Source: Theristus sp. LFF4_11 (lineage: Eukaryota > Nematoda > Chromadorea > Monhysterida > Xyalidae). From it: a stretch of DNA of 64,000 bases. The notes beneath the pieces are model-generated. The model was not told the origin of the DNA, made no database searches, and saw nothing but the letters and a program-made list of their open reading frames with translations. Positions 1 through 64,000 of this stretch are shown piece by piece. Both the position numbers and the translations under genes were made by a program. How positions within the stretch are numbered: position 1 is the first letter of the stretch; each line of letters begins with the position of its first letter. Location: the NCBI GenBank assembly GCA_030248135.1, contig JASANC010003482.1, positions 23,975-87,974 of the forward strand. Direction: 5' to 3'.

Positions 1-1100
1 GTATGATTTTTAATCACATCCAAAGTTTACTGCTCAACGATCTTCACGATTTACACATTTCTGAGTGTGAAGTGTATCACACCATACATGTACAAAAACA
101 TTATTGTTGCAAATTGAATTTCTGTGACGTCGGTAAAAAAACGGAACGAGATCCCTCATCGCCAAATAAGAAAGTCACATGCAATGTAACAAATTGTGTG
201 AAGAATAAAAATTCCGATCGGATGAATGTTTTATGATCAGCGCTGGAGTGAGACTGAAAACAGAGAGATAACAACGGGGCAATCAATTTGTGCTATTTTT
301 AAGAGTGTGTATGACTCACAAGTTGTATATTGTTTGCGTACACATTGTTCCACCGCCCACCTAAACTCGAAATCACAAAAAATGCGTTCGGTTCACACAA
401 CAGATCACATTACACGCAAAATGAAAATCGTAAAAAAAGTTCGATGAAAATGTATCCGGTCACGGTGTTGTTAGTTAAGAGAAATATGGCAGTACGGTCT
501 GGCCGAATAAATAAGGCAGTCCTTGTATTCTCCCTCAAGGCGGGATTAGTCGCAGACTAGGAGTTGTCTAATTCAAGAATGCCAAGATAATTCCCAGTCG
601 TGTGTGCAAGGGAGAAAGAATGAACAGAATGGCACGAAGAATAAATTAGTTTAAAAAACACGTCAAAGTTGACCTACAATTGGGTTTTTGAATGGCTTTT
701 TTTCTTTCGTTCAAATTTCGCGCGCTCCTTGCACCCTGAAAAAAGCTGCCATGTTTACTCGGTCATTCCGTACCAGTCCTCCAAAATTCGAAATGCAAGA
801 AACAAACATCTTTATTTACACTCGAACCCCCTTAATCAATTTGCCACTCTTGGATACAGGTTTCAGAAAGGGTCACAGTCGTATTCTGATTCGGGCGTTA
901 TTCGGGTCGGCCCCGGACTAGTGTGCCGGTGCAGTGGAATGTGATGATTCCAGACCACCATGCGGGTGAATATCTGCCGCAGAAAATCCACGTAATATCC
1001 GCGTGCCTCACCGCCTCGCTTGAAATTCACCATGTTCCGACCACATACTACCGCACGGGTATGGTACATTCTGCCTTTTTCTCAGTGAACCGACGCTTAT
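1..1100. other. No gene recognised; one dispersed repeat
   Basis: AT-rich sequence with only short ORFs. Bases 610-766 match 8739-8910 as a diverged direct repeat. Bases 860-1100 are GC-richer and adjoin the exon at 1175, probably as intron of that gene. Confidence 0.5.
610..766. repeat. Dispersed repeat, copy 1 (pairs with 8739-8910)
   Basis: It shares AAAGAATGAACAGAAT, CACGAAGAA, TTCAAATTTCGCG and CCCTGAAAAA in the same order and spacing as 8739-8910. No terminal inverted repeats were seen, and the source family is unknown. Confidence 0.6.
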
Positions 1101-1174
1101 CATGCCGACAGAGCAGCCTGCTGTAAAGCGTGTCCAGTGCAACAGACAACGCAAATGGCACAACCGCGCCACAC

Positions 1175-1834
1175 CCCCGTCCAACCTGTCATGCTGAACG
1201 GCGCGTCCAAGTCGGCGTTGCTCGGGAAGAACGCCTGCGGCATGCTGGCCGGAAAGCGCGGCGTGTGCAGCTCGGCGTACTCGGCCGCACTGACCGTGAG
1301 CGCCGGATGGTGGCCGCCGACGAGTCGCGCAGCAGCGGCCGCGGCGGGCGTCGCCAGCGTCGGCGTCTTGAGATCGTCGAGGTCGATCGTGGTGGCGCTC
1401 GCGATCGTGAGTGGCGCCGCCGCCTTGCTCAGCGTCGGCTGGCTTGCGCTCGTCGTCGTCAGCAGCAGCGTGTCGGACGCCGCCGTGGCGATCTTGCGCT
1501 TTCGATTGCCCATTACTGTCGACGTCGTCGAATTCGTCGTCGTCGCCGACTCCGTCGCCGACGGTTCGGGCGATTTGTTCGACTGGCTGCCGGCGACGCC
1601 GGCCGTGCTCGCCTCGAGACCGGCGTTGTCGCTGTTGTTCGCGGCGTCCTTGTCGCACGTGCTCGGTTGATCGGTGGACTTGTTGAGCGCAACGGTTGAC
1701 GCTACCGGACTCGGCGGGTGACACTGGATCGACGGTGGAGCGGCGGCGGCGGCGGTCGGATGACGATGGTGGTGGTCGTGCGGATTATGTTCCATAAGGC
1801 TGGCCACATTAACGACCATTGCCTTTAATGTCAA
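1175..1834 (-). CDS. First coding exon of an unrecognised Ser/Thr/Ala-rich protein (partial)
   Basis: An ATG-initiated reading frame of about 220 codons runs on the minus strand and meets a possible 5' splice site (GGG|gtgtgg, low end 1175; an alternative ACAG|gttgga is at 1186). The product is low in complexity: a His-rich stretch near residue 20, long Ala, Ser and Thr runs, a basic NRKRK patch near residue 107 that could be a nuclear signal, and an acidic IDLDDLKTPT motif near 150. The region is markedly GC-rich compared with its flanks. The composition suggests the N-terminal disordered part of a nuclear regulator, but no domain is visible, so no function is assigned. Later exons would lie at coordinates below 1175; I could not recognise any in the first kilobase, and they may lie outside the window. 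Confidence 0.5.
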
Positions 1835-2727
1835 TTCGGGATCGAGATTATTGTCGGTTCGATAGTCGCGAATAGGCTAATGTGTCGAGTTTTGTTGATC
1901 AAAGTTATGATTTCAATCAACCAATCAATCAGTGATCCACTTTCAAACTGAGTTTGACAAACTGTATCGTGACGAATCAATGTAACCTGAAATGTCAGAG
2001 AAAGACCCCAAAATTTGTGAAACTATTGTCAGCTGAACTGTCTGTCGTGCCAGCCTTTTGATGTCAATTCTAAGCACAGCTGTTACGCATTGTATGCTTA
2101 AATAGGAGCATGAAAATAGTGCAGCAAAAAAGAAAACGATATCAAAAATGAAAAACTGCGTGGGTGTAAACTGGAGCGCACACTGGCAGAATATGAAAGG
2201 GACAGCGAAAAAGTGTTGGAAATTTTGCATTTTAACATTAAAAACTACGTCAGAATCACTGTGTTGCTGTTGTTGTTGTTGACAGCGTTTTGTGTTGACT
2301 CTTCGCGACAAGTTTAAGGAATTTATAATGTCTTGTGACGCATACACGCACGTACAACATATATGTTGTACGTGCTGCGCATACTCGTTTATTTTTTGTG
2401 CTTCGTTGATTTACAGACATCTTCTTCAAGACGCCGACGAACAGGTGGATGAGTCACAATTACATGTATAAAACATTATGGCACTTCACACACGTTGGCA
2501 AAAATACGCAAATTCGTCAAAGCCAATTGGAAAAAAATGAGCACATGCAGGTAATATCGGGACAACTGTCAAAACGATGAACAGTCATTGACCATGTTAA
2601 TGAAAAAATAATAAAACATCAGAAGTTCCTCTGGATGTTAGTTCCGAAAATAATTCAAACGTAAAAATCAACATGCACGCCGGTTCAAAAGCATTTTGAT
2701 CAAATTATGTTATGTTCATCAAAATAC
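1835..2727. other. Region upstream of the 1175-1834 exon; no gene seen
   Basis: This is the presumed 5' side of the minus-strand exon ending at 1834. There are only short ORFs, a small CAACAACAG-type triplet run near 2262-2285 and a short palindrome near 2340-2370 (GTACGTGC-type). No promoter motif can be assigned with confidence. Confidence 0.3.
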
Positions 2728-2729
2728 TG

Positions 2730-3150
2730 ATACCGTATTACCCCCATTAAACCCCCCCCCCCACCATTAATCCCCCCCACCAATAAACCCCCACCCCCCC
2801 GACCAGTTTCCAAATAATCCCCCCCCACAAATAATCCCCCATGGGGGTTAATTGGAAACCTGTTTGAAACACATACCCAGCGAATTCAGTGGCTGAATGC
2901 AGTGACATTGGTGAAATTGTGCTACCAAAGGCCCCAAATGGATGAGTTAATGGTAATTTCATTACAAAAGGCTGTTACAGAAGGAAATCTCTGTGAAAAG
3001 TAGATGTCTCTACATCTTTCTTCCTGCCATGCAAGGTATTTTTGCCATTTTTCAACAAAACCCCACCCCTAGAAATTTTTGTATAATAACCCCCCCCAAC
3101 AATTACCCCCCCCCCAAAACCCCCCCCAAAGGTGGGGGGTGTGGGGGACA
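2730..3150. repeat. C/G-homopolymer repeat element
   Basis: Two clusters of C runs (about 2743-2850 and 3087-3140) follow a TACCGTATTACC motif at about 2731 and flank a segment containing ATAATCCCCCATGGGGG. The same combination recurs, in part reversed, at 18160-18350 and 40147-40577, so this is a dispersed family rather than simple slippage. The runs have G-quadruplex potential on the minus strand. Confidence 0.6.
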
Positions 3151-3159
3151 GAACCATCT

Positions 3160-6100
3160 TTGCGTTTGTGTCACCACTTTTTGGTAAATGCAAATAAACA
3201 ATGCACCACACATTTTGTTTGCAAAACGACAATGACGATGACGTATGTAGGCGTACGGTAAAAGTACAATCTAACGTAGTATTGCGCACTACGCATATTG
3301 TCTAATGAAATCCCCGGTGTGCGTCTGTTTGTTTGTTTTGTAATTTCAACTTGCACCAAAAATGCGAGTGACGCAACAAGGCATGACGAAGACTGAAAAA
3401 TAACATCCGGTGAAGTAAAGTTTGCTTCAAAAACTGTAACTAATCAACAAATCATCGATGAAAATTGGTTCTAGCTGCTTACCACTAACATTCAAATGAA
3501 AACTTGACATTGTTGCAACTTTTTCACAAAAAAAACAACTTATCCCACTGCACGCTTTGCGCCACCTGTGCGTCTAGTAAGCGAGAGTGTACGCACTTCC
3601 ATTCTTCAATCAGAATTTTTACGGGTGTGTTGTTGGGCTTAACGAGAGAATCACGAATCTCATCTTGCAAAAAGTGAAGCCACAGAATACCTACATTTGA
3701 ATGTACTTAAACATGCGAAAAGATGTAAACAATAGCGACAGGATGTCATCGTAAAATAAAAATTTTACAGCCAAGAAACCATATCAAAGTTTATTCAGAT
3801 AGAACAAACGTGGACTGATTTGATGACGACAATTGAGGTGTAAACAAGGGCGAATACCAATTGAAATTTTACGCAAGACCTGACAATTTTCAGTTTTAAT
3901 TACATGTACTGTACAATGTACTTACAATGTACGCAAACGCACAAGTGTGTGTGTGTGTGCCGTGGGCGGCTTACTCGATTGCCGCCCTGATCAACCGTAT
4001 CTATCCATATTTACGAGTTCTATGATTACGTTTGTCAACGAAAGCTCTCGTGTACTGAGAAACAAAAATAGCCCCACCCACACATGTATTGTAAGATAAA
4101 ATGCGCTGGGATGCAGCTAACAAAAATAAGATATGTTTGATTTTTGAGTTGTACAATATGGCTGGTGTGTGGGTAGATTAAAATTCCATGTCATTATATT
4201 AATAGCTATTTACAGACACAAATTGTACGCTATTTTTTGTTGCAACTTAATTGATCAAACAGATAGATTAAAATTTTTACAGCATATGAATTTTCAGGAC
4301 CAAAACAGTGTAATTTCGATGGTTTGTTTTTTTATTATACAATGCAGTGTTATTTATTTATTTATTTATTCATCAAAGCCAAAAATCCATATGCTTGTTT
4401 TAAATAGGACGTGTAATCTTCACTGAAAAACGTTGTTACCGTTTTATTTTTTTAGCAAAAAACAAATGGATCAATCTAGTAAGCACAGCCGTTTTTTGTT
4501 TGACTTGTGGTTAAACTTGATTTACTTTTAATAAAATACGCCTTATGAAAAAGAGAAACAAGGCTATCAATTCTAGTTTCCATTTTGGATTGGAAAAGAG
4601 AAAATCAGAAAAAATGTATGCTTCACATTCCAAAACCGCCAATTTCAGTGAAACGTGTAGTCTCATGTATCGAGATAATAATTGATAAACTAATGTGAAA
4701 ACAGTAAAGCTATGCTATTTTGTCTGTTTTAATAATTGTTACTGTTTTAGTGAAAAAGAGTAACGGTTACAAGCGAAGATTGACTGGAAAAGACTGAAAA
4801 TATGTTTTTTGTAAGTTTTAGGCTTTGTATAGATGCACCATTTGATATTTCTGGATGAAAAGTTGCAAAAATCTAAGTTGAACTTTTGTTAGTTACTGAT
4901 TAAAATTTTACCGCAAATGAATGAACGGTTGGTGAGCTACGGAGCTTTAAAATCGTGGCAACCATTTCTGCTCCACCCTGTGCATCTGACTTTTTGCATA
5001 ATGTTTTCTCAGTTTGAAAGCACATATCTGGATCTAATAACAAACATTCTGCTAAACTAACATCAACTAACGCAAACTCAGCGGTAATCAAATAATTTTG
5101 AATTATAATTATAATAAAAAAAACATTTAAAAAGGGATGCAAGTAAGAGGCAGAAAAATGGTAACATAGTGAGTCAACCAACATTCTAACTAACAGAAAA
5201 TAAACATTCGAATAAAACCATATGATAAGCAAGTGTACATTGCATGTGAAAGCGTTTACGCCCATTAAAGATAAGCGAACATGGCATGGTACAGAATGAA
5301 CGTTTTCCAGTTCCGTATTTTTGCGACCATGAACAGAACACAAAACAAACCGCAGCCTGAAAAGGCATGTGCTTTCATGTTTAACAGATGCCGTCTGGTT
5401 AGATAAGCAACAAAATGAAAAAACGCCACAACACGAAATAAAGCTGGGTGAAGTGGAACTGGACTGGAATTCAGCAGTATGCATTCGCCAAAATCAAAAC
5501 AGCACGATTTTGCGGTGTAGTTCGCCAGGAATAAAACGAAATAGAGAAAATGGTCTCAGCGCAATGAAAAAAGGAAAACAACGGAATCATGGCAAGGCAA
5601 ACGAGTCGAGAATACCAAAATCATCATTTCAAAGAATAGACCAGACCAACAGACACATTTTCCACGCTGCAACACGCAGAATTACTGGGCAGTTTACCTG
5701 TATTTTGCGCAAAACAAATTTCACATCGACAAGCAAAACAAAACTGGAAAAATATGCGCTTACTTAACGGTTGTCAGCGCGAAACATCAGCAGTAAGCTG
5801 AAATATCAACGCACGATTTGTGCTTAGAAAGGACGGACTGTTCGAAAAAAACAAACGCTTTTTAATCAGGTTGTAAACGAAAAAAACAGGAACCTAGTAG
5901 GAGTAAGATTATGACGAAATAAGAACAAGAATAGTTGCTGAGCAACTGAAATTTTTTTTTGAAAACTATAGTCTACTTCAATTAACTGCATATCAATAAG
6001 TCCGTATTATCTACTCTAATAAAGAAACACAGAACCAAACATCCAAAATTTAAAAGTGAAGTTGTCCATAAAAATGCACAACAAAATGTGTACAAATCGA

Positions 6101-6270
6101 ACTTAACCGCTGTTATAGATGTATATACGCAAACGAGAGAGTAATAAAGTGTTAGGAGCGGGTATAGTGGAACTGGGCAAGAGAACACTGCAACAACATC
6201 ACCAACGTGTGTTATGTTAGGACTGATAGCGCAAAACAGACTAGCTCTTGAAGCGTGCAGCTCAGCGACA

Positions 6271-6302
<32 letters not shown>

Positions 6303-6971
6303 GCACACGCACACATACTCTACACACGTTACTAGTGCCGTGCGATTTCCGCGTGTCAATTTGGTGAAAAAATATTTTAAAATATTTAAAATATCAAATA
6401 TACTGTTAATGTATGCATACTAATAAACATTCTGACGTGAAAACATTACATTCTGAGAATAACTTTTTAAATTCAAACAACCGTGAAATTGGTGAAAACC
6501 ATTTATGCAATGGCCTGGCTACAAAATGGCCTTCGAGTGAATTCTGAACTCACGTTCTGCAGTAAGCTGCAACAGATAGTCATTGAAAAAGCTGTCATTT
6601 CATTCATTTTATTTTGCCAGAGTAATGCAGTAGGTTCCGCTAAAGCTGTTCTGACAGCGTGAGATTCGGAGACATATTTAACAACATAAAAACACAAAAT
6701 ACGAACCAGAAAAAAAGGAAAAGAAAAACCACGGACACAAAAAAAGAACAAGAAAAAAGAAAAAAGAAACAGAAAAAATCCACGGACTCCTAAAAAAGAG
6801 AAGAAAAAAAGAAAAAATACAGTCATTACAGAAAAGATCACATGAGAACCTCTGACACAATTTTGCCATGCTTGTTGTTGCCGATTTTATGTAGAACTTC
6901 AGACATGGTGCGATCATTTATGATACGAAATGTGAACTAACAACAAAGAAATCAAACATCAAACAAACAAT
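3160..6971. other. No gene recognised
   Basis: AT-rich DNA with a (CA)n microsatellite at about 6271-6310 and a short (GT)n near 3945-3958. The longest open frames (4900-5484 minus and 5369-5767 plus) have unbiased composition, no recognisable motif and no splice context that would extend them. Confidence 0.45.
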
Positions 6972-7071
6972 TACATTCGAATACCAAAATAGAGGCAAGT
7001 AGCTGATTGTTTCTTGATCACGTGATCACCAATCAGTCAGAGGATTGCCTATAATTTAGAGTTCCACTGTA
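6972..7071. mobile_element. Palindromic MITE, family A (compact copy)
   Basis: The ends are TACATTCGAATACC on the left and the complement of TACAGTGGAACTC on the right. They are followed inward by the CAATCAGCTGATTGG-type and GATCACGTGATC motifs that define this family in the window. It starts and ends with TA, as expected for a Tc1/mariner-type target. No coding capacity. Confidence 0.65.
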
Positions 7072-7783
7072 TTTTTACTGTAAGCACGATGTATTGTAAC
7101 AAAAGCTGTGAACAAATTTTTCAAAGAAAAAAGAGACAGCCGAATATTACCGCAAAGTGGTCATCCAGGGTGCATCGCTGTTCGCCTACGTTGCAGCGTC
7201 AAAATACCCACACAATATGCACACAACAGCACACACTGTACACAGCCACGTAAATATGTTTTTTGCGTGGGCACATAGCACACAGCACAACGCATAGTTC
7301 TGCATTTGCGTCAGCCCACGTAGTGACGTGCCCACGCATATGACGCGACAAGCGATATAGCTTTATATCCTCAATAGTTAAGAAGCAGTTGGCTTTGATG
7401 TACGGAATATAGAATATGCGTTTTATATCTGAAAGATATTGGCTGCAGATGTCACGTACATGTACAACGGCATGGATGGCATGCTTGTCATAGCGCGCGC
7501 GCAATGTGGCAGGTGAAGCATGAAGCTTTCGAAAAATATTAAAGATAAACCCGATATTAAAATTTTGTTGTGTTGATTAAATAAAGCGAAATTTACCAGA
7601 ACATTTTATAAGAATATGAAGCTGAATTTCATTAACAATTCAACAACCTAACTTGACTAACCGTACCTGAACGAACAATAACGCACACACACATTCTATA
7701 AACTATACGAGGAAGCAAGAAAATTAATAGACCACGCCAAACATGCAAGTTTACAAAAAGTAAGACTTTTATACATTTTAGTG

Positions 7784-8469
7784 TACAGGGTTTCCCAAAA
7801 AATAACAAAAGTAAATGGCTCGTGCGGCCGACTGGTTGCACGTGAAGCCATGACATTTGAAACACTTAAAGAAACTAAGATACACATTTTTGTGTACTAT
7901 TTTTACCCGGAAACTTGTTGTTGATATTTCTGCAGAAATTCGTAAAAACTCAAAATTGAGAGGGAGGAGCTCGAACCTGGCTCGGTCATCTGACAAATAC
8001 TGCGTACCGTATGGCGCTTACCATCACAGCAGTGCGCAAAAAATAAACGATGATTGGACGCTGCACCAGAAAGTCATCATCAGTTTTTAACATCGAATGT
8101 CGTCGTTCATTGAGAACAATGGAAAACACATTGAACGGCTGAAAAAATGAAACTGAAGGGCCGAGAGGACGAAAATTATGACATCAGTGAAGATGAAGCT
8201 AAAGATTTACTTGTGCCACTGCCAGATTCGATGACGACAATGATGTTTATCCTGACCCTGAATCAAAGTGCTGACTTTTGGTGATTTTTGGGTTTTTACG
8301 AATTTCTGCTGAAATATCATTGAAAAAGCGGAATTTCAGAATAAAATTTGAACACATAAAATGTGTTCCTCAGTTCTAAAAATGTTTCATATTTCACGGT
8401 TTCATGTGCAACCAACCAGTCGGCCGCACGAGCCATTTACTTTTGTTGTGTTTTTTGGAACACCCTGTA
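7784..8469. mobile_element. Non-autonomous TIR element
   Basis: The outer ends are inverted repeats: TACAGGGTTTCCCAAAAAAT on the left and the complement of TACAGGGTGTTCCAAAAAAC on the right. The repeat continues inward through AAATGGCTCGTGCGGCCGACTGGTT for roughly 80 bp or more. It is bounded by TA on both sides. The left arm also contains a tRNA-like stretch (AGGTTCGAGCTCC on the minus strand near 7968), possibly a nested SINE remnant. No transposase ORF. The termini resemble those of the element at 55721-55932. Confidence 0.65.
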
Positions 8470-8738
8470 TTTTAAAACGAATTAAAACTTTAAAAAAAAA
8501 TAAAAGTGCATGGTTTTTTACAAGTATAACTTGCTGGTTTACTTGCAGACGTTGCAAAAACACGTTGCTCAATACTTAGCTTTACACTTTGACACAAAAG
8601 AATTTTGGCACAAAGTTAACTGCAATCAAATGGGTACGATTTTGTGAACATGATGTGGCAGTAACAGAAAGGTGGGAGTTCGCGAGACTGGGCGTTGTTC
8701 AAAATGTTGTGCAATGTTCACACCTTGAATCAACAAGG

Positions 8739-8910
8739 ACAAAGAATGAACAGAATAGCACGAAGAACAATTTAAAATATTTTAAACAATTAATAATTTA
8801 AAAAATCGACGTCAAATTTGACACAGAATTAAGTTTTTGAATGTCTTTTTTCTTTATTCAAATTTCGCGTGCTTCTTGAACCCTGAAAAAGATGCCATGT
8901 TTAATAGGTC
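8739..8910. repeat. Dispersed repeat, copy 2 (pairs with 610-766)
   Basis: A diverged direct copy of 610-766, with the same order of short shared blocks and small indels. Confidence 0.6.
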
Positions 8911-10940
8911 ACACCGTATTTTGAAATGAAAGTCAGTGATGACAAGACAAACTGAAACTGCAAACTGTCCGAGCAATGTGCAATGTTTTAATTAAGACGA
9001 TCGCGATCACATAAGTAAACGTAAGACAGGCAGCAAACTGAATTGCCACCTCACCTCTGTATCTCAAAATTGAGTTTCTTTGCACTTGTAATGTTCATAC
9101 ATTGGTTAACTCATTGAATTTACAAGTGTGTGCATTTTTGCGCTTTTTCTTCATCTTCATTCATTAGTTCATTAATCCACCAGCAACCTGAAATGATTTG
9201 ATGAACTTTCGTTTTCCGCTCACGTGCTTACATGTACATGCGGGATTGTAAGTCCGTTTGAAGTGTTTTAGCGAGTTTGAAGTTCAAGCTTAGCGATATG
9301 CACATCTCTTTTTTGTTTCCACATGCATTGCCATTGCGTGATGTCTACATAAACTAAACTGCAGTGTAGCGTTGCCTGCTGTAGTAGTGTAGAAATGTAA
9401 GTTTGTAACTTTTTAAACTTTTGTGGGCATCAAAGACATAGAAAAACTCATGAAATCCAAGACGCCTGTTTACAAGTCTTTGACTCGACTCACCTCACCC
9501 CCAACGCAATCCAAGAATGCGTGTCTGCTATACAGGGATTTGTTGATCAGATTAATGAAATAAACAGAGAAACAGAGCGTCAAATGCGTCGTGATTTTGA
9601 TTATCGGCCTGCACTTGAAAACCGCTGTTGTTCGACTTCGATATAACGCGATGTTGCCGCATGTTATCAGATTATTCACAGAGAAAAGCAGCACAGCATT
9701 TTATGGCCGTTGAAATCTTTCATGCAAACTGATTTGCTGTTTCCCTAGGATCAAATACATACGTAACACAAAACGTATGGCGGAAGTCTAATTGGGACCA
9801 GTGATCAGAATCAAGATAACTGGAATCATTTTGAATGAATGAGCATGATGCGAAAAGATCAACATCGAGTGCGGTTATTACAACGATATCTGATCACATG
9901 AGATGCCACATGTAATTGGAGCGTGACATTTTCTAACTGGGTATAACAGCAGCACTGCTAAACGTATGAATCTTCGACATTCAGAAGAAGCTTACCGCCT
10001 GGATTCAGTAGCATAACACGTTGTCCATTGCTTGCATCGCGGATTTCACTGCGTATCGTTGTCCAATGGCCATGTTTGGGAAGAACGATACAACAAAAAA
10101 CTTTTCAGAAAGTCACCATACGATTTTGGCACATGGTATTGATGTGAATTCACAGATAACGATACATATTATGCTTAAAAACCGGTCTTGTTATGGTTGC
10201 TCTGGAAGTTATGATATTGGTTAAAATGGTTGAAACCAAGATAAAGACCAAATAAAATAAAATAACAGCAGGTATCCAAATAGCAACATGCCGCCCGAAA
10301 CAGAAACGAACAACAAACAAAATCTAGATTATGCTAATATTCGTTTGAGCGTGCGGTCTTATGAAAAGCTGTACCAGCTAACTTTTCGCTTCTCTTTTTG
10401 TACTTAGAAATATAATACGTGAGCAGAAAAGACTTGTGTTGTGCGTGTGTCTGAACTTCACTTCAGTGCAGTTTTTTGTAGTTCTGTTCTGTCTGGTACA
10501 ATTACGTTTCATTACTTACTGCACAATTTTCAGAGCTACGGATTTAACAGTAAGATTTTGCTCCAGGTTTTTGCGCGAATTCTGGGTATTTGCTTCGGGG
10601 TTCCAAGTTTTTTCTTCCAGTTGTTGTTCGCACACTGCTCAAATGAAATCATTGTTGATTCCAAAACCGTCGAATTACTGCATGCAAATACGAAGGTACG
10701 TATGATCTTGAAATTGAAACGCTACGTTACGTGCACATGATAGACCTTACATCACGTCATCGCAAATGACCGTACGCCGACGTACCGTACGTGCTAAACC
10801 AACGTGGCAATGTGGTGAACATTTTGGTTCATAAACGACATTTTGGAAGTGGCGCTTCAAAAAACCAGCATCCACAATATTTACAACAACGCCAATCCAC
10901 ATAAAAGGCACACGACGTTCGCGCAACGCCAGCACGAGTT
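8911..10940. other. 3' flank of GFM2; no gene recognised
   Basis: It has only short ORFs without motifs or plausible exon structure. The stretch at about 10690-10810 is rich in GTACGT/ACGTAC words similar to those at 33600-33700 and 39060-39110, so it may be a decayed repeat. The segment nearest 10940 should hold the GFM2 3' UTR. Confidence 0.35.
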
Positions 10941-13900
10941 CTATCTGGCAGTAGCGACAGCACCGAGCGTCAACGCACTGATCACTTGCTGTTGTTGTGC
11001 GTCGTCGAGTTTTCTGTATCCGTGCCGGTGCATGTGCAGCGCGACGGTGCCATGCGACAGTTTGCGAACGACACGCGACACGTCGACCAGCTCGCTCAGT
11101 GGCGTCAGCGCTTGAATGCCGACGAACGCAGTCGGCGTGCCCGGCTCGCTCGCCTGCACAACGCTCGCACACGGGCGTTTTTTTGTTTCTTTGTTTGCGT
11201 TTGCAATTGTTTGTTGCACATTGTTTTTGTTGTTCATTGCGGAAAACGTTCTCATAATTTATGTTATGGTGTTATACGATGTAGTCAATCAGCACGAGCT
11301 AGTTTGAGAACGTTAAAGTTTCATTATTCATCGTCTCTGGTAATGATTTGTGCAGTTGACCTGATGAAATAACGTAAAAATATTTTTTTAAACTAGAAAA
11401 CCGACTTGCAAGATGTGCGCTCGCCTGTTGCTCATGTCTTTCAACAGACTGTCAAAACCGATCGAATGCTCGGTCATGCGCAATTCAACATGCATGATTG
11501 GCTCTGAAAAAAACAAAAATTGAATTCACACATCCATTCTGTGAAGTTGAAATTTAGTCTTAAAAAGTGTTAACAAAGCAATATACCTAACAGCGCACAA
11601 TTCGCCCGTCGCAACGCATCCGAGACGCACTGGTGCGCGCACGCACTGAGCAACGCCGCGGTAACGCGTGTGCTCGCGTCACACGCAGTCAGCAGCACGT
11701 GCACGTCCTGGAATGTCCGGACGACTTTTGTTGTTTGTTGCTGAATTACGCGGCAATTCTTGTCCTCGTGCACCGCTCCAGAAAGAACAACCAACACCGA
11801 ACCACCACGTTGAATCCCAACAGCGGTCCCTGCGCGCACGCAGTCGCACAGCCTTGCTCGATCGCCTGCGCCCAGTCACGTCGAAAATGCGACACGTCCA
11901 GTTCGCGTGAACCGGCAAACTGCAGCTTTCGGAAACGTCCGGAGCCTGAGAGAGGAAATGTCTGTTGTGCCGGTGCTGCAATGGTAGTACTGTAAAAGGG
12001 TGAACCGGGAAACACATGGAATGAGAAGCATATATGGGAACTATGAACGTCAATCCTAAAAACGCTGAATCATCACACACAGAACAGCCATTCAGACTGT
12101 CTAATTCAAGAGTCTAATTCAGGTCCCCTCACCCCACCCCACCGAAGTTTGGCGCACTCATTCAAGTTTCTGGAACCGATGTGGCAGCTGCAAACAACAA
12201 CAAAAACAATCAACCGATTGAGTTTTCGCTAACGAAACGAAACCGCAAACAGCACCTTCGCTCGGCTGCAGTCTGAGCGTCAAGCTGCAGTGCTGTAGAC
12301 GTTCTTGAAATGTCTCCTCCATCGTGCACCGCTGTTCAACGGTCTCTTGGAGTGTCTCTTTGTAGTTCACTTGCAGTGGTCCGAGGTACACCTCAAGGTT
12401 CCATTCGTCTCGGAAGCGCGCCTGCAGCAACAGCATTCGTCATTCCTCGTACGAAAAAAAATTGTAAAACTAAAACATGGGCTAGAAGAACTGAGAGCTG
12501 TCACCCACAGTCGTACAAGTATGCAGTCAATCAGTTGTCAGCACACAGAAAACAAATTCATCACACTTTCTATTTCTGCATCGTTTCTGTTATTCATTTG
12601 AAATCGACCTCGAGAGCAGTCCACCCACAATAAATCACCGTGATCCAGTTCAGGTAGCTGAGGTCGGAGAGTGTTGCCAAACCCTCATTTTTCTAAATCA
12701 CCACTAAAGAACCGTTAATAATCCAATGCAACACCAACACCAGCCACTGCAATCCACCGTCGCCCAGCAGGCACCAACCCCCCCCCCAATCGACCTTGAT
12801 CACATCGACGTGCAGTTCCCCCTGCGTCTCGATGACCGTCTGCCGCGTATCCTGGTCAACCCTGATCGTCACGGACGGATCGTCAATGAGCAACCGCTCC
12901 AGCGCTCGCTCGAACCGCGCCTGATCCGCAAGGCGGCCCGGCTCGATTGTACAGAAGAACACCGGATCCGGTCGGGTGATGCCGACGAGCGCGAGACCGT
13001 GCTCGGTGACGCTCAACTGAAACGACCAGAAGTAGGGCGTATTTTCTGCGAATAAGATATGACACGAGGTTGTTTCACTCAAGTGGTTCAGCTCAAACGC
13101 AATCAGTCACAGAGATGGAAATATTAAAGCGCATATACCAAACGTAGTTCGTTCGTTCATTGTCTTCTTCGACATTGTACGTTGGACGCAGATGGAAATG
13201 AATAGTTGAATTTTGAAATTCACAGGTTTACCAACAGAGAATTCCGCAGTTTAGTGCCCATTCAGCTTTGGAGCAGAACCAAAACACCACCACAAAAGTA
13301 AAACATGAATAAAGCACCTCATGCAACCGATCGTCCGGCGGTTCGCTTCTGTATTTCTCAGCGGCGTTTTTCGCGATTTTGTCCGTCTCAGCAAGTGTGT
13401 CGCCAGTTTTCGTGTGCTTCAGACCAGCAATGACGCAGATGTTGCCCGGGTAGACGCGTTTTACTTCCTAAAAGTCGGAAAATTGTGCAACTTTTGATTT
13501 AGCCAATCGTTATTTAAATTCCGGGCCTTTAACGTCCCAAATTTAACAACCCAAAGTCCACTGACCATCAGCTCGTCGCCATGCGCCACGTACAGCGCAG
13601 GCACCATCTCAGTCACATTCTGTGTCACGTTGTAGAAGTGTGTGCTTTTCATTAACTCACCGCTGAAAGAATGTCAACAACATTGTTTACTGAATACTTT
13701 TTGGCTACGCACATTTACATGAAGAACAACGACTAATTTTCAAGACATATGTCATCACCGTTTGTTTGCTTGTACTGATGAAAAAAAACCAAAAAAGAAC
13801 AATAAATATCGCAGCAAAACACGTTGCAATTGCACTTGACCTAACCGAGAAAAACGTTTTAAAAAACTACTCTGAACTTTCAAAAACACCGAACCTATAC

Positions 13901-16900
13901 AGCCGGACAAACGTCAACGATCCGAGGCGATCGTCGTGTTCAGTTTTGAACGCGAACGCGCACAGGGCGTCTCGGTAATACGGACTGAACGCGTGTTGGC
14001 GGTCGGATGGCGCCGGCAGCAGTCGTACGACGCCGTCCAGCACGGTGCACACGCCGAGGCCGCGTGTCGCACTGCCGCAAGTGACCGGCAACGCGCGACG
14101 TGACATGGTGATACGTCTGTGCGGGTGGAGCTCGCTGATTGGTTGGTTCTGCTCGCTGCAGCCAATCAGCTAAAAGTGCTCGTCTTAAAGTAGATAATAG
14201 GTGATTAAAGTAGATAATTAGCAGATAATTGGTGATTCCGTTTGTATATAAGTGCCGTGTTTGTGTGACTGAGTGTGTTGTTTTGGAGTCAGATAGCGCC
14301 TGATAAATCTTCCCATTGTCGTCCGGAACCATCGTCCTAACGCTTCTTTAAGGCAGTGTACAGTAATATTGCCAGCGTAACACACGAAACGCGCGTACGC
14401 CGGTTTTTGGTTGCGTATGTCCAGCATTACTGTGCTGCAACTGTCTGCATTGCTTCAGACTAGAACGGCACCAGTGAATCGCTGTCGCGACTCTGGGACA
14501 GAATTTCGGCGCGCAAAAACTTCCGATCGAAACACCCGTTCTTTGCGTTGTCAAAAGCACACAACGCGCTAAATACAAAGGCGCCGCTGAATTCTGCCGA
14601 TCCGAGTTAATCAGCGACAAGCAAACACAATTCTTTCAACAGTGCACCTAATTGCGGGCATGATATCCTGCTCGACACTGAACTTCGCATCCTCTGACAG
14701 GAACAACACCGCGAAATCGTCGTCGAAACTGGCGATTCGATCCAACAGCCGCTCACGTGCGTCCTTTAGGTCGCTGAAATCGTCGTTGTCGCTTGAATAC
14801 GACTGAAGTTGCACTTGCTTCGGGTCGTCTCTTGACGGCCACAGCATGCGACGTTCGTTGAGCAGGTCGATGACACATAAAAAAGAGCACTGTTAAGTTG
14901 CGAACAAGCTGAAAATTTAGAAAAATTTCAAAACAAAACACATAAAAGTAAACGTAATCAACAGTCGGGCCGGAAATTTTGTGGTTTCCGCTGAAAAAAA
15001 TGTTTGCAAAGTTTAGAATTGTCGAAGAACTTTCGCAAAAATTCCGAAGTGTTTCACTTACCAGTAAACAGTTTCCGTCCATCGTTCTGTTGCGCGTACA
15101 GCGGTTGGAACATCGCCAGGGTTGGTATGTCCAGCAGCGACTCAATTGACGAAATTGACCGCTCGAAATTGGCGCCCAAAAACAGCCGAAATTTACAACA
15201 ACAATCGACCAGAAGTTCAAACATTTTGAAGTTGAAATCAAGACTGCAATTGATCTGTTACAAAAAGTGTCAAATACACACTGAGTTTCTGGTCACACAC
15301 ACGTTCGATGGTTTAAAGTCAGACTCTATAACATATACAACTAGCTGATTGGTTGGCGATCACGTGACGCATGCATTCTGTGCTAAACCAAACTCCTAGT
15401 CTACACAGCAATCCATGTACAGAATGCATGCATCAACCAATCAGCTAGTTGGATTTGTTACAGAGTTAGACTGTACGCGTACTGATAGATTTCAGCAAAA
15501 AGACTTTATGCGCAACACAGTCATCTGTGAGTTACACGCGAATTTGCATAGCTGAACACAACTCTAAAACGCAGTGCAGTTAGATGCGGCAAATCTGCAG
15601 GGAAAAAGTTGGTGAAAAAAATGCACCGCTACATCGAACCAGCTTTATCCATTTTATTGACGAACGCGAGGCCGGGCACTTGATAGCGAGTGCACTGCTG
15701 CCAGACGTTCATCGTCTGCGCCTCGACGCCCGCCGAGCCGTCCAGGACGACGACGGCGCCGTCGAGCACACGGATGCAGCGTTCCACCTGGAAAAGCAGG
15801 CTGCTTGAGATGAAAAATGACAAATGATGGAACACGCTGAGATTCCTATTCAAACAGGTTATTTTTCGCAATTCAGCGAGATGCGCTAGAGATTACAGGG
15901 TGCTTGTTCACAACTACCAGATTTTTATGTCGGAATATACAATGTAGAGCACGTGAGACGTTGAATTACGAAAGGATGATCTCGCATCGTGTTTCGTTCG
16001 AATCAAACACCGCAATTGTGGCTGATGCTAAATATGTCGTTTTTCCAATCCAATCCGATCCCATTCTTGCAACCGTCGTGGACTATTCTCAGTGTTCTGC
16101 TGAACAATCTGACAGGTTTAATGAAGCACACTGTACAAAACAAAGCCTCGCTATTTCGGGGGCATCTGGTATATGATGAATGAACGATAGTGAAATAAAT
16201 CATGTATGAAATAAATATGGTTTTAGAACGAATGACTGGAGCGTGGCAATCCTGATTAAAAAACGCACCTCAACCGTGAAATCGACGTGTCCAGGGGTGT
16301 CAACGAGATTGATCTGGTGGCCTTGCCAATCGAATGTCACCATCGCTGAATTGACGGTGATGCCTGAAAAGTTCCGTTTGGAATCTATTTTGTATAGCTC
16401 GTGATTAATATGAATGTTCTCGGCATTTCGACATGGCCAACATCAGACACACTGAAGAGGGGTGGTCTCCATCAGTGAAAAGTGCCATTCTCGAAATTGT
16501 TTTTTTTCGTCATTGAAACAACTAGAAAAGCATCGTGTCCTTGGTTATTCAGATTTTTTTGTTGTCTGAATAAATAGGTCAGAGGGCAGAATCGCAAAAT
16601 CAAATCAATCAACAATCGAACCAAAAATAAAAACAAATCCAACATCAAACCTCGTTCTCGTTCGGGCGCCAAATAATCGGTCACCGTGTCGCCAGCATCG
16701 ACATCGCCCAGCGTTGATGTTGCACCGGACAGATACAGCATGCGCTCCGTGGTCGTCGTTTTGCCTGCAAAGTGAGACACATAGCGTGGTGAGAATGTTG
16801 TGGCTTTCACGATGGAAGGCAGTTGCCGATTGAGATTCAAATATGAAACACATTGAGACACATTGCACGCAAGTTTATGGTACTTGAGCGGCGGATTCCA

Positions 16901-17269
16901 CCTGCAAATCAAACTGCAAAACATCCGCTGCACTTTGTTATTGGTTAGACGGATACAGTCAGTTTGTCCAATTCAAAAGCAGCGAGTCCGTTGATTGCCG
17001 CAACCCATTGGCCAGCCAATCAGTCTCCTCATGTGTAAACTTTCCCAGAGCACAATCATCCCACTCCGACCGGCGTCGATGTGCGCAATGATGCCGATGT
17101 TGCGAATCGCCGCTCGTTTTCGTCGTCGCGCCTCTGCCGCCGTGCGCCGCGTGACGCGAGCCGGCGGACACGCTACGACGTGGTGGTGCACGAAACAAAC
17201 ACACTGGCACACGGCGCCGTGGCGACTGTGCAGGAGCAAGCGCGCGTGCTGCATGCTGGAGATGGCCAT
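10941..17269 (-). CDS. GFM2: GFM2: ribosome-releasing factor 2, mitochondrial (elongation factor G2)
   Basis: This translational GTPase works with mitochondrial RRF to split the post-termination mitoribosome. Fifteen exons are proposed (high to low): 17071-17269, 16651-16764, 16269-16363, 15633-15787, 15062-15243, 14648-14889, 13895-14116, 13566-13662, 13318-13467, 12795-13016, 12239-12421, 11809-11919, 11587-11707, 11406-11503, 10941-11153. About 800 residues result, near the family size. Visible GTPase motifs are AHIDAGK (P-loop, split by intron 1), DTPGH in exon 3 and NKMDK in exon 4. Domain II has LPVTCGSA; domain III has PVFFCTIEP; domain IV has [12 protein letters not shown] and CAQGPLLG. 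These last two follow GFM2, not GFM1. The Arg-rich, acid-free N-terminus suits a mitochondrial presequence. One problem: the exon 5/6 phases differ by one base, near a T6 run at about 14880. Confidence 0.93.
14130..14232. repeat. Inverted GATTGGTTGG/CAATCAGC repeat in GFM2 intron
   Basis: CGCTGATTGGTTGG and GCCAATCAGCTAAAA form a short inverted pair starting just upstream of the exon acceptor at 14117. It looks like a decayed core of palindromic family A, but no terminal repeats were identified. Confidence 0.4.
15317..15475. mobile_element. Palindromic MITE, family A, in GFM2 intron 4
   Basis: It has inverted ends with CTAGCTGATTGGTTGG and CCAACCAATCAGCTAG cores, GATCACGTGACGCATGCATTCTG on the left arm and its partial complement on the right. 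The right terminus is the complement of TACAGTCTAACTCTG. Non-coding. Confidence 0.7.
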
Positions 17270-17870
17270 CCTGGCGAGGCGGGAATTGATTTGTTTCTTG
17301 TTTCACGTTTCTACCTTTTTTCTTGACAGAAACAAAATAGATGCACACAGCTCTGCATCTCAAATTTGGCACTTCGATGGTCAAACTTTGTGCAATCGGA
17401 CCGATGGCTTTTATGTAAGATTTTATTGTGCTCATTTATATGCGATAAGAAACGATTGGCCTAAAGCGCACACACAGCAAAGATTTAGCAGATGCTCCGG
17501 TGCACGCACCGAAAAATGACAAACACCCAGATAATCCAAAAAAAACACAAAAAAATCAGACAACACGAACAGCTCTGATCACAATCACAAAAACACCACC
17601 GAGTGGGAGAAAACACGTTCACGCCAGTGAAGGCCTGTTCACACTGACGTACGCTGACACGTCTCCATCTACGGCAGCATGCATCGACACGAGACACACG
17701 CTCACTCAGCTCGCCGTGTCGTATGTCCATGTGAACGGTAGTATGGTAAAAACACGAGACCGTGTGACGTGCGCCGCAGACGCAGACGTCAGTATGAACG
17801 GGCCTTTCAACTCCGCCAATCAAGTTGTGAGTCGGATTCAATCTGATCAATAACGGTCAGTGTGTGTCAA
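17270..17870. other. Intergenic: GFM2 5' flank and BAR-gene 3' flank
   Basis: No convincing ORF. It contains the GFM2 promoter side (minus-strand gene starting at 17269) and the 3' end of the next minus-strand gene (stop at 17871). Nothing else is recognised. Confidence 0.4.
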
Positions 17871-20800
17871 TCACGGCACGTCCGGCACAATGGAGAGGGC
17901 GCGAATCTCCGCGAACATTCTGCTGACGTGCTCGCGGTAGGCGTCGTCGGCCATGGGCACCTGCTGCTCGGCCAGCAACGTCTCGCAGAGGCGCACGCTC
18001 GAATCGGCCGAGTAGCTCGCCGCTCGCGACTGCAATACTTTCATTCACTTTATTTATCCTATTTCTCTCTATTTACTTTTATTAATTGTGCATTATTTTA
18101 TTATCTAAATTATATTGTGGGGATTTTAGAGATTTTTTTGTAAGCTTTTGTAATGAATTCATATTTTTGGGACCTTTGGTAGATTTACCATGTACTGTTG
18201 TGATTGTAGGTATGTGTTTTAAACAGGTTTCTAATAAACCCCCATGGGGGTTTATTTTTTGGGGGGATTATTTGAAAACTTGTCGAGGGGGTGGGGTTTT
18301 TTTTGGGGGGGTTAATTTGGGGGGGGGGGTTAATAGAAGTAATACGGTAATGAATAAACGGCGCAAAAATATGGCTCTTATGTACTTGTATCCGTGTGCC
18401 ACATCAGAGATTTGAAAATAGTTACGAAGCAAAAAAGTTTCTCACTGCTTACACAAGGCCATATTCCTCCTTTTATGTGCGTCTCCCGCATTTTTAGATA
18501 ATATTCTGACTTTTACATAAGTCCCAAAAATCGGAGTTTTGGAGAGATGTCACCAGCTTCCATAGCCGATTTACCCAAAATCGTCAGGATTCAGTATCTA
18601 AAATTGCTCACATAGGAATATGAATCTAACCCAGAATCCGTGATCAGCGCATTGAATTACCCTGGACTACACAGGTCTCCTGTTTTTTTTTTGTTTTAGA
18701 CCGACTTCACCAATTTCCGCGGGCGATTCGCCCGAAATCGTCACAGTCATTATCCTAGCATACACACACACACAGAAACTAACCAGAAATTCGTGATCAG
18801 CGCATTGAATTACTCTGGACTGCACAATTTTCTTATTTTTTGTTTTTTGCCCCGATTTCGTCAATCTCCACGGCCGATTCGCCTAAAATCGTAACGATTC
18901 AATATCTAGAGTTGCTTACATTAGAAAACTAACCTAAAATTCGTGATCAGCGCATTGAATTACCCTGAACTACATCATTTTCTTATTTTTTGTTTCTGGG
19001 CCGATTTCGCCAATTTCCACGGTCGATTCGCCCGAAGTCATCACGATTCGGTATCTAGAGTTGCTCACATAAGAAAACGAACCGAAAATTCGTGATCAGC
19101 GCACCGAAGAACCTCGGAATACATTATTTTCTCATTTCTTATTTTTGGACCGATTTCGCCAATTTTCACGGCCGATTCGCCCGAAGTCGTAACGACTTTG
19201 GTTAGCTGGTATTTGTTTAACTTAGGTTTGTTTAAACTAACTATATGTTTGAATTTGAGCTCTTTAGCTGTTCTTAGTTTTAAAACGGTTTTGCAAACTT
19301 GTTTCCTGATGTGAAACTGTCACTGTTATGGTCAAAAACATGGATATTGATGCGATCAACTGGAAAAAATACCCATTTTTCGGCATTTTCTTCACATTTT
19401 TCAACAAATGAAGATCGAATTCAAACTCTGCGTAGTTTTTACCTCAGGAAACGTTGTTGGTTTGTCAAATGACGTTTTCTTGCGCACGCTGAAATTGCAA
19501 ACGTACGTTAAAATGCGCATTTTCTGTCATTTTGTGCGAAAAGGCTAAATTTTGAGCCTTGGGGAGCATCGTAGAAAAAAATAAATGCGAAATTTGAAAA
19601 ATTTAGCAAATTTTAACTTAGAAAATGTTTTTATCATAACAGTCAGAATTTTCAAATCACTGAAACTGCGTACACATTTTATGACATAGCCGAAAAAAAG
19701 GGGTCCACAAGAATAACGTTTTTCTCGTTCAGAATCCATCTTATGCGCACACAGCGTGTGTAAAGCATCGCCACGAAAAAATTTCCAGTGCACACAGCAT
19801 ACCTGTGGACTATCTACCTGTGTGCAGCGGAAAAAATTCTCAACTCCTTTTATGTTCACAATGCGAGGCAAACTAATTTTGGAATTTACGCGCGAGCGAC
19901 GGGCCATATTATGTCTCATCCGCTGTCCGCTTCGCTCCGCTTCGCTCGCGAATGGACATGATTTTGGTTCAAGTCTCTTTGTTCATTTTATTTATCATAT
20001 CACAATACTTGTTGGTTCATTTCTATTGTCACATCTATCCCGGACGATGGATGATTCGTGTTCGATCGTAGTGGTTCCGAAAACTGCCTCTGGCAAAGAA
20101 CTCGCTGATTGGCTGCATTATTGAAAGTGGGACGCCGTCTAATTGGCCTGCATAAAAACGTGGTGCAGCCAATGAGCGAACTGGATTGAAACATTTGAAC
20201 ACAAATCAATCAATTCTGCGGAACATTTCGGCTGCAGCACACAAGTCACGCGAATTTTATTGGTCTCCGCACTACATATGAGGCCGTTTTCATAAGTTTT
20301 CTACAATGCGCAAAATAAAGCGAACGAATGTAATCATAAGCAATAACATCCTGGCTTCAATCCAATCAACAACACACGCCGAACTGTTAAATTATAGGCA
20401 ATCAGCTGACTGGTTGGTGATCACACGTGACGCATGTGTTTCTGTACATATGAAACTCCACCTCTCCACCACAGCAACGCCTGCATAGAGAGCACGCATG
20501 CACCGGCACGGCCAACCAATCAGCTGATTGCCCATAGTTTATAGAGTTCAACTGTACCTCCAAGAACGCGGACGTCTGCATGAGCGGCGCGAGACAGTCG
20601 ACGCTGCTCACATTGAACCCCGTGACGTCCGCAGCCAACATCGCCCGTGTGTGATCCTCCTTGCGAGCGGCGTGCTGCGCCTCGCTTGCCAACTGAAACT
20701 CGAAATGCAATTTTGAAACATATTTCACGCACCAAACTTTTAAGTCAGTCAGTTTTGTTTTGCAGTGTACAGCATTGTGTAAGTGTAAGTACAGTGTAAG

Positions 20801-23466
20801 ACACAAGAATAGGCAAGCAAGCTGAGACACTTTTCCATCGACATCTGACACATACGAATGATTCAACCGTATTTGACTTTGAATGCTTCAGCATTTCCTG
20901 CAGACGACTGGATGAGCCAGTTTTTTCCACAAAATGGCGCACAGCGCTTTGCTATAAAAAAATCAACTTGTGCACGGCACACAACGCAAAACGAACCTGG
21001 TTGACTTTCGCCTGCTCCGCACCACCCTTCGCTTTCATTTTCGCCAACTTTTGCTCAAGCTTTTGACGATTCTGAAAAAGGAGTTATCAAGATCAGTTTC
21101 TGTTTCCAACAGAAAGACAGATTGTAAAACATAAGAATGTAAAGCGAAAAACCGACAAAAACCCAAACGGCACCGCCGATCAGATGTATCACAAGCGATG
21201 ACAATAGGGGTGGGTCGGTATAAAAAACGGTTTTTTTCGGTATAAAAAACGGTATAAAAAACGGTTTTTTATACCAGCGCCAAAAAATGGCCAAAATAAA
21301 TTACCGATATTTTACCGCGTAAAATTTGGTTTTTTTCCGGTTTTTTATACCGCCGAAGGACCCAAATTTCAATTTTTGAAATCACTCAAAATGCACTGTA
21401 TTCCGCATATCCATTTCAATTTTCATTTTCGCCACTTCATAACTTGATGTTCCGGAGAACAGAATTCACGCTCTTGGTATAAATAAAGCACCCTGAGACC
21501 CGTGTCAAGTGTTGCTGGCAACAGCACGGAATCGTTGCTGTCCAACTGCGACAACACGGATTCGCAGTCCCCGTCGGCAGCGTCAGCTGCTGCCACTGAG
21601 AACATTGCTGCGCTTGCATCGGCAAATTGTGTGGACAGCTCTGATGACGACTTCACTGATGATGATGGTGACGGCTGCATTGATGATACTCATGATGATG
21701 ATGATGAATAGACAAAAATCGGGTGAATTGCTAACATTTATTCAGTCAAATTTCCTGAAATTTTGTGTCTTTGAACTCGGAAATTGCTCAAAGTTTTGTT
21801 GGTGATGTCGTCGTGCTGTTGTACTGGTGATAGTGACCCGAATCTCCATCTGATTTTTTGCTCTTTCAATTTTGTTCTTGGTTCACTTCTTTCGTCTGTG
21901 CGGGTTCGTGATTCTTTTTGTCTTTCGGTGATCTTTTATTTAGAAACGCGGTGAAATTGTTGTGCAGTTACATATCTCTCGATCGTGTCAGTTCAATTGA
22001 TTTGCATGTATCACATTCCTTGCTGTTTCAAATATCAATCTGTCTTGCGTTAGTTTTTTTGTTTTAAACTCGCATCTGATAATTTTTCTGATGCTGCATT
22101 CTCTCTAAGCGCCACCGATTCAAATAAAATCAAGATTGGAATACGTTTCCATTGAAACACATACAGTTTCTGACTAGAATTGTGGTCTTTTACTCATTAT
22201 TCAGCGGTTTGCGTAAAATCAGAGTACCAGAAATTGTCGCAATCACAAGATTCTTCAAATACTGGGTCGGTAAAAAAACCGGGTATGAAGAACCGGACGC
22301 GGTATAAAAAACCGTTTTATATACATGGATTTGAAAAAAACCGTTTTTTACCACCCCTAGATGACAACACAAAAAACTGTGCACAAACCGAATGCAAATT
22401 CTCGAAATTCTTGAACGCCGTGTTCCACGTGCTGAACAGCGCGTTATATCTGAAAGTTTGACGTTGATATAGAATTTATGATCAGGTTGTTAAACGAGAA
22501 TAAAATGCTCAATACAATACGAACTTCTTCACCGGCTGCTTGACCAGGTCGGAATAGTTGCGAGCCTGAAATACGAAACGTTGATAGAACAAGGGTGCAA
22601 AAAAACGAAAGCAAAAACACGCAACATGGTTAATAATGTGAAGGATATTTTTTATTCAACCCCATTTGTTGAAGGGTTAGCGGGCTGGTTATTTTTTATT
22701 TTGGTTCTGCGACTCGATGTGTCTGCAGACGTGGACAGGAATTTAGTTTCGTGCTTGATGTGGCCATTCAAAATTGCCAAAGTGATTCTTCCGCATCTCA
22801 CGACCTCGGGCCACTTGACCAATTCATTACCACCGCCTCAAGCAGGAAACCATAATAGCCTATCAATGGGTGCATCGTGCATTCAGTTGCAAAACTAGAA
22901 AAAAAACATGACAGCAAATCAAGAAAATCACAATCCGACCGCATCAACGGACAACATCTTCTGCTCCTCGGCCACCGCTGACCATGCCCACAACGTTGAC
23001 TCCAGCTCACCAGCGGAGCAGCCGGCTTTTAGCAGATTGTTCACCATGCTGCATTCGTGGTTGGAGAGCTCTGTAGCTCTTAGATACAGAAAGATTAAAT
23101 TTTTAACGGAGGCCGAGACGACTTAACCTCGACGCCTCACTCACCAAAGCCCTACCCAGTCACTGTCACAGTGAATGACAAATCAACATGTGACTGAGAG
23201 TGAGTGAGCAGAGCAGATCGACAAATCAATAAAAAAACAAACGAATTGGCGCGCTACTACTGCATTCAAATCTTTCAGCCCATTCAGTGATTTGCTTGAC
23301 ATTTGGCACGATGTAGCTCAAAAAGCACGAGTTTGATAACTCCAAAAAACCAACCCATCACAGAATCTTGATATTTCTTTAACTCCTGGCACAGATGTTT
23401 GCATGATTTTTCGGCCGTGCCCACCGATTCACGCTCGTCTGTCAGCATTATCAGTTTTTTTTTCGA
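17871..23466 (-). CDS. BAR-domain-like coiled-coil protein
   Basis: Seven exons link in phase: 23351-23466, 22940-23048, 22516-22565, 22389-22449, 20997-21071, 20558-20692, 17871-18029 (stop at 17871). About 235 codons result, or fewer if translation starts at the ATG in MLTDERESVG. The order of features resembles a three-helix BAR fold: helix 1 around KSCKHLCQELKKYQDS, a link ending LVKQPVKKF, helix 2 through FKNFENLHSNRQKLEQKLAKM, and helix 3 through QLASEAQHAARKEDHTR to QTSAFLESRAASY. LVKQPVKKF recalls the (V)EPLKKF element that starts helix 2 in many BAR proteins, which bind curved membranes. I could not name the subfamily (amphiphysin-, sorting-nexin- or CIBAR-like), and an upstream first exon may be missing. 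The gene is head-to-head with the AGTRAP-like gene. The donor of the exon ending at 20558 lies in a transposon terminal repeat. Confidence 0.6.
18160..18350. repeat. G-rich dispersed repeat in BAR-gene intron
   Basis: It carries AATAAACCCCCATGGGGGTT, several G7-G12 runs and a terminal TAATACGGTAATG (complement of CATTACCGTATTA). The same elements occur at 2730-3150 and 40147-40577. Potential G-quadruplex on the plus strand. Confidence 0.6.
18510..19195. repeat. Tandem repeat, about 150-bp unit, 4-5 diverged copies
   Basis: CGTGATCAGCGCATTGAA (last copy diverged) recurs near 18640, 18792, 18940 and 19092. Each copy is followed by a T-rich run, a CGATTTCGCCAATTTCCACG-like segment and GATTCGCCCGAA. 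The copies lie inside the last intron of the BAR-like gene and show no coding signal. Confidence 0.8.
20380..20557. mobile_element. Palindromic MITE, family A, at a 5' splice site
   Basis: The arms carry TTATAGGCAATCAGCTGACTGG and its complement CCAATCAGCTGATTGCC. Read on the minus strand, the element begins TACAGTTGAACTC right after the exon base G. The BAR-gene donor GAG|GTACAGTT is therefore made of element terminus. The distal end (about 20380) is more decayed. Confidence 0.75.
21205..22359. mobile_element. hAT-like non-autonomous transposon in BAR-gene intron
   Basis: It begins TAGGGGTGGGTCGGTATAAA and ends with an inverted counterpart (TTTTTTACCACCCCTA). It is flanked by the perfect 8-bp duplication GATGACAA (21197-21204 and 22360-22367). 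TAGGGGTGG-type ends and 8-bp duplications are typical of hAT elements. Near the ends are multiple GGTATAAAAAACGG subrepeats. Internal ORFs are short (for example an acidic 69-codon frame at 21502-21711), and no transposase is recognisable. Confidence 0.85.
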
Positions 23467-24637
23467 CTGGCCGCGGGCGGACGCGGAGCAAAACTAAAAA
23501 AACATAAACAAAACTTGAAACTGTGTCAATTTGATTGAAACCAAAAAACATGATAATCTTAATGCACCACGCGCACGAGCACGACACGACCCCCGTCGAC
23601 CTAGGGTTGTTAAAAAAAACAAAAATCGTCATTTTTGTTTTTTTTAAAAAAAAAATTTTTTTTTTAATTTCAAAAATCAAAGTTGTGCTAAATCAATCAG
23701 GGAGTCCGAAGAACCACATATGATATGCAAGCGCCTCCCGAATGACTCCCGTATGGCGGAACTTTGCAGATTTTGTTTTGGTGACCTCAATTACCCCTTT
23801 TCCAAACCGTCACCATGCCTCTTCTTGTGTTTTGACCTCCAAAACGTCACTAATTGTCCCCAGCTAAGCTAATGCTAAAGTGAAGACAAACATACCGCCT
23901 TGAAATTCGATCAATTCTTCTGATGGTGTCGCGACGACACGACACGAAGCAGCAACCAGACAACGTAGCGCTTGCAAACGGAGCAGCGAGCACAATCGGA
24001 CGCTCTGCGAGGCGAATCGTCACCTTATCTGCATCGGAAATGGTAGGCTAAGCTTTGGGACGCTCAAAAACTTCATCGCAGATGTTGTCGAAGCCTAAAA
24101 TCAGTCGGTAAAACGGCCCAAAATCGACTGCTAAAGGTTTTACGAGGTATAATCAAAGAAAATTTTTGTTGAACTTTCGAAAAATTGTGCCAAAATTGAG
24201 GTTTTCAGAGCATATTAGAGGAAAATTTTTCGAATTTTTTTTTTAAAAAAAAAATCGGCATTTTTGTTTTTTTTTAATCACTTTTTTTATTAAAAAAAAA
24301 TTTCATTTTTGTTTAACAACCCTACGTCGACCACCTTTCAAAACAATTGCATTTTTTTAAATTAATATAAAAAAAAACTTTTTTAGTTTTTTTTATTTTA
24401 GAAAATCGGGACTTTCTCTTTTTTTCGAACCCCAATTGGCTCTGAAAATGAGATAATCGAACTCACTGCGAATCGAATTAGGGTTCGAATTTTTTTTAAA
24501 AATAATCACAACGTGGCATTATGATTTTGTGCCCAGTTTCGTCTTCGTGTCTCGTGTAAACTTTTTTTTGGCAGAATTTTCTTTACAATTTCTACTTTCA
24601 GGCCAAAGGTCGGCGAGAGAAAATCAAGATTCAAGCG
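23467..24637. promoter_or_regulatory. Divergent intergenic region between BAR-like and AGTRAP-like genes
   Basis: The two genes start in opposite directions from this 1.2-kb interval, so it should hold both promoters. Most of it (23602-24324) is a hAT-like element, so any promoter must lie in the short flanks or inside the element. No TATA or initiator motif could be assigned. Confidence 0.4.
23602..24324. mobile_element. hAT-like non-autonomous transposon in divergent promoter
   Basis: The termini are TAGGGTTGTTAAAAAAAAC and its complement (…GTTTAACAACCCTA). It is flanked by the perfect 8-bp duplication CGTCGACC (23594-23601 and 24325-24332). The interior contains long A/T homopolymers near both ends. 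A central block (TCAAAGAAAATTTTTGTTGA and onward, about 24155-24220) recurs at about 59290-59360. No transposase. Confidence 0.85.
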
Positions 24638-25561
24638 ATGTCGACGATCACCAACCAACTGGACAGCATCGTTCCGCGCAACCTCGACTCGCAGTCCACG
24701 TTGCGCGGCGTTTACTCGGCGCACTTTCTGTTCATCACGTTGACGCTGTTCGGCGCCAGTCAACTGCTGGTCCCGGTCGCCTACTTGTTCTACAATTCGT
24801 TCTTTCTTGCGTCACTGCTCTGGGCGATGGTCGCCGCAAACAACGAGTTTCCACTGTTGAAGGCGTTGGCCTTGAATTTGGCATCGATCCCGTTCGATAT
24901 CGCCGCGTTGGCAATGGGCAGCATTTCGGGTGAGTAAATGTGCATGAGTGTTGCGTTTGTTTGACTGGGGAACTCGGCCGTAATGTGCCACGTCGTTCTT
25001 TTTTCTACGTCGCTCAAAATTGGTGTTGGTTGACGACTTTGATTCAATGTTTTTATTGGTTGTGTTTATGCTAACAACAGTGTCACTTTTAGAGTCTGGA
25101 TAGTTCTAATGTTAAAATTTTTGTGATTTGTTGGTGTTGTTTGTTGATGTTGATCTTCGATCGGCGCACTCTTAATCGAGCGTCAGAGGGACTAACACAT
25201 GGGCGCACCAACACAACGGAAAGCGAACATCTTTCCAAGCGAGCAATGCTGGGCGGAGGGGGGGTGAGGGTCGCACAAGCACATCCAAAAAAGGAAAGCA
25301 AAAGCGAACCCCGGTGCAGGCACGTTCGCCGTGATCGCGGGCGTCATCAATCTCGTGATGCGTCTGTTCACGAGCGCGCTGCTGTGGCGTCTGCGCAGCG
25401 ATCGCGCCGGTGCGGGCGCCCAATTCGACAGCAGTTACCACGACCCGAATCGAGGACCGGCGTTCGGCGGCGCCGGCGGCCCGGCCGACTATTCGTACGA
25501 CATGCCGCCGCCGGCCGGCGGTGCGCGCGTCCACCACGACACGAAACCGATCACGCCTTGA
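24638..25561 (+). CDS. AGTRAP: AGTRAP-like small multi-pass membrane protein
   Basis: Two exons (24638-24929 and 25320-25561) join in phase to give 177 residues, close to the size of angiotensin II receptor-associated proteins. The order is a short polar N-terminus, TM1 around residues 27-50 (YSAHFLFITLTLFGASQLLV), YLFYNSFFLASLLWAMVA, a third segment ALALNLASIPFDIAALAMG and a fourth AVIAGVINLVMRLFTSALLW. A soluble Gly/Pro-rich tail of about 50 residues follows. YLFYN followed by LLW and NL-S---D matches my recollection of the AGTRAP family. AGTRAP proteins are ER/Golgi/plasma-membrane proteins that promote receptor internalisation in vertebrates; the role in an invertebrate is unknown. The donor GG|gtgagt and acceptor gtgcag|G are strong. 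Confidence 0.7.
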
Positions 25562-25619
25562 GAGAATGCAGCCTTCCTGATCCTGATCGTGTATCGCCTG
25601 GTTATTCGAACCGGTCGCA

Positions 25620-25935
25620 GTGAAATGACGTCATTGTGCTCTAAAGGGTCATTCATGAAGCTGTATTTAATGACGCATTGCCATGTTGTAACATTAATAG
25701 CTACGCGGTCATTAAATACTGTTTAATGAATGCCGCTTAAAGTATGCAGCTTTTCGTTCGTAGCAGTCCGGACATTCAGTTTTTTTGGCTGATTTTGTCA
25801 CATGGCAAATTATGTGAAAGGGTGTATTGAAGTGCTATAATTCTAGTGCCTGTGCAAGTTAAGGGTGTTTTAAGAACAAAGATGACGTCATTTCGAAGTG
25901 ACACGTTCGAGTGATTCTACAATATTAAACTACGT
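25620..25935. mobile_element. Nested palindromic elements: family B inside family C
   Basis: The outer arms carry GAAATGACGTCAT (left, 25622) and GATGACGTCATTTCGAAG (right, about 25882), the hallmark of family C. Between 25647 and 25740 sits a family B hairpin (CATTCATGAAGCTGTATTTAATGACG and its complement). It lies in the 3' flank of the AGTRAP-like gene. Confidence 0.6.
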
Positions 25936-26932
25936 TTCAGAGACGCTTTAAGGTGACAAGTGTTTGAATTTCACTGGATTGCTGTCCACAATACAGCCGT
26001 TTGAATCTGAAAGCGGCTCTGGAACGCCGATCTGCATTATTGACCTGTTGTTCCGGAAGTTTTTCTCAAATTGTGTTCGGCTTGTGTAGTTTTTTGAAAC
26101 CATCTGGTAACGTAATTTGAAAAGCCATGTTTTGCAAAACCACTCAAGAGAGCAGTTGTTTATTTTTGTTTTTAAAAAGCCACCAAAATCGGTCATTTTG
26201 TTCGCGGTCATGTCATATCACGTCACTGTTTCCGCAGTTGCTGGTGAATTCATTTCTCCTTGTTTATTGTTTTGTCGGCGGGTGCTTTTTGGTGGTTGAA
26301 ATCTTTCATGGTATGATTGGATTGGAATCGAGATTTTTCAGTTTACATATCCAATGTTGATTTGAGGAAATATCAGCTAGTCATTGTAACGTATTTTTTC
26401 GGTTGATTATCGTTGATTACATCTGTTATGCTTTTATCTTGTTTCTTGTTCTTTTCTATTTCACTGGTCATTTTGAATCATACTCGTTTACAGTCATCTT
26501 CACGCGTGACCAACAATGCTGTTTCGCCATTTTCTTGACTTTTCATTTTTACATTTCTGTTGCGCAAAACGGTGGGGTGATTTAAAAAAGTACAGAATTT
26601 CACGTCTTATTCTACGTATTTTTTTTTTGATTTTTGATATCGTTGGTCGCCTCACATTTTTTTATTTCTGATGCGGTGATTGTCTGAGTTTTTTGGTCAC
26701 ACGGTTTTCTGAAAACTGTATTTTTTCCTGAATTTACAATAAAAAGTTGCATAGCCAAAGAGCAGATTTCTGTCAGTCAGCAGCTGCTTTATTGTGTTGC
26801 AGCAGGATGCGATTTTGTTTCGTATCCTTTACTCGTCGGTTCAAAATACGCGTTCACTTTCACTGGTGTACAAACAGCTTTCAGTTCAGTTTTGTTTTTC
26901 ACGCGAATAATTCGACGAATCGAAAAGAGACC
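25936..26932. other. Intergenic / NEMP 5' flank, no gene seen
   Basis: T-rich sequence upstream of the NEMP-like start codon at 26933. It should include that gene's promoter and 5' UTR. ORFs here are short and without motifs. Confidence 0.35.
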
Positions 26933-29900
26933 ATGGTTTATTGGACAATTTTTGCCATTTTCGGGGTTTTATCGAAGGCGATTGGAGGAGAGCGGACCAT
27001 AGCTCGCGGTTTGTCACGACATTTTTTTTGCAATCTTCCACATTCTGCGTAGTGAACATTCATTCGGTGACGGCAATATGTTCCATTGATTCGGAGTTCA
27101 CCAATCACCATTGTTGAAATGAGCCTAGTATCTAGATAGAATCAGCGTCCCACATGTGATGTCTGCCAGTCCAAACTGCAGTTCACCTTCATACAATTTT
27201 GGCTGATTTTTGTATGCATCCAACGAGTGCCTTTGTTTCCAGACTTGTCGGACGCGATCGTGGTCCGGCCTGTTCGTGTCGAGACCGAGCTGGACGTGTG
27301 GCGTTGCGCCGCGCTGCCCCGAGAGCCGTATCTGCTGTTCGCGTCGCAGGAAGTGACGTTGAACCTGACGAACTCGTATGAAATCTACAAGGTCGTGCCT
27401 GTTTGAAGTTTGCCAGAGAACGGCGGTTTCGTTCACTGTAAATTAGTTGAATCATTGGGTGTTCCTGAATTCGGCTGGCTGATAGATAACTTGCTTGTTA
27501 CCGGTGCATATAACAATACTTGTTAACTATACCCGATGCAAGAAACGAACGGTGATTTTTTGGCGATGCTTTTAGCCAGGGCTAACCTAAAGCGTACAGA
27601 ACGCCGTCGAGTAGGGCGTCCATTGAGTTTTGCTCTGTCATAAAGTGCCTATACACCCCTCGGCGGGACTCGATCCCCGAACGCACAGGCACAAGAGTCC
27701 AGCGCGCTACCACCCAGGCCACGACGGTGGCAATCAGCATCGTACCAATACAATTACGTTTCACAATTTGACAAAAAGTGGAAGCGATCACCGATCATTA
27801 GAAAGAGAATGATTGATTTTGTTAAATGTCACGTCAAAAACGTTTCTACCCTGAACGTTCACGAATATATATATCCGCGCAGGCGCACAATGAGTCCGCT
27901 CTCGTTGACGCCTACGAGCAGAATCGACGCTTCTTCGGGGTGTTCCGCCGCGTGGCAATCTGGCAGAGCAAGCAGGTGCCCGTGTTCCACGAGACGTTCA
28001 TTGGCATCGAGACGAGCGAGCCGTATGCGATACGACTCAAGATACGACGTTCGTTGGTGTTCTTGCTGTTGTAGTGTTTGTTTTTGGACACTGACTTCCA
28101 ATTGAAGTGAGTCAAGCGTTTTAGAAAGAAAGTGCGACCTATTTTTTAAACGTGTCCCACTGAAATGACGTCATGTGCCGCCAAACATGCGCTTGTCGTT
28201 CACAGCAAACCAGACCTTCCGTTTAGCCGATTTCTTCCCGTAAACAAATGATGAATGTCGAAACAGTCGCACCAAAGTGACATTTTAGTGCCTGTACTTT
28301 GACAAACGGGCGTTTTTAAAGCAAATGACGTCATTTTAGTGCGGACACGTTTGAATAAATCCACAATAACTGAATAATTGTAACAAAATGTGGTTTTACC
28401 TCGGCCTCGGTTGGTAGTGGTTTCGCATTGAGTTGACTCTGTAAGCGACGTTTTAATTGACACATATTTTAGAATTTTTTTTTGCCACATAAAAATCTTC
28501 CATAAAAGGAATCTATACGAATCTTCATAATTCTCACATACAAAAGTTTCCAACTTTCGGTTTCAATCAATTTCAATTGAGCAGCAGATGCATTTTCACC
28601 AACCTTCCAGTCTGCGTTGTTGCGACGCACGTTTCTTCCCATGTTCACAGCTTTCAGTTTCAGTCAACTTCAACTAAACAACTGACCTACACATTTTTCA
28701 CGGACTGCAGATTTCGACGTGCTTCAGTTTCTCGTGTTCACCGGTGGCATTCTGTTGTTCGTGTCCGCGCGCGGCGTCGCACGACACGCCGTGTTCTACT
28801 ACGGCGCCGGATGCACCGTCGGAGTCGCAGCATCGTTGCTCATCCTCGTCTTCCTCGTGTACAGAGCACTGCCAAAGGTCCTCGGGGGGGGGGGGGGCTG
28901 GGCTAGGTCTTATTTGGCTCGGGTCACACACAGTTAATACGGCCAAGGCCAATTCATGCACGACGTTAAACAAAGTTTAGGTTGAACTCCAAGAAAAAGA
29001 AACAGAATATTAAATAAAATTACAAAAATTACAATTAGAAACTGAAAAATTACACGTTTTCTCATTGCAACGTTGATTTTGCAGCGCTCGTTTGCATACT
29101 CGCTGCTGATTGGCGGCTGGTCGTTTGCGCTCTACGTTGTCTATCATGTCTGGCAGAATCTGCAGTCAGTGCTGATGCTCTATCAGAAATGGGTCGCTGT
29201 GTATCTGGTGAGTTGTGCAGGCAGCTGATTGGCTGAAATGTTACATCTGCGCCAATGAGCATGTGGGCAAATTTGAAGATGCAACAACTGCTGAGCTTTT
29301 ATTGTTATTTGTTATTTATGTTGTTTTAGTGCGCTGATTGACTGTATTGCTCTCCAACTGTGTAGTTCCAAATTTATATGTGAAAACGTTGTCTGCATTT
29401 GGGTTCAGTTTGAAAAACGATTTGCTGCAACTTCTGCTTGATTCGCAGTAATTCTGGGCACCATAAAGCAGTATTTAGTGACGCGCAGCTACTGCTTCAT
29501 GAATGCCGCTGTTGGTTTTGGATTGACACAGCGTCCGCTTGACACGCGTGCGATTTCGCTTAGCAAAACTGAAACGGAATCAACGCACAACATTGCTGCA
29601 AGCAACCCTATTCCCATCCATTCAATCCAACCAATGAAAGCATCCGTTCGCCCGATTCCCACAGATCACAGTGACGGTCGTCTCATTGGCCGTCTGCTAT
29701 CGCGTCGGTCCACCGTCGAACGATCGCTCGCTGAATCTCTGCCAATGGAGTCTGCAAGTGATCGCCTTTCTGCTGGTCTACCTCGGCTGCCAAATTGAGG
29801 AGATCTCGCTGTGCGTGATGGCCGTGCTCTTGGTCGTCTACAATATTCCGGCCGAGTTCTGGCGGTTCTCAAGGATACTTTGGTAAGTTTTTTTTGGTTG

Positions 29901-32699
29901 GTTGGTTGCACACACACACGGTGTGATGCAGGCATTCTGTGATGGACTGTATTAGAAGCAGGATTATTTCTGTCCATTTATATATCAAGTTTTTTAGGTT
30001 CTGCGACTCAATGGGTTTGTAGAGGTGAAAGGAAACTAGTTTCAAGCTTTATGCGACCATTAAAAGTCGCCTAAGTGACCCGACCCTGTTCAGGGGACTC
30101 GGATCACTTTGCCAACTTTGAATTCCCGCGTCGTGCATGAAACTGTTTGCCGATCTATGCGCGCATTGAGTCTCGGAACCAAAATAAACGATCATACCTG
30201 AATTGTTTTGTCCTCATTCAGGGCGCGAGCATTTCCGAAACAAAGAAAGTTGCTCACCGAAACCGAATATATTCAAGAGGGTGCGAAAGAAACGGACAAA
30301 GCACTGAAAGAGCTGCGTGAATACTGCCGTAGTCCCCAATGCCACGCGTGGAAAACCATCAGCCGGCTAAAAACACCAACGCGGTATGGCGAATTTTTGG
30401 GGGGTTTTATTTTTTTGCTTGCTGGTGCTCTTTGCACACAATTTTACGTTAACGATGTAAACGATGTAACGTTTATCGTATAAAAGTAGTGATACGATGC
30501 CGAAGCATCGAAATAGGTAATACCCGTTAGTACAAAATACAATGAAACAATCAATAACATCACGCATTCACCAGCACACGAACAAAACACGATGAACTGA
30601 CTGAGCTGACTGAGATGAGATTCTGAGAATTTGAATTTTGAACTTTTTTCAAAACAAGTTATCAATCACGAAAACTGTCACACACGACGAAACATTAACA
30701 AATAAAATAACTAGCAAGAATCAAACTCATGACTGCCCGATCAAAACTGTTCAAAACAAAACAGATAATCCACTTCATCGACGATACGAATACGAACTCA
30801 AATTGCCGCACAATCTCAGTGCACAAGACGAAACTCGACTGGCCTCTGAATTTTCTGACGTATTAACAAAAGAAATCCTGAAAGAACACAAAGGATTAGC
30901 AACGGAACACCACAAACATTTTCCGACTACAAGCAGGGCAATGTTGGCAAGTTTAGAAAAAGTTGAAATGAAAGGGGACATTGAACACAATGTAATTGTT
31001 TGTTTGTTTTTCTTTTTCTTTTTTTAAAGCAAGAATGTTTAATGGACCTAATATCAATTTATCAATTCGCAAAGTTTTTCTCAATGGGAAAGGAAGAGCA
31101 ACGGAGAGCGGCATCCCCAGGTCCACGGAAATCAAGCCAGAAGGGAGGGGAAACGTGTCGCAATAAATTTATGGATGAGTTGAGATTCGTTTGAAAGCCT
31201 ATTTTTGAAAGAAGAGGTTGAGGGAGCTGAGACTGTGTCTTGATTCAGACTGTTCTAGAGTTGGATGGTTCGCACGGCCCAAGCACCAGCTCTAATTGAC
31301 GTCTTTACAGGCGGCGTGTTCAGTTTATGTTGATGACCTCTAGTACCAAATTCCCCTTGGTGAACCTCAAAGAAGTCTGATAGATTTAAGACATAACACT
31401 TTGCATTGATAAATTTGTAAACCATTACCAGGTCTGACACAATTCTCTTGAATATGAGTGAACTTTGCTGCAAATCAATGAGCCGCTGGGTGTATGATGT
31501 TTCAAAATTTACGTTTTCCCCCAGATTTGCGTCATTCGTCGAAGGTCAGTCGCATTTGAGAGACGACGAACTGCTCAATTACGACGAATACTCGTTTCGA
31601 CAGCAACTGGTGAACTTTACATTGATTTGTTTGTTTTGCTTGGTTTTATTCGTTTGCTTCATCTCTCCGTTGGAGTTGCAGACCAACCAACGTTGGGTAC
31701 ATCATTGCCCTAAGTTTGACCATTAAAGTTCCTATGTTTTCACATTTTTCCTAATCGTCCGTTTCATTCGTTCAATATTTCACGCAGGACGATGCCGGCA
31801 GCGACTCCTCCGACTCCTCCTCCTCAGACTCCGCCAGTAGTGCGCACGATTCTCCAGCGCGCCGCACGGATCGCGAGTTTCAAAGCAACGAACGCGCCCA
31901 CTCGCCGGTTGTCGTTGGTCGCCGCCGCCGGAATCAGTCGTTTGGTCGCGCGGCCTCCAAGAAAGTAGCGTCACGAAGTCGGCTGAACAAAACGATCGCC
32001 TATGGCAGTAGATTCGCCGAATTCACCACCCAGGAGGACAATGCGAATCGGCTGCAGCAGCGGCCGTCGGAGTGCTTGCCTGAGAACGGTTCACCCGGCC
32101 TGAGACGAGACGCTCCCCACCGCCAGTCGCCGGCCACCACGAAACGCCAGCATTATAACAACGTTTCACTTTTGACGCCGTCGTCGTCGTCCGATCCAAC
32201 GTCGCCCAATCAGCGAGTGCCGCGCTTCGATTACGGTCGACGGAGCGCGCAGCAACTGAAGAAGCGTGCCATTTCGCCGAGGTTGCTCGTTTTGATCGCT
32301 TGCGTCAGTTCGGTTTTCACACTGTCCGGAACACGCGCACACGAATTTGTTTTACGGTTTACTAGCTGATTGGTCACGTGTGATTTTGATACGATGGCTG
32401 ATTGCTCGCACGTGCGGTGCCTTGGAGTTTGAATAAGCATCGTTCAATACCGGCTTGTATCGGAACTACGATTTTCAAGGGTATCTCATGGAAAGGAGTC
32501 AGTTCCTTGAAAAGTCGCAATGTGTTGATCGATTCCAAGTGAACAGCATGACCGGAATGGAACGGTGTTTCGTGTTTTTTTTTCTTGTCGCTTCACTGAA
32601 TTTCTGTTCAGGTCCCGATACTCCGAGCGCGTGACGCGCGCCGTGCAGCGTGCACCGGCCGCTAGATCGAGTTCGATTGAGTCGACTGACAATGATTGA
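26933..32699 (+). CDS. NEMP1: NEMP/TMEM194-like nuclear envelope integral membrane protein
   Basis: Ten exons join in phase to 575 residues: 26933-27008, 27243-27391, 27883-28048, 28711-28877, 29085-29207, 29665-29882, 30222-30383, 31525-31609, 31788-32281, 32612-32699. Exon 1 encodes a signal peptide (MVYWTIFAIFGVLSKAIGG). Exons 2-3 form the lumenal beta-rich domain with WRC and an N-glycosylation site LTNSYE. Exons 3-6 form the TM cluster with the family signature YYGAGCTVGVAASLLILVF, LLIGGWSFALYVVYHVWQNL, DRSLNLCQWSLQ and the closing LLVVYNIPAEF. The tail after TLLW-type TM5 is nucleoplasmic: EYIQEG, FVEGQSHLRDDELLNYDEY, then a disordered Ser/Arg-rich segment of about 190 residues. NEMP proteins stiffen the inner nuclear envelope and bind Ran/emerin in other animals. 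The N-terminal half and TM signatures are clear; the tail has diverged. Confidence 0.9.
27560..27735 (-). mobile_element. tRNA-derived SINE, copy 1 (NEMP intron 2)
   Basis: On the minus strand a tRNA-like head contains CTGGGTGGTAGCGCGCTGG (A-box-like) and GGGGATCGAGTCCC (B-box-like). This is followed by GAGGGGTGTATAGGCACT and a conserved body ending near GGTTAGCCCTGGC. The same arrangement is at 38255-38430 (minus) and 60899-61065 (plus). Confidence 0.75.
28143..28376. mobile_element. Palindromic MITE, family C (NEMP intron 3)
   Basis: It has arms TTTTTTAAACGTGTCCCACTG and its counterpart ending ACACGTTTGAATAAATCCAC. Each arm contains the palindrome TGACGTCA. Highly similar to 35463-35686 and, inverted, to 45474-45708. 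Non-coding. Confidence 0.8.
29453..29512. mobile_element. Palindromic family B fragment (NEMP intron 5)
   Basis: AAGCAGTATTTAGTGACGCG followed by CAGCTACTGCTTCATGAATG, a shortened version of the hairpins at 35250 and 36838. Confidence 0.6.
29998..30185. repeat. Dispersed repeat with copies at 22700-22890 and 37808-37985
   Basis: TTCTGCGACTCAATG…GAAACTAGTTTC…AATTCC…GCGCATTGAGTCTCGG is shared, reversed, with 37808-37985 and more weakly with 22703-22890. No TIRs or ORF. It may be a SINE- or LINE-tail-type repeat of unknown family. Confidence 0.5.
31255..31480 (-). pseudogene. Non-LTR retrotransposon reverse-transcriptase C-terminal fragment
   Basis: The minus strand encodes RLIDLQQSSLIFKRIVSDL, VMVYKFINAKC, LSDFFEV and TRGHQHKLNTP before a stop. 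This is the order seen after the catalytic palm in Jockey/CR1/L2-type LINE proteins (RR..SDL..MYKI..G..D.D..DFF…TRGH..KL). It is a 5'-truncated, dead copy inside a NEMP intron. Adjacent sequence (31030-31250) may be its frameshifted continuation. Confidence 0.65.
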
Positions 32700-33349
32700 A
32701 TGTTCGATATTACTTTGTCTCTGAATTTCTTAGCCGTCATTTCATTTTGTGTGCGCAGTTTTGTTTTGACCGTTCATTCGTTGCGTTCAATCAAACACCG
32801 ATTTTGTTTTGTTTTATTGTTTTTGGACTGCCTGCTGCTTCGAAACTGTCCACGAACGAAGCTGTCTGTTGCAATTCAGTGCATACTTTTTCTCTTGTTT
32901 TTCTGATTGCTTAGATTTAGAAAAAATCATGCTGGTTCATGTTGAGTTCTGTTTTCTTCCATTGTTTTATCTTTGTAGACGAAGGTGAAGCTAATGTTGC
33001 TTGATTTTACCATGTTCGTTACGAGGCTCTGCATTTGAAATACTGGTATTGAATGTTTCGATAATAGGACGTTGGTTACATTTTGGCTTATTTCCAGTTT
33101 TGACTTTTTTCGTGTGTTCCTTATGAGGACTTTGGATAAAACGGCGTATATTGGTTCTTTTGTTAACCGATATAGTGTTTTTCGACAACGGTTGCTGCAC
33201 CGTTTCATATTTCGACGGTCATATATTTGCTATCCGCATTGTGTTCCATTGCACAATGTGTTCAATTTGTGTGTATCATTTCTCGCAACCGCGCAGGTTT
33301 CGAGTGTGGGAACCACACTCAAGTTCAAATTCGGTCAAGAACACTCGAG

Positions 33350-34333
33350 ATGCAGTTTCTCACCGGCTACTATCGGTTCATGCGCAAGTTTCGCCACATG
33401 TATGCAAAGGGTGAGTGGTGTTGCAAATGCAAGCAGCGCCAGACCACATGGGCCAGATGGAACCGTACCCTAACGACGATGTAATGCCGGATCGTGGTGC
33501 ACTGGCCGTGATGCGGTGCGCACGCAGATATGCGGCATTTTGTGCGGTGCACCACGTTCTGGCACACTGTCACACGGGTATGTCCGCTCAGAACAGTGTG
33601 AATGCCCGTTTATACCTGCCGTATGCGCATACGGCACGGCACGTCAGGTCACTTTAAGTCCCGTGTTATTGCGAGCTACCGTTCATACCTGACGTACGTC
33701 TGTATAAACAGGCCTTAACTGCACCATTTTTCTGGTTGCGCTAAGCAAAGCGTGAGTTTTCAGACGTTCGCAAGCAACAATGTTCGTTTCTATGCATTTA
33801 TTTTTTTGCGCAGGTCATCGCTTCACGACGCACACGATGTGGATCGAGTATCCGGTCTGGGGCATCTCCGGCACCATGGTCGTCTGTTAGTTGGCCTCTT
33901 CTGATTGCTTTTAATTTTGTTTCACCCTCTGCGACTCCTCGAGCACTATTTTTTTTCTACGTCTGTAAACGCCTCGACTCGCAGAACGGAATCAAAAGGA
34001 GAGATAACACGGTCATTAATCTTAATCGCATTTGAGTGATTGTGCGGGCGTTGTTCATTGATTGGTCCGGTGCAATCAGAACTGAACAGGTTTCGAATTT
34101 CTTGAATCGAGATTTTCATGGGCGCTGAACAATAATAAATTCTAAGTGTCACATTGATCATCGTTGCAGCGGCACCGGTGCTGTTTCTGATGCAGCGTCC
34201 GTTCCGCGACCCGAACCCGCGAGCGCACTACACCAACCGCTACACGATCTACAGGGCCGACTCGCCATCGGCCGACAAGCTCCGCCCACCCAGCGACTAT
34301 CCGGCTGAGTGGCTGCCGAAAAATCTCCGTTAA
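33350..34333 (+). CDS. Small one-TM protein, possibly a complex I NDUFA3-type subunit
   Basis: Three exons (33350-33410, 33814-33885, 34170-34333) join in phase to a 98-residue protein. The first exon starts MQFLTGYYRFMRKFRHMYAKG with a strong donor gtgagt. The second encodes HRFTTHTMWIEYPVWGISG and, with the third, one hydrophobic segment (VWGISGTMVVSAPVLFLMQ, residues 35-53). The rest is polar and ends YPAEWLPKNLR. A basic N-terminus, a single TM helix and a C-terminal EWL-K-L ending are reminiscent of the NDUFA3/B9 accessory subunit of respiratory complex I, but the resemblance is weak and could be chance. That a real gene is present rests on perfect phase, canonical splice sites and codon composition. 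Confidence 0.6.
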
Positions 34334-34840
34334 GTAAACCCTGGTGTTCGATTGGATTGTTGTAAATAGAATCACGTTATTTGTGCGTTGTGTAATGATG
34401 GAGTGAATAGCAATCGATTTAGAGAGATTTGAATTTTCTCCGTTTTTTCTGGTTTTTGTTAAGTCAGTCACTGCTGTTTTTTTATAATTCTAGTGCTGAT
34501 GGAAAGAATTACACGACTGTATGCACAACAACACTCTGCTGTATATTTTTTTCAGTAAATTTATGGTTTTTGTGCGTTTATTAGTTTTGCTAGAAAAAAT
34601 TGCACACTGATAGAACTCAAAATGATGATGTTGACGTGTTGATTGTGAATAAAAGTATGAAAGGTACCATCGATGGAACAATATGCCAGTATGTACAGAA
34701 TAAGCCTAATTATATTATATTACAGGGAAAATTAGCCGACTGCAAAAAAAATCTGAAATATTTTTTCACAAATCGATGATCAAGAATATTGTTTTCACTA
34801 AAACCCCGGATACAGCAAGCAGAACTTTCGCAGACACCCG

Positions 34841-37800
34841 TCACCAGGTCGTCGTCGTCGGCTCCTTGCGCGTGCGAAAGATCGTCTCGCGAATGCTGTG
34901 ATTCATGAAGCCGTACAGGAACGGATTCGTGATGGTCGACCACATGGCCAGCCAGTGACAGACGAGGTACAGGAACCGATGATATCGATCGGTGGTGTCG
35001 ACGAACTCGAAGTCGATCATCAGACCAAACACGACGAACGGCAGCCACAGTGCGGTGAACGTCACGAGCACCTGCGCGGTGGCGAGTTGTTTTGCTCGTT
35101 TTATTGGTTGCGGTTTTTTTGTTTTGTTGATTTTCAACTCGATGCAAGTTTCCATGCATGCTCCGGCCGGGCATTCGAAATTGCACCAGTGACTGCAATC
35201 TTTATGACTCCTGGTCACTTTGGGAATTGTTATCACTTGTCACGTTTTAAGGCGCATTCCTGAAGCAGTATTTAGTGACGCGTAGCTATATGTTTTTTAA
35301 AAAACATAGCTGCGCGGTCACTAAATACTGCTTCATGAATGTCCCTTTAATGTTTTGAATGGTCACGTCACGCATGACACTGGTGTTCCGTTCATTCGTG
35401 CATTCTGGTTCGTAGCGCCAAAGAAGAAACCAGCAATCACCAACCAGTAATTTATGAGCTAATTTTTTAAACGTGTCCCACTGAAATGACGTCATGTGCC
35501 GTTAAACATGCGCTTGCCGTTCACAGCAAACCAGACTTTCCGTTTAGCCGATTTCTTCACGTAAATGGTGAATATCGAATCGGTCACACCAAACTGCAAT
35601 TTTAGTGCCTGCACTTTGACAAACGGGCGTTTTTAAAGCAAATGACGTCATTTTAGTCCGGACACGTTTGAATAAATCCACAATACCATGGTCAACGTGG
35701 TGACAGTATTCAAGAGTCGTTGCTGGGTGACACGATGCCGCTCGCTAGCGATCGATCCACCAATCGCCGTGCCGCCACTGGCCGTGTTCAACTGAGTGCA
35801 CGTGCTGAAGCGAACCGTTGATCCACCGCTGCCCGAGCGCGACGAAACTGTGTTGGCACAGGGCACCTCCATCGTGCCACTTCGGCCAGTGTCGGCGTTG
35901 CTCGTTAACGCTTGATTTTCATTCAAGTCGTCGTCATCGGCTTCGTCGTCATCGTCGTTGTCGACATTGTTGTTGTTGATCACGATCTCAATCACCGACG
36001 ACTCCTTTCGCTCGTTCTCGTCCGCATTCATCGTTGTTTCGTTGCTGTGATTGAACGTCACCGCGAACGACGGCGCCGACGTCGACGCCTCCGCCGCTAC
36101 ACGGTGTTTCTGCGGTTTGTTCTGTTGTCTGCGCTTCTGGCTGTTGTTCTTCACCATCAACACGAACTTGTGATGTTGACTTTGATTCAGCGCGCAGACG
36201 GGCGCTGACTGCCGTTGCGGCGCGCCGGCGCAATGCGCCACTTCTCGTGTCGCCGTCACTGAGATCGATCGTGTCGCTGGCGTGCGCGTCTCTGTGAACG
36301 CTGGCGGCGCCGCCGACTCGACCGATGTCGTCGTCGTCACGATGCGCGTCAACGCGGCGCACGACTTCGGTCGCCCCAACAGCGGCGGTTTACTGTCGTT
36401 TTGATCCACTACGGGAGAAAAACATGTGTGTGCCGATTGTTTCGAATGGTGCGCATGTTAATTTTGTTTAGAGACAATTTTATAAGAACGCACACAAACA
36501 TACACACGGAATGATCTATGGGCACAACTGCGAGCTTAGTTTCTTGCTTGAAAATCAAGCAATTTGCAATTTTAAGAATCAGAGACAAGGTGAAACCTTC
36601 ATGATTGGGGACATCGATTTTCAAACAAAAAACTCGAAGTTGTTTTCGTCCCTCATGGCCCGTGCCCCGTACCTTGTGTTTGTGGGTTTTTCAATGAAAT
36701 TGTTGTTAAAAATCAACATGCTCAGATTCGAATGAATCGTAACATTGTTTCGAATGCTTGTCACCAGGAAACGTTATTACGAATTTTTAGAGAAAAGTAC
36801 GCTCGCGACGGGCGACATCGCTCGCTGTGCGTATCAAGGGGGCTTTCATGAAGCAGTATTTAGTGACAGCGTAGTTATGTATGCTTTTAACACAGCTGAG
36901 CGTCACTATTGTAAATACTGTTTCATGAATGCCGATTAACAAGAAAAACTGTTGAACAAAACGAAGCGGCTGTCAAATCGGAATGACTGAGTGACTGACT
37001 TTCAACGACGATCTGCATGGCGCGGTCAACGGAGCGTGCTTTCAGGCGTGTACTCGGTGCACGCAGTTGACTCGTGCCTGACACAGCCGATGACTGGTAG
37101 TCCGGTTGTGAGTTGTCACCTTTCAACGGCACTTTCAGTGCGTCCGCCGTGCTTTCGCCGCCGCTGTCCGAAATCGCGCGTATCTGTTTCGAAAACGACC
37201 GACTAAGTCGAACGATCCGTTTCGCCAGCTCTGACGGCGAATGGTTTTCCCGTTCATTGGTTCGTTTCTGTGCCGACGGCGTCGTCGCAATCAGCGGCCA
37301 CGAGTCGCGCTGCTGTGCGTCAGTCAGTCGACGTATCGCTTTGCTGTTGCTATAACCGTTGCTCTGGTGCACGGCGGCATCGTGATCGACCACATTGCTC
37401 GTTTTATTGTTCTTCAGTGGTTGCCAAGGCTTAAAATAAGATTGTTTTGTTGGTGTTGGCAGCACAATGATCTTAGGAAGTGCCATTACCGTGATCGCGG
37501 GCTCGGAGCGTCTGGTTTCGCGCATGTCGTGCACCTCAACGATGGGCATCATGGCTGTCGTCCGCTGTTGTGTTGTTTTCGTGACCGTCAGCCCACTCGC
37601 GAAAAACTTGTCGCGCGTTTCAATGCTCTGTCGTATTTGAAACAAGAAAAAAATATGAGGAGTCGAATAAAAGTTGAAGTTAAAGTTGAAGTTGTATCAG
37701 AGTGTTCTTCTGATGGGGTGCGTGTTGAGTCGCTGGGGCGGGATACGACATGGTTCATCAATGGAGCAGTGTACGACGGAACAACACGCTGTGATAATAT

Positions 37801-39718
37801 TATCTTTCATTTTGGCACCGAGACTCAATGCGCGCACGGATAGCACGTGCATGCAGAACGCTGGAATTCAAAATTGGGTCCAAGTTCCGTAAATAAAGCC
37901 GGGTAACTTAGGCTGCTTTGAATTGCCACATAGGGATTGAAACTGGTTTCCTTTCTACGTATGCAATCGCATACAGTCGCAGAATTAAAAAAAAATCGCT
38001 ATAATAAACTCGCACAGACCTGTTTTACAGCGCCGACGACCGCCTGATAGAAATAGGCGACCATGCAGAGCGGCAGCAGAAACTGCAGCACCACCGCGCA
38101 CAGTGCGTACACGCGCCGCAGCAATTGGCCGCGCGGTCCCGTCTCCGTCCAGACCTGATACGACGAGAGTGAACGCTATGGCAACTGAGTCCACAAAGTT
38201 TAACAACAACATTTTGTTTTTTGTTGTTTTTTTGCGTTTTATTATGTTGGAATTTTTATTAGGCGATGTTTTTAGCCAAGGCTAACCCTAAGAGGCGTAC
38301 AGAACGCCGTCGAATAGGGCGCTCATCGAGTTTTCTCTCTCATTCAGTGCCTATACACCACTCGGCGGGGCTCGATTCCCCGAACGCACAGACAATAAAT
38401 AGTCTAACGAGCCACCACCAAGTCACGAGGGTGTCAAATGAATACAAACACTACAAACATATAATCAGCGCAAAGCACGAAAAAAATGTAAACAACCTCA
38501 ATGCAGAACGTGCCGCAGAATGGATAAACTTCGATGTAACTTTGGAAGTACGTCGGCGCACCGCACATGAACATGATCACGGCTGTGTAATGACAACAGA
38601 GATTGCCATAATGAACGTACAGTCGAACTCAAAATTATAGGCAATCAGCTGATTGGTTGTTGATCACGTGAGGCATGTTTTTTGTGCAGGTGGAGGCGGA
38701 GTCTGTCCTGATACAGAAAGCCATGCATCACGTGATGACCAACGACTCAGGTGATTACTTTTAATTTCTAGTTCATCTGTAAACTATGTATTGATCAGCG
38801 AACATGATAATAAATAATGGGCAACAGTTGTCATACCAGCAGTCGCGAGAAAAATGGCGGCCAACTTCAGGTTGCTTGGTCGACTGTTCTTGCGAAGCAC
38901 TATGGCACGATATCGATCGTAGCCGATGCCGGCCATCACGTACGTCGACGTGTACAACGTGGAACCCTGTGGCAGTAAAAGCTCGTTTGCACGTGCAGTA
39001 TGCGCATACGACACAGCACGGCACGGCACGGCACGTCACGTCACTTTAGGTTCCGTGTTATTGCATACTATCGTTCATACCTGTCGTACGTCGACGTACG
39101 TTTGCAGCTCCAGTTTTTACACAAGAAAGGCAAGGGAGTCATGTAAATCAAACAATGCTCGGTTCATCCGCTACCAGCAACACAATTGTTTTCAATCGTG
39201 CTCGCATGTATTTTGATGTGCATATTTCTCGTTTCGCCAGTTGACTTTCAGTTGTACGTATAACGTACACTGTAAGCTGTACACTGTACAAGTGCTTGCT
39301 GTTAGCTGGTTTTACTGAAAAAAAACGAACGATCACCACACCTCGCGCAGATTTGGAAAAAACCGACCAACGAACGAACCTGCGCGGCCGGCAGCAGTTT
39401 ACACGGCCAATAGCCGAGGTTCCATACGACTGCGGTCGTCGCCCACGGCGTCACGACGCCGCTGGTGATGATCAGGAATAAATCGGTGACGGCAAGCACG
39501 AAGATCGACCACTGGTGAATGTTGTGCAACTTGCGGTGACGCGCGATCGCGTAGATCACGAACACGTTCATCAGCACCGACACGACGACGGTGACCGAGT
39601 AGACGAGCATGATCAACAGCCGAATGGCCGGCTTGAACGTGACGTCGTTCGAGACGCTCATTAGCATTTCGATCTGCATGCACGTGCCGTTTGCGTCGTC
39701 TGTGTCGTTGCTGTCCAT
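34841..39718 (-). CDS. Rhodopsin-class peptide GPCR with very long third intracellular loop
   Basis: Seven coding exons in phase, 756 residues from MDSND: 39380-39718, 38837-38966, 38497-38582, 38020-38154, 37000-37627, 35687-36408, 34841-35071. The N-terminus has two N-glycosylation sequons (NDT, NGT). TM1-TM3 run through LLIMLVYSVTVVVSVLMNVFVIY, FVLAVTDLFLIIT and CKLLPAAQ, with DRYR at about residue 130 and the ECL2 cysteine in VYPFCGTFC. TM5 is ALCAVVLQFLLPLCMVAYFY, TM6 VLVTFTALWLPFVVFGLM, TM7 HWLAMWSTITNPFLYGFMN (NPxxY). The HWLAM…NPFLYGFMN ending is typical of NPY/tachykinin/RFamide-type receptors; the ligand is not predictable. Exons 5-6 give a third intracellular loop of about 450 residues, rich in Ser, Thr, Asn and acidic runs, far above the usual 20-60. 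An acceptor just upstream of the ATG implies a 5' untranslated exon beyond 39740. Confidence 0.88.
35250..35352. mobile_element. Palindromic hairpin, family B (GPCR intron)
   Basis: CCTGAAGCAGTATTTAGTGA-type arm, a TATGTTTTTTAAAAAACATA loop-proximal stem, then the complement ending TTCATGAATGTCC. It is nearly a full hairpin over about 100 bp. Copies are at 25647, 29453 and 36838. Confidence 0.75.
35463..35686. mobile_element. Palindromic MITE, family C, at a GPCR 5' splice site
   Basis: A 224-bp element with TGACGTCA in both arms. On the minus strand it begins TATTGTGGATTTATTCAAAC directly after the last exon base plus G. The donor of the exon ending at 35687 (ATG|GTATTGTGG) is therefore formed by the element's terminal repeat. 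Compare the same terminus at 28376 and 45474. Confidence 0.8.
36838..36941. mobile_element. Palindromic hairpin, family B (GPCR intron)
   Basis: TTCATGAAGCAGTATTTAGT arm and AATACTGTTTCATGAATGCC counterpart around a short loop; same family as 35250-35352. Confidence 0.75.
38255..38430 (-). mobile_element. tRNA-derived SINE, copy 2 (GPCR intron)
   Basis: The same body as 27560-27735: GGCGATGTTTTTAGCCAAGG, CGTACAGAACGCCGTCGA, GTGCCTATACACCACTCGGC and GCTCGATTCCCCGAACGCAC (B-box-like on the minus strand). The A-box side is more decayed. Confidence 0.7.
38618..38781. mobile_element. Palindromic MITE, family A (GPCR intron), well-preserved ends
   Basis: It starts TACAGTCGAACTCAAAATTA, then AGGCAATCAGCTGATTGG and GATCACGTGAGGCATG. 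It ends with CATGCATCACGTGATGACC and a terminal …GTTCATCTGTA. TA at both ends fits Tc1/mariner-type targeting. Confidence 0.8.
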
Positions 39719-39784
39719 TGTTGTTTCTCGAGCAACCTGCAATGCGCTGTGCACCAGTCGTCTGCACACATTTGCTCTGATAAA

Positions 39785-39938
39785 TGCAGTCGAACGCTAA
39801 ATGAAAGGCAATCAGCTGGTTGACTGGTGATCACGTGATACAGTTGCTGTAACGGTGGAGTTTGTGCTGCCACAGAAAGCATGCATCACGTGATCGCCAA
39901 CCAGTCAGGTGGTTGCCTATAAGTCGAATTCGACTGTA
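39785..39938. mobile_element. Palindromic MITE, family A (upstream of GPCR start)
   Basis: Ends TGCAGTCGAACGC and complement of TACAGTCGAATTC, with AGGCAATCAGCTGGTTGACTGG, GATCACGTGATAC and CATGCATCACGTGATCGCC inside. It lies about 70 bp beyond the GPCR start codon, probably in the 5' intron or promoter. Confidence 0.8.
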
Positions 39939-40146
39939 TGAATAGCTGCACTTTGAAAACAATACGTGCAACAGTAATGGGATTTTTTTTCAAAAGTTGC
40001 TTTTACTCATGCAGCTTTATTCGCACACGCACGGTTAGATAATGTCGACAAGCGGCTCTTTTCGGAACGGTGCGTCTCGCAAATCTCGCAACAAACAGGT
40101 GCTTTACAAAATAGCACATACGCATTTGCGTGTTAGTGTACTATTG

Positions 40147-40577
40147 CATACCGTATTACCTCTATTAAACCCCCATGGGGGTTTATTTCTTCAGCGACTG
40201 CTGGGGGTGGGGGTTTTTTTTTGGGGGGGGTTTATTGGGGGGGGTGTTTGGGGGGGATTTTTTTGGGGGGGGGAGGGGGGGAAAATACCTTTACGGTGGG
40301 GGGGGGGGGGGGAATTCCTTTTCTTTTTCTCGTTTTTTTCTTTTGGTGCTCTTTTTTTGTGGTATTTTTGTCGCGTCTCCCCTCTGGGGGGCTTTTGGTA
40401 GTATAATTTCACAATTGTCACTGGCTTCTGCCTTGTACTGCGGGTGTGTGTGTGTTTGTACTGGTTTTTTGTAATTAACCCTGGGGGGTGGGGGTTGGGG
40501 GGGGGGTTGGGTTGTGTGGGGGGGGGGGGGGGGGGTTGTTTTGGGGGGGGGGTGTGGGGGGGGGGGGGGGGGGGGTA
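40147..40577. repeat. G-homopolymer-rich dispersed element
   Basis: It starts CATACCGTATTACC…AACCCCCATGGGGGTTTATT and ends in G-runs and GTATACGCAATAGTG. Left and right flanks (TACTATTGCATACC and the complement of TACACTATTGCGTATACC) are inverted relative to each other. It contains many G7-G16 runs. The internal stretch with GGTAGTATAATTTCACAATT matches 2900-2930 on the other strand. Confidence 0.65.
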
Positions 40578-42180
40578 TACGCAATAGTGTACGACTGTAA
40601 TTACTTTGCATTTAGATTGTGCGCCGCCGTTTCATTTGAGTGGGCGATGTGTAACAGCTCAAACTTCATTTCGGAGCCGTTATGTTTGTGAGCAATCATC
40701 AAGTGGCATAACATGTTTGTTGCGCACTCGAATTTCACCGACACCCTTCGCTTGATTTCGATGTCTCGATTCTTGATAAAAGCACATCTCGATTTGTGAT
40801 GACTAATGGACTCACATTATGTGCGGCAAAATTATCCGCGCGTCAACTAACGTATATGCTCACAATGCGAGGCACAAACCTTGACGGCTTGTGGTGCAAA
40901 TAACAAAAGGTAACGTCAGTAGTGGAGCAAAAAGCAAATCAACAACTTTTTTACTCAGTATCGATGAGTCAGTTGCTTGTACCGTATCTTTGAGTGTGTG
41001 TGCACTTCGTTCATTCATGTTGCAAGTAAAGCTTGCAACAGCATGCAAATTTCAATGAATGTGAAAAATAAACCAAAAATCATGCAGCGACAGAATCATT
41101 TTTAGCGGAGTTTGCTTTGTGGCGAGCCGATCAACTCGAATATTTGCGGGGTCTGTTCTCTGAGCTTGAAACAAATCGCCAACTGATTGCGATTAAGCAA
41201 TCTGGATATCCTTCAAAGATTTCTTGAAGTTTTGCAGTTGGGTCGTGAAGCTCAAATGATTCTTGAGTGTTGTTGGACTTCTGAAAAACCAACTTCGTTG
41301 GCTTGGTGCACTTGGGCTATATTTGCCATGTTTGTTCAACAAATCAACGCTCTCGAAATTCAACTTTTGGCGAATGGATGTATTTACCGTATATCTAAAG
41401 ATTTCTGTATTCCTTAGAAACTTTTTCTATAAAGTAACTTCAAATCTGACTCCGACCTTTTCAAATTTCAACTCTGCTTCCAATCTTCGATTGCACAAAA
41501 AGTGCGAACAAATTTCTTCTGGCATTTTGTTGGTATGCATTAAACGAAAGGAACTTTGAATACCAACACTGAGGAACATTGTATTGCCTCAAAAGCATCA
41601 TATGGCCTAACAAAATCATCACGCGCAGTTGTAAAACAAAACATGTTGACAAGTCAAATATGCCGAAGTAACCTGATCCACGAAACACGGAACTGAAACA
41701 GTCCTTCACCTAGCACTAACAATCCGATCACATATTTCGCTACAGAGGTTCCGCGTGAAATCTCTGATGATTAACGGCAATGCCAGCTTCTACGAGGCAC
41801 CGTGACAACTCCAGTCAGCCTGCTGCTGTGTGCAGTTAATGCCAACGGCTGAGAAGGCGCTTACCAGGGTGCTCGAATCGATGTCCCTGTGCGAAATTGG
41901 ACAAATCACAAAAAAAACGCTGAGAAATACAGTTGAAAGGTTAATCTAAACAACCTTTAGCTGTCTTGGTTTTTTTTGGTCCCTTCAACAAATAACAATA
42001 AAATAGCGCTGCGAATTGTACACTGTGCAGTTGAAAAGTTAATCAAGACAACTTTTAGCTGTCTTTGGTTATATTGGCCTGGCCCCTTCATAGATTTGCT
42101 CAGGGCGCACCAATGCCGCCTTTTTTCGTTCTCCTAAACCTGAACAGTGATTGGGCACTGCATTGGACATCGAGCACCAA
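40578..42180. other. Intergenic, no gene recognised
   Basis: It lies between the GPCR 5' side and the M4 protease stop codon. ORFs at 41187-41559 (plus) are short and give no family signal. It should hold the protease 3' UTR near 42180. Confidence 0.35.
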
Positions 42181-45100
42181 TCAGCAGAGGGACAATTCGA
42201 CTGCGCACACTAACGAATAGTCCTCGTAGAAGTACAAGCCCTGTTTCAAATCGTCCAACGCCCGCAGCGTCAGCTGTGCCGCCTGCGCAAAGTTCGTCAG
42301 CGGGCCCCAGTAGCGGGTGCAGGCCACGTAAAACACGTCGTAGGCCGTTTGCGCGTTGTCGCCGAGTCCTTGCGAACTGTGTGTGTGAAGTTTGGAACAC
42401 AACGACATTTCAGTGCTGAATGGTGCTTTGAATGAACTGTCTGCGTCGGCTATAGTGAACACTGCACTCACGTGAACAGATAAAACGCCTTGTTGAATAT
42501 ACCGGACGATTTGTGCACGGACAGCGCGCTGCTATACTGACTGTAGTGCGAGATCTGCGGCGACACCGGACTGGACATGCTGCGCAGACCGTTGGTCGTC
42601 TGTGATTGCACATCATGTGTATTTGTTGCTCATTTTTTGGCGTTTAGGACATGGAAACACAGTATGTGACACAATCAAAAACGATAGGTTTGTTCAAATA
42701 TAAAAAGTAAACTGGCTGAGAGAAGAAGAAACTCAAGCGACCACAGTTGCGCCATTTCTCCATGTTTCACCTTTGTGATGTCCTGTCCAACGTCCCAGCT
42801 GCGCACGGCGCCATGCACGTGGTGCTCAGCGGCCTTGCCCGTCATGTCGGCGAACGCCTCGTTCACGCCGCCCGATTCTCCTGATCAGAGGCGTTTAGAA
42901 AAATTTCGATCGATGAAACATTTCCTGGTGTGGTTTCATATCCACACTCCATGTCATGCAAATTGATAAATTTCACAGAAAAAAACACACTTTTCCAATT
43001 TCGAAAATAGAAAAATCAAGCAGTCGAAACCAAAAACAACGTGCCATATCTATTTTAAGCCTCACAAAAAATGCCAACAACCGCGACCGCGACGGCGTAG
43101 TGGCACGTGGTGCGTGCGCATCCACTACTAAAAATGCCATTGAACAAGCCATTCTGCGTGCCACCAAAGATCATACCATTATTTGCGTTTAGCTTTATTT
43201 CAAACTTTCGCACGCGGAATAGTACGGCATGAGTTTCAACGCCATTTATGTTCAACGGCATTTCTTTCACTGACGCCAGTTTTGGCGCATGATCAACATC
43301 ATGACAGTCCACACAACCATCATTGTCAACACGAACCATTGTAGGCGAGCTGGCTGGTCGCTCGTATGAGGCCGTGCGCGAGTTCGTGCGCGACAATGTC
43401 CAGACTGACGAACGTGTGATAGGCGGCCGCGTTGCCGTCGCCGAATATGACCGACCACTGCGACGGCTCGAACCACGCCGCCGCGTACTGACTGCCGTAG
43501 TGCACCTTGACAGTGACCGGGCGTCTGTCGGTGGTGCCCGTCATACGCCACACTGGCTCCTCGTAGCTGCGTGCGTGCGCTCGGTTTTGTTGTTTTTGGT
43601 GCGGTGTGTGAGATGCACGCGTTATGTGGACTACGGGCCAACGCCAAGCGACTATTATCAATTCATTTTTTCAAGTGTCAAGTGACCCCCATATACCGAT
43701 AGTCAAACATTTCCGATACGCTGGTTGCAAAACTCATTGCGTCGTTCACTGCCGAGTACGCGCCGTTGATTTCGTCGGCGTTCTGAATGCGAAATAGGAG
43801 TTCTCGTACAAACTGCAGTTCATCTGGCTAATAAATACAACCAGTTGATTGGTTGGTTGCACAGACGTGCAGGCATTGCTGTGGAGAGTAGTTTGCCTGT
43901 ACAGGTTGCGTGCATCAACTGCACTGGAGAACAAAACGGAGATTACAGGAAAAGGAGATTACATTATGTTGGATATCACGGATAGGTATTGCAATGATCA
44001 ATCAACCATAATCAACTATAGTACAGGTCTAATAAATCCTACTTGCGGCATGGAACACTGAAAATTGACGGCATTCGCGGCGGAGAACGTCCAGCTTTGC
44101 TCGAGATTAACGGCCGATGCAAACTGATTGCTCATGGCGCACTGGCCGCTCGTTAGCTCCGTCACCAGCAAGTGGCTGCGATCTTGTCCGTAGTGGTGTT
44201 GGCCTGAGGAAAGGCAGTTTCTTAGTGTTTTCATAAAATCAAGAAAACAATCGTGTGACAATTGAATTCGTTGACAATAACCGATTTTCTCATTGCCACC
44301 CGGTCCCGTGCCAATGTAGTCTTCGCTTCCAGTCTGCAAGTCGTCGAAGGTTTCGAGCACCTGCGAAAATTAAAAAGAGTTTGAAAACTTTATTATTCAA
44401 ATGACTTTGAATATACAACGCACATTGCAGTGATTTACGTTTTTTCTCATTTTACCTCCAGCGTATTGGCGTCAACAATTCGGACAGTTTTCGTTGGGCC
44501 ATGTCCATTTCCAGCATCCAACACTTCGAGAAGATATGCAATCTGAAAATTTTGTGTTCTTGTCTTTGATCAATTGTTGAATAGATTGTGATCAAATTGC
44601 TGAAAAAAATACTTTTGGAAAATTATTTGACGACAGCAGGTAACAAATTAATTACAACCGTCAGTACCTTTGCAGTCAGGTGGTCGTTTTTGTCAACATA
44701 AATGATCGTTTCTCCAGAGGAATGAACCGGATTATCCGCCGCGTCCACCAGCTTTTTCAACTCCTTGTCTGGCCTGTATTTGCCGGGTGTGATTTTTGGC
44801 AGGTCAACGTCAATATCCAGAAACGCCTGATAGGATAGGAAAGCGTAATAAAGCCTTTCATAATGCCGTGCTATGATTTTTACCCGCTATGTAAAAACTC
44901 TTTTTTACATCGCCGATAATTTTCTCCTGAGCGGGTATCGTAACGTTTCTTTTTGGCAGGCCCGTTTTTCGATCGATCAACGTTTTCGTGTGCTCCTCAA
45001 TGCGGATGTCCGTGAGCTGGCTGCCGTAAACGCGCAGGTCCTGAAATTAAAAAAAAATTCTTGTTGAACATAAATTTCGTCAAAACGTAAGTCCGAACTC

Positions 45101-45880
45101 TGAAGTGAATTTCCGATTGTCAAAAAAACTCATTTCATGTCCATTTTATGTAGTACAATGTACCTGATATTCCTGTTCAGCTCTTGTGATTTTCGTTTTC
45201 CCCTTGTCAGTTGTTCCCTTGTTGCTGAGGCGCAACGCGTTTCCTTTCGAATCCTTTTTCGACTTCTTGTGATCTGTGACAGTCACGTCATTATGTGCGC
45301 GTTATAAGTTTTCAAAGTTTATAATTTTCACATACATAATAACGACCAACTCTATAATATATCGAACTAGCTGATTGGTTGGTGGTCACGTGATGCATTT
45401 ATTCTGCGCAAACTAAACTCCGCCTCCACAGCAATTGATGCACAGATCGCGTGCATCAATCAACCAATCAACTATTGTGGATTTATTCAAATGTGTCTGG
45501 ACTAAAAGGACGTCATTTGCTTTAAAAACGCTCGTTTGTCAAAGTACAGACACTAAAATTTCAGTTTGGTGTGACTGATACGACATTCACCATTTGTTGA
45601 CGAGAAGAAATAGGCTAAACGGAAAGTCTGGTTTGCTGTGAACGACAAGCGCATGTTTTGCGGCACATGACGTCATTTCAGTGGGAGACGTTTGAAAAAA
45701 TATGTCATAGTTGAATATATACTGCAATCAACAAGATGCCTCACCGGTTGTTGCAAGCTCATTCAGACCGTCTTTGATGTGCTGGTTAGGTCGATCCTTT
45801 TTCACTCGCTCAACTTTCGCACCGTCTGAGTTTAACGCCGTCAAAGCTGCGGACACCAAAAACAGCAACAAGAGGTTCAT
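42181..45880 (-). CDS. Secreted M4 (thermolysin-type) zinc metalloprotease precursor
   Basis: Twelve exons join in phase to 537 residues from MNLLLLFLVSAALTALN (signal peptide): 45745-45880, 45164-45273, 44909-45040, 44668-44826, 44456-44542, 44282-44360, 44043-44203, 43697-43782, 43337-43566, 42771-42880, 42472-42599, 42181-42376. An in-frame ATG 12 codons earlier (45916) would bury the signal peptide. Residues about 45-210 are the inhibitory propeptide (FTP type: VYGSQLTD, IIYVDKNDHLTAKIAYLLEV). The catalytic domain begins around GTGPGGNEKIG. The zinc ligands are HELAH (377-381) and E401 in GGVNEAFADM, spaced 20 residues from the second His exactly as in thermolysin. The catalytic His is in SVHKSSGIFNKAFY (H459). 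All active-site residues are present, so an active secreted endopeptidase is predicted. M4 enzymes are chiefly bacterial; an intron-rich animal gene is unusual. Confidence 0.93.
45341..45710. mobile_element. Composite: family A MITE abutting family C MITE (M4 intron 1)
   Basis: Family A (45341 to about 45473) has CTAGCTGATTGGTTGGTGG and CAACCAATCAACTA. Its right end runs directly into TATTGTGGATTTATTCAAAT, the terminus of an inverted family C copy. That copy extends to about 45708 with ACGTCATTTGC and TGACGTCATTTCAGTGGGA. One element appears to have inserted at the end of the other. Confidence 0.7.
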
Positions 45881-46479
45881 GACTCTGTGCAGAGCAGGTT
45901 GTTCACAGAAATCCAATAAGGAATTTGAAAATGAAAACGCTCCAGCTGGTCTTTCGAAAATGAGACTACGCTTCGAAAACTAATAGAAGTGTGGGTGTGC
46001 CAGTAGTGATCTAGTCGTCACTGACCAGCATGGTTCCATTTGTCCTAGATTCGACAAAATTACAAATGATCGAAGCGTCATGTCGTTTTGAACAGATTTT
46101 ATTAAAACATGTTGTTTGATTTCGTGTGTTTCAAGTTTCAATAATGCCAAGTAATACGAAGCATAAAGCGCTGTTTTGTTGCGATATGAACAATGGCAGG
46201 TGATATTATTTTTATTTGTATCAAGGCAACGTTGCAATGTTGTTGTGGGTATGGTGGACATTGCATGTGGATATGGCACACATGTGGAGAAACTAAAAAT
46301 GACCAATTGAACATCTACAATGTACTGGATTGCTCCCGCCGGGGGCCGGGGGCATATTGGGCTGGGCTCCACTGGGCTAGGGGCAGTATTTGCCCATTTC
46401 CGCCGGAGTTTGGTAATTGGCATCTTAGGGTTTTCGGAACCGGTGCGATGAAAAAGTAAACTGTCCTATTGGATGTGAG

Positions 46480-46669
46480 GAGGGGGGGGGGGGGTTTAAA
46501 GGGCGGGGAAGGAGGAGGGGGGGGGGGGTGTTAAAAAAACAAAAAATATTTTTTTTTTAAAAAGAGAAAAAAAAAAAAAATGGTTTTTTTTTTAAAATTT
46601 GAAATTTTTTTTTTAGGAAAATTTTGGTTGAAAAATTTTTTTTTAGAGGGGGTGTGGGGTGGGGGGGGT

Positions 46670-46713
<44 letters not shown>

Positions 46714-46792
46714 TGGGGCAGGGAGGGGGGGGGGCGGGGGGCGGGGGCGGGGGGGGAAGGGGGGGGGGGGGGGGGGGGGGGGATATTGTTTT
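46480..46792. repeat. Extreme G-homopolymer / A-T homopolymer tract
   Basis: It contains an uninterrupted G run of more than 40 bases around 46670-46710, further G10-G20 runs, and long A and T runs between. Large G-quadruplex potential. Long homopolymers are also the least reliable part of an assembly, so exact lengths should be treated with caution. Confidence 0.85.
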
Positions 46793-46836
46793 TTTTTAAA
46801 TAAGGTGTTGTTTTTTTTGGGGATGAAAACAAAACA

Positions 46837-46946
46837 CGCCGCACGGCCAAAATGCGCCGCAAGGGAAGCACGCCGCATGCCAAAATGCGCCGCAACAAAA
46901 TCCAAACGGCAAATAAGAAATACGCCGCAAGAAATAAACACGCCGC
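46837..46946. repeat. GCGGCG-rich minisatellite, left arm of a 3.4-kb inverted pair
   Basis: Repeated (A)CGCCGCA-AAAAT words: CCAAAATGCGCCGCAAGGGA then GCACGCCGCATGCCAAAATG. The same order and text occurs reversed at 50090-50200. The two arms enclose the 367-bp satellite. Confidence 0.75.
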
Positions 46947-47399
46947 AGTTTTTAGAAATTTGTTTTTGGCGGTTAAGTAAGCTGTCAGCAATCCCAATCC
47001 AATCCCATTTTCATAGAAATAGATTGAAAAAACTTCTTTTTGTCTCATTTTAGGTCGCCAACCCCAGAATATATTTTACAGATACGCGGGAATTCAAAAT
47101 TGGTTTATGGTAGCTGACGAAAGACGCCGATGCTTGAAGAACATTGAACAAACAGAGCGAAAGTTTCTGAAATATTCAAGTTTACCTCTATTTCTGTGAA
47201 GTGAACCAATCAATCTCAATCACCTTTTTCATTTTTCGTTCCGCTTTGCCGCAAATTGCAATCTCGGACTGGAACACAAAGCCGTTCTACTTCTCGCTTT
47301 GCCCAGCCCAACTCCTTTTAATTTGACGGCGAAAATTATTGTCAATGCGACGACAATGCCAACCGTAGTCAAGATTTTTTGATTTTATTGCAGACAAAA

Positions 47400-49012
47400 A
47401 AGTTGTGCGCCGACCTGTCACGCGACTCTGCCGGCGCTGTGCTCAACCGATTTCAACGATCTACGGCTCAATCAACTCAGAAAACAACCGGCAACACGTC
47501 AACGTGTCGTTTGTGGTTTGTTTCGGCGGTTTTTTAAAAATCGACAAAATTCCAAACCACCATAAATTGGTGTTGTGTGTTTTTTCACGAATTTTTTATT
47601 GCACACAAACAAATGTTGAATAAAACAAAAACCAACTACAAACGACACATCATCGTGTTCCGGATGCTCTGCTGAGTTGATTGAGCCGTCGATCGTCAAA
47701 ATCGGTCGAGGAAATCGTGATCTAGGCGACGTTATGTGTTGGCAAATGATGCATTTCACGACATGTGTGTTGTGCGCCGACCTGTCAGGCGACTCTGCCG
47801 GCGCTGTGCTCGACCGATTTCGACGATCGACGGCTCAATCAACTCAGCAAACAACCGGCAACACGTCAATGTGTCGTTTGTGGTTTGTTTCGGCGGTTTT
47901 TTAAAAATCGACAAAATTCCAAACCACCATAAATTGGTGTTGTGTGTTTTTTCACGAATTTTTTATTGCACACAAACCAATGTTGAACAAAACAAAAACC
48001 AACTACAAACGACACATCATCGTGTTCCGGATGCTCTGCTGAGTTGATTGAGCCGTTGATCGTCAAAATCGGTCGAGGAAATCGTGATCTAGGCGACGTT
48101 ATGTGTTGGCAAATGATGCATTTCACGACATGTGTGTTGTGCGTCGATCTGTCACGCGACTCTGCCGGCGCTGTGCTCGACCGATTTCGACGATCGACGG
48201 CTCAATCAACTCAGCAAACAACCGGCAACACGTCAATGTGTCGTTTGTGGTTTGTTTCGGCGGTTTTTTAAAAATCGACAAAATTCCAAACCACCATAAA
48301 TTGGTGTTGTGTGTTTTTTCACGAATTTTTTATTGCACACAAACCAATGTTGAACAAAACAAAAACCAACTACAAACGACACATCATCGTGTTCCGGATG
48401 CTCTGCTGAGTTGATTGAGCCGTCGATCGTCAAAATCGGTCGAGGAAATCGTGATCTAGGCGACGTTATGTGTTGGCAAATGATGCATTTCACGACATGT
48501 GTGTTGTGCGCCGACCTGTCAGGCGACTCTGCCGGCGCTGTGCTCAACCGATTTCGACGATCGACGGCTCAATCAACTCAGCAAACAACCGGCAACACGT
48601 CAATGTGTCGTTTGTGGTTTGTTTCGGCGGTTTTTTAAAAATCGACAAAATTCCAAACCACCATAAATTGGTGTTGTGTGTTTTTTCACAAATTTTTTAT
48701 TGCACACAAACAAATGTTGAATAAAACAAAAACCAACTACAAACGACACTTCATCGTGTTCCGGATGCTCTGCTGAGTTGATTGAGCCGTCGATCGTCGA
48801 AATCGGCTGAGTAAATCGTGATCTAGGCGACGTTATGTGTTGGCAAATAATGCATTTCACGACATGTGTGTTGTGCGCCGACCTGTCAGGCGACTCTGCC
48901 GGCGCTGTGCTCGACCGATTTCGACGATCGATAGCTCAATCAACTCAGCAAAGCATCGGGAACACGGTGATATGTTGTTTGTGGTTTGTTTCGGCGGTTT
49001 GTTTTGTTTTCA
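47400..49012. repeat. 367-bp satellite, about 4.4 tandem copies
   Basis: Landmark ACATGTGTGTTGTGCG recurs at 47761, 48128, 48495 and 48862, exactly 367 bp apart, with very few differences between copies. The first copy is cut on the left (about 47400) and the last one breaks off near 49012. Open frames of 75-104 codons on both strands repeat with the unit but shift frame (367 is not a multiple of three), so they are not a repeated gene. Confidence 0.9.
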
Positions 49013-49178
49013 TAGAGAAAAGTGAAGCAACGTCTTTGCAATCAGTGCGCGCGCGTGTGACATATTTTTTACGACTGTTTTTTTCTTATGAAAACTAAAC
49101 TTCATTTGCCGAGTTACACATGTGCTTGTAGCCTAGAAGCTGGCCTTTCGATCGACACCAACCACAGCTCGTGGGGTT
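49009..49178. repeat. Direct repeat, copy 1 (pairs with 49560-49728)
   Basis: CATAGAGAAAAGTGAAGCAA through GGCCTTTCGATCGACACCAA and CCACAGCTCG, about 170 bp, nearly identical to the second copy about 550 bp away. It begins where the 367-bp array ends. Confidence 0.85.
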
Positions 49179-49559
49179 TTATACTGCAAAAGAAAATCCA
49201 AGAAAACCGATTGCTGTTGTGAAAGTGTGTTGCAAGTACGACCGGTTAAAACCTGTCACACGGATTTTCTCGAGCTGTGCGCAGTGCTTCGGGTTGCGGT
49301 TGGGTGCGTTCGAAAGCGTATTTGATGCGCAATAATGCAAGCCCAAAAAACTCGGTGACTTTAAAAGTTTTTCTAAAAAGTTTACATTTCCTAAAAAAAT
49401 GACATGTACTTCATTTTTGACTTTTGAGATATTTTACAATTTTTCCTTTTACAAACCATTGCGTCTTCGTTCCTTTACCGTTTGAGCTCATCGATGGCTC
49501 ATCGTATCCCGGTTCACGAGTACTTTATTGGCATATGTTGCCCAAAGAATGTCGTTTTG

Positions 49560-49728
49560 TTTTCATGGAGAAAAGTGAAGCAACGTCTTTGCAACGAGTG
49601 CGCGCGCGTGTGACATATTTTTTACGACTGTTTTTTTCATATAAAAACTAAACTTTATTTGCCGAGTTATACATGTGAGTGTAGCCTGGAAGCTGGCCTT
49701 TCGATCGACACCAACCACAGCTCGAGGG
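49560..49728. repeat. Direct repeat, copy 2 (pairs with 49009-49178)
   Basis: The same sequence as the first copy with a handful of substitutions. Sequence after both copies (CTCGAGCTGTG-C near 49270 and 49815) is also partly alike, so the true unit may be about 550 bp. Confidence 0.85.
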
Positions 49729-50089
49729 GCTCTATATTGCGAAATAAAATCTGGGTAACACTGCTGCTGCATTGAAAATCTGCTGCAACGATGACCGCCG
49801 AAAGTCTGTCGCCCAACTTCTCGAGCTGTGCACAATACAATACCACAAGCTGCGGTTGGGTGTGTTCCAAAACTCACAAAATATAATTTCCCATTTCTAT
49901 TGCGGTGGTAATAAAGAACAACATTCGTATCAACTTCTGATCCCCGCACACACTTTAAGCACGTTGTCAAATAACAGTTAAACCCTGGAAAATGTATTTT
50001 TTTTGTTGTGATTATGTCTAGTTTCATTAAATCTGAGTCAACTTTCGTTTAATTATGCTGTTTCCGTGTGATTTTGAGCAGTTTTAATG

Positions 50090-50200
50090 ATTGCGGCGAA
50101 TTTTGTTTGCGGCGTATTTTGAATTTGCCATGTGCATATTTTCTGCGGCGTATTTTGGCATGCGGCGCGCTTCCCTTGCGGCGTATTTTGGTTGTGCGGC
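50090..50200. repeat. GCGGCG-rich minisatellite, right arm of the inverted pair
   Basis: TTGCGGCGTATTTTGG and TTTTGGCATGCGGCGCGCTT, the reverse of 46837-46946. It ends about 170 bp before the TSR3 start codon, so it lies in that gene's promoter region. Confidence 0.75.
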
Positions 50201-50370
50201 GTATTTTTGCGCAATCCTGAAAGAGAGGGTTGGTTAGGGAGGATTGAATGAAAAAAAGGTGGAAGAAAAGTTGCAAAACTAACGAATGGTGCGCGTGGGC
50301 GTGGAATGAAAAATGCCAGACAGAAATTGAACAATAAACAGTGGGCTGGACGTGGAATAGTTTTATCTAA

Positions 50371-53300
50371 ATGGAAAATGAACACTCCAGCGACGACGAC
50401 GACGAGCAAACTGATCAACCGGCGGCAGCGTCGTCGTCAAATGCTGAATGTGAACGTGAGAATGAGCAGCAAGAGGCTTCGTTCCAGTTGCCGTGTCGCT
50501 TGGGCATGTGGGATTTCGGTCAGTGCGACGTTCGACGTTGTAGTGGCAAGAAATTGGTTCGGTTAGTTCAACAGCGCAGCTAGCATTGCCATCGGAAACA
50601 TTGATTGATTGATCATGATTGATGTGTTTGTTCACAATTTTGTTTTCATTCTTTTTCAGACATGGGCTTGTTTCGGAGCTTCGCATGAATCAGCGCTTCC
50701 CAGGTTTGGTGTTGTCGCCGACCGGCAAATCGACCATTTCTCCCTTGGACAGGTTCGGTTTTTTCTGTTTTTCATTTTTTTCATTGCAACTTTGCTTGCC
50801 TCTATTCAAGGGTATCCATCTCTTCAATGGCATTCATTCAACTTTCTGTTGTCAAACTCAAAGGTCTCCTCGAAATGAAATAGAAGTTGAAAATCAAAAT
50901 ATTATTGCTCAGCGACAAAGCACACACAGCAAGCCGATTTCATTGATTTCCGTCATTTAGAATCCGGTAAATCAGAAATAACAGAACACAAGTAATTTCC
51001 AGGCCAAAACCCAAAAAATCAAACAATGTCCACAGGGAGCTGGTGTTGAAAAGCGGTCTCGCTGTCGTCGACTGCTCGTGGCACGAGCTCGAACGGACGC
51101 CGTTGCACAAAGTGAAATGCGCGCACGCAAAACTGCTGCCGTATTTGGTCGCTGCGAACCCGGTGAACTACGGACGCCCGTGTCAGCTGTCGTGCGCCGA
51201 GGCGCTCGCAGCCGCACTCTGCATCGTCGGTCGGTTGTGATCATAGTTGTTCCAGAGCCGAGGGGTTGGGGGGGGCGATATAGATAGCTGGAGCAAATTT
51301 TCCAGATAGATAGATAGCTGGAAATTTTTGGGGGGGGGCCGCGGGGGGGCCATGTGACTTTGGGGGGGGCCGGTCAAAATTTTGAAATTTGATAGATAGA
51401 TAGCTAAAACGCTAAAAAAGCTATATAACAGCAAAATAATGCTAAAAATACACTGAAAATCAAGTATAAACGCGTATTTTACCTAAAATTAGCGAAATTT
51501 TCAAGAATTACGAGCAAAAATTGTCAATTTTGGTCAAAAATGGACTTATTTTATGTCTTCGAAGACAAAATTTTTTAGATAGATAGCTGGCTGAGAAAAT
51601 TTTTTGGATAGATAATAGCTGAGCGGAAAAAACTTGTCTGATAGAGATAGATTCGAAATTTTTTTGGGGGGGGGCGGCCCCCCCCCAGGCCCCCCCCTAG
51701 AACAACTATGGTTGTGATGCTGGTTTAATTTGGAAAATACAAGCTTTTTCGTGTGAACCGTGTTGCATAGTTGCAGTCAGGTGAGTTGGTGTGGTCACTC
51801 AGTTGGTTCTCAGAGGAGAGATCTGTTTCACAAGGCATCTCTTTGAAAATCAGTTGGTGAACCATTGGCGTTTACTAGCCATTTTGTTGCTGACTTCCTC
51901 GTCGCGGTGCGCCAGGTTTACGCACGAATGCAGTGTCCTCAAATTAGGTGGTCGTGTCGTGGTGCTCTGTTGAAATAACCGACAACGTTCACATTATAAA
52001 CGGTCACGTTTCAGAAAACACAGCGTTCATCCCTGTTTCAACGGGTCCGACTTGTTGCTAAAATAATCGATTCCAACTTCGACATCTAGATCTATAATTC
52101 TTCTTTCGCAGGCGAACCGGACGCCGCCTCGCATCTGCTGTCGAAGTTCAAATGGGGCCCATCGTTTCTCGACTTGAATGGCGAATTGCTGAGCGTCTAT
52201 GCGGCGTGCCCTGATGGCGCCGCCGTCATCCGCGCACAGCAGCGACATTTGCGGACACTGGAGCTCGAGGCAACGCGCAACCGAGCGCAACCGATGGACT
52301 TGCCGCCTATAGTTGCCACGGTAACCGTAAAAACCGTAAAAATACGGGCGGTACGGTTTTACCGTACCGTACCGTGACCGTACCGTGCGATTTTAAAATT
52401 TCCAAACCGTACCGAAAACCGTACCGTCATCAAAATACAATTACCGTACCGTTGACCGTACCGTGGCAAAATTTTGGCAAACCGTACCGAAACCGTCGCA
52501 TTTTTTCCAAAATTGACGGTTTGACCAAGCTTTTTTTGTGTGCGTGCGCTGTGTGTGGCGTGGCGTGCGTTTGATTTTTCGTTGGTATCATATAGGTTGC
52601 ATGTCCCACGGATACATAAAAATTTTATTTGTTTTTTTGTGCCGTTATAAAAATCAACGGCTTTCACATTACTTTATTTAGTTTTTTTGGTGTATACTAA
52701 AAAACTAAAATAAAACACGCGCTAATTAATAATTAATGACAATAAAACAGGTCATGAAGATCGATTGTGACTGTGAGAACACTAAACAAACAGCAGTTTT
52801 TACAAGATTTTAACTAAAATTCTGTGACTTTCAAAAAGCAAAATTTTGGTGAACACAAATTTGCAATTTTTAAACAGTAGAAACTGAAATAATATTGTTT
52901 AAAAAACATTTTTGTGCAAAAGTGGGCATAAAAAACACAAATGGGATTGTGCAAATAAACGGGTATCGATTCCCGGCCAGTTCTGTAAAATAAAAAAATA
53001 AAGGGGCCTCTTCGGGTCAAACTTAGCGACTTTGAAAAATGAAGTTGTCAAACAATCAAGTCACGTTTAAACAAGTTTATGTCACGCAGAAAAAGTCTAA
53101 CGGGAACGACTTCACTTTAACCAAGTTTAACTTAACTAACCGAGAACAAACGGGGGCAGCAAATTCAAATAGTTTAAAAAAATTGTCAACGATTGCAAAA
53201 TTAGCGAAACAGAGTTATAAAAGAATCATCTTTGACATAGAATTGACACCTAATCGAAAAGCTTGAAACAAACATTTGAAACGTTTGAAAAGCACTAAAA

Positions 53301-54019
53301 AAATCGAGCGGGTTCTCGAGATTAAATTATTACAAAAACTGTTGTTTACGCTTGTTTACTTTTGTTTCTTTTGTTGGCGTCATGCGAAAGGGCTCAAGTT
53401 GAAAAACCATAATTTCATAACGTCTTTTTGATGAAATCCTGACTGGGCAAACTGCCTAAAAATGGTGGTTGAAAACAACATTTTCTGATCTGAAAACGAA
53501 AACAAAGGGTGGTCATTGGCTTGGCCGTTTTGCATGACGATTGACGACGTCACTCATTTAGTCGTCAACATCTGAATCAGCCTCTATGTCAATGTTCCAG
53601 CTCCAACATAACCGTGTTTTGTTTTTGTCCCACTGCCGCTTCCATTGCTTGTCTGACTGAACGAGAACGGCGACATACAACACAACAAAATAGCACAGAG
53701 AGAAACAAAAAGTGAAGCACAGTGCATTTTAAAACTTTTTAATTTTCAAACCGTAAAAATACGGTTTACCACCCGTGTAAATTCAAAATCCACGGTAACC
53801 GTACCGAAACCGTACCGTGCGATTTTAAAATTTTTCAAACCGTACCGAAAACCGTACCGTTGAGCTTTTCAATTTACCGTACCGTACCGAAACCGTGAAA
53901 AAAATTGCGTCTCAAACCGTAAACCGTGCCGTGACCAAAAAAGGCCTACCGTGGCAACTCTATTGCCGCCGTCTCGCTCCGACTCGGAGTGCTCCGGCGA
54001 CGTGCCGCCGGAGGCGTGA
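50371..54019 (+). CDS. TSR3: TSR3: 18S rRNA aminocarboxypropyltransferase, last exon split by a transposon
   Basis: TSR3 transfers the acp group of SAM to the hypermodified pseudouridine of 18S rRNA in late 40S maturation. Exons: 50371-50561, 50660-50752, 51036-51229, 52112-52307 plus 53971-54019. An acidic N-terminus (SSDDDDEQ) precedes the family core: [63 protein letters not shown] with [15 protein letters not shown], then [16 protein letters not shown]. Without the inserted element (52308-53962) the frame gives 240 residues ending SGDVPPEA. With the element read through, it stops at 52377, giving 247 residues in which the last 15 are replaced by 22 element-encoded ones (ending FYRTVP). 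The catalytic core is complete in both. The break follows LPP, past all conserved motifs, so function may survive. Confidence 0.93.
51242..51710. mobile_element. hAT-like non-autonomous element in TSR3 intron 3
   Basis: It starts CATAGTTGTTCCAGAGCC and ends CTAGAACAACTATG (inverted match of the first 14 bases with one or two differences). It is flanked by the perfect 8-bp duplication GTTGTGAT (51234-51241, 51711-51718). The subterminal sequence has G/C homopolymers and AGATAGATAGCT subrepeats. Non-coding, 469 bp. Confidence 0.85.
52308..53962. mobile_element. hAT-like non-autonomous element inserted in TSR3 coding exon
   Basis: Left end TATAGTTGCCACGGTAACCG, right end …CTACCGTGGCAACTCTA (inverted). 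It is flanked by the perfect 8-bp duplication TTGCCGCC (52300-52307 and 53963-53970), which falls inside the TSR3 reading frame. Both ends are packed with ACCGTACCGT-type subterminal repeats. The 1.1-kb interior is AT-rich with only short ORFs and no recognisable transposase. Confidence 0.92.
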
Positions 54020-55720
54020 CGCTCGTCGTCGTCGTGCACGAAGAAAGAACGCATTCTGGATCGATTTATTGGTCTGTTTCTTGAACGGTTCCATCTTGTC
54101 ATGTGTCGTTCTGCGTTGTTGTCGTATGATGGAGCAACCTCATAGTGGACCTGCCGCATATTCACCACACCGCGCCGCACGAATGTGTTGTTGTGGTGTG
54201 TGTGTGTGCGCGCATTTCGAACGGACGAAATTATGGTTCTTAAAACGGATTTGTGAGTGTAACCAAATAAAAAACCAACAAACAAGTGGCGTTTCGACCT
54301 TAGCACATGATGCCGAACAATGGTGGTCTCGTCAGTTGTGTCCATTGCCCAAAAAACCTCAGTAATCAAAATTGGTTGAAAACTTCTTGAGACTAAAAAT
54401 ATACAATAGAGGCAAAACACATGGAATACAACAATCGTGTGAAATAAAATGAAAGCAAAAAACATATTTCACTCATTTTTAACCACCTTTCTTGTTGTGC
54501 CGCTTGGTGGTGCCACGGCCCTGATTGTGACATCGTTTTCCTTTTCGTCAACACAGCAGCTTGGTTTGATGGATCGACTCGTGCTTGGGTGAATAGGGAT
54601 TTTTGAATTTGGAAGCCCACTTCTCTATTCACTAACGAATAAACTTTTTATTACCATTCATAATAGTAAATTCCAAGAGAAAGATAATTTGTCAACAGCA
54701 ACTTTCAAAAGCAAAGTAACTGGTAAAAAAATTGAGAACGTCGTAAGCAAAGTTATGTTTTTTTATGAAAACAAGCCGATTTCAGACACAATGCAATCCC
54801 TGGCAATTAGTGCTACCACAGTAAGTGGCTAATAGCCAGACAAGACAGGCATTGAGTTGAGGTTGAATTGATCAAACCGCAGTGATGGCAATGAACACCA
54901 ACGATGTATCAATTGATGCGTTCAATATACCGGAACTGCGGTACACATACAATTGCCAGGAATTACGATAAGCGGTCAACAGGAAATTTCATTGAAATGA
55001 AAGATCAGGCTTCGTGATGGTGCAGTGCCAAAAAACAAGATGAGTAAACTTTTTATCATGACGGTACTTATTACTGGGTAATCTTTAATAGCATTCAAAT
55101 TCTTTAAGGTTTTCAAATAAAGATCAGATCAACACCACATAGATAATAGTGATGTTGCGACTAGAAATGTGCGTTTTTCTCCGTGAAATCAAAACGGCAT
55201 AAATTATAACATTGACGTGATGAAAACGGGTTCAGAATAGCAAATGATTCAATTATAAATTTGAAACAAAATGGTGGGAATGTCGGAAATACTGTTTTTT
55301 TAATCGTAGTGGCTGTTGTAAAATTTACGAAAAACGAGATTTATACGGACATGAAAGGATCATTGCTGTCGAAAACGAAATAAACTGCAATTTTTCAAAA
55401 ATTTATGAAAGAAAAACAAGTGGAACATAGATTAGAAGGTTGCCAAAAAATTTGACAGAAAAAAGCATACACGCGCGACTACCCAAATGTCAGGGAGCAA
55501 GATGCAAACCAAAACGAACGTTTGCACAGGTAAAAAAGTGCTAGACACAGCCGCCATGAGGCTAGAGAACGATGAAAAGCAAAATGTTTGCAAACATAAC
55601 GAAAATTATGAAATTATCAGAAACTTATATCTTGTGATCACCGGACTGATACATACCGTTGTCATTTTCGGCGTTGCCCTGAATACATATACCCTACGCA
55701 TACCACACACACGGGTAATG
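54020..55720. other. TSR3 3' flank, no gene recognised
   Basis: Mostly AT-rich and without a convincing exon. The minus-strand frame at 54393-54632 has no motif. It presumably contains the TSR3 3' UTR near 54020. Confidence 0.35.
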
Positions 55721-55932
55721 TACAGGGTGATCCAAAAAACTACACGATAATCGGCATTAGCTCGCCAACGGCTGGATCGTTTGAGTTGAAATTGTAAACA
55801 TGATGATGATAACGATGTGCACCCAGAATCAGAAATTGAAAATTAATGCTTGATTCAAATTTCAGCCCAAACCGTACACCCGTTGGCGAGCTACTGCCGA
55901 TTCTTATCGTGTAGTTTTTTGGTCACCTTGTA
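55721..55932. mobile_element. MITE with about 50-bp TIRs, mariner-like ends
   Basis: The left end TACAGGGTGATCCAAAAAAC and right-end complement TACAAGGTGACCAAAAAACT continue through ACTACACGATAA and CGGCATTAGCTCGCCAACG on both arms. Bounded by TA. 212 bp, non-coding. Termini resemble the element at 7784-8469. Confidence 0.85.
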
Positions 55933-56628
55933 CATTAATTGAATCCTGTCGAACAACAATGAAAATTGTGAAGTCGTACGTAAAACATTTTACGTGAAAA
56001 TGACTGAAACAAAACGCAATTGATAAAGACTACCATACTCTTCAGTAGAAATCTAATATTTTAAAATACTCTGGCACTATAGAACAACAGTAAACAGAAA
56101 AAGAATTGTTTCACAATTCAACAGGGAAACCACGATTACGAAACCAGCAAACGTGTTCAAAAGAAATACGTATATCTCAATATGACAAAACAGCGTTCTT
56201 GTTCAAATAAAATTTCATAAAATTGAAAACCAGTGGAATTAAACCTTATTATTTTACCCACTAGTCAATATAGAAAACACAACAAAGCTCTGAAAGAAAG
56301 GAAAAACGGCTTTCACCAGTCATTGAAAAATTCTTTCAACAGGAAAAATGAAAATCACGATATTTTCCGACAAGATCAATTATATCAAAAGACAAAAAAC
56401 AACAACAACAACTACGTTCATAATTTAACCGTTTCAACACTAAAAAAACGATTGAAGATCACAAACATTCGAACCACCACAGCAACGGTATTCTCCCAGT
56501 ATTCCATTGACTCAAAAAACAAACAAAAACGACAAATTTGATCACAGAGAGTGCAATAAGAAAACGCTAAAGTAACAACAATGCGAGAAGCACACGCGCA
56601 TTTCGATGCCTACACCGTGCGACGCGCC
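55933..56628. other. 3' flank of the kinase gene; no gene seen
   Basis: A-rich on the plus strand with only short frames. It should hold the 3' UTR of the minus-strand gene ending at 56629. Confidence 0.35.
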
Positions 56629-59600
56629 CTATCGCAGCGCCCGTATCAGCTCGCCGCACAGCTGCTGGTAGGCGCCGTGGTCGCCGTCGATGTGTCGAAA
56701 CGACAGCTCGCACGTCTCGTCCGACAGCGCACGGGCAGCACAGGCGCCGATGCCGATCTCTGCGCGCACGCCGTCGTCCGTCTCCACCGACAGTCGACGC
56801 AACGGCCTCAGCAGGTCGCCGTCCTCATCATCCTCATCCTCGTCCGCCTGCTCGCCGAACGTGATCGAGCGACGTCGCAGCGTGTCGCGCACGATCGCGA
56901 GCACCGAGCGCGGCGCCAACGCCACGGCCATCGTCGTGCGGATGGCGGACGACGGCGGTGATCGGTGATCGTGCGCGTTCGCGGCCGCGTGCCGACTGAG
57001 ATTCACCGGTGACCCTGCGACCGTGGTGATCGACGGCAGTAGTCCGTCGGTGTCCTGCAGCTCGATCACCGAACGAAACTGGTGATGATGATGACTCAGT
57101 GGTGTTGCTTTGTGGACGTTGTGCTGGTGGTTCTTGTTGGTGTTGTAGTATTGCGTCAAGTTCACGGGTGACTGCAAGGACAAAAGCAATTCAGGATGAT
57201 ACGATAAAAGGACAGACGAACGCTGCGATGCGGTAATCAATTGTAAACGCCGTTTTCCGAATTGTTTTCAAAAATTATCAAATGGATCACGTGATACTTC
57301 AAACAGGGTCACGACATACACATCTCTAGAACAAGGCTTCATATGACGCACCCACCCCGACCCGATAGATGAAGACCAACAAAAAAGAAAGTGACTCAAT
57401 TCGAAGAAACGCAGCCAATCAATCAATCAAACCAGCAACACATTCACCTGCGCGTGCGGCATTTCAGTGTCCTGCTCAGCAATACTATGCAACTGTAACG
57501 GGCCTTGTGGCGGCGGCGGAGGACTGCTGCTGCTGCCTCCGCCGCCGGACACCCGCTCAACAGCGCCTCGAATTGACCCGCTGCTGTTCGTTGGCGAACC
57601 GACGCTTAGACTGCTGAAATGCGACAATTGTCCGGACAAAGAAAAGATTTTCTGTTGCAAAACTGAGCACTTTGCAGTGCACATTTACTCGAACGTGTCG
57701 GACCGAGATGATGTCATTTTGCTTCAAAAACGCTTGTTTGTCACGCACAGGCAGTATAAATTCAGTTTTAGTTGTTCATGTGAAGGGCATCACAGCCAAC
57801 CGGAATGTGTGCATGAAAACACGAATGTTCCCCGGAGCACATGACGTCATCTCCGGTCGGGGACACGTTCGAAGCACACAATCAATCATTTACACAAACA
57901 ATTGACCACACGGCACAAACACACAGGCACCGGTGCTTAGCACGAGAGACAGACCCCGGCGAGATCTGATGCATGTTGATCGGCGAGTGCTGCGCCGGCG
58001 CCGCCGTGCCATCGGCCTTCACTTTCAGCATCGTCTGCAGGTTCGCCATCGGCATCGGCGCGTTCGTCGTCGCCGCCGTCGTCTCCGGGTCAGAGTCGTC
58101 GGCGTCCATCTGTAAAACAGAGCCAACGTGTTGCACAGTTCTGTTGTAACAAATATTCGCACGCACACGACCATGACGTTTCGCTTGCTTTGACTAAAAC
58201 CCCTTTTTCTTTGTTCTCCGTAACTCGCGTTGGTGCATTTGGATTTGGATACCGTACGGTACACCACATTACACTGTTTGGTCGCGTATGAGCCTGCGGG
58301 ACCAAGTCCCGCCGACGGGCGTAAATTTAGGCATGTAATATTTATGGTCAGAAAACCACTTGATGGTCGCCGCCCACTTGACAAACGTTCTGAGCGCGAT
58401 TTCTGGCGTTCACATGAACCAGAAATAAAAAATTCCAGCCATACAAGTTTGGTTGGTGCAGTAGCGCAGGCTACCAAAAACTAACATCGACTTTTTTTGC
58501 TTGCTTTCATTGATGCATTCCCCAATTTCATCAATAATCTTGAATTTCTTCAGTTTTTTTGACATCGTTTGTTTTGTTTGCATAATGGAAGTTTTGTGAT
58601 TGTGTCCACGTGAACTGGCCGTGAGGCTTACAAAGGAAGTTGAAATCTTGAAAAAAGCACCCGGAGGCCGCGAACGAACGCACCTGTGCGCTGTGCTGGT
58701 CGCGCGCGGCCGCCTGCTCGTAGAGCTGCTCGAGGTGGCGCATTTGCGCGGCGCTGATCGCGGCCATCGGACTGGACGCACGACGCAGCCCGCCGGTGCC
58801 CGCCGTTAAACTCGGACCCGCCGGGAAGCCCGCTGCGAAAGGCGACAGAAAATGATACAGGGTGAAGTTTTTGGTGATGAATGACACTATTCGATGTGAA
58901 CGAACGCGAAACGCTACAGTTCTGGGGCACACCTAGAGATGTCAAGAAAAAAAAAATTTCTATTTTTTTTCTTTTTAAAAAAAAAAATTTTTTTTTTAAA
59001 TTTTTTTTTTTGGTGATGAATGACACTATTCGATGTGAACGAACGCGAAACGCTACAGTCAATAACTGGGCGGTGTGATCACGCTGACGACACGAGGGAA
59101 ACAGCAACGAGTCAGTTGCAGTGGCAGACAGTGCAATTTCCACCTTTCGAGATCCTGAAAAACGATGCGTAAAGAGTTCTCTGTTTTTTTTTGTATGCGA
59201 GATGCGATCATCGAAAATATCACCAAGGCTGAAAACAGTCGATAAATCAATCAGAAACCACCTGCAGCGTGAGACTAAGAGACAAGGTAGTCAAAGAAAA
59301 TTTTTGTCGAACTTTCGAAAAATTATGCCAAAAACGGCATTTTCAGGGCACATTAAAGTGTAAACAAATTAAAAAAAAAAAAAAAAAAAAATGTCCTTTT
59401 TTTTTGATAGTACCTAAAGTCTCTGAAAATGGTAATGCTACCATCGAAAATATAAAAAAATTCTTAAACACCAGAGAGACGTCGGCTCGAATGTCACTCG
59501 GAAGTGTAAACAAATTTCTGAAGTCTTTTTAAAAGGGCCGAAAGCGACCGCGCAAAAACGGTCAGACTCGAAACAGAAACAAGAAAGACAACCGGCTCCT

Positions 59601-62600
59601 AAAAGAACGCACGCGCACCAGTCAAGCGACGCGGCGACAAGAGCGACGGTCGCGCGGGCGGCTGCGTGGCGGCCCAGTCGCTGGTGCGTCGTTTGCGGCC
59701 GAACCGCGCCATGTACGCCAACGCGTCCGTCGGCACGTCGCCGTGCTGCGACAGGGCACCGCCGCCGGCGCATGCGGACGGCGCCGCTTGGCTCGACTGC
59801 AAGACGGATCAGTCGTACGTGGCCAGTTCGCATTACAATGCAATCATGATGATGCAATTCTTGAGTGGCCATTTCGCATTGCAATTACATATTTACAACC
59901 CGTTCACACGTTTTTTTTCACGTCCGATCTCCGGACCGAATAAAGACGCGGTAAGTGCCATTCAGTTTTCTTTGTGTACCCGCCACGCACAGAAAACTCA
60001 ATGGCATTGTCGCCGGAGGCGAGAATGCGAACGAACGTTCCAGTCCCGTGAAGACAGTGCACCTCTGGTAAATCACAGTGATGTTGTGCGGTCAAAAACA
60101 AGCGCACACGCATAAGCTGACATGTAAATCGGATGGCGTGCGGTGCGGTGCGTGTTTGAGCAACATCTTCAAACCAGAACTTTACACTTTCTATGCAACC
60201 GGAGGCTAAAACAAATCACAACAAAGAAAACCAGCACTACAACACCACCCAACGATTATTTAACCGAAAAATAGGCGTCAGATCAGAGACACCTGAGAAT
60301 TCTGTAAAAACCCAAACCAGCACTCCCTACTGCACGAATACAATCACGTGACGCATGCTTTGTGCGGGCGTCACTGTGAGAGCGGCGTCTGTCCTGCATA
60401 GAAAACACGCAGCACGTGTGATCACCGACCAATCAGCTGACTGTCTGTAATTTTCCGACTGTACCTGCGATTGCGCCTGGTGCGCATCAACCGTGAATAA
60501 GGCGGCATTATTGGCGGTCGCTGGTGAGTCCAGCATCGAGTCGCCTTCCATGGTCGCGAGCTGCTGATTCAGTGCGGCAGCGGAGATCGTCGTCGGGCTG
60601 GTCAACAACGCCGACAGATAGACACCGCCGTCTGAGGCACGTCGCATGCCCGTGTAGCCGGTCGGCGCTTGCTGGTAGCCTGCAAGGCACATCCATGCGC
60701 ACAACATTCCATCTCACAACACAACGTCGTCTCACAGCTCATTCATGCGGCGAAATACAGCAATCCAGCACGTCATGTTCTCTTTAGAACATGTGCTCGT
60801 TCATACAAGCCAGCCATAAGTAATGCGCAACGCAGATAGCGATCGAGCTCAATCGTGCTCCAGTGTTAGAAACAGAAACTGTTTCATTCGGCACCGTCGC
60901 CTGGGTGGTGTAGCGCGTCACACACTTGTGTCTGTGCGTTCGGGGGATCGAGCCCCGCCGAGCGGTGTATAGGCACTGAGTGACAGAGAGAAAAACACGA
61001 TAGGCTCGCTGCGTTCCCTGTACACCTGTCTCGGTTAGCCCCGTCTTAAGAACATCGCCTAAAATCAGCGCACTTGCAAATGAAAACCGGTTCGAAACCA
61101 GTCAGCTGTGCTGTGCACACAGCCAAAAACTGCTGCGGCTTAGCGACGAACGCACCAGGCGTCAGATTCGCGGTCGGACTGAGCCACGCCTGCTGCGGCA
61201 CGTTCGCGTTGTTCGCGCTCATGTCGATCGGCGCGAGCCCGCCGGCGGCCGCGTGTTGGCGCATTTTGGTCAACTCCGACAGCAGACTGCTCGTCTGGTC
61301 GGCATTGGCGTGCTGCTGCTGCTGTTGCACGGCGGTCAACAGGTTGAGCTGGTTGTTGTGCATGTGGTACAGCGGGTACGGCCCGTTCATGCTCGGCTCC
61401 TAGTGCAAACGAAGCACATCGATTGGACGACTTTGGAATTACAATTGAATTGATTTGAGAATGGATCGGTCGATTTACGAATGAATCTGTTGTTTCACTT
61501 AAAAATCGATCGATTAAAACTGCGGAACATGAACAAATCGCAAACTAGCAACACAAATGGCAACTGAGCAACACAAATCACAAGTGAGCGGCTGCCCCAT
61601 CCCCACCCCCCCCCCCCACCCAACGCCCCAGTGTACCTGCAGTGCGCCCAGGCGCAGTCCGCACGCGGACATTTGATGCAACTGCAGCAGTTGACTCTGC
61701 TCGGCGGTGCCGGTCAGCGCTGCGGGCGCACGGAACGCACTGGCCGCCAACAACGACGTCTGCTGGTGCGTGTGCTGCTGCTGTTGCTGTTGCTGACCGA
61801 CGTGCGATGGAATGATGTATGGCGCAGCTGTATTGGTGCATGCACAGGTTGTATTGTATTGTCTATTCGTTTCGCAATGCAACTCAGTGCGTTTGCAGAT
61901 TGCGGGAAAAACCATCGCTCCATGCTTGACGCGGCATTTCAGAATTGTCCAACTGTCGCGGTGCCATCTAAGGCGCAGCATTGGACGTCGGGCATCCGCC
62001 CGCCTGCGCATGCTGATCCGTGCCGCGACGCATTACGAAGGCTTGCGGCAATGTTTCTCACCGTCGTAAACTGTGCGACGGTTTGGCCGGAACGTGGCGG
62101 TGCACGTGCCGCCATGGGCGATGTGCACGCGGCCGGTTGACGCCACGGAGACTTGCGGCACAATCAATGTTCACTGCATGGTTGCATGGCAAGTGCTGCA
62201 CCACTTGGGCAGGCGGAAAGTGCAACACGTTGCCCCAACACCGTTATCAGCACCATAAATTCACCATATGGCCGTAAATTCACCATGTGCACGCAGGCTC
62301 CACCCACGTTCCACCCACACCATCGCGCGCTGATTCGACCAAAGGCGTCTCGCAATAAAACCAATCCAAAACTAGGTGGGTGGGATGTATCGAGTCTCTT
62401 ACAGTTCTGCGACTGAACGCGTTTGCAGACGTGCGGCGAAAAGAAAAACGCACGAACCGAGTGCGGCCGGGCCGAGCGAATGCCGCCGTGACATCATCGG
62501 CCCGCCTCTTGTCGGCCGTGCACTCGGCTGCTGCTGCTGCTGTGCTGCGGCGTGCGTCGCGCCGAGCGATGCGCCTGAATCACGACGACGCCGTCGGTTG

Positions 62601-63665
62601 TATTGATTCATGGCGGCGACGGCCGCTGTTGGCCGGGGCGACGTTGACGCCACCGCGTGCTTCTGCTGGTGCGCGCGCATGACCGCCGTTGGTAGGAGAC
62701 CCTGATTGGACAAGACCGACACGTGTATAGCGCCTGTTTGTTTGATTGTGTCCAATTGAAATGACGTCATCATTGGTGCTCGCAAAACGCGCGCTCGTTC
62801 ATGCACAGCAACACGGACATCATCGTTTGGCTGATCTTTTCACGAGAAAAACATCAATACATGGATGTGATCAAAGGAGTGAATGAAACTGAAATTCGAA
62901 TTCTGGTGATGCTGGCGCATGACAAGTGATAGTTGTTTAAAGCATATTGCGTCATTTCGGTTTGAAAAGTTCGGCATAAATCGACAGCGCACGTTTGCTT
63001 TTAAAACCACGGTAAAAAACAAAATGAACGGTGATTTTTTGCTTTCTGCTTTTTTGACTCCGGTTCCACAAAAGATTGAGCACACACGATGATCACTGAT
63101 TACGACTGCGAAAGTAATCGTGAAAGTTTTGCGGCAAATGTGACTGCACCAACTCTGCCACTCGACGTCGCGCCATCCGAGTCTTCCGTGCTGCTGTCAA
63201 ACTCATCCTCCTCCGGGCTGCTTTCGTCGTCCGACGAACACAAATGCTGAAAAAATACACGGTTTTGCACAAGAAAACAACGAATTCTAAAGCAGCACTA
63301 CAAGCTATTTTACTCTTGAATTGTACTCTATCGTTCTATTTTGGAAAGAGAGCGCATCACCGGCATCATTGTAAACAACTTTGACACATCGAGTGTGGGA
63401 TTCGAACCAACGCCCCCACTCGCTGGTATCTGAATCGGCTCCGAGTGCTTTTCGACTACTTGATTCAATGTTATGAGTGAGTTCACTTTCCAATTTCCAA
63501 GCCGAATCAATTAATCAGTGAACGCCACATTATGCCATTCACACACCTCCGTTGACGAATCGACGTTGCGCGTGAGACTCAAACGCGCGAGATCACTGAC
63601 TGCAGACAGGTTGACGCTGACGTTGTTGTGGAAACGACCGAACGACGCCGGCGGACTGCCGAGCT
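56629..63665 (-). CDS. AMPK-related kinase (SIK/MARK-like), C-terminal regulatory half, 5' part off window
   Basis: Twelve exons, all phase-consistent, encode about 814 C-terminal residues: 63547-63665, 63154-63246, 62458-62701, 62062-62151, 61637-61827, 61099-61399, 60465-60679, 59619-59796, 58684-58832, 57955-58109, 57448-57613, 56629-57171. No kinase domain is in view; it would lie beyond 64000. The region is a disordered, Gln/Ala/Ser-rich tail with at least five basophilic phospho-/14-3-3-type sites: RRRRRDSG, SRRHSLG, MRRASDGG, KRRTSD, LRRASSP. RRASDGG is the motif I associate with SIK2/SIK3 PKA sites. An acidic SSDDESSPEEDEFDSS block is near the start. The last about 45 residues (VRAEIGIGAC…LSFRHIDGD…YQQLCGELIRALR) look like the end of a KA1 domain, more typical of MARK/PAR-1, so the subfamily is open. 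An in-window poly-Q (Q7) is at exon 61637-61827. Confidence 0.6.
57690..57878. mobile_element. Palindromic MITE, family C, diverged (kinase intron)
   Basis: CGAACGTGTCGGACCGAGAT, ATGTCATTTTGCTTCAAAAACG, TTTGTCACGCACAGGC on the left arm; ACATGACGTCATCTCCGG and GGACACGTTCGAAG on the right. Same layout as 35463-35686 with substitutions. Confidence 0.65.
58871..59059. repeat. 50-bp perfect direct repeat flanking an A/T tract
   Basis: TTGGTGATGAATGACACTAT through GAAACGCTACAGT occurs at 58871-58920 and 59010-59059 without a mismatch. The 89 bp between contain GAGATGTCAAG followed by long A and T runs. It lies in a kinase-gene intron next to the exon acceptor at 58833. Confidence 0.85.
59270..59400. 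mobile_element. Fragment related to the hAT-like element at 23602-24324
   Basis: GTCAAAGAAAATTTTTGTCG, AACTTTCGAAAAATTATGCC and TTTTCAGGGCACATTA match 24155-24220 closely, followed by an A21 run. Ends not defined. Confidence 0.6.
60338..60464. mobile_element. Palindromic MITE, family A, at a kinase-gene 5' splice site
   Basis: On the minus strand it begins TACAGTCGGAAAATTACAGA right after the exon's CAG plus G, giving the donor CAG|GTACAGTCGG. Inside are CAGCTGATTGGTCGGTGATC, ACACGTGCTGCGTG and the complementary AATCACGTGACGCATGC. The distal end is truncated. Confidence 0.75.
60899..61065 (+). mobile_element. tRNA-derived SINE, copy 3 (kinase intron)
   Basis: The head GCGCCTGGGTGGTGTAGCGC (A-box-like) is followed 35 bp later by GGGGATCGAGCCCC (B-box-like), then GAGCGGTGTATAGGCACTGA and a tail ending GGTTAGCCCCGTCTTAAG. 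It is the most complete tRNA-like head of the three copies. Confidence 0.78.
62740..63000. mobile_element. Palindromic MITE, family C, diverged (kinase intron)
   Basis: GTGTCCAATTGAAATGACGTCATC, then GCGCTCGTTCATGCACAGCA on the left arm. The right side (ATTGCGTCATTTCGGTTTG, GCGCACGTTTGCTTTTAAAA) keeps only parts of the family. Confidence 0.5.
63380..63462 (-). repeat. tRNA-like sequence (tRNA pseudogene or SINE head)
   Basis: Minus strand: AGTAGTCGAAAAGCACTCGG (weak A-box) … GGGGGCGTTGGTTCGAATCC. GGTTCGAATCC is a perfect B-box/T-loop core. The acceptor stem does not pair, so a functional tRNA is unlikely. It is located in a kinase-gene intron. Confidence 0.5.
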
Positions 63666-63703
63666 CTGCAACCAGCTTTACAAGTAGTACAACATCCTCT
63701 TGC

Positions 63704-63893
63704 TACATTCGAACTGTAAATTATTGGGAATCAGCTGATTGGTTGGTGGTCAGGGTCACGTGATGCATGCTTTCAGTGCAGAACGGCAGGATTCCAACAG
63801 ACGACGCTCCACGGCAATGCTTGCACAGCAGAGCTTGCATCACATGACCACCAACCAATCAGCTGGTTCCGCATAATTTAGAGTGCGACTGTA
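63704..63893. mobile_element. Palindromic MITE, family A (kinase intron)
   Basis: Left end TACATTCGAACTGTAAATTA, then CAGCTGATTGGTTGGTGG, GTCACGTGATGCATGC; right arm CTTGCATCACATGACCACC, CCAACCAATCAGCTGG and terminal complement of TACAGTCGCACTCTAAATTA. A near-complete copy. Confidence 0.8.
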
Positions 63894-64000
63894 GATGAAC
63901 GTCGAACCGCAACAGTATAGTTGACAAAGGCGATACTCAGTGATATGTAATGTAAGGACTGTGCTCTATTCTAATGCGTGTGTCGTGTGGTCTGCTGTTT

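Follow-up and report, generated by a model that had tools for sequence, protein, structure and literature searches.

Results

A MITE terminus at the probable donor of a gene in the window

We analyzed a stretch of 64,000 nucleotides of the Theristus sp. LFF4_11 genome, referred to here as the window, in which the end of a transposable element appears to form the start of an intron. The gene concerned lies on the minus strand. Its upstream exon (20558-20692) has an acceptor, TTTCAG, on its 5' side, is an open frame, and ends ..LMQTSAFLE in phase 0. On the minus strand, the last bases of this exon read GAG and are followed by the donor GTACAGTTGAACTC, so that the junction is ..GCGTTCTTGGAG/GTACAGTTGAACTCTATAAACTATGGGCAATCAGCTGATTGGTTGG. 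The putative 5' splice site, GTACAGT (20551-20557, minus strand), is composed of a host G, the TA of a target duplication, and CAGT from the end of the element. The 13 bases at 20544-20556 match the pattern TACAGT[CT][GT]AACTC exactly, which bears out the original prediction that the donor of this exon is the terminus of a family A palindromic MITE. The MITE copy extends over 20375-20556, one TA included, with no strand assigned, and contains an inverted repeat (20388-20417 and 20512-20541) that is 90% complementary. The near terminus is intact. The left limit, at about 20375, is approximate because the far terminus is decayed; by eye, the TA at that end reads TG on the gene strand.

The intron that would begin at this donor spans approximately 2.5 kb (18030-20557, minus strand), and the MITE fills just its first ~180 nt. 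It has a phase 0 donor, and its acceptor, TATTGCAG, precedes position 18029. The proposed last exon (17874-18029, minus strand) encodes SRAASYS..ALSIVPDVP followed by a stop, and its phase matches that of the upstream exon (0/0). We scored coding potential with a codon score trained on 689 codons from the window, using a cutoff of 6 for a positive call. The window exons were part of this training set and were therefore re-scored with their own gene or exon excluded. Under these conditions the last exon scored +32.6, the highest of the six frames. The upstream exon scored +19.0; its best antisense frame has an equal score but contains a stop.

The frame of the upstream exon continues for 51 codons into the element before it meets a stop, and an exon that simply read into the element and ended there would give a shorter protein. 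We consider this quite unlikely, given the well-scoring, in-phase last exon downstream and the clean splicing geometry at the same family A terminus in other genes (see below). The extended and spliced products could both be present as alternatives. The MITE-derived donor is likely to be used as a splice site in this gene. We say likely rather than proven because the label originally given to the gene, BAR, was not confirmed in any database. There was no Pfam hit to a BAR family (the best lines, Seryl_tRNA_N at 0.0084 and Vps5 at 0.019, were all below the cutoff), matches among chains of solved structure were not significant (APPL2, 0.17-0.19), and no homologue was found at an E-value of 10. 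The end of the last exon presumably resembles the end of BIN3, for which the database searches gave no match. A genome-wide search for alleles or paralogues of the exons recovered only the exons themselves, and there is therefore no element-free allele for comparison.

A second donor in the window begins with the identical family A terminus (donor positions 20557 and 60464). Here a minus-strand exon (60465-60679) ends ..VDAHQAQSQ at AG/GTACAGTCGG. It scored +34.3 with the exon excluded from training, and a Pfam search with it gave no match. The adjoining decayed family A copy (60335-60463, no strand assigned) is one of the 76 flexible matches described below; its left limit is approximate because its far terminus is not recognizable. 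The original prediction had counted two further cases of this kind, one of them from a family C. The case at 60465 was located, and the family C case was not found when the window was read by eye. Of three copies that had been cited as intact, the one at 38618 is exact and those at 39938 and 63893 carry one mismatch each.

The window contains several other features. Another palindromic family, with the inner sequence AAATGACGTCAT, is present at 25600-25910, 28150-28350, 35470-35665, 45490-45690, and 57690-57860, and reading the window by eye revealed no donor case for it. An array with alternating inverted 89-nt arms and a period of ~367 nt occupies 47435-48991. Two plus-strand genes were noted, one AGTRAP-like (24602-25561; E = 4e-4, below the cutoff) and one of the NEMP family (27245-28877; E = 5e-15). 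An Rfam search of the window gave no match at gathering scores, and the SL1 leader was absent at up to one mismatch.

Family A is an abundant TA-flanked palindrome

Further copies of this TA-flanked palindrome are found across the window. In the 159-Mb genome there are 3905 exact family A termini (1963 + 1942 on the two strands), compared to 4 + 7 hits for a reversed-pattern control. The inner 21-mer of the element has 5960 hits (2988 + 2972) at up to two mismatches. Located far ends are mostly 130-190 nt from the near end, and there is a longer form of 770-800 nt. Family A thus has the properties of a MITE: it is short, has long terminal inverted repeats, and is present in high copy number. 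TA is found at both ends of copies (for example, at loci L014 and L166), as expected for a TA target duplication. CAGT termini are a habit of the Tc1/mariner superfamily and are widespread in these elements. Judged from the TA and the terminus alone, family A, with termini TACAGTCGAACTC, is probably a Tc1/mariner-like MITE; it shares with such MITEs the TA duplication, the palindromic terminal inverted repeats, and termini starting with CAGT. At the donors described here, positions +4 to +7 are derived from the element, and the GT comes from the host and the target duplication.

Homology supports family A donors on both sides of the intron

For four introns outside the window, the peptide from the two exons joined at the family A donor aligned to solved proteins with no gap where the exons meet. 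The matches were to an ETHE1-type protein (L010, E = 1.9e-18; ETHE1 itself, 2.4e-18), mGluR5 (L012, 1.4e-28), the nAChR beta-2 subunit (L177, 2.7e-22), and SLC37A4 (L183, 2.5e-14). In a fifth, weaker case (L080/L190), the joined peptide spans the Ig_3 profile of an Ig domain (1.1e-6), and the best matches of solved structure are restricted to the upstream exon. The five introns are 334, 254, 246, 249, and 263 nt long, and in all five the acceptor lies outside the element. Where the far end of the element was located, the intron continues beyond it for 177 nt (L010), 93 nt (L012), 60 nt (L177), and 86 nt (L190), with acceptors ending in TTTTCAG, TTTTCAG, ATTTCAG, and TTCACAG, respectively.

At other loci the match covered the upstream exon only: SNF at L161 (3.2e-18), Cnd3 at L023 (9.5e-6), and RNA_pol_L at L179 (9.8e-5). 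Two of the ten peptides of this set, L163 and L102, had been recognized by eye only and gave no Pfam match at an E-value of 0.1. In a second set of ten upstream peptides, nine had no Pfam match at this threshold and one had a weak match (0.077).

Sequence context of family A termini

The base preceding the terminus was G at 1005 of the 3905 exact termini (25.7%), compared to 1260 of 5458 TA dinucleotides in the window (23.1%). AG at positions -3 and -2 was raised generally (312 of 3905 termini vs. 244 of 5458 window TA). Among these AG-N contexts, AG-G accounted for 63 of 312 termini (20.2%) and for 42 of 244 AGNTA sequences in the window (17.2%). G was less frequent at termini with AG before it than at those without (odds ratio 0.71, p = 0.02). 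The 63 AG-G termini are thus close to the expectation from context, indicating that family A has no overall preference for donor-like sites. A bias of family A for AG/GTA was considered and rejected, since AG-G is not enriched among the 3905 termini compared to the other AG-N contexts. As a separate observation, AG-N is ~1.8 times as frequent before family A termini as before window TA, with a ratio of 2.1 for AG-G and of 1.7 for the other three combined; this excess is a target preference.

Coding sequence is found upstream of donor-like termini more often than of control sites

We read all 63 AG-G termini: 30 of them within loci of 2-3 kb, 32 in short stretches, and one in the window. The looser AGG matches numbered 76, and in 44 of them, counted by hand, the terminus was altered. 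We fetched 36 of these decayed places; the other eight were seven apparent duplicates, judged by their matched strings, and the window copy. Controls were termini preceded by AGH (the first 48 of 249 intact termini, and 40 of the 46 decayed termini among the first 100 of 284) and ordinary AGGTA sequences. After exclusion of the window site, sites with near-identical flanks were collapsed, leaving 52 of 62 intact AGG, 35 of 36 decayed AGG, 46 of 48 intact AGH, 39 of 40 decayed AGH, and 118 of 148 AGGTA sites.

Coding sequence was detected upstream of 23 of the 87 distinct AGG sites outside the window, compared to 8 of 85 AGH sites (p = 0.005) and 9 of 118 ordinary AGGTA sites (p = 0.0004). In a set of sites at any terminus, collapsed in the same way, 1 of 30 was positive. 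The excess was significant for decayed copies, with 14 of 35 AGG sites positive vs. 5 of 39 AGH sites (p = 0.015) and vs. the AGGTA sites (p = 2e-5). It was not significant for intact copies alone (9 of 52 AGG sites vs. 3 of 46 AGH sites, p = 0.13; vs. AGGTA, p = 0.10). The terminus was changed, by hand count and without statistics, in 44 of the 76 AGG matches and, for AGH, in 46 of the 100 matches listed first out of 284.

The classifier makes errors in both directions. Some positives are false: 8 of 85 AGH sites scored positive, and of the 23 AGG positives, L037 appears antisense on inspection and L032 lies within an exon. Conversely, L010, L012, and L161, all supported by homology, have scores below 6. 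At L037 and L097, which are near-identical loci, the terminus appears by eye to be antisense to a trypsin-type exon, near the acceptor of that exon.

The original prediction held that coincidence was an unlikely explanation for such junctions. Taken over the genome this view stands, with the qualification that the excess of coding sequence is carried by the decayed copies. If the true donors were elsewhere and the terminus merely abutted coding sequence, then the near-compositional frequency of the AG-G context and the lack of a significant excess at intact copies alone would both be expected. However, such an arrangement would not give gapless alignments over the exact junction in four proteins, nor an excess of coding sequence over both the AGH and the AGGTA controls, and we regard it as highly unlikely. 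From the exon alignments and the codon scores, the MITE-derived donors are probably used in RNA. The larger share of coding-upstream sites among decayed copies fits with selection keeping the terminus TACAGT at used donors.

Insertion into existing introns compared to creation of introns

The original prediction had offered two routes to such donors: the MITE inserted at the TA of a donor that already began GTA and rebuilt it, or it created the intron boundary in the manner of introners. The junctions are gapless, and 60-177 nt of intron with its own acceptor lies beyond the element; therefore, these elements appear to have inserted into existing introns rather than to have created them. The four gapless introns, and more weakly the fifth, favor the first route. 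We think it very probable that introns with GTA donors were there first, that the MITE entered at their TA, and that its CAGT end rebuilt the donors.

Under the second route, the element would have entered a continuous exon and supplied the splice sites for a new intron. One locus resembles this. At L032 (G000:C1630), where the match is near 1060-1075, what looks like a single coding frame is split by a ~770-nt relative of family A; immediately beyond the far TA the upstream frame resumes, and its next 46 codons have a codon score of +10.3. By arithmetic alone, splicing from TACA/GT to GAG/TTCGACTGTA would leave 12 additional nucleotides, in frame and stop-free in any frame. A broken gene would explain L032 equally well, and the L032 peptide has no Pfam match; we regard a new intron and a broken gene as both possible.

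The remaining evidence points away from creation. In the introns checked on both flanks, the acceptor is outside the element in five and noncoding intron is left beyond it in four. We examined the frame following the element at 66 AGG loci (L009-L038 and L153-L188), skipping sites with an upstream score below 1. Thirteen had a located far end, and removal of L037 left 12. In 11 of the 12, the frame that follows the element failed to score as coding; three of these 11 (L031, L035, and L166) stay open for 45-50 codons. An introner in the strict sense is an intron created by insertion of the element and composed of the element and its target duplication. This does not apply to the four introns in which the far end of the element was located; L032 may be an exception. 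Introners would also be expected as many near-identical introns in one genome, inserted at donor-like sites in genes. On this feature the evidence is mixed: shared intron starts do occur, with 23 of 87 AGG sites coding upstream, but the full set of termini shows no enrichment of AG-G. Overall, we regard creation of the introns by the element as very unlikely.

Empty-site donors and donor accessibility

We rebuilt empty-site donors by joining the flanks of the element. They match the donor consensus in part only, and G at +5, read by hand, was present in 5 of 13 donor-like sites vs. 4 of 15 other sites. In predicted folds of hand-picked sites, the donor was equally accessible at 17 donor-like sites and 20 other sites (mean unpaired, 0.295 vs. 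0.268), and sequestration of the donor in a hairpin was rejected on this basis. Neither result lends support to donor replacement.

Discussion

Replacement of existing donors could proceed as follows. A family A MITE would transpose into the TA of an existing intron that starts G-TA. Since the target TA is duplicated, the start of the intron would stay GTA. The terminal CAGT of the element would take over positions +4 to +7, and the resulting GTACAGT would still be a working donor. The remainder of the element would sit inside the intron, the original acceptor would remain in use, and insertions of this kind would be tolerated. Copies at donors would keep TACAGT as the rest of the element decays, and donor copies would therefore become relatively enriched among old copies. 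The repeated landing of the MITE on intron starts leaves genes without visible breakage. GTACAGT perhaps works by pairing with U1 in a bulged register, GTA(C)AGT, in which a single base would bulge out and the rest would pair like GTAAGT; such registers at donors are described in a review (PMC9311317, citing Roca 2012).

A more far-reaching idea, which we consider unlikely, is that family A is a splice-repairing transposon, with a CAGT terminus adapted to, or at least permissive for, regenerating a 5' splice site when it lands on G/TA. If so, intron starts would be a safe haven for this TA-targeting family, and the stop-free 12-nt arithmetic of the terminal inverted repeats would allow exonic copies to be spliced out almost harmlessly, in which case L032 may represent an intron that is just arising. 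Many animals could show the same behavior, given how common CAGT termini are among Tc1/mariner elements.

If donor replacement, the reading that we favor, is correct, DNA transposons can repeatedly rewrite the donors of existing introns, apparently at little cost to the gene, by a path different from the intron birth associated with introners. The four introns with gapless alignments, the weaker fifth, and the additional candidates provide a test set. They also call for caution: a scan that searches the starts of introns for a common element sequence can confuse donor replacement with intron gain. Among the open-licence papers listed in our searches, we found no report of recurrent donor rebuilding by a TA-targeting MITE at its target TA.

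Related systems are known. In C. elegans, Tc1 insertions are spliced out using sites at or near the ends of the element. As in our case, a TA-targeting element is removed by splicing, but the Tc1 events involve exonic mutations and are imprecise, whereas the family A termini appear to be fixed donors of old introns. In mulberry, MITEs are associated with splicing changes, alternative splice sites, and exonization, as described in part of PMC6593561; the outcome there is alternative splicing or exonization, compared to replacement of a constitutive donor at the target TA here. According to passages of PMC9860276, many introners resemble DNA transposons, with terminal inverted repeats and/or target duplications, and some take their 5' splice site from the duplication; the approach described there excludes most secondary insertions of transposable elements within preexisting introns. 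Family A shares with introners the terminal inverted repeats and the use of the target duplication. As described in the same passages, introners create the intron, whereas here the intron appears to have existed already, with its own acceptor, and the element would rewrite the donor from +4 onward only.
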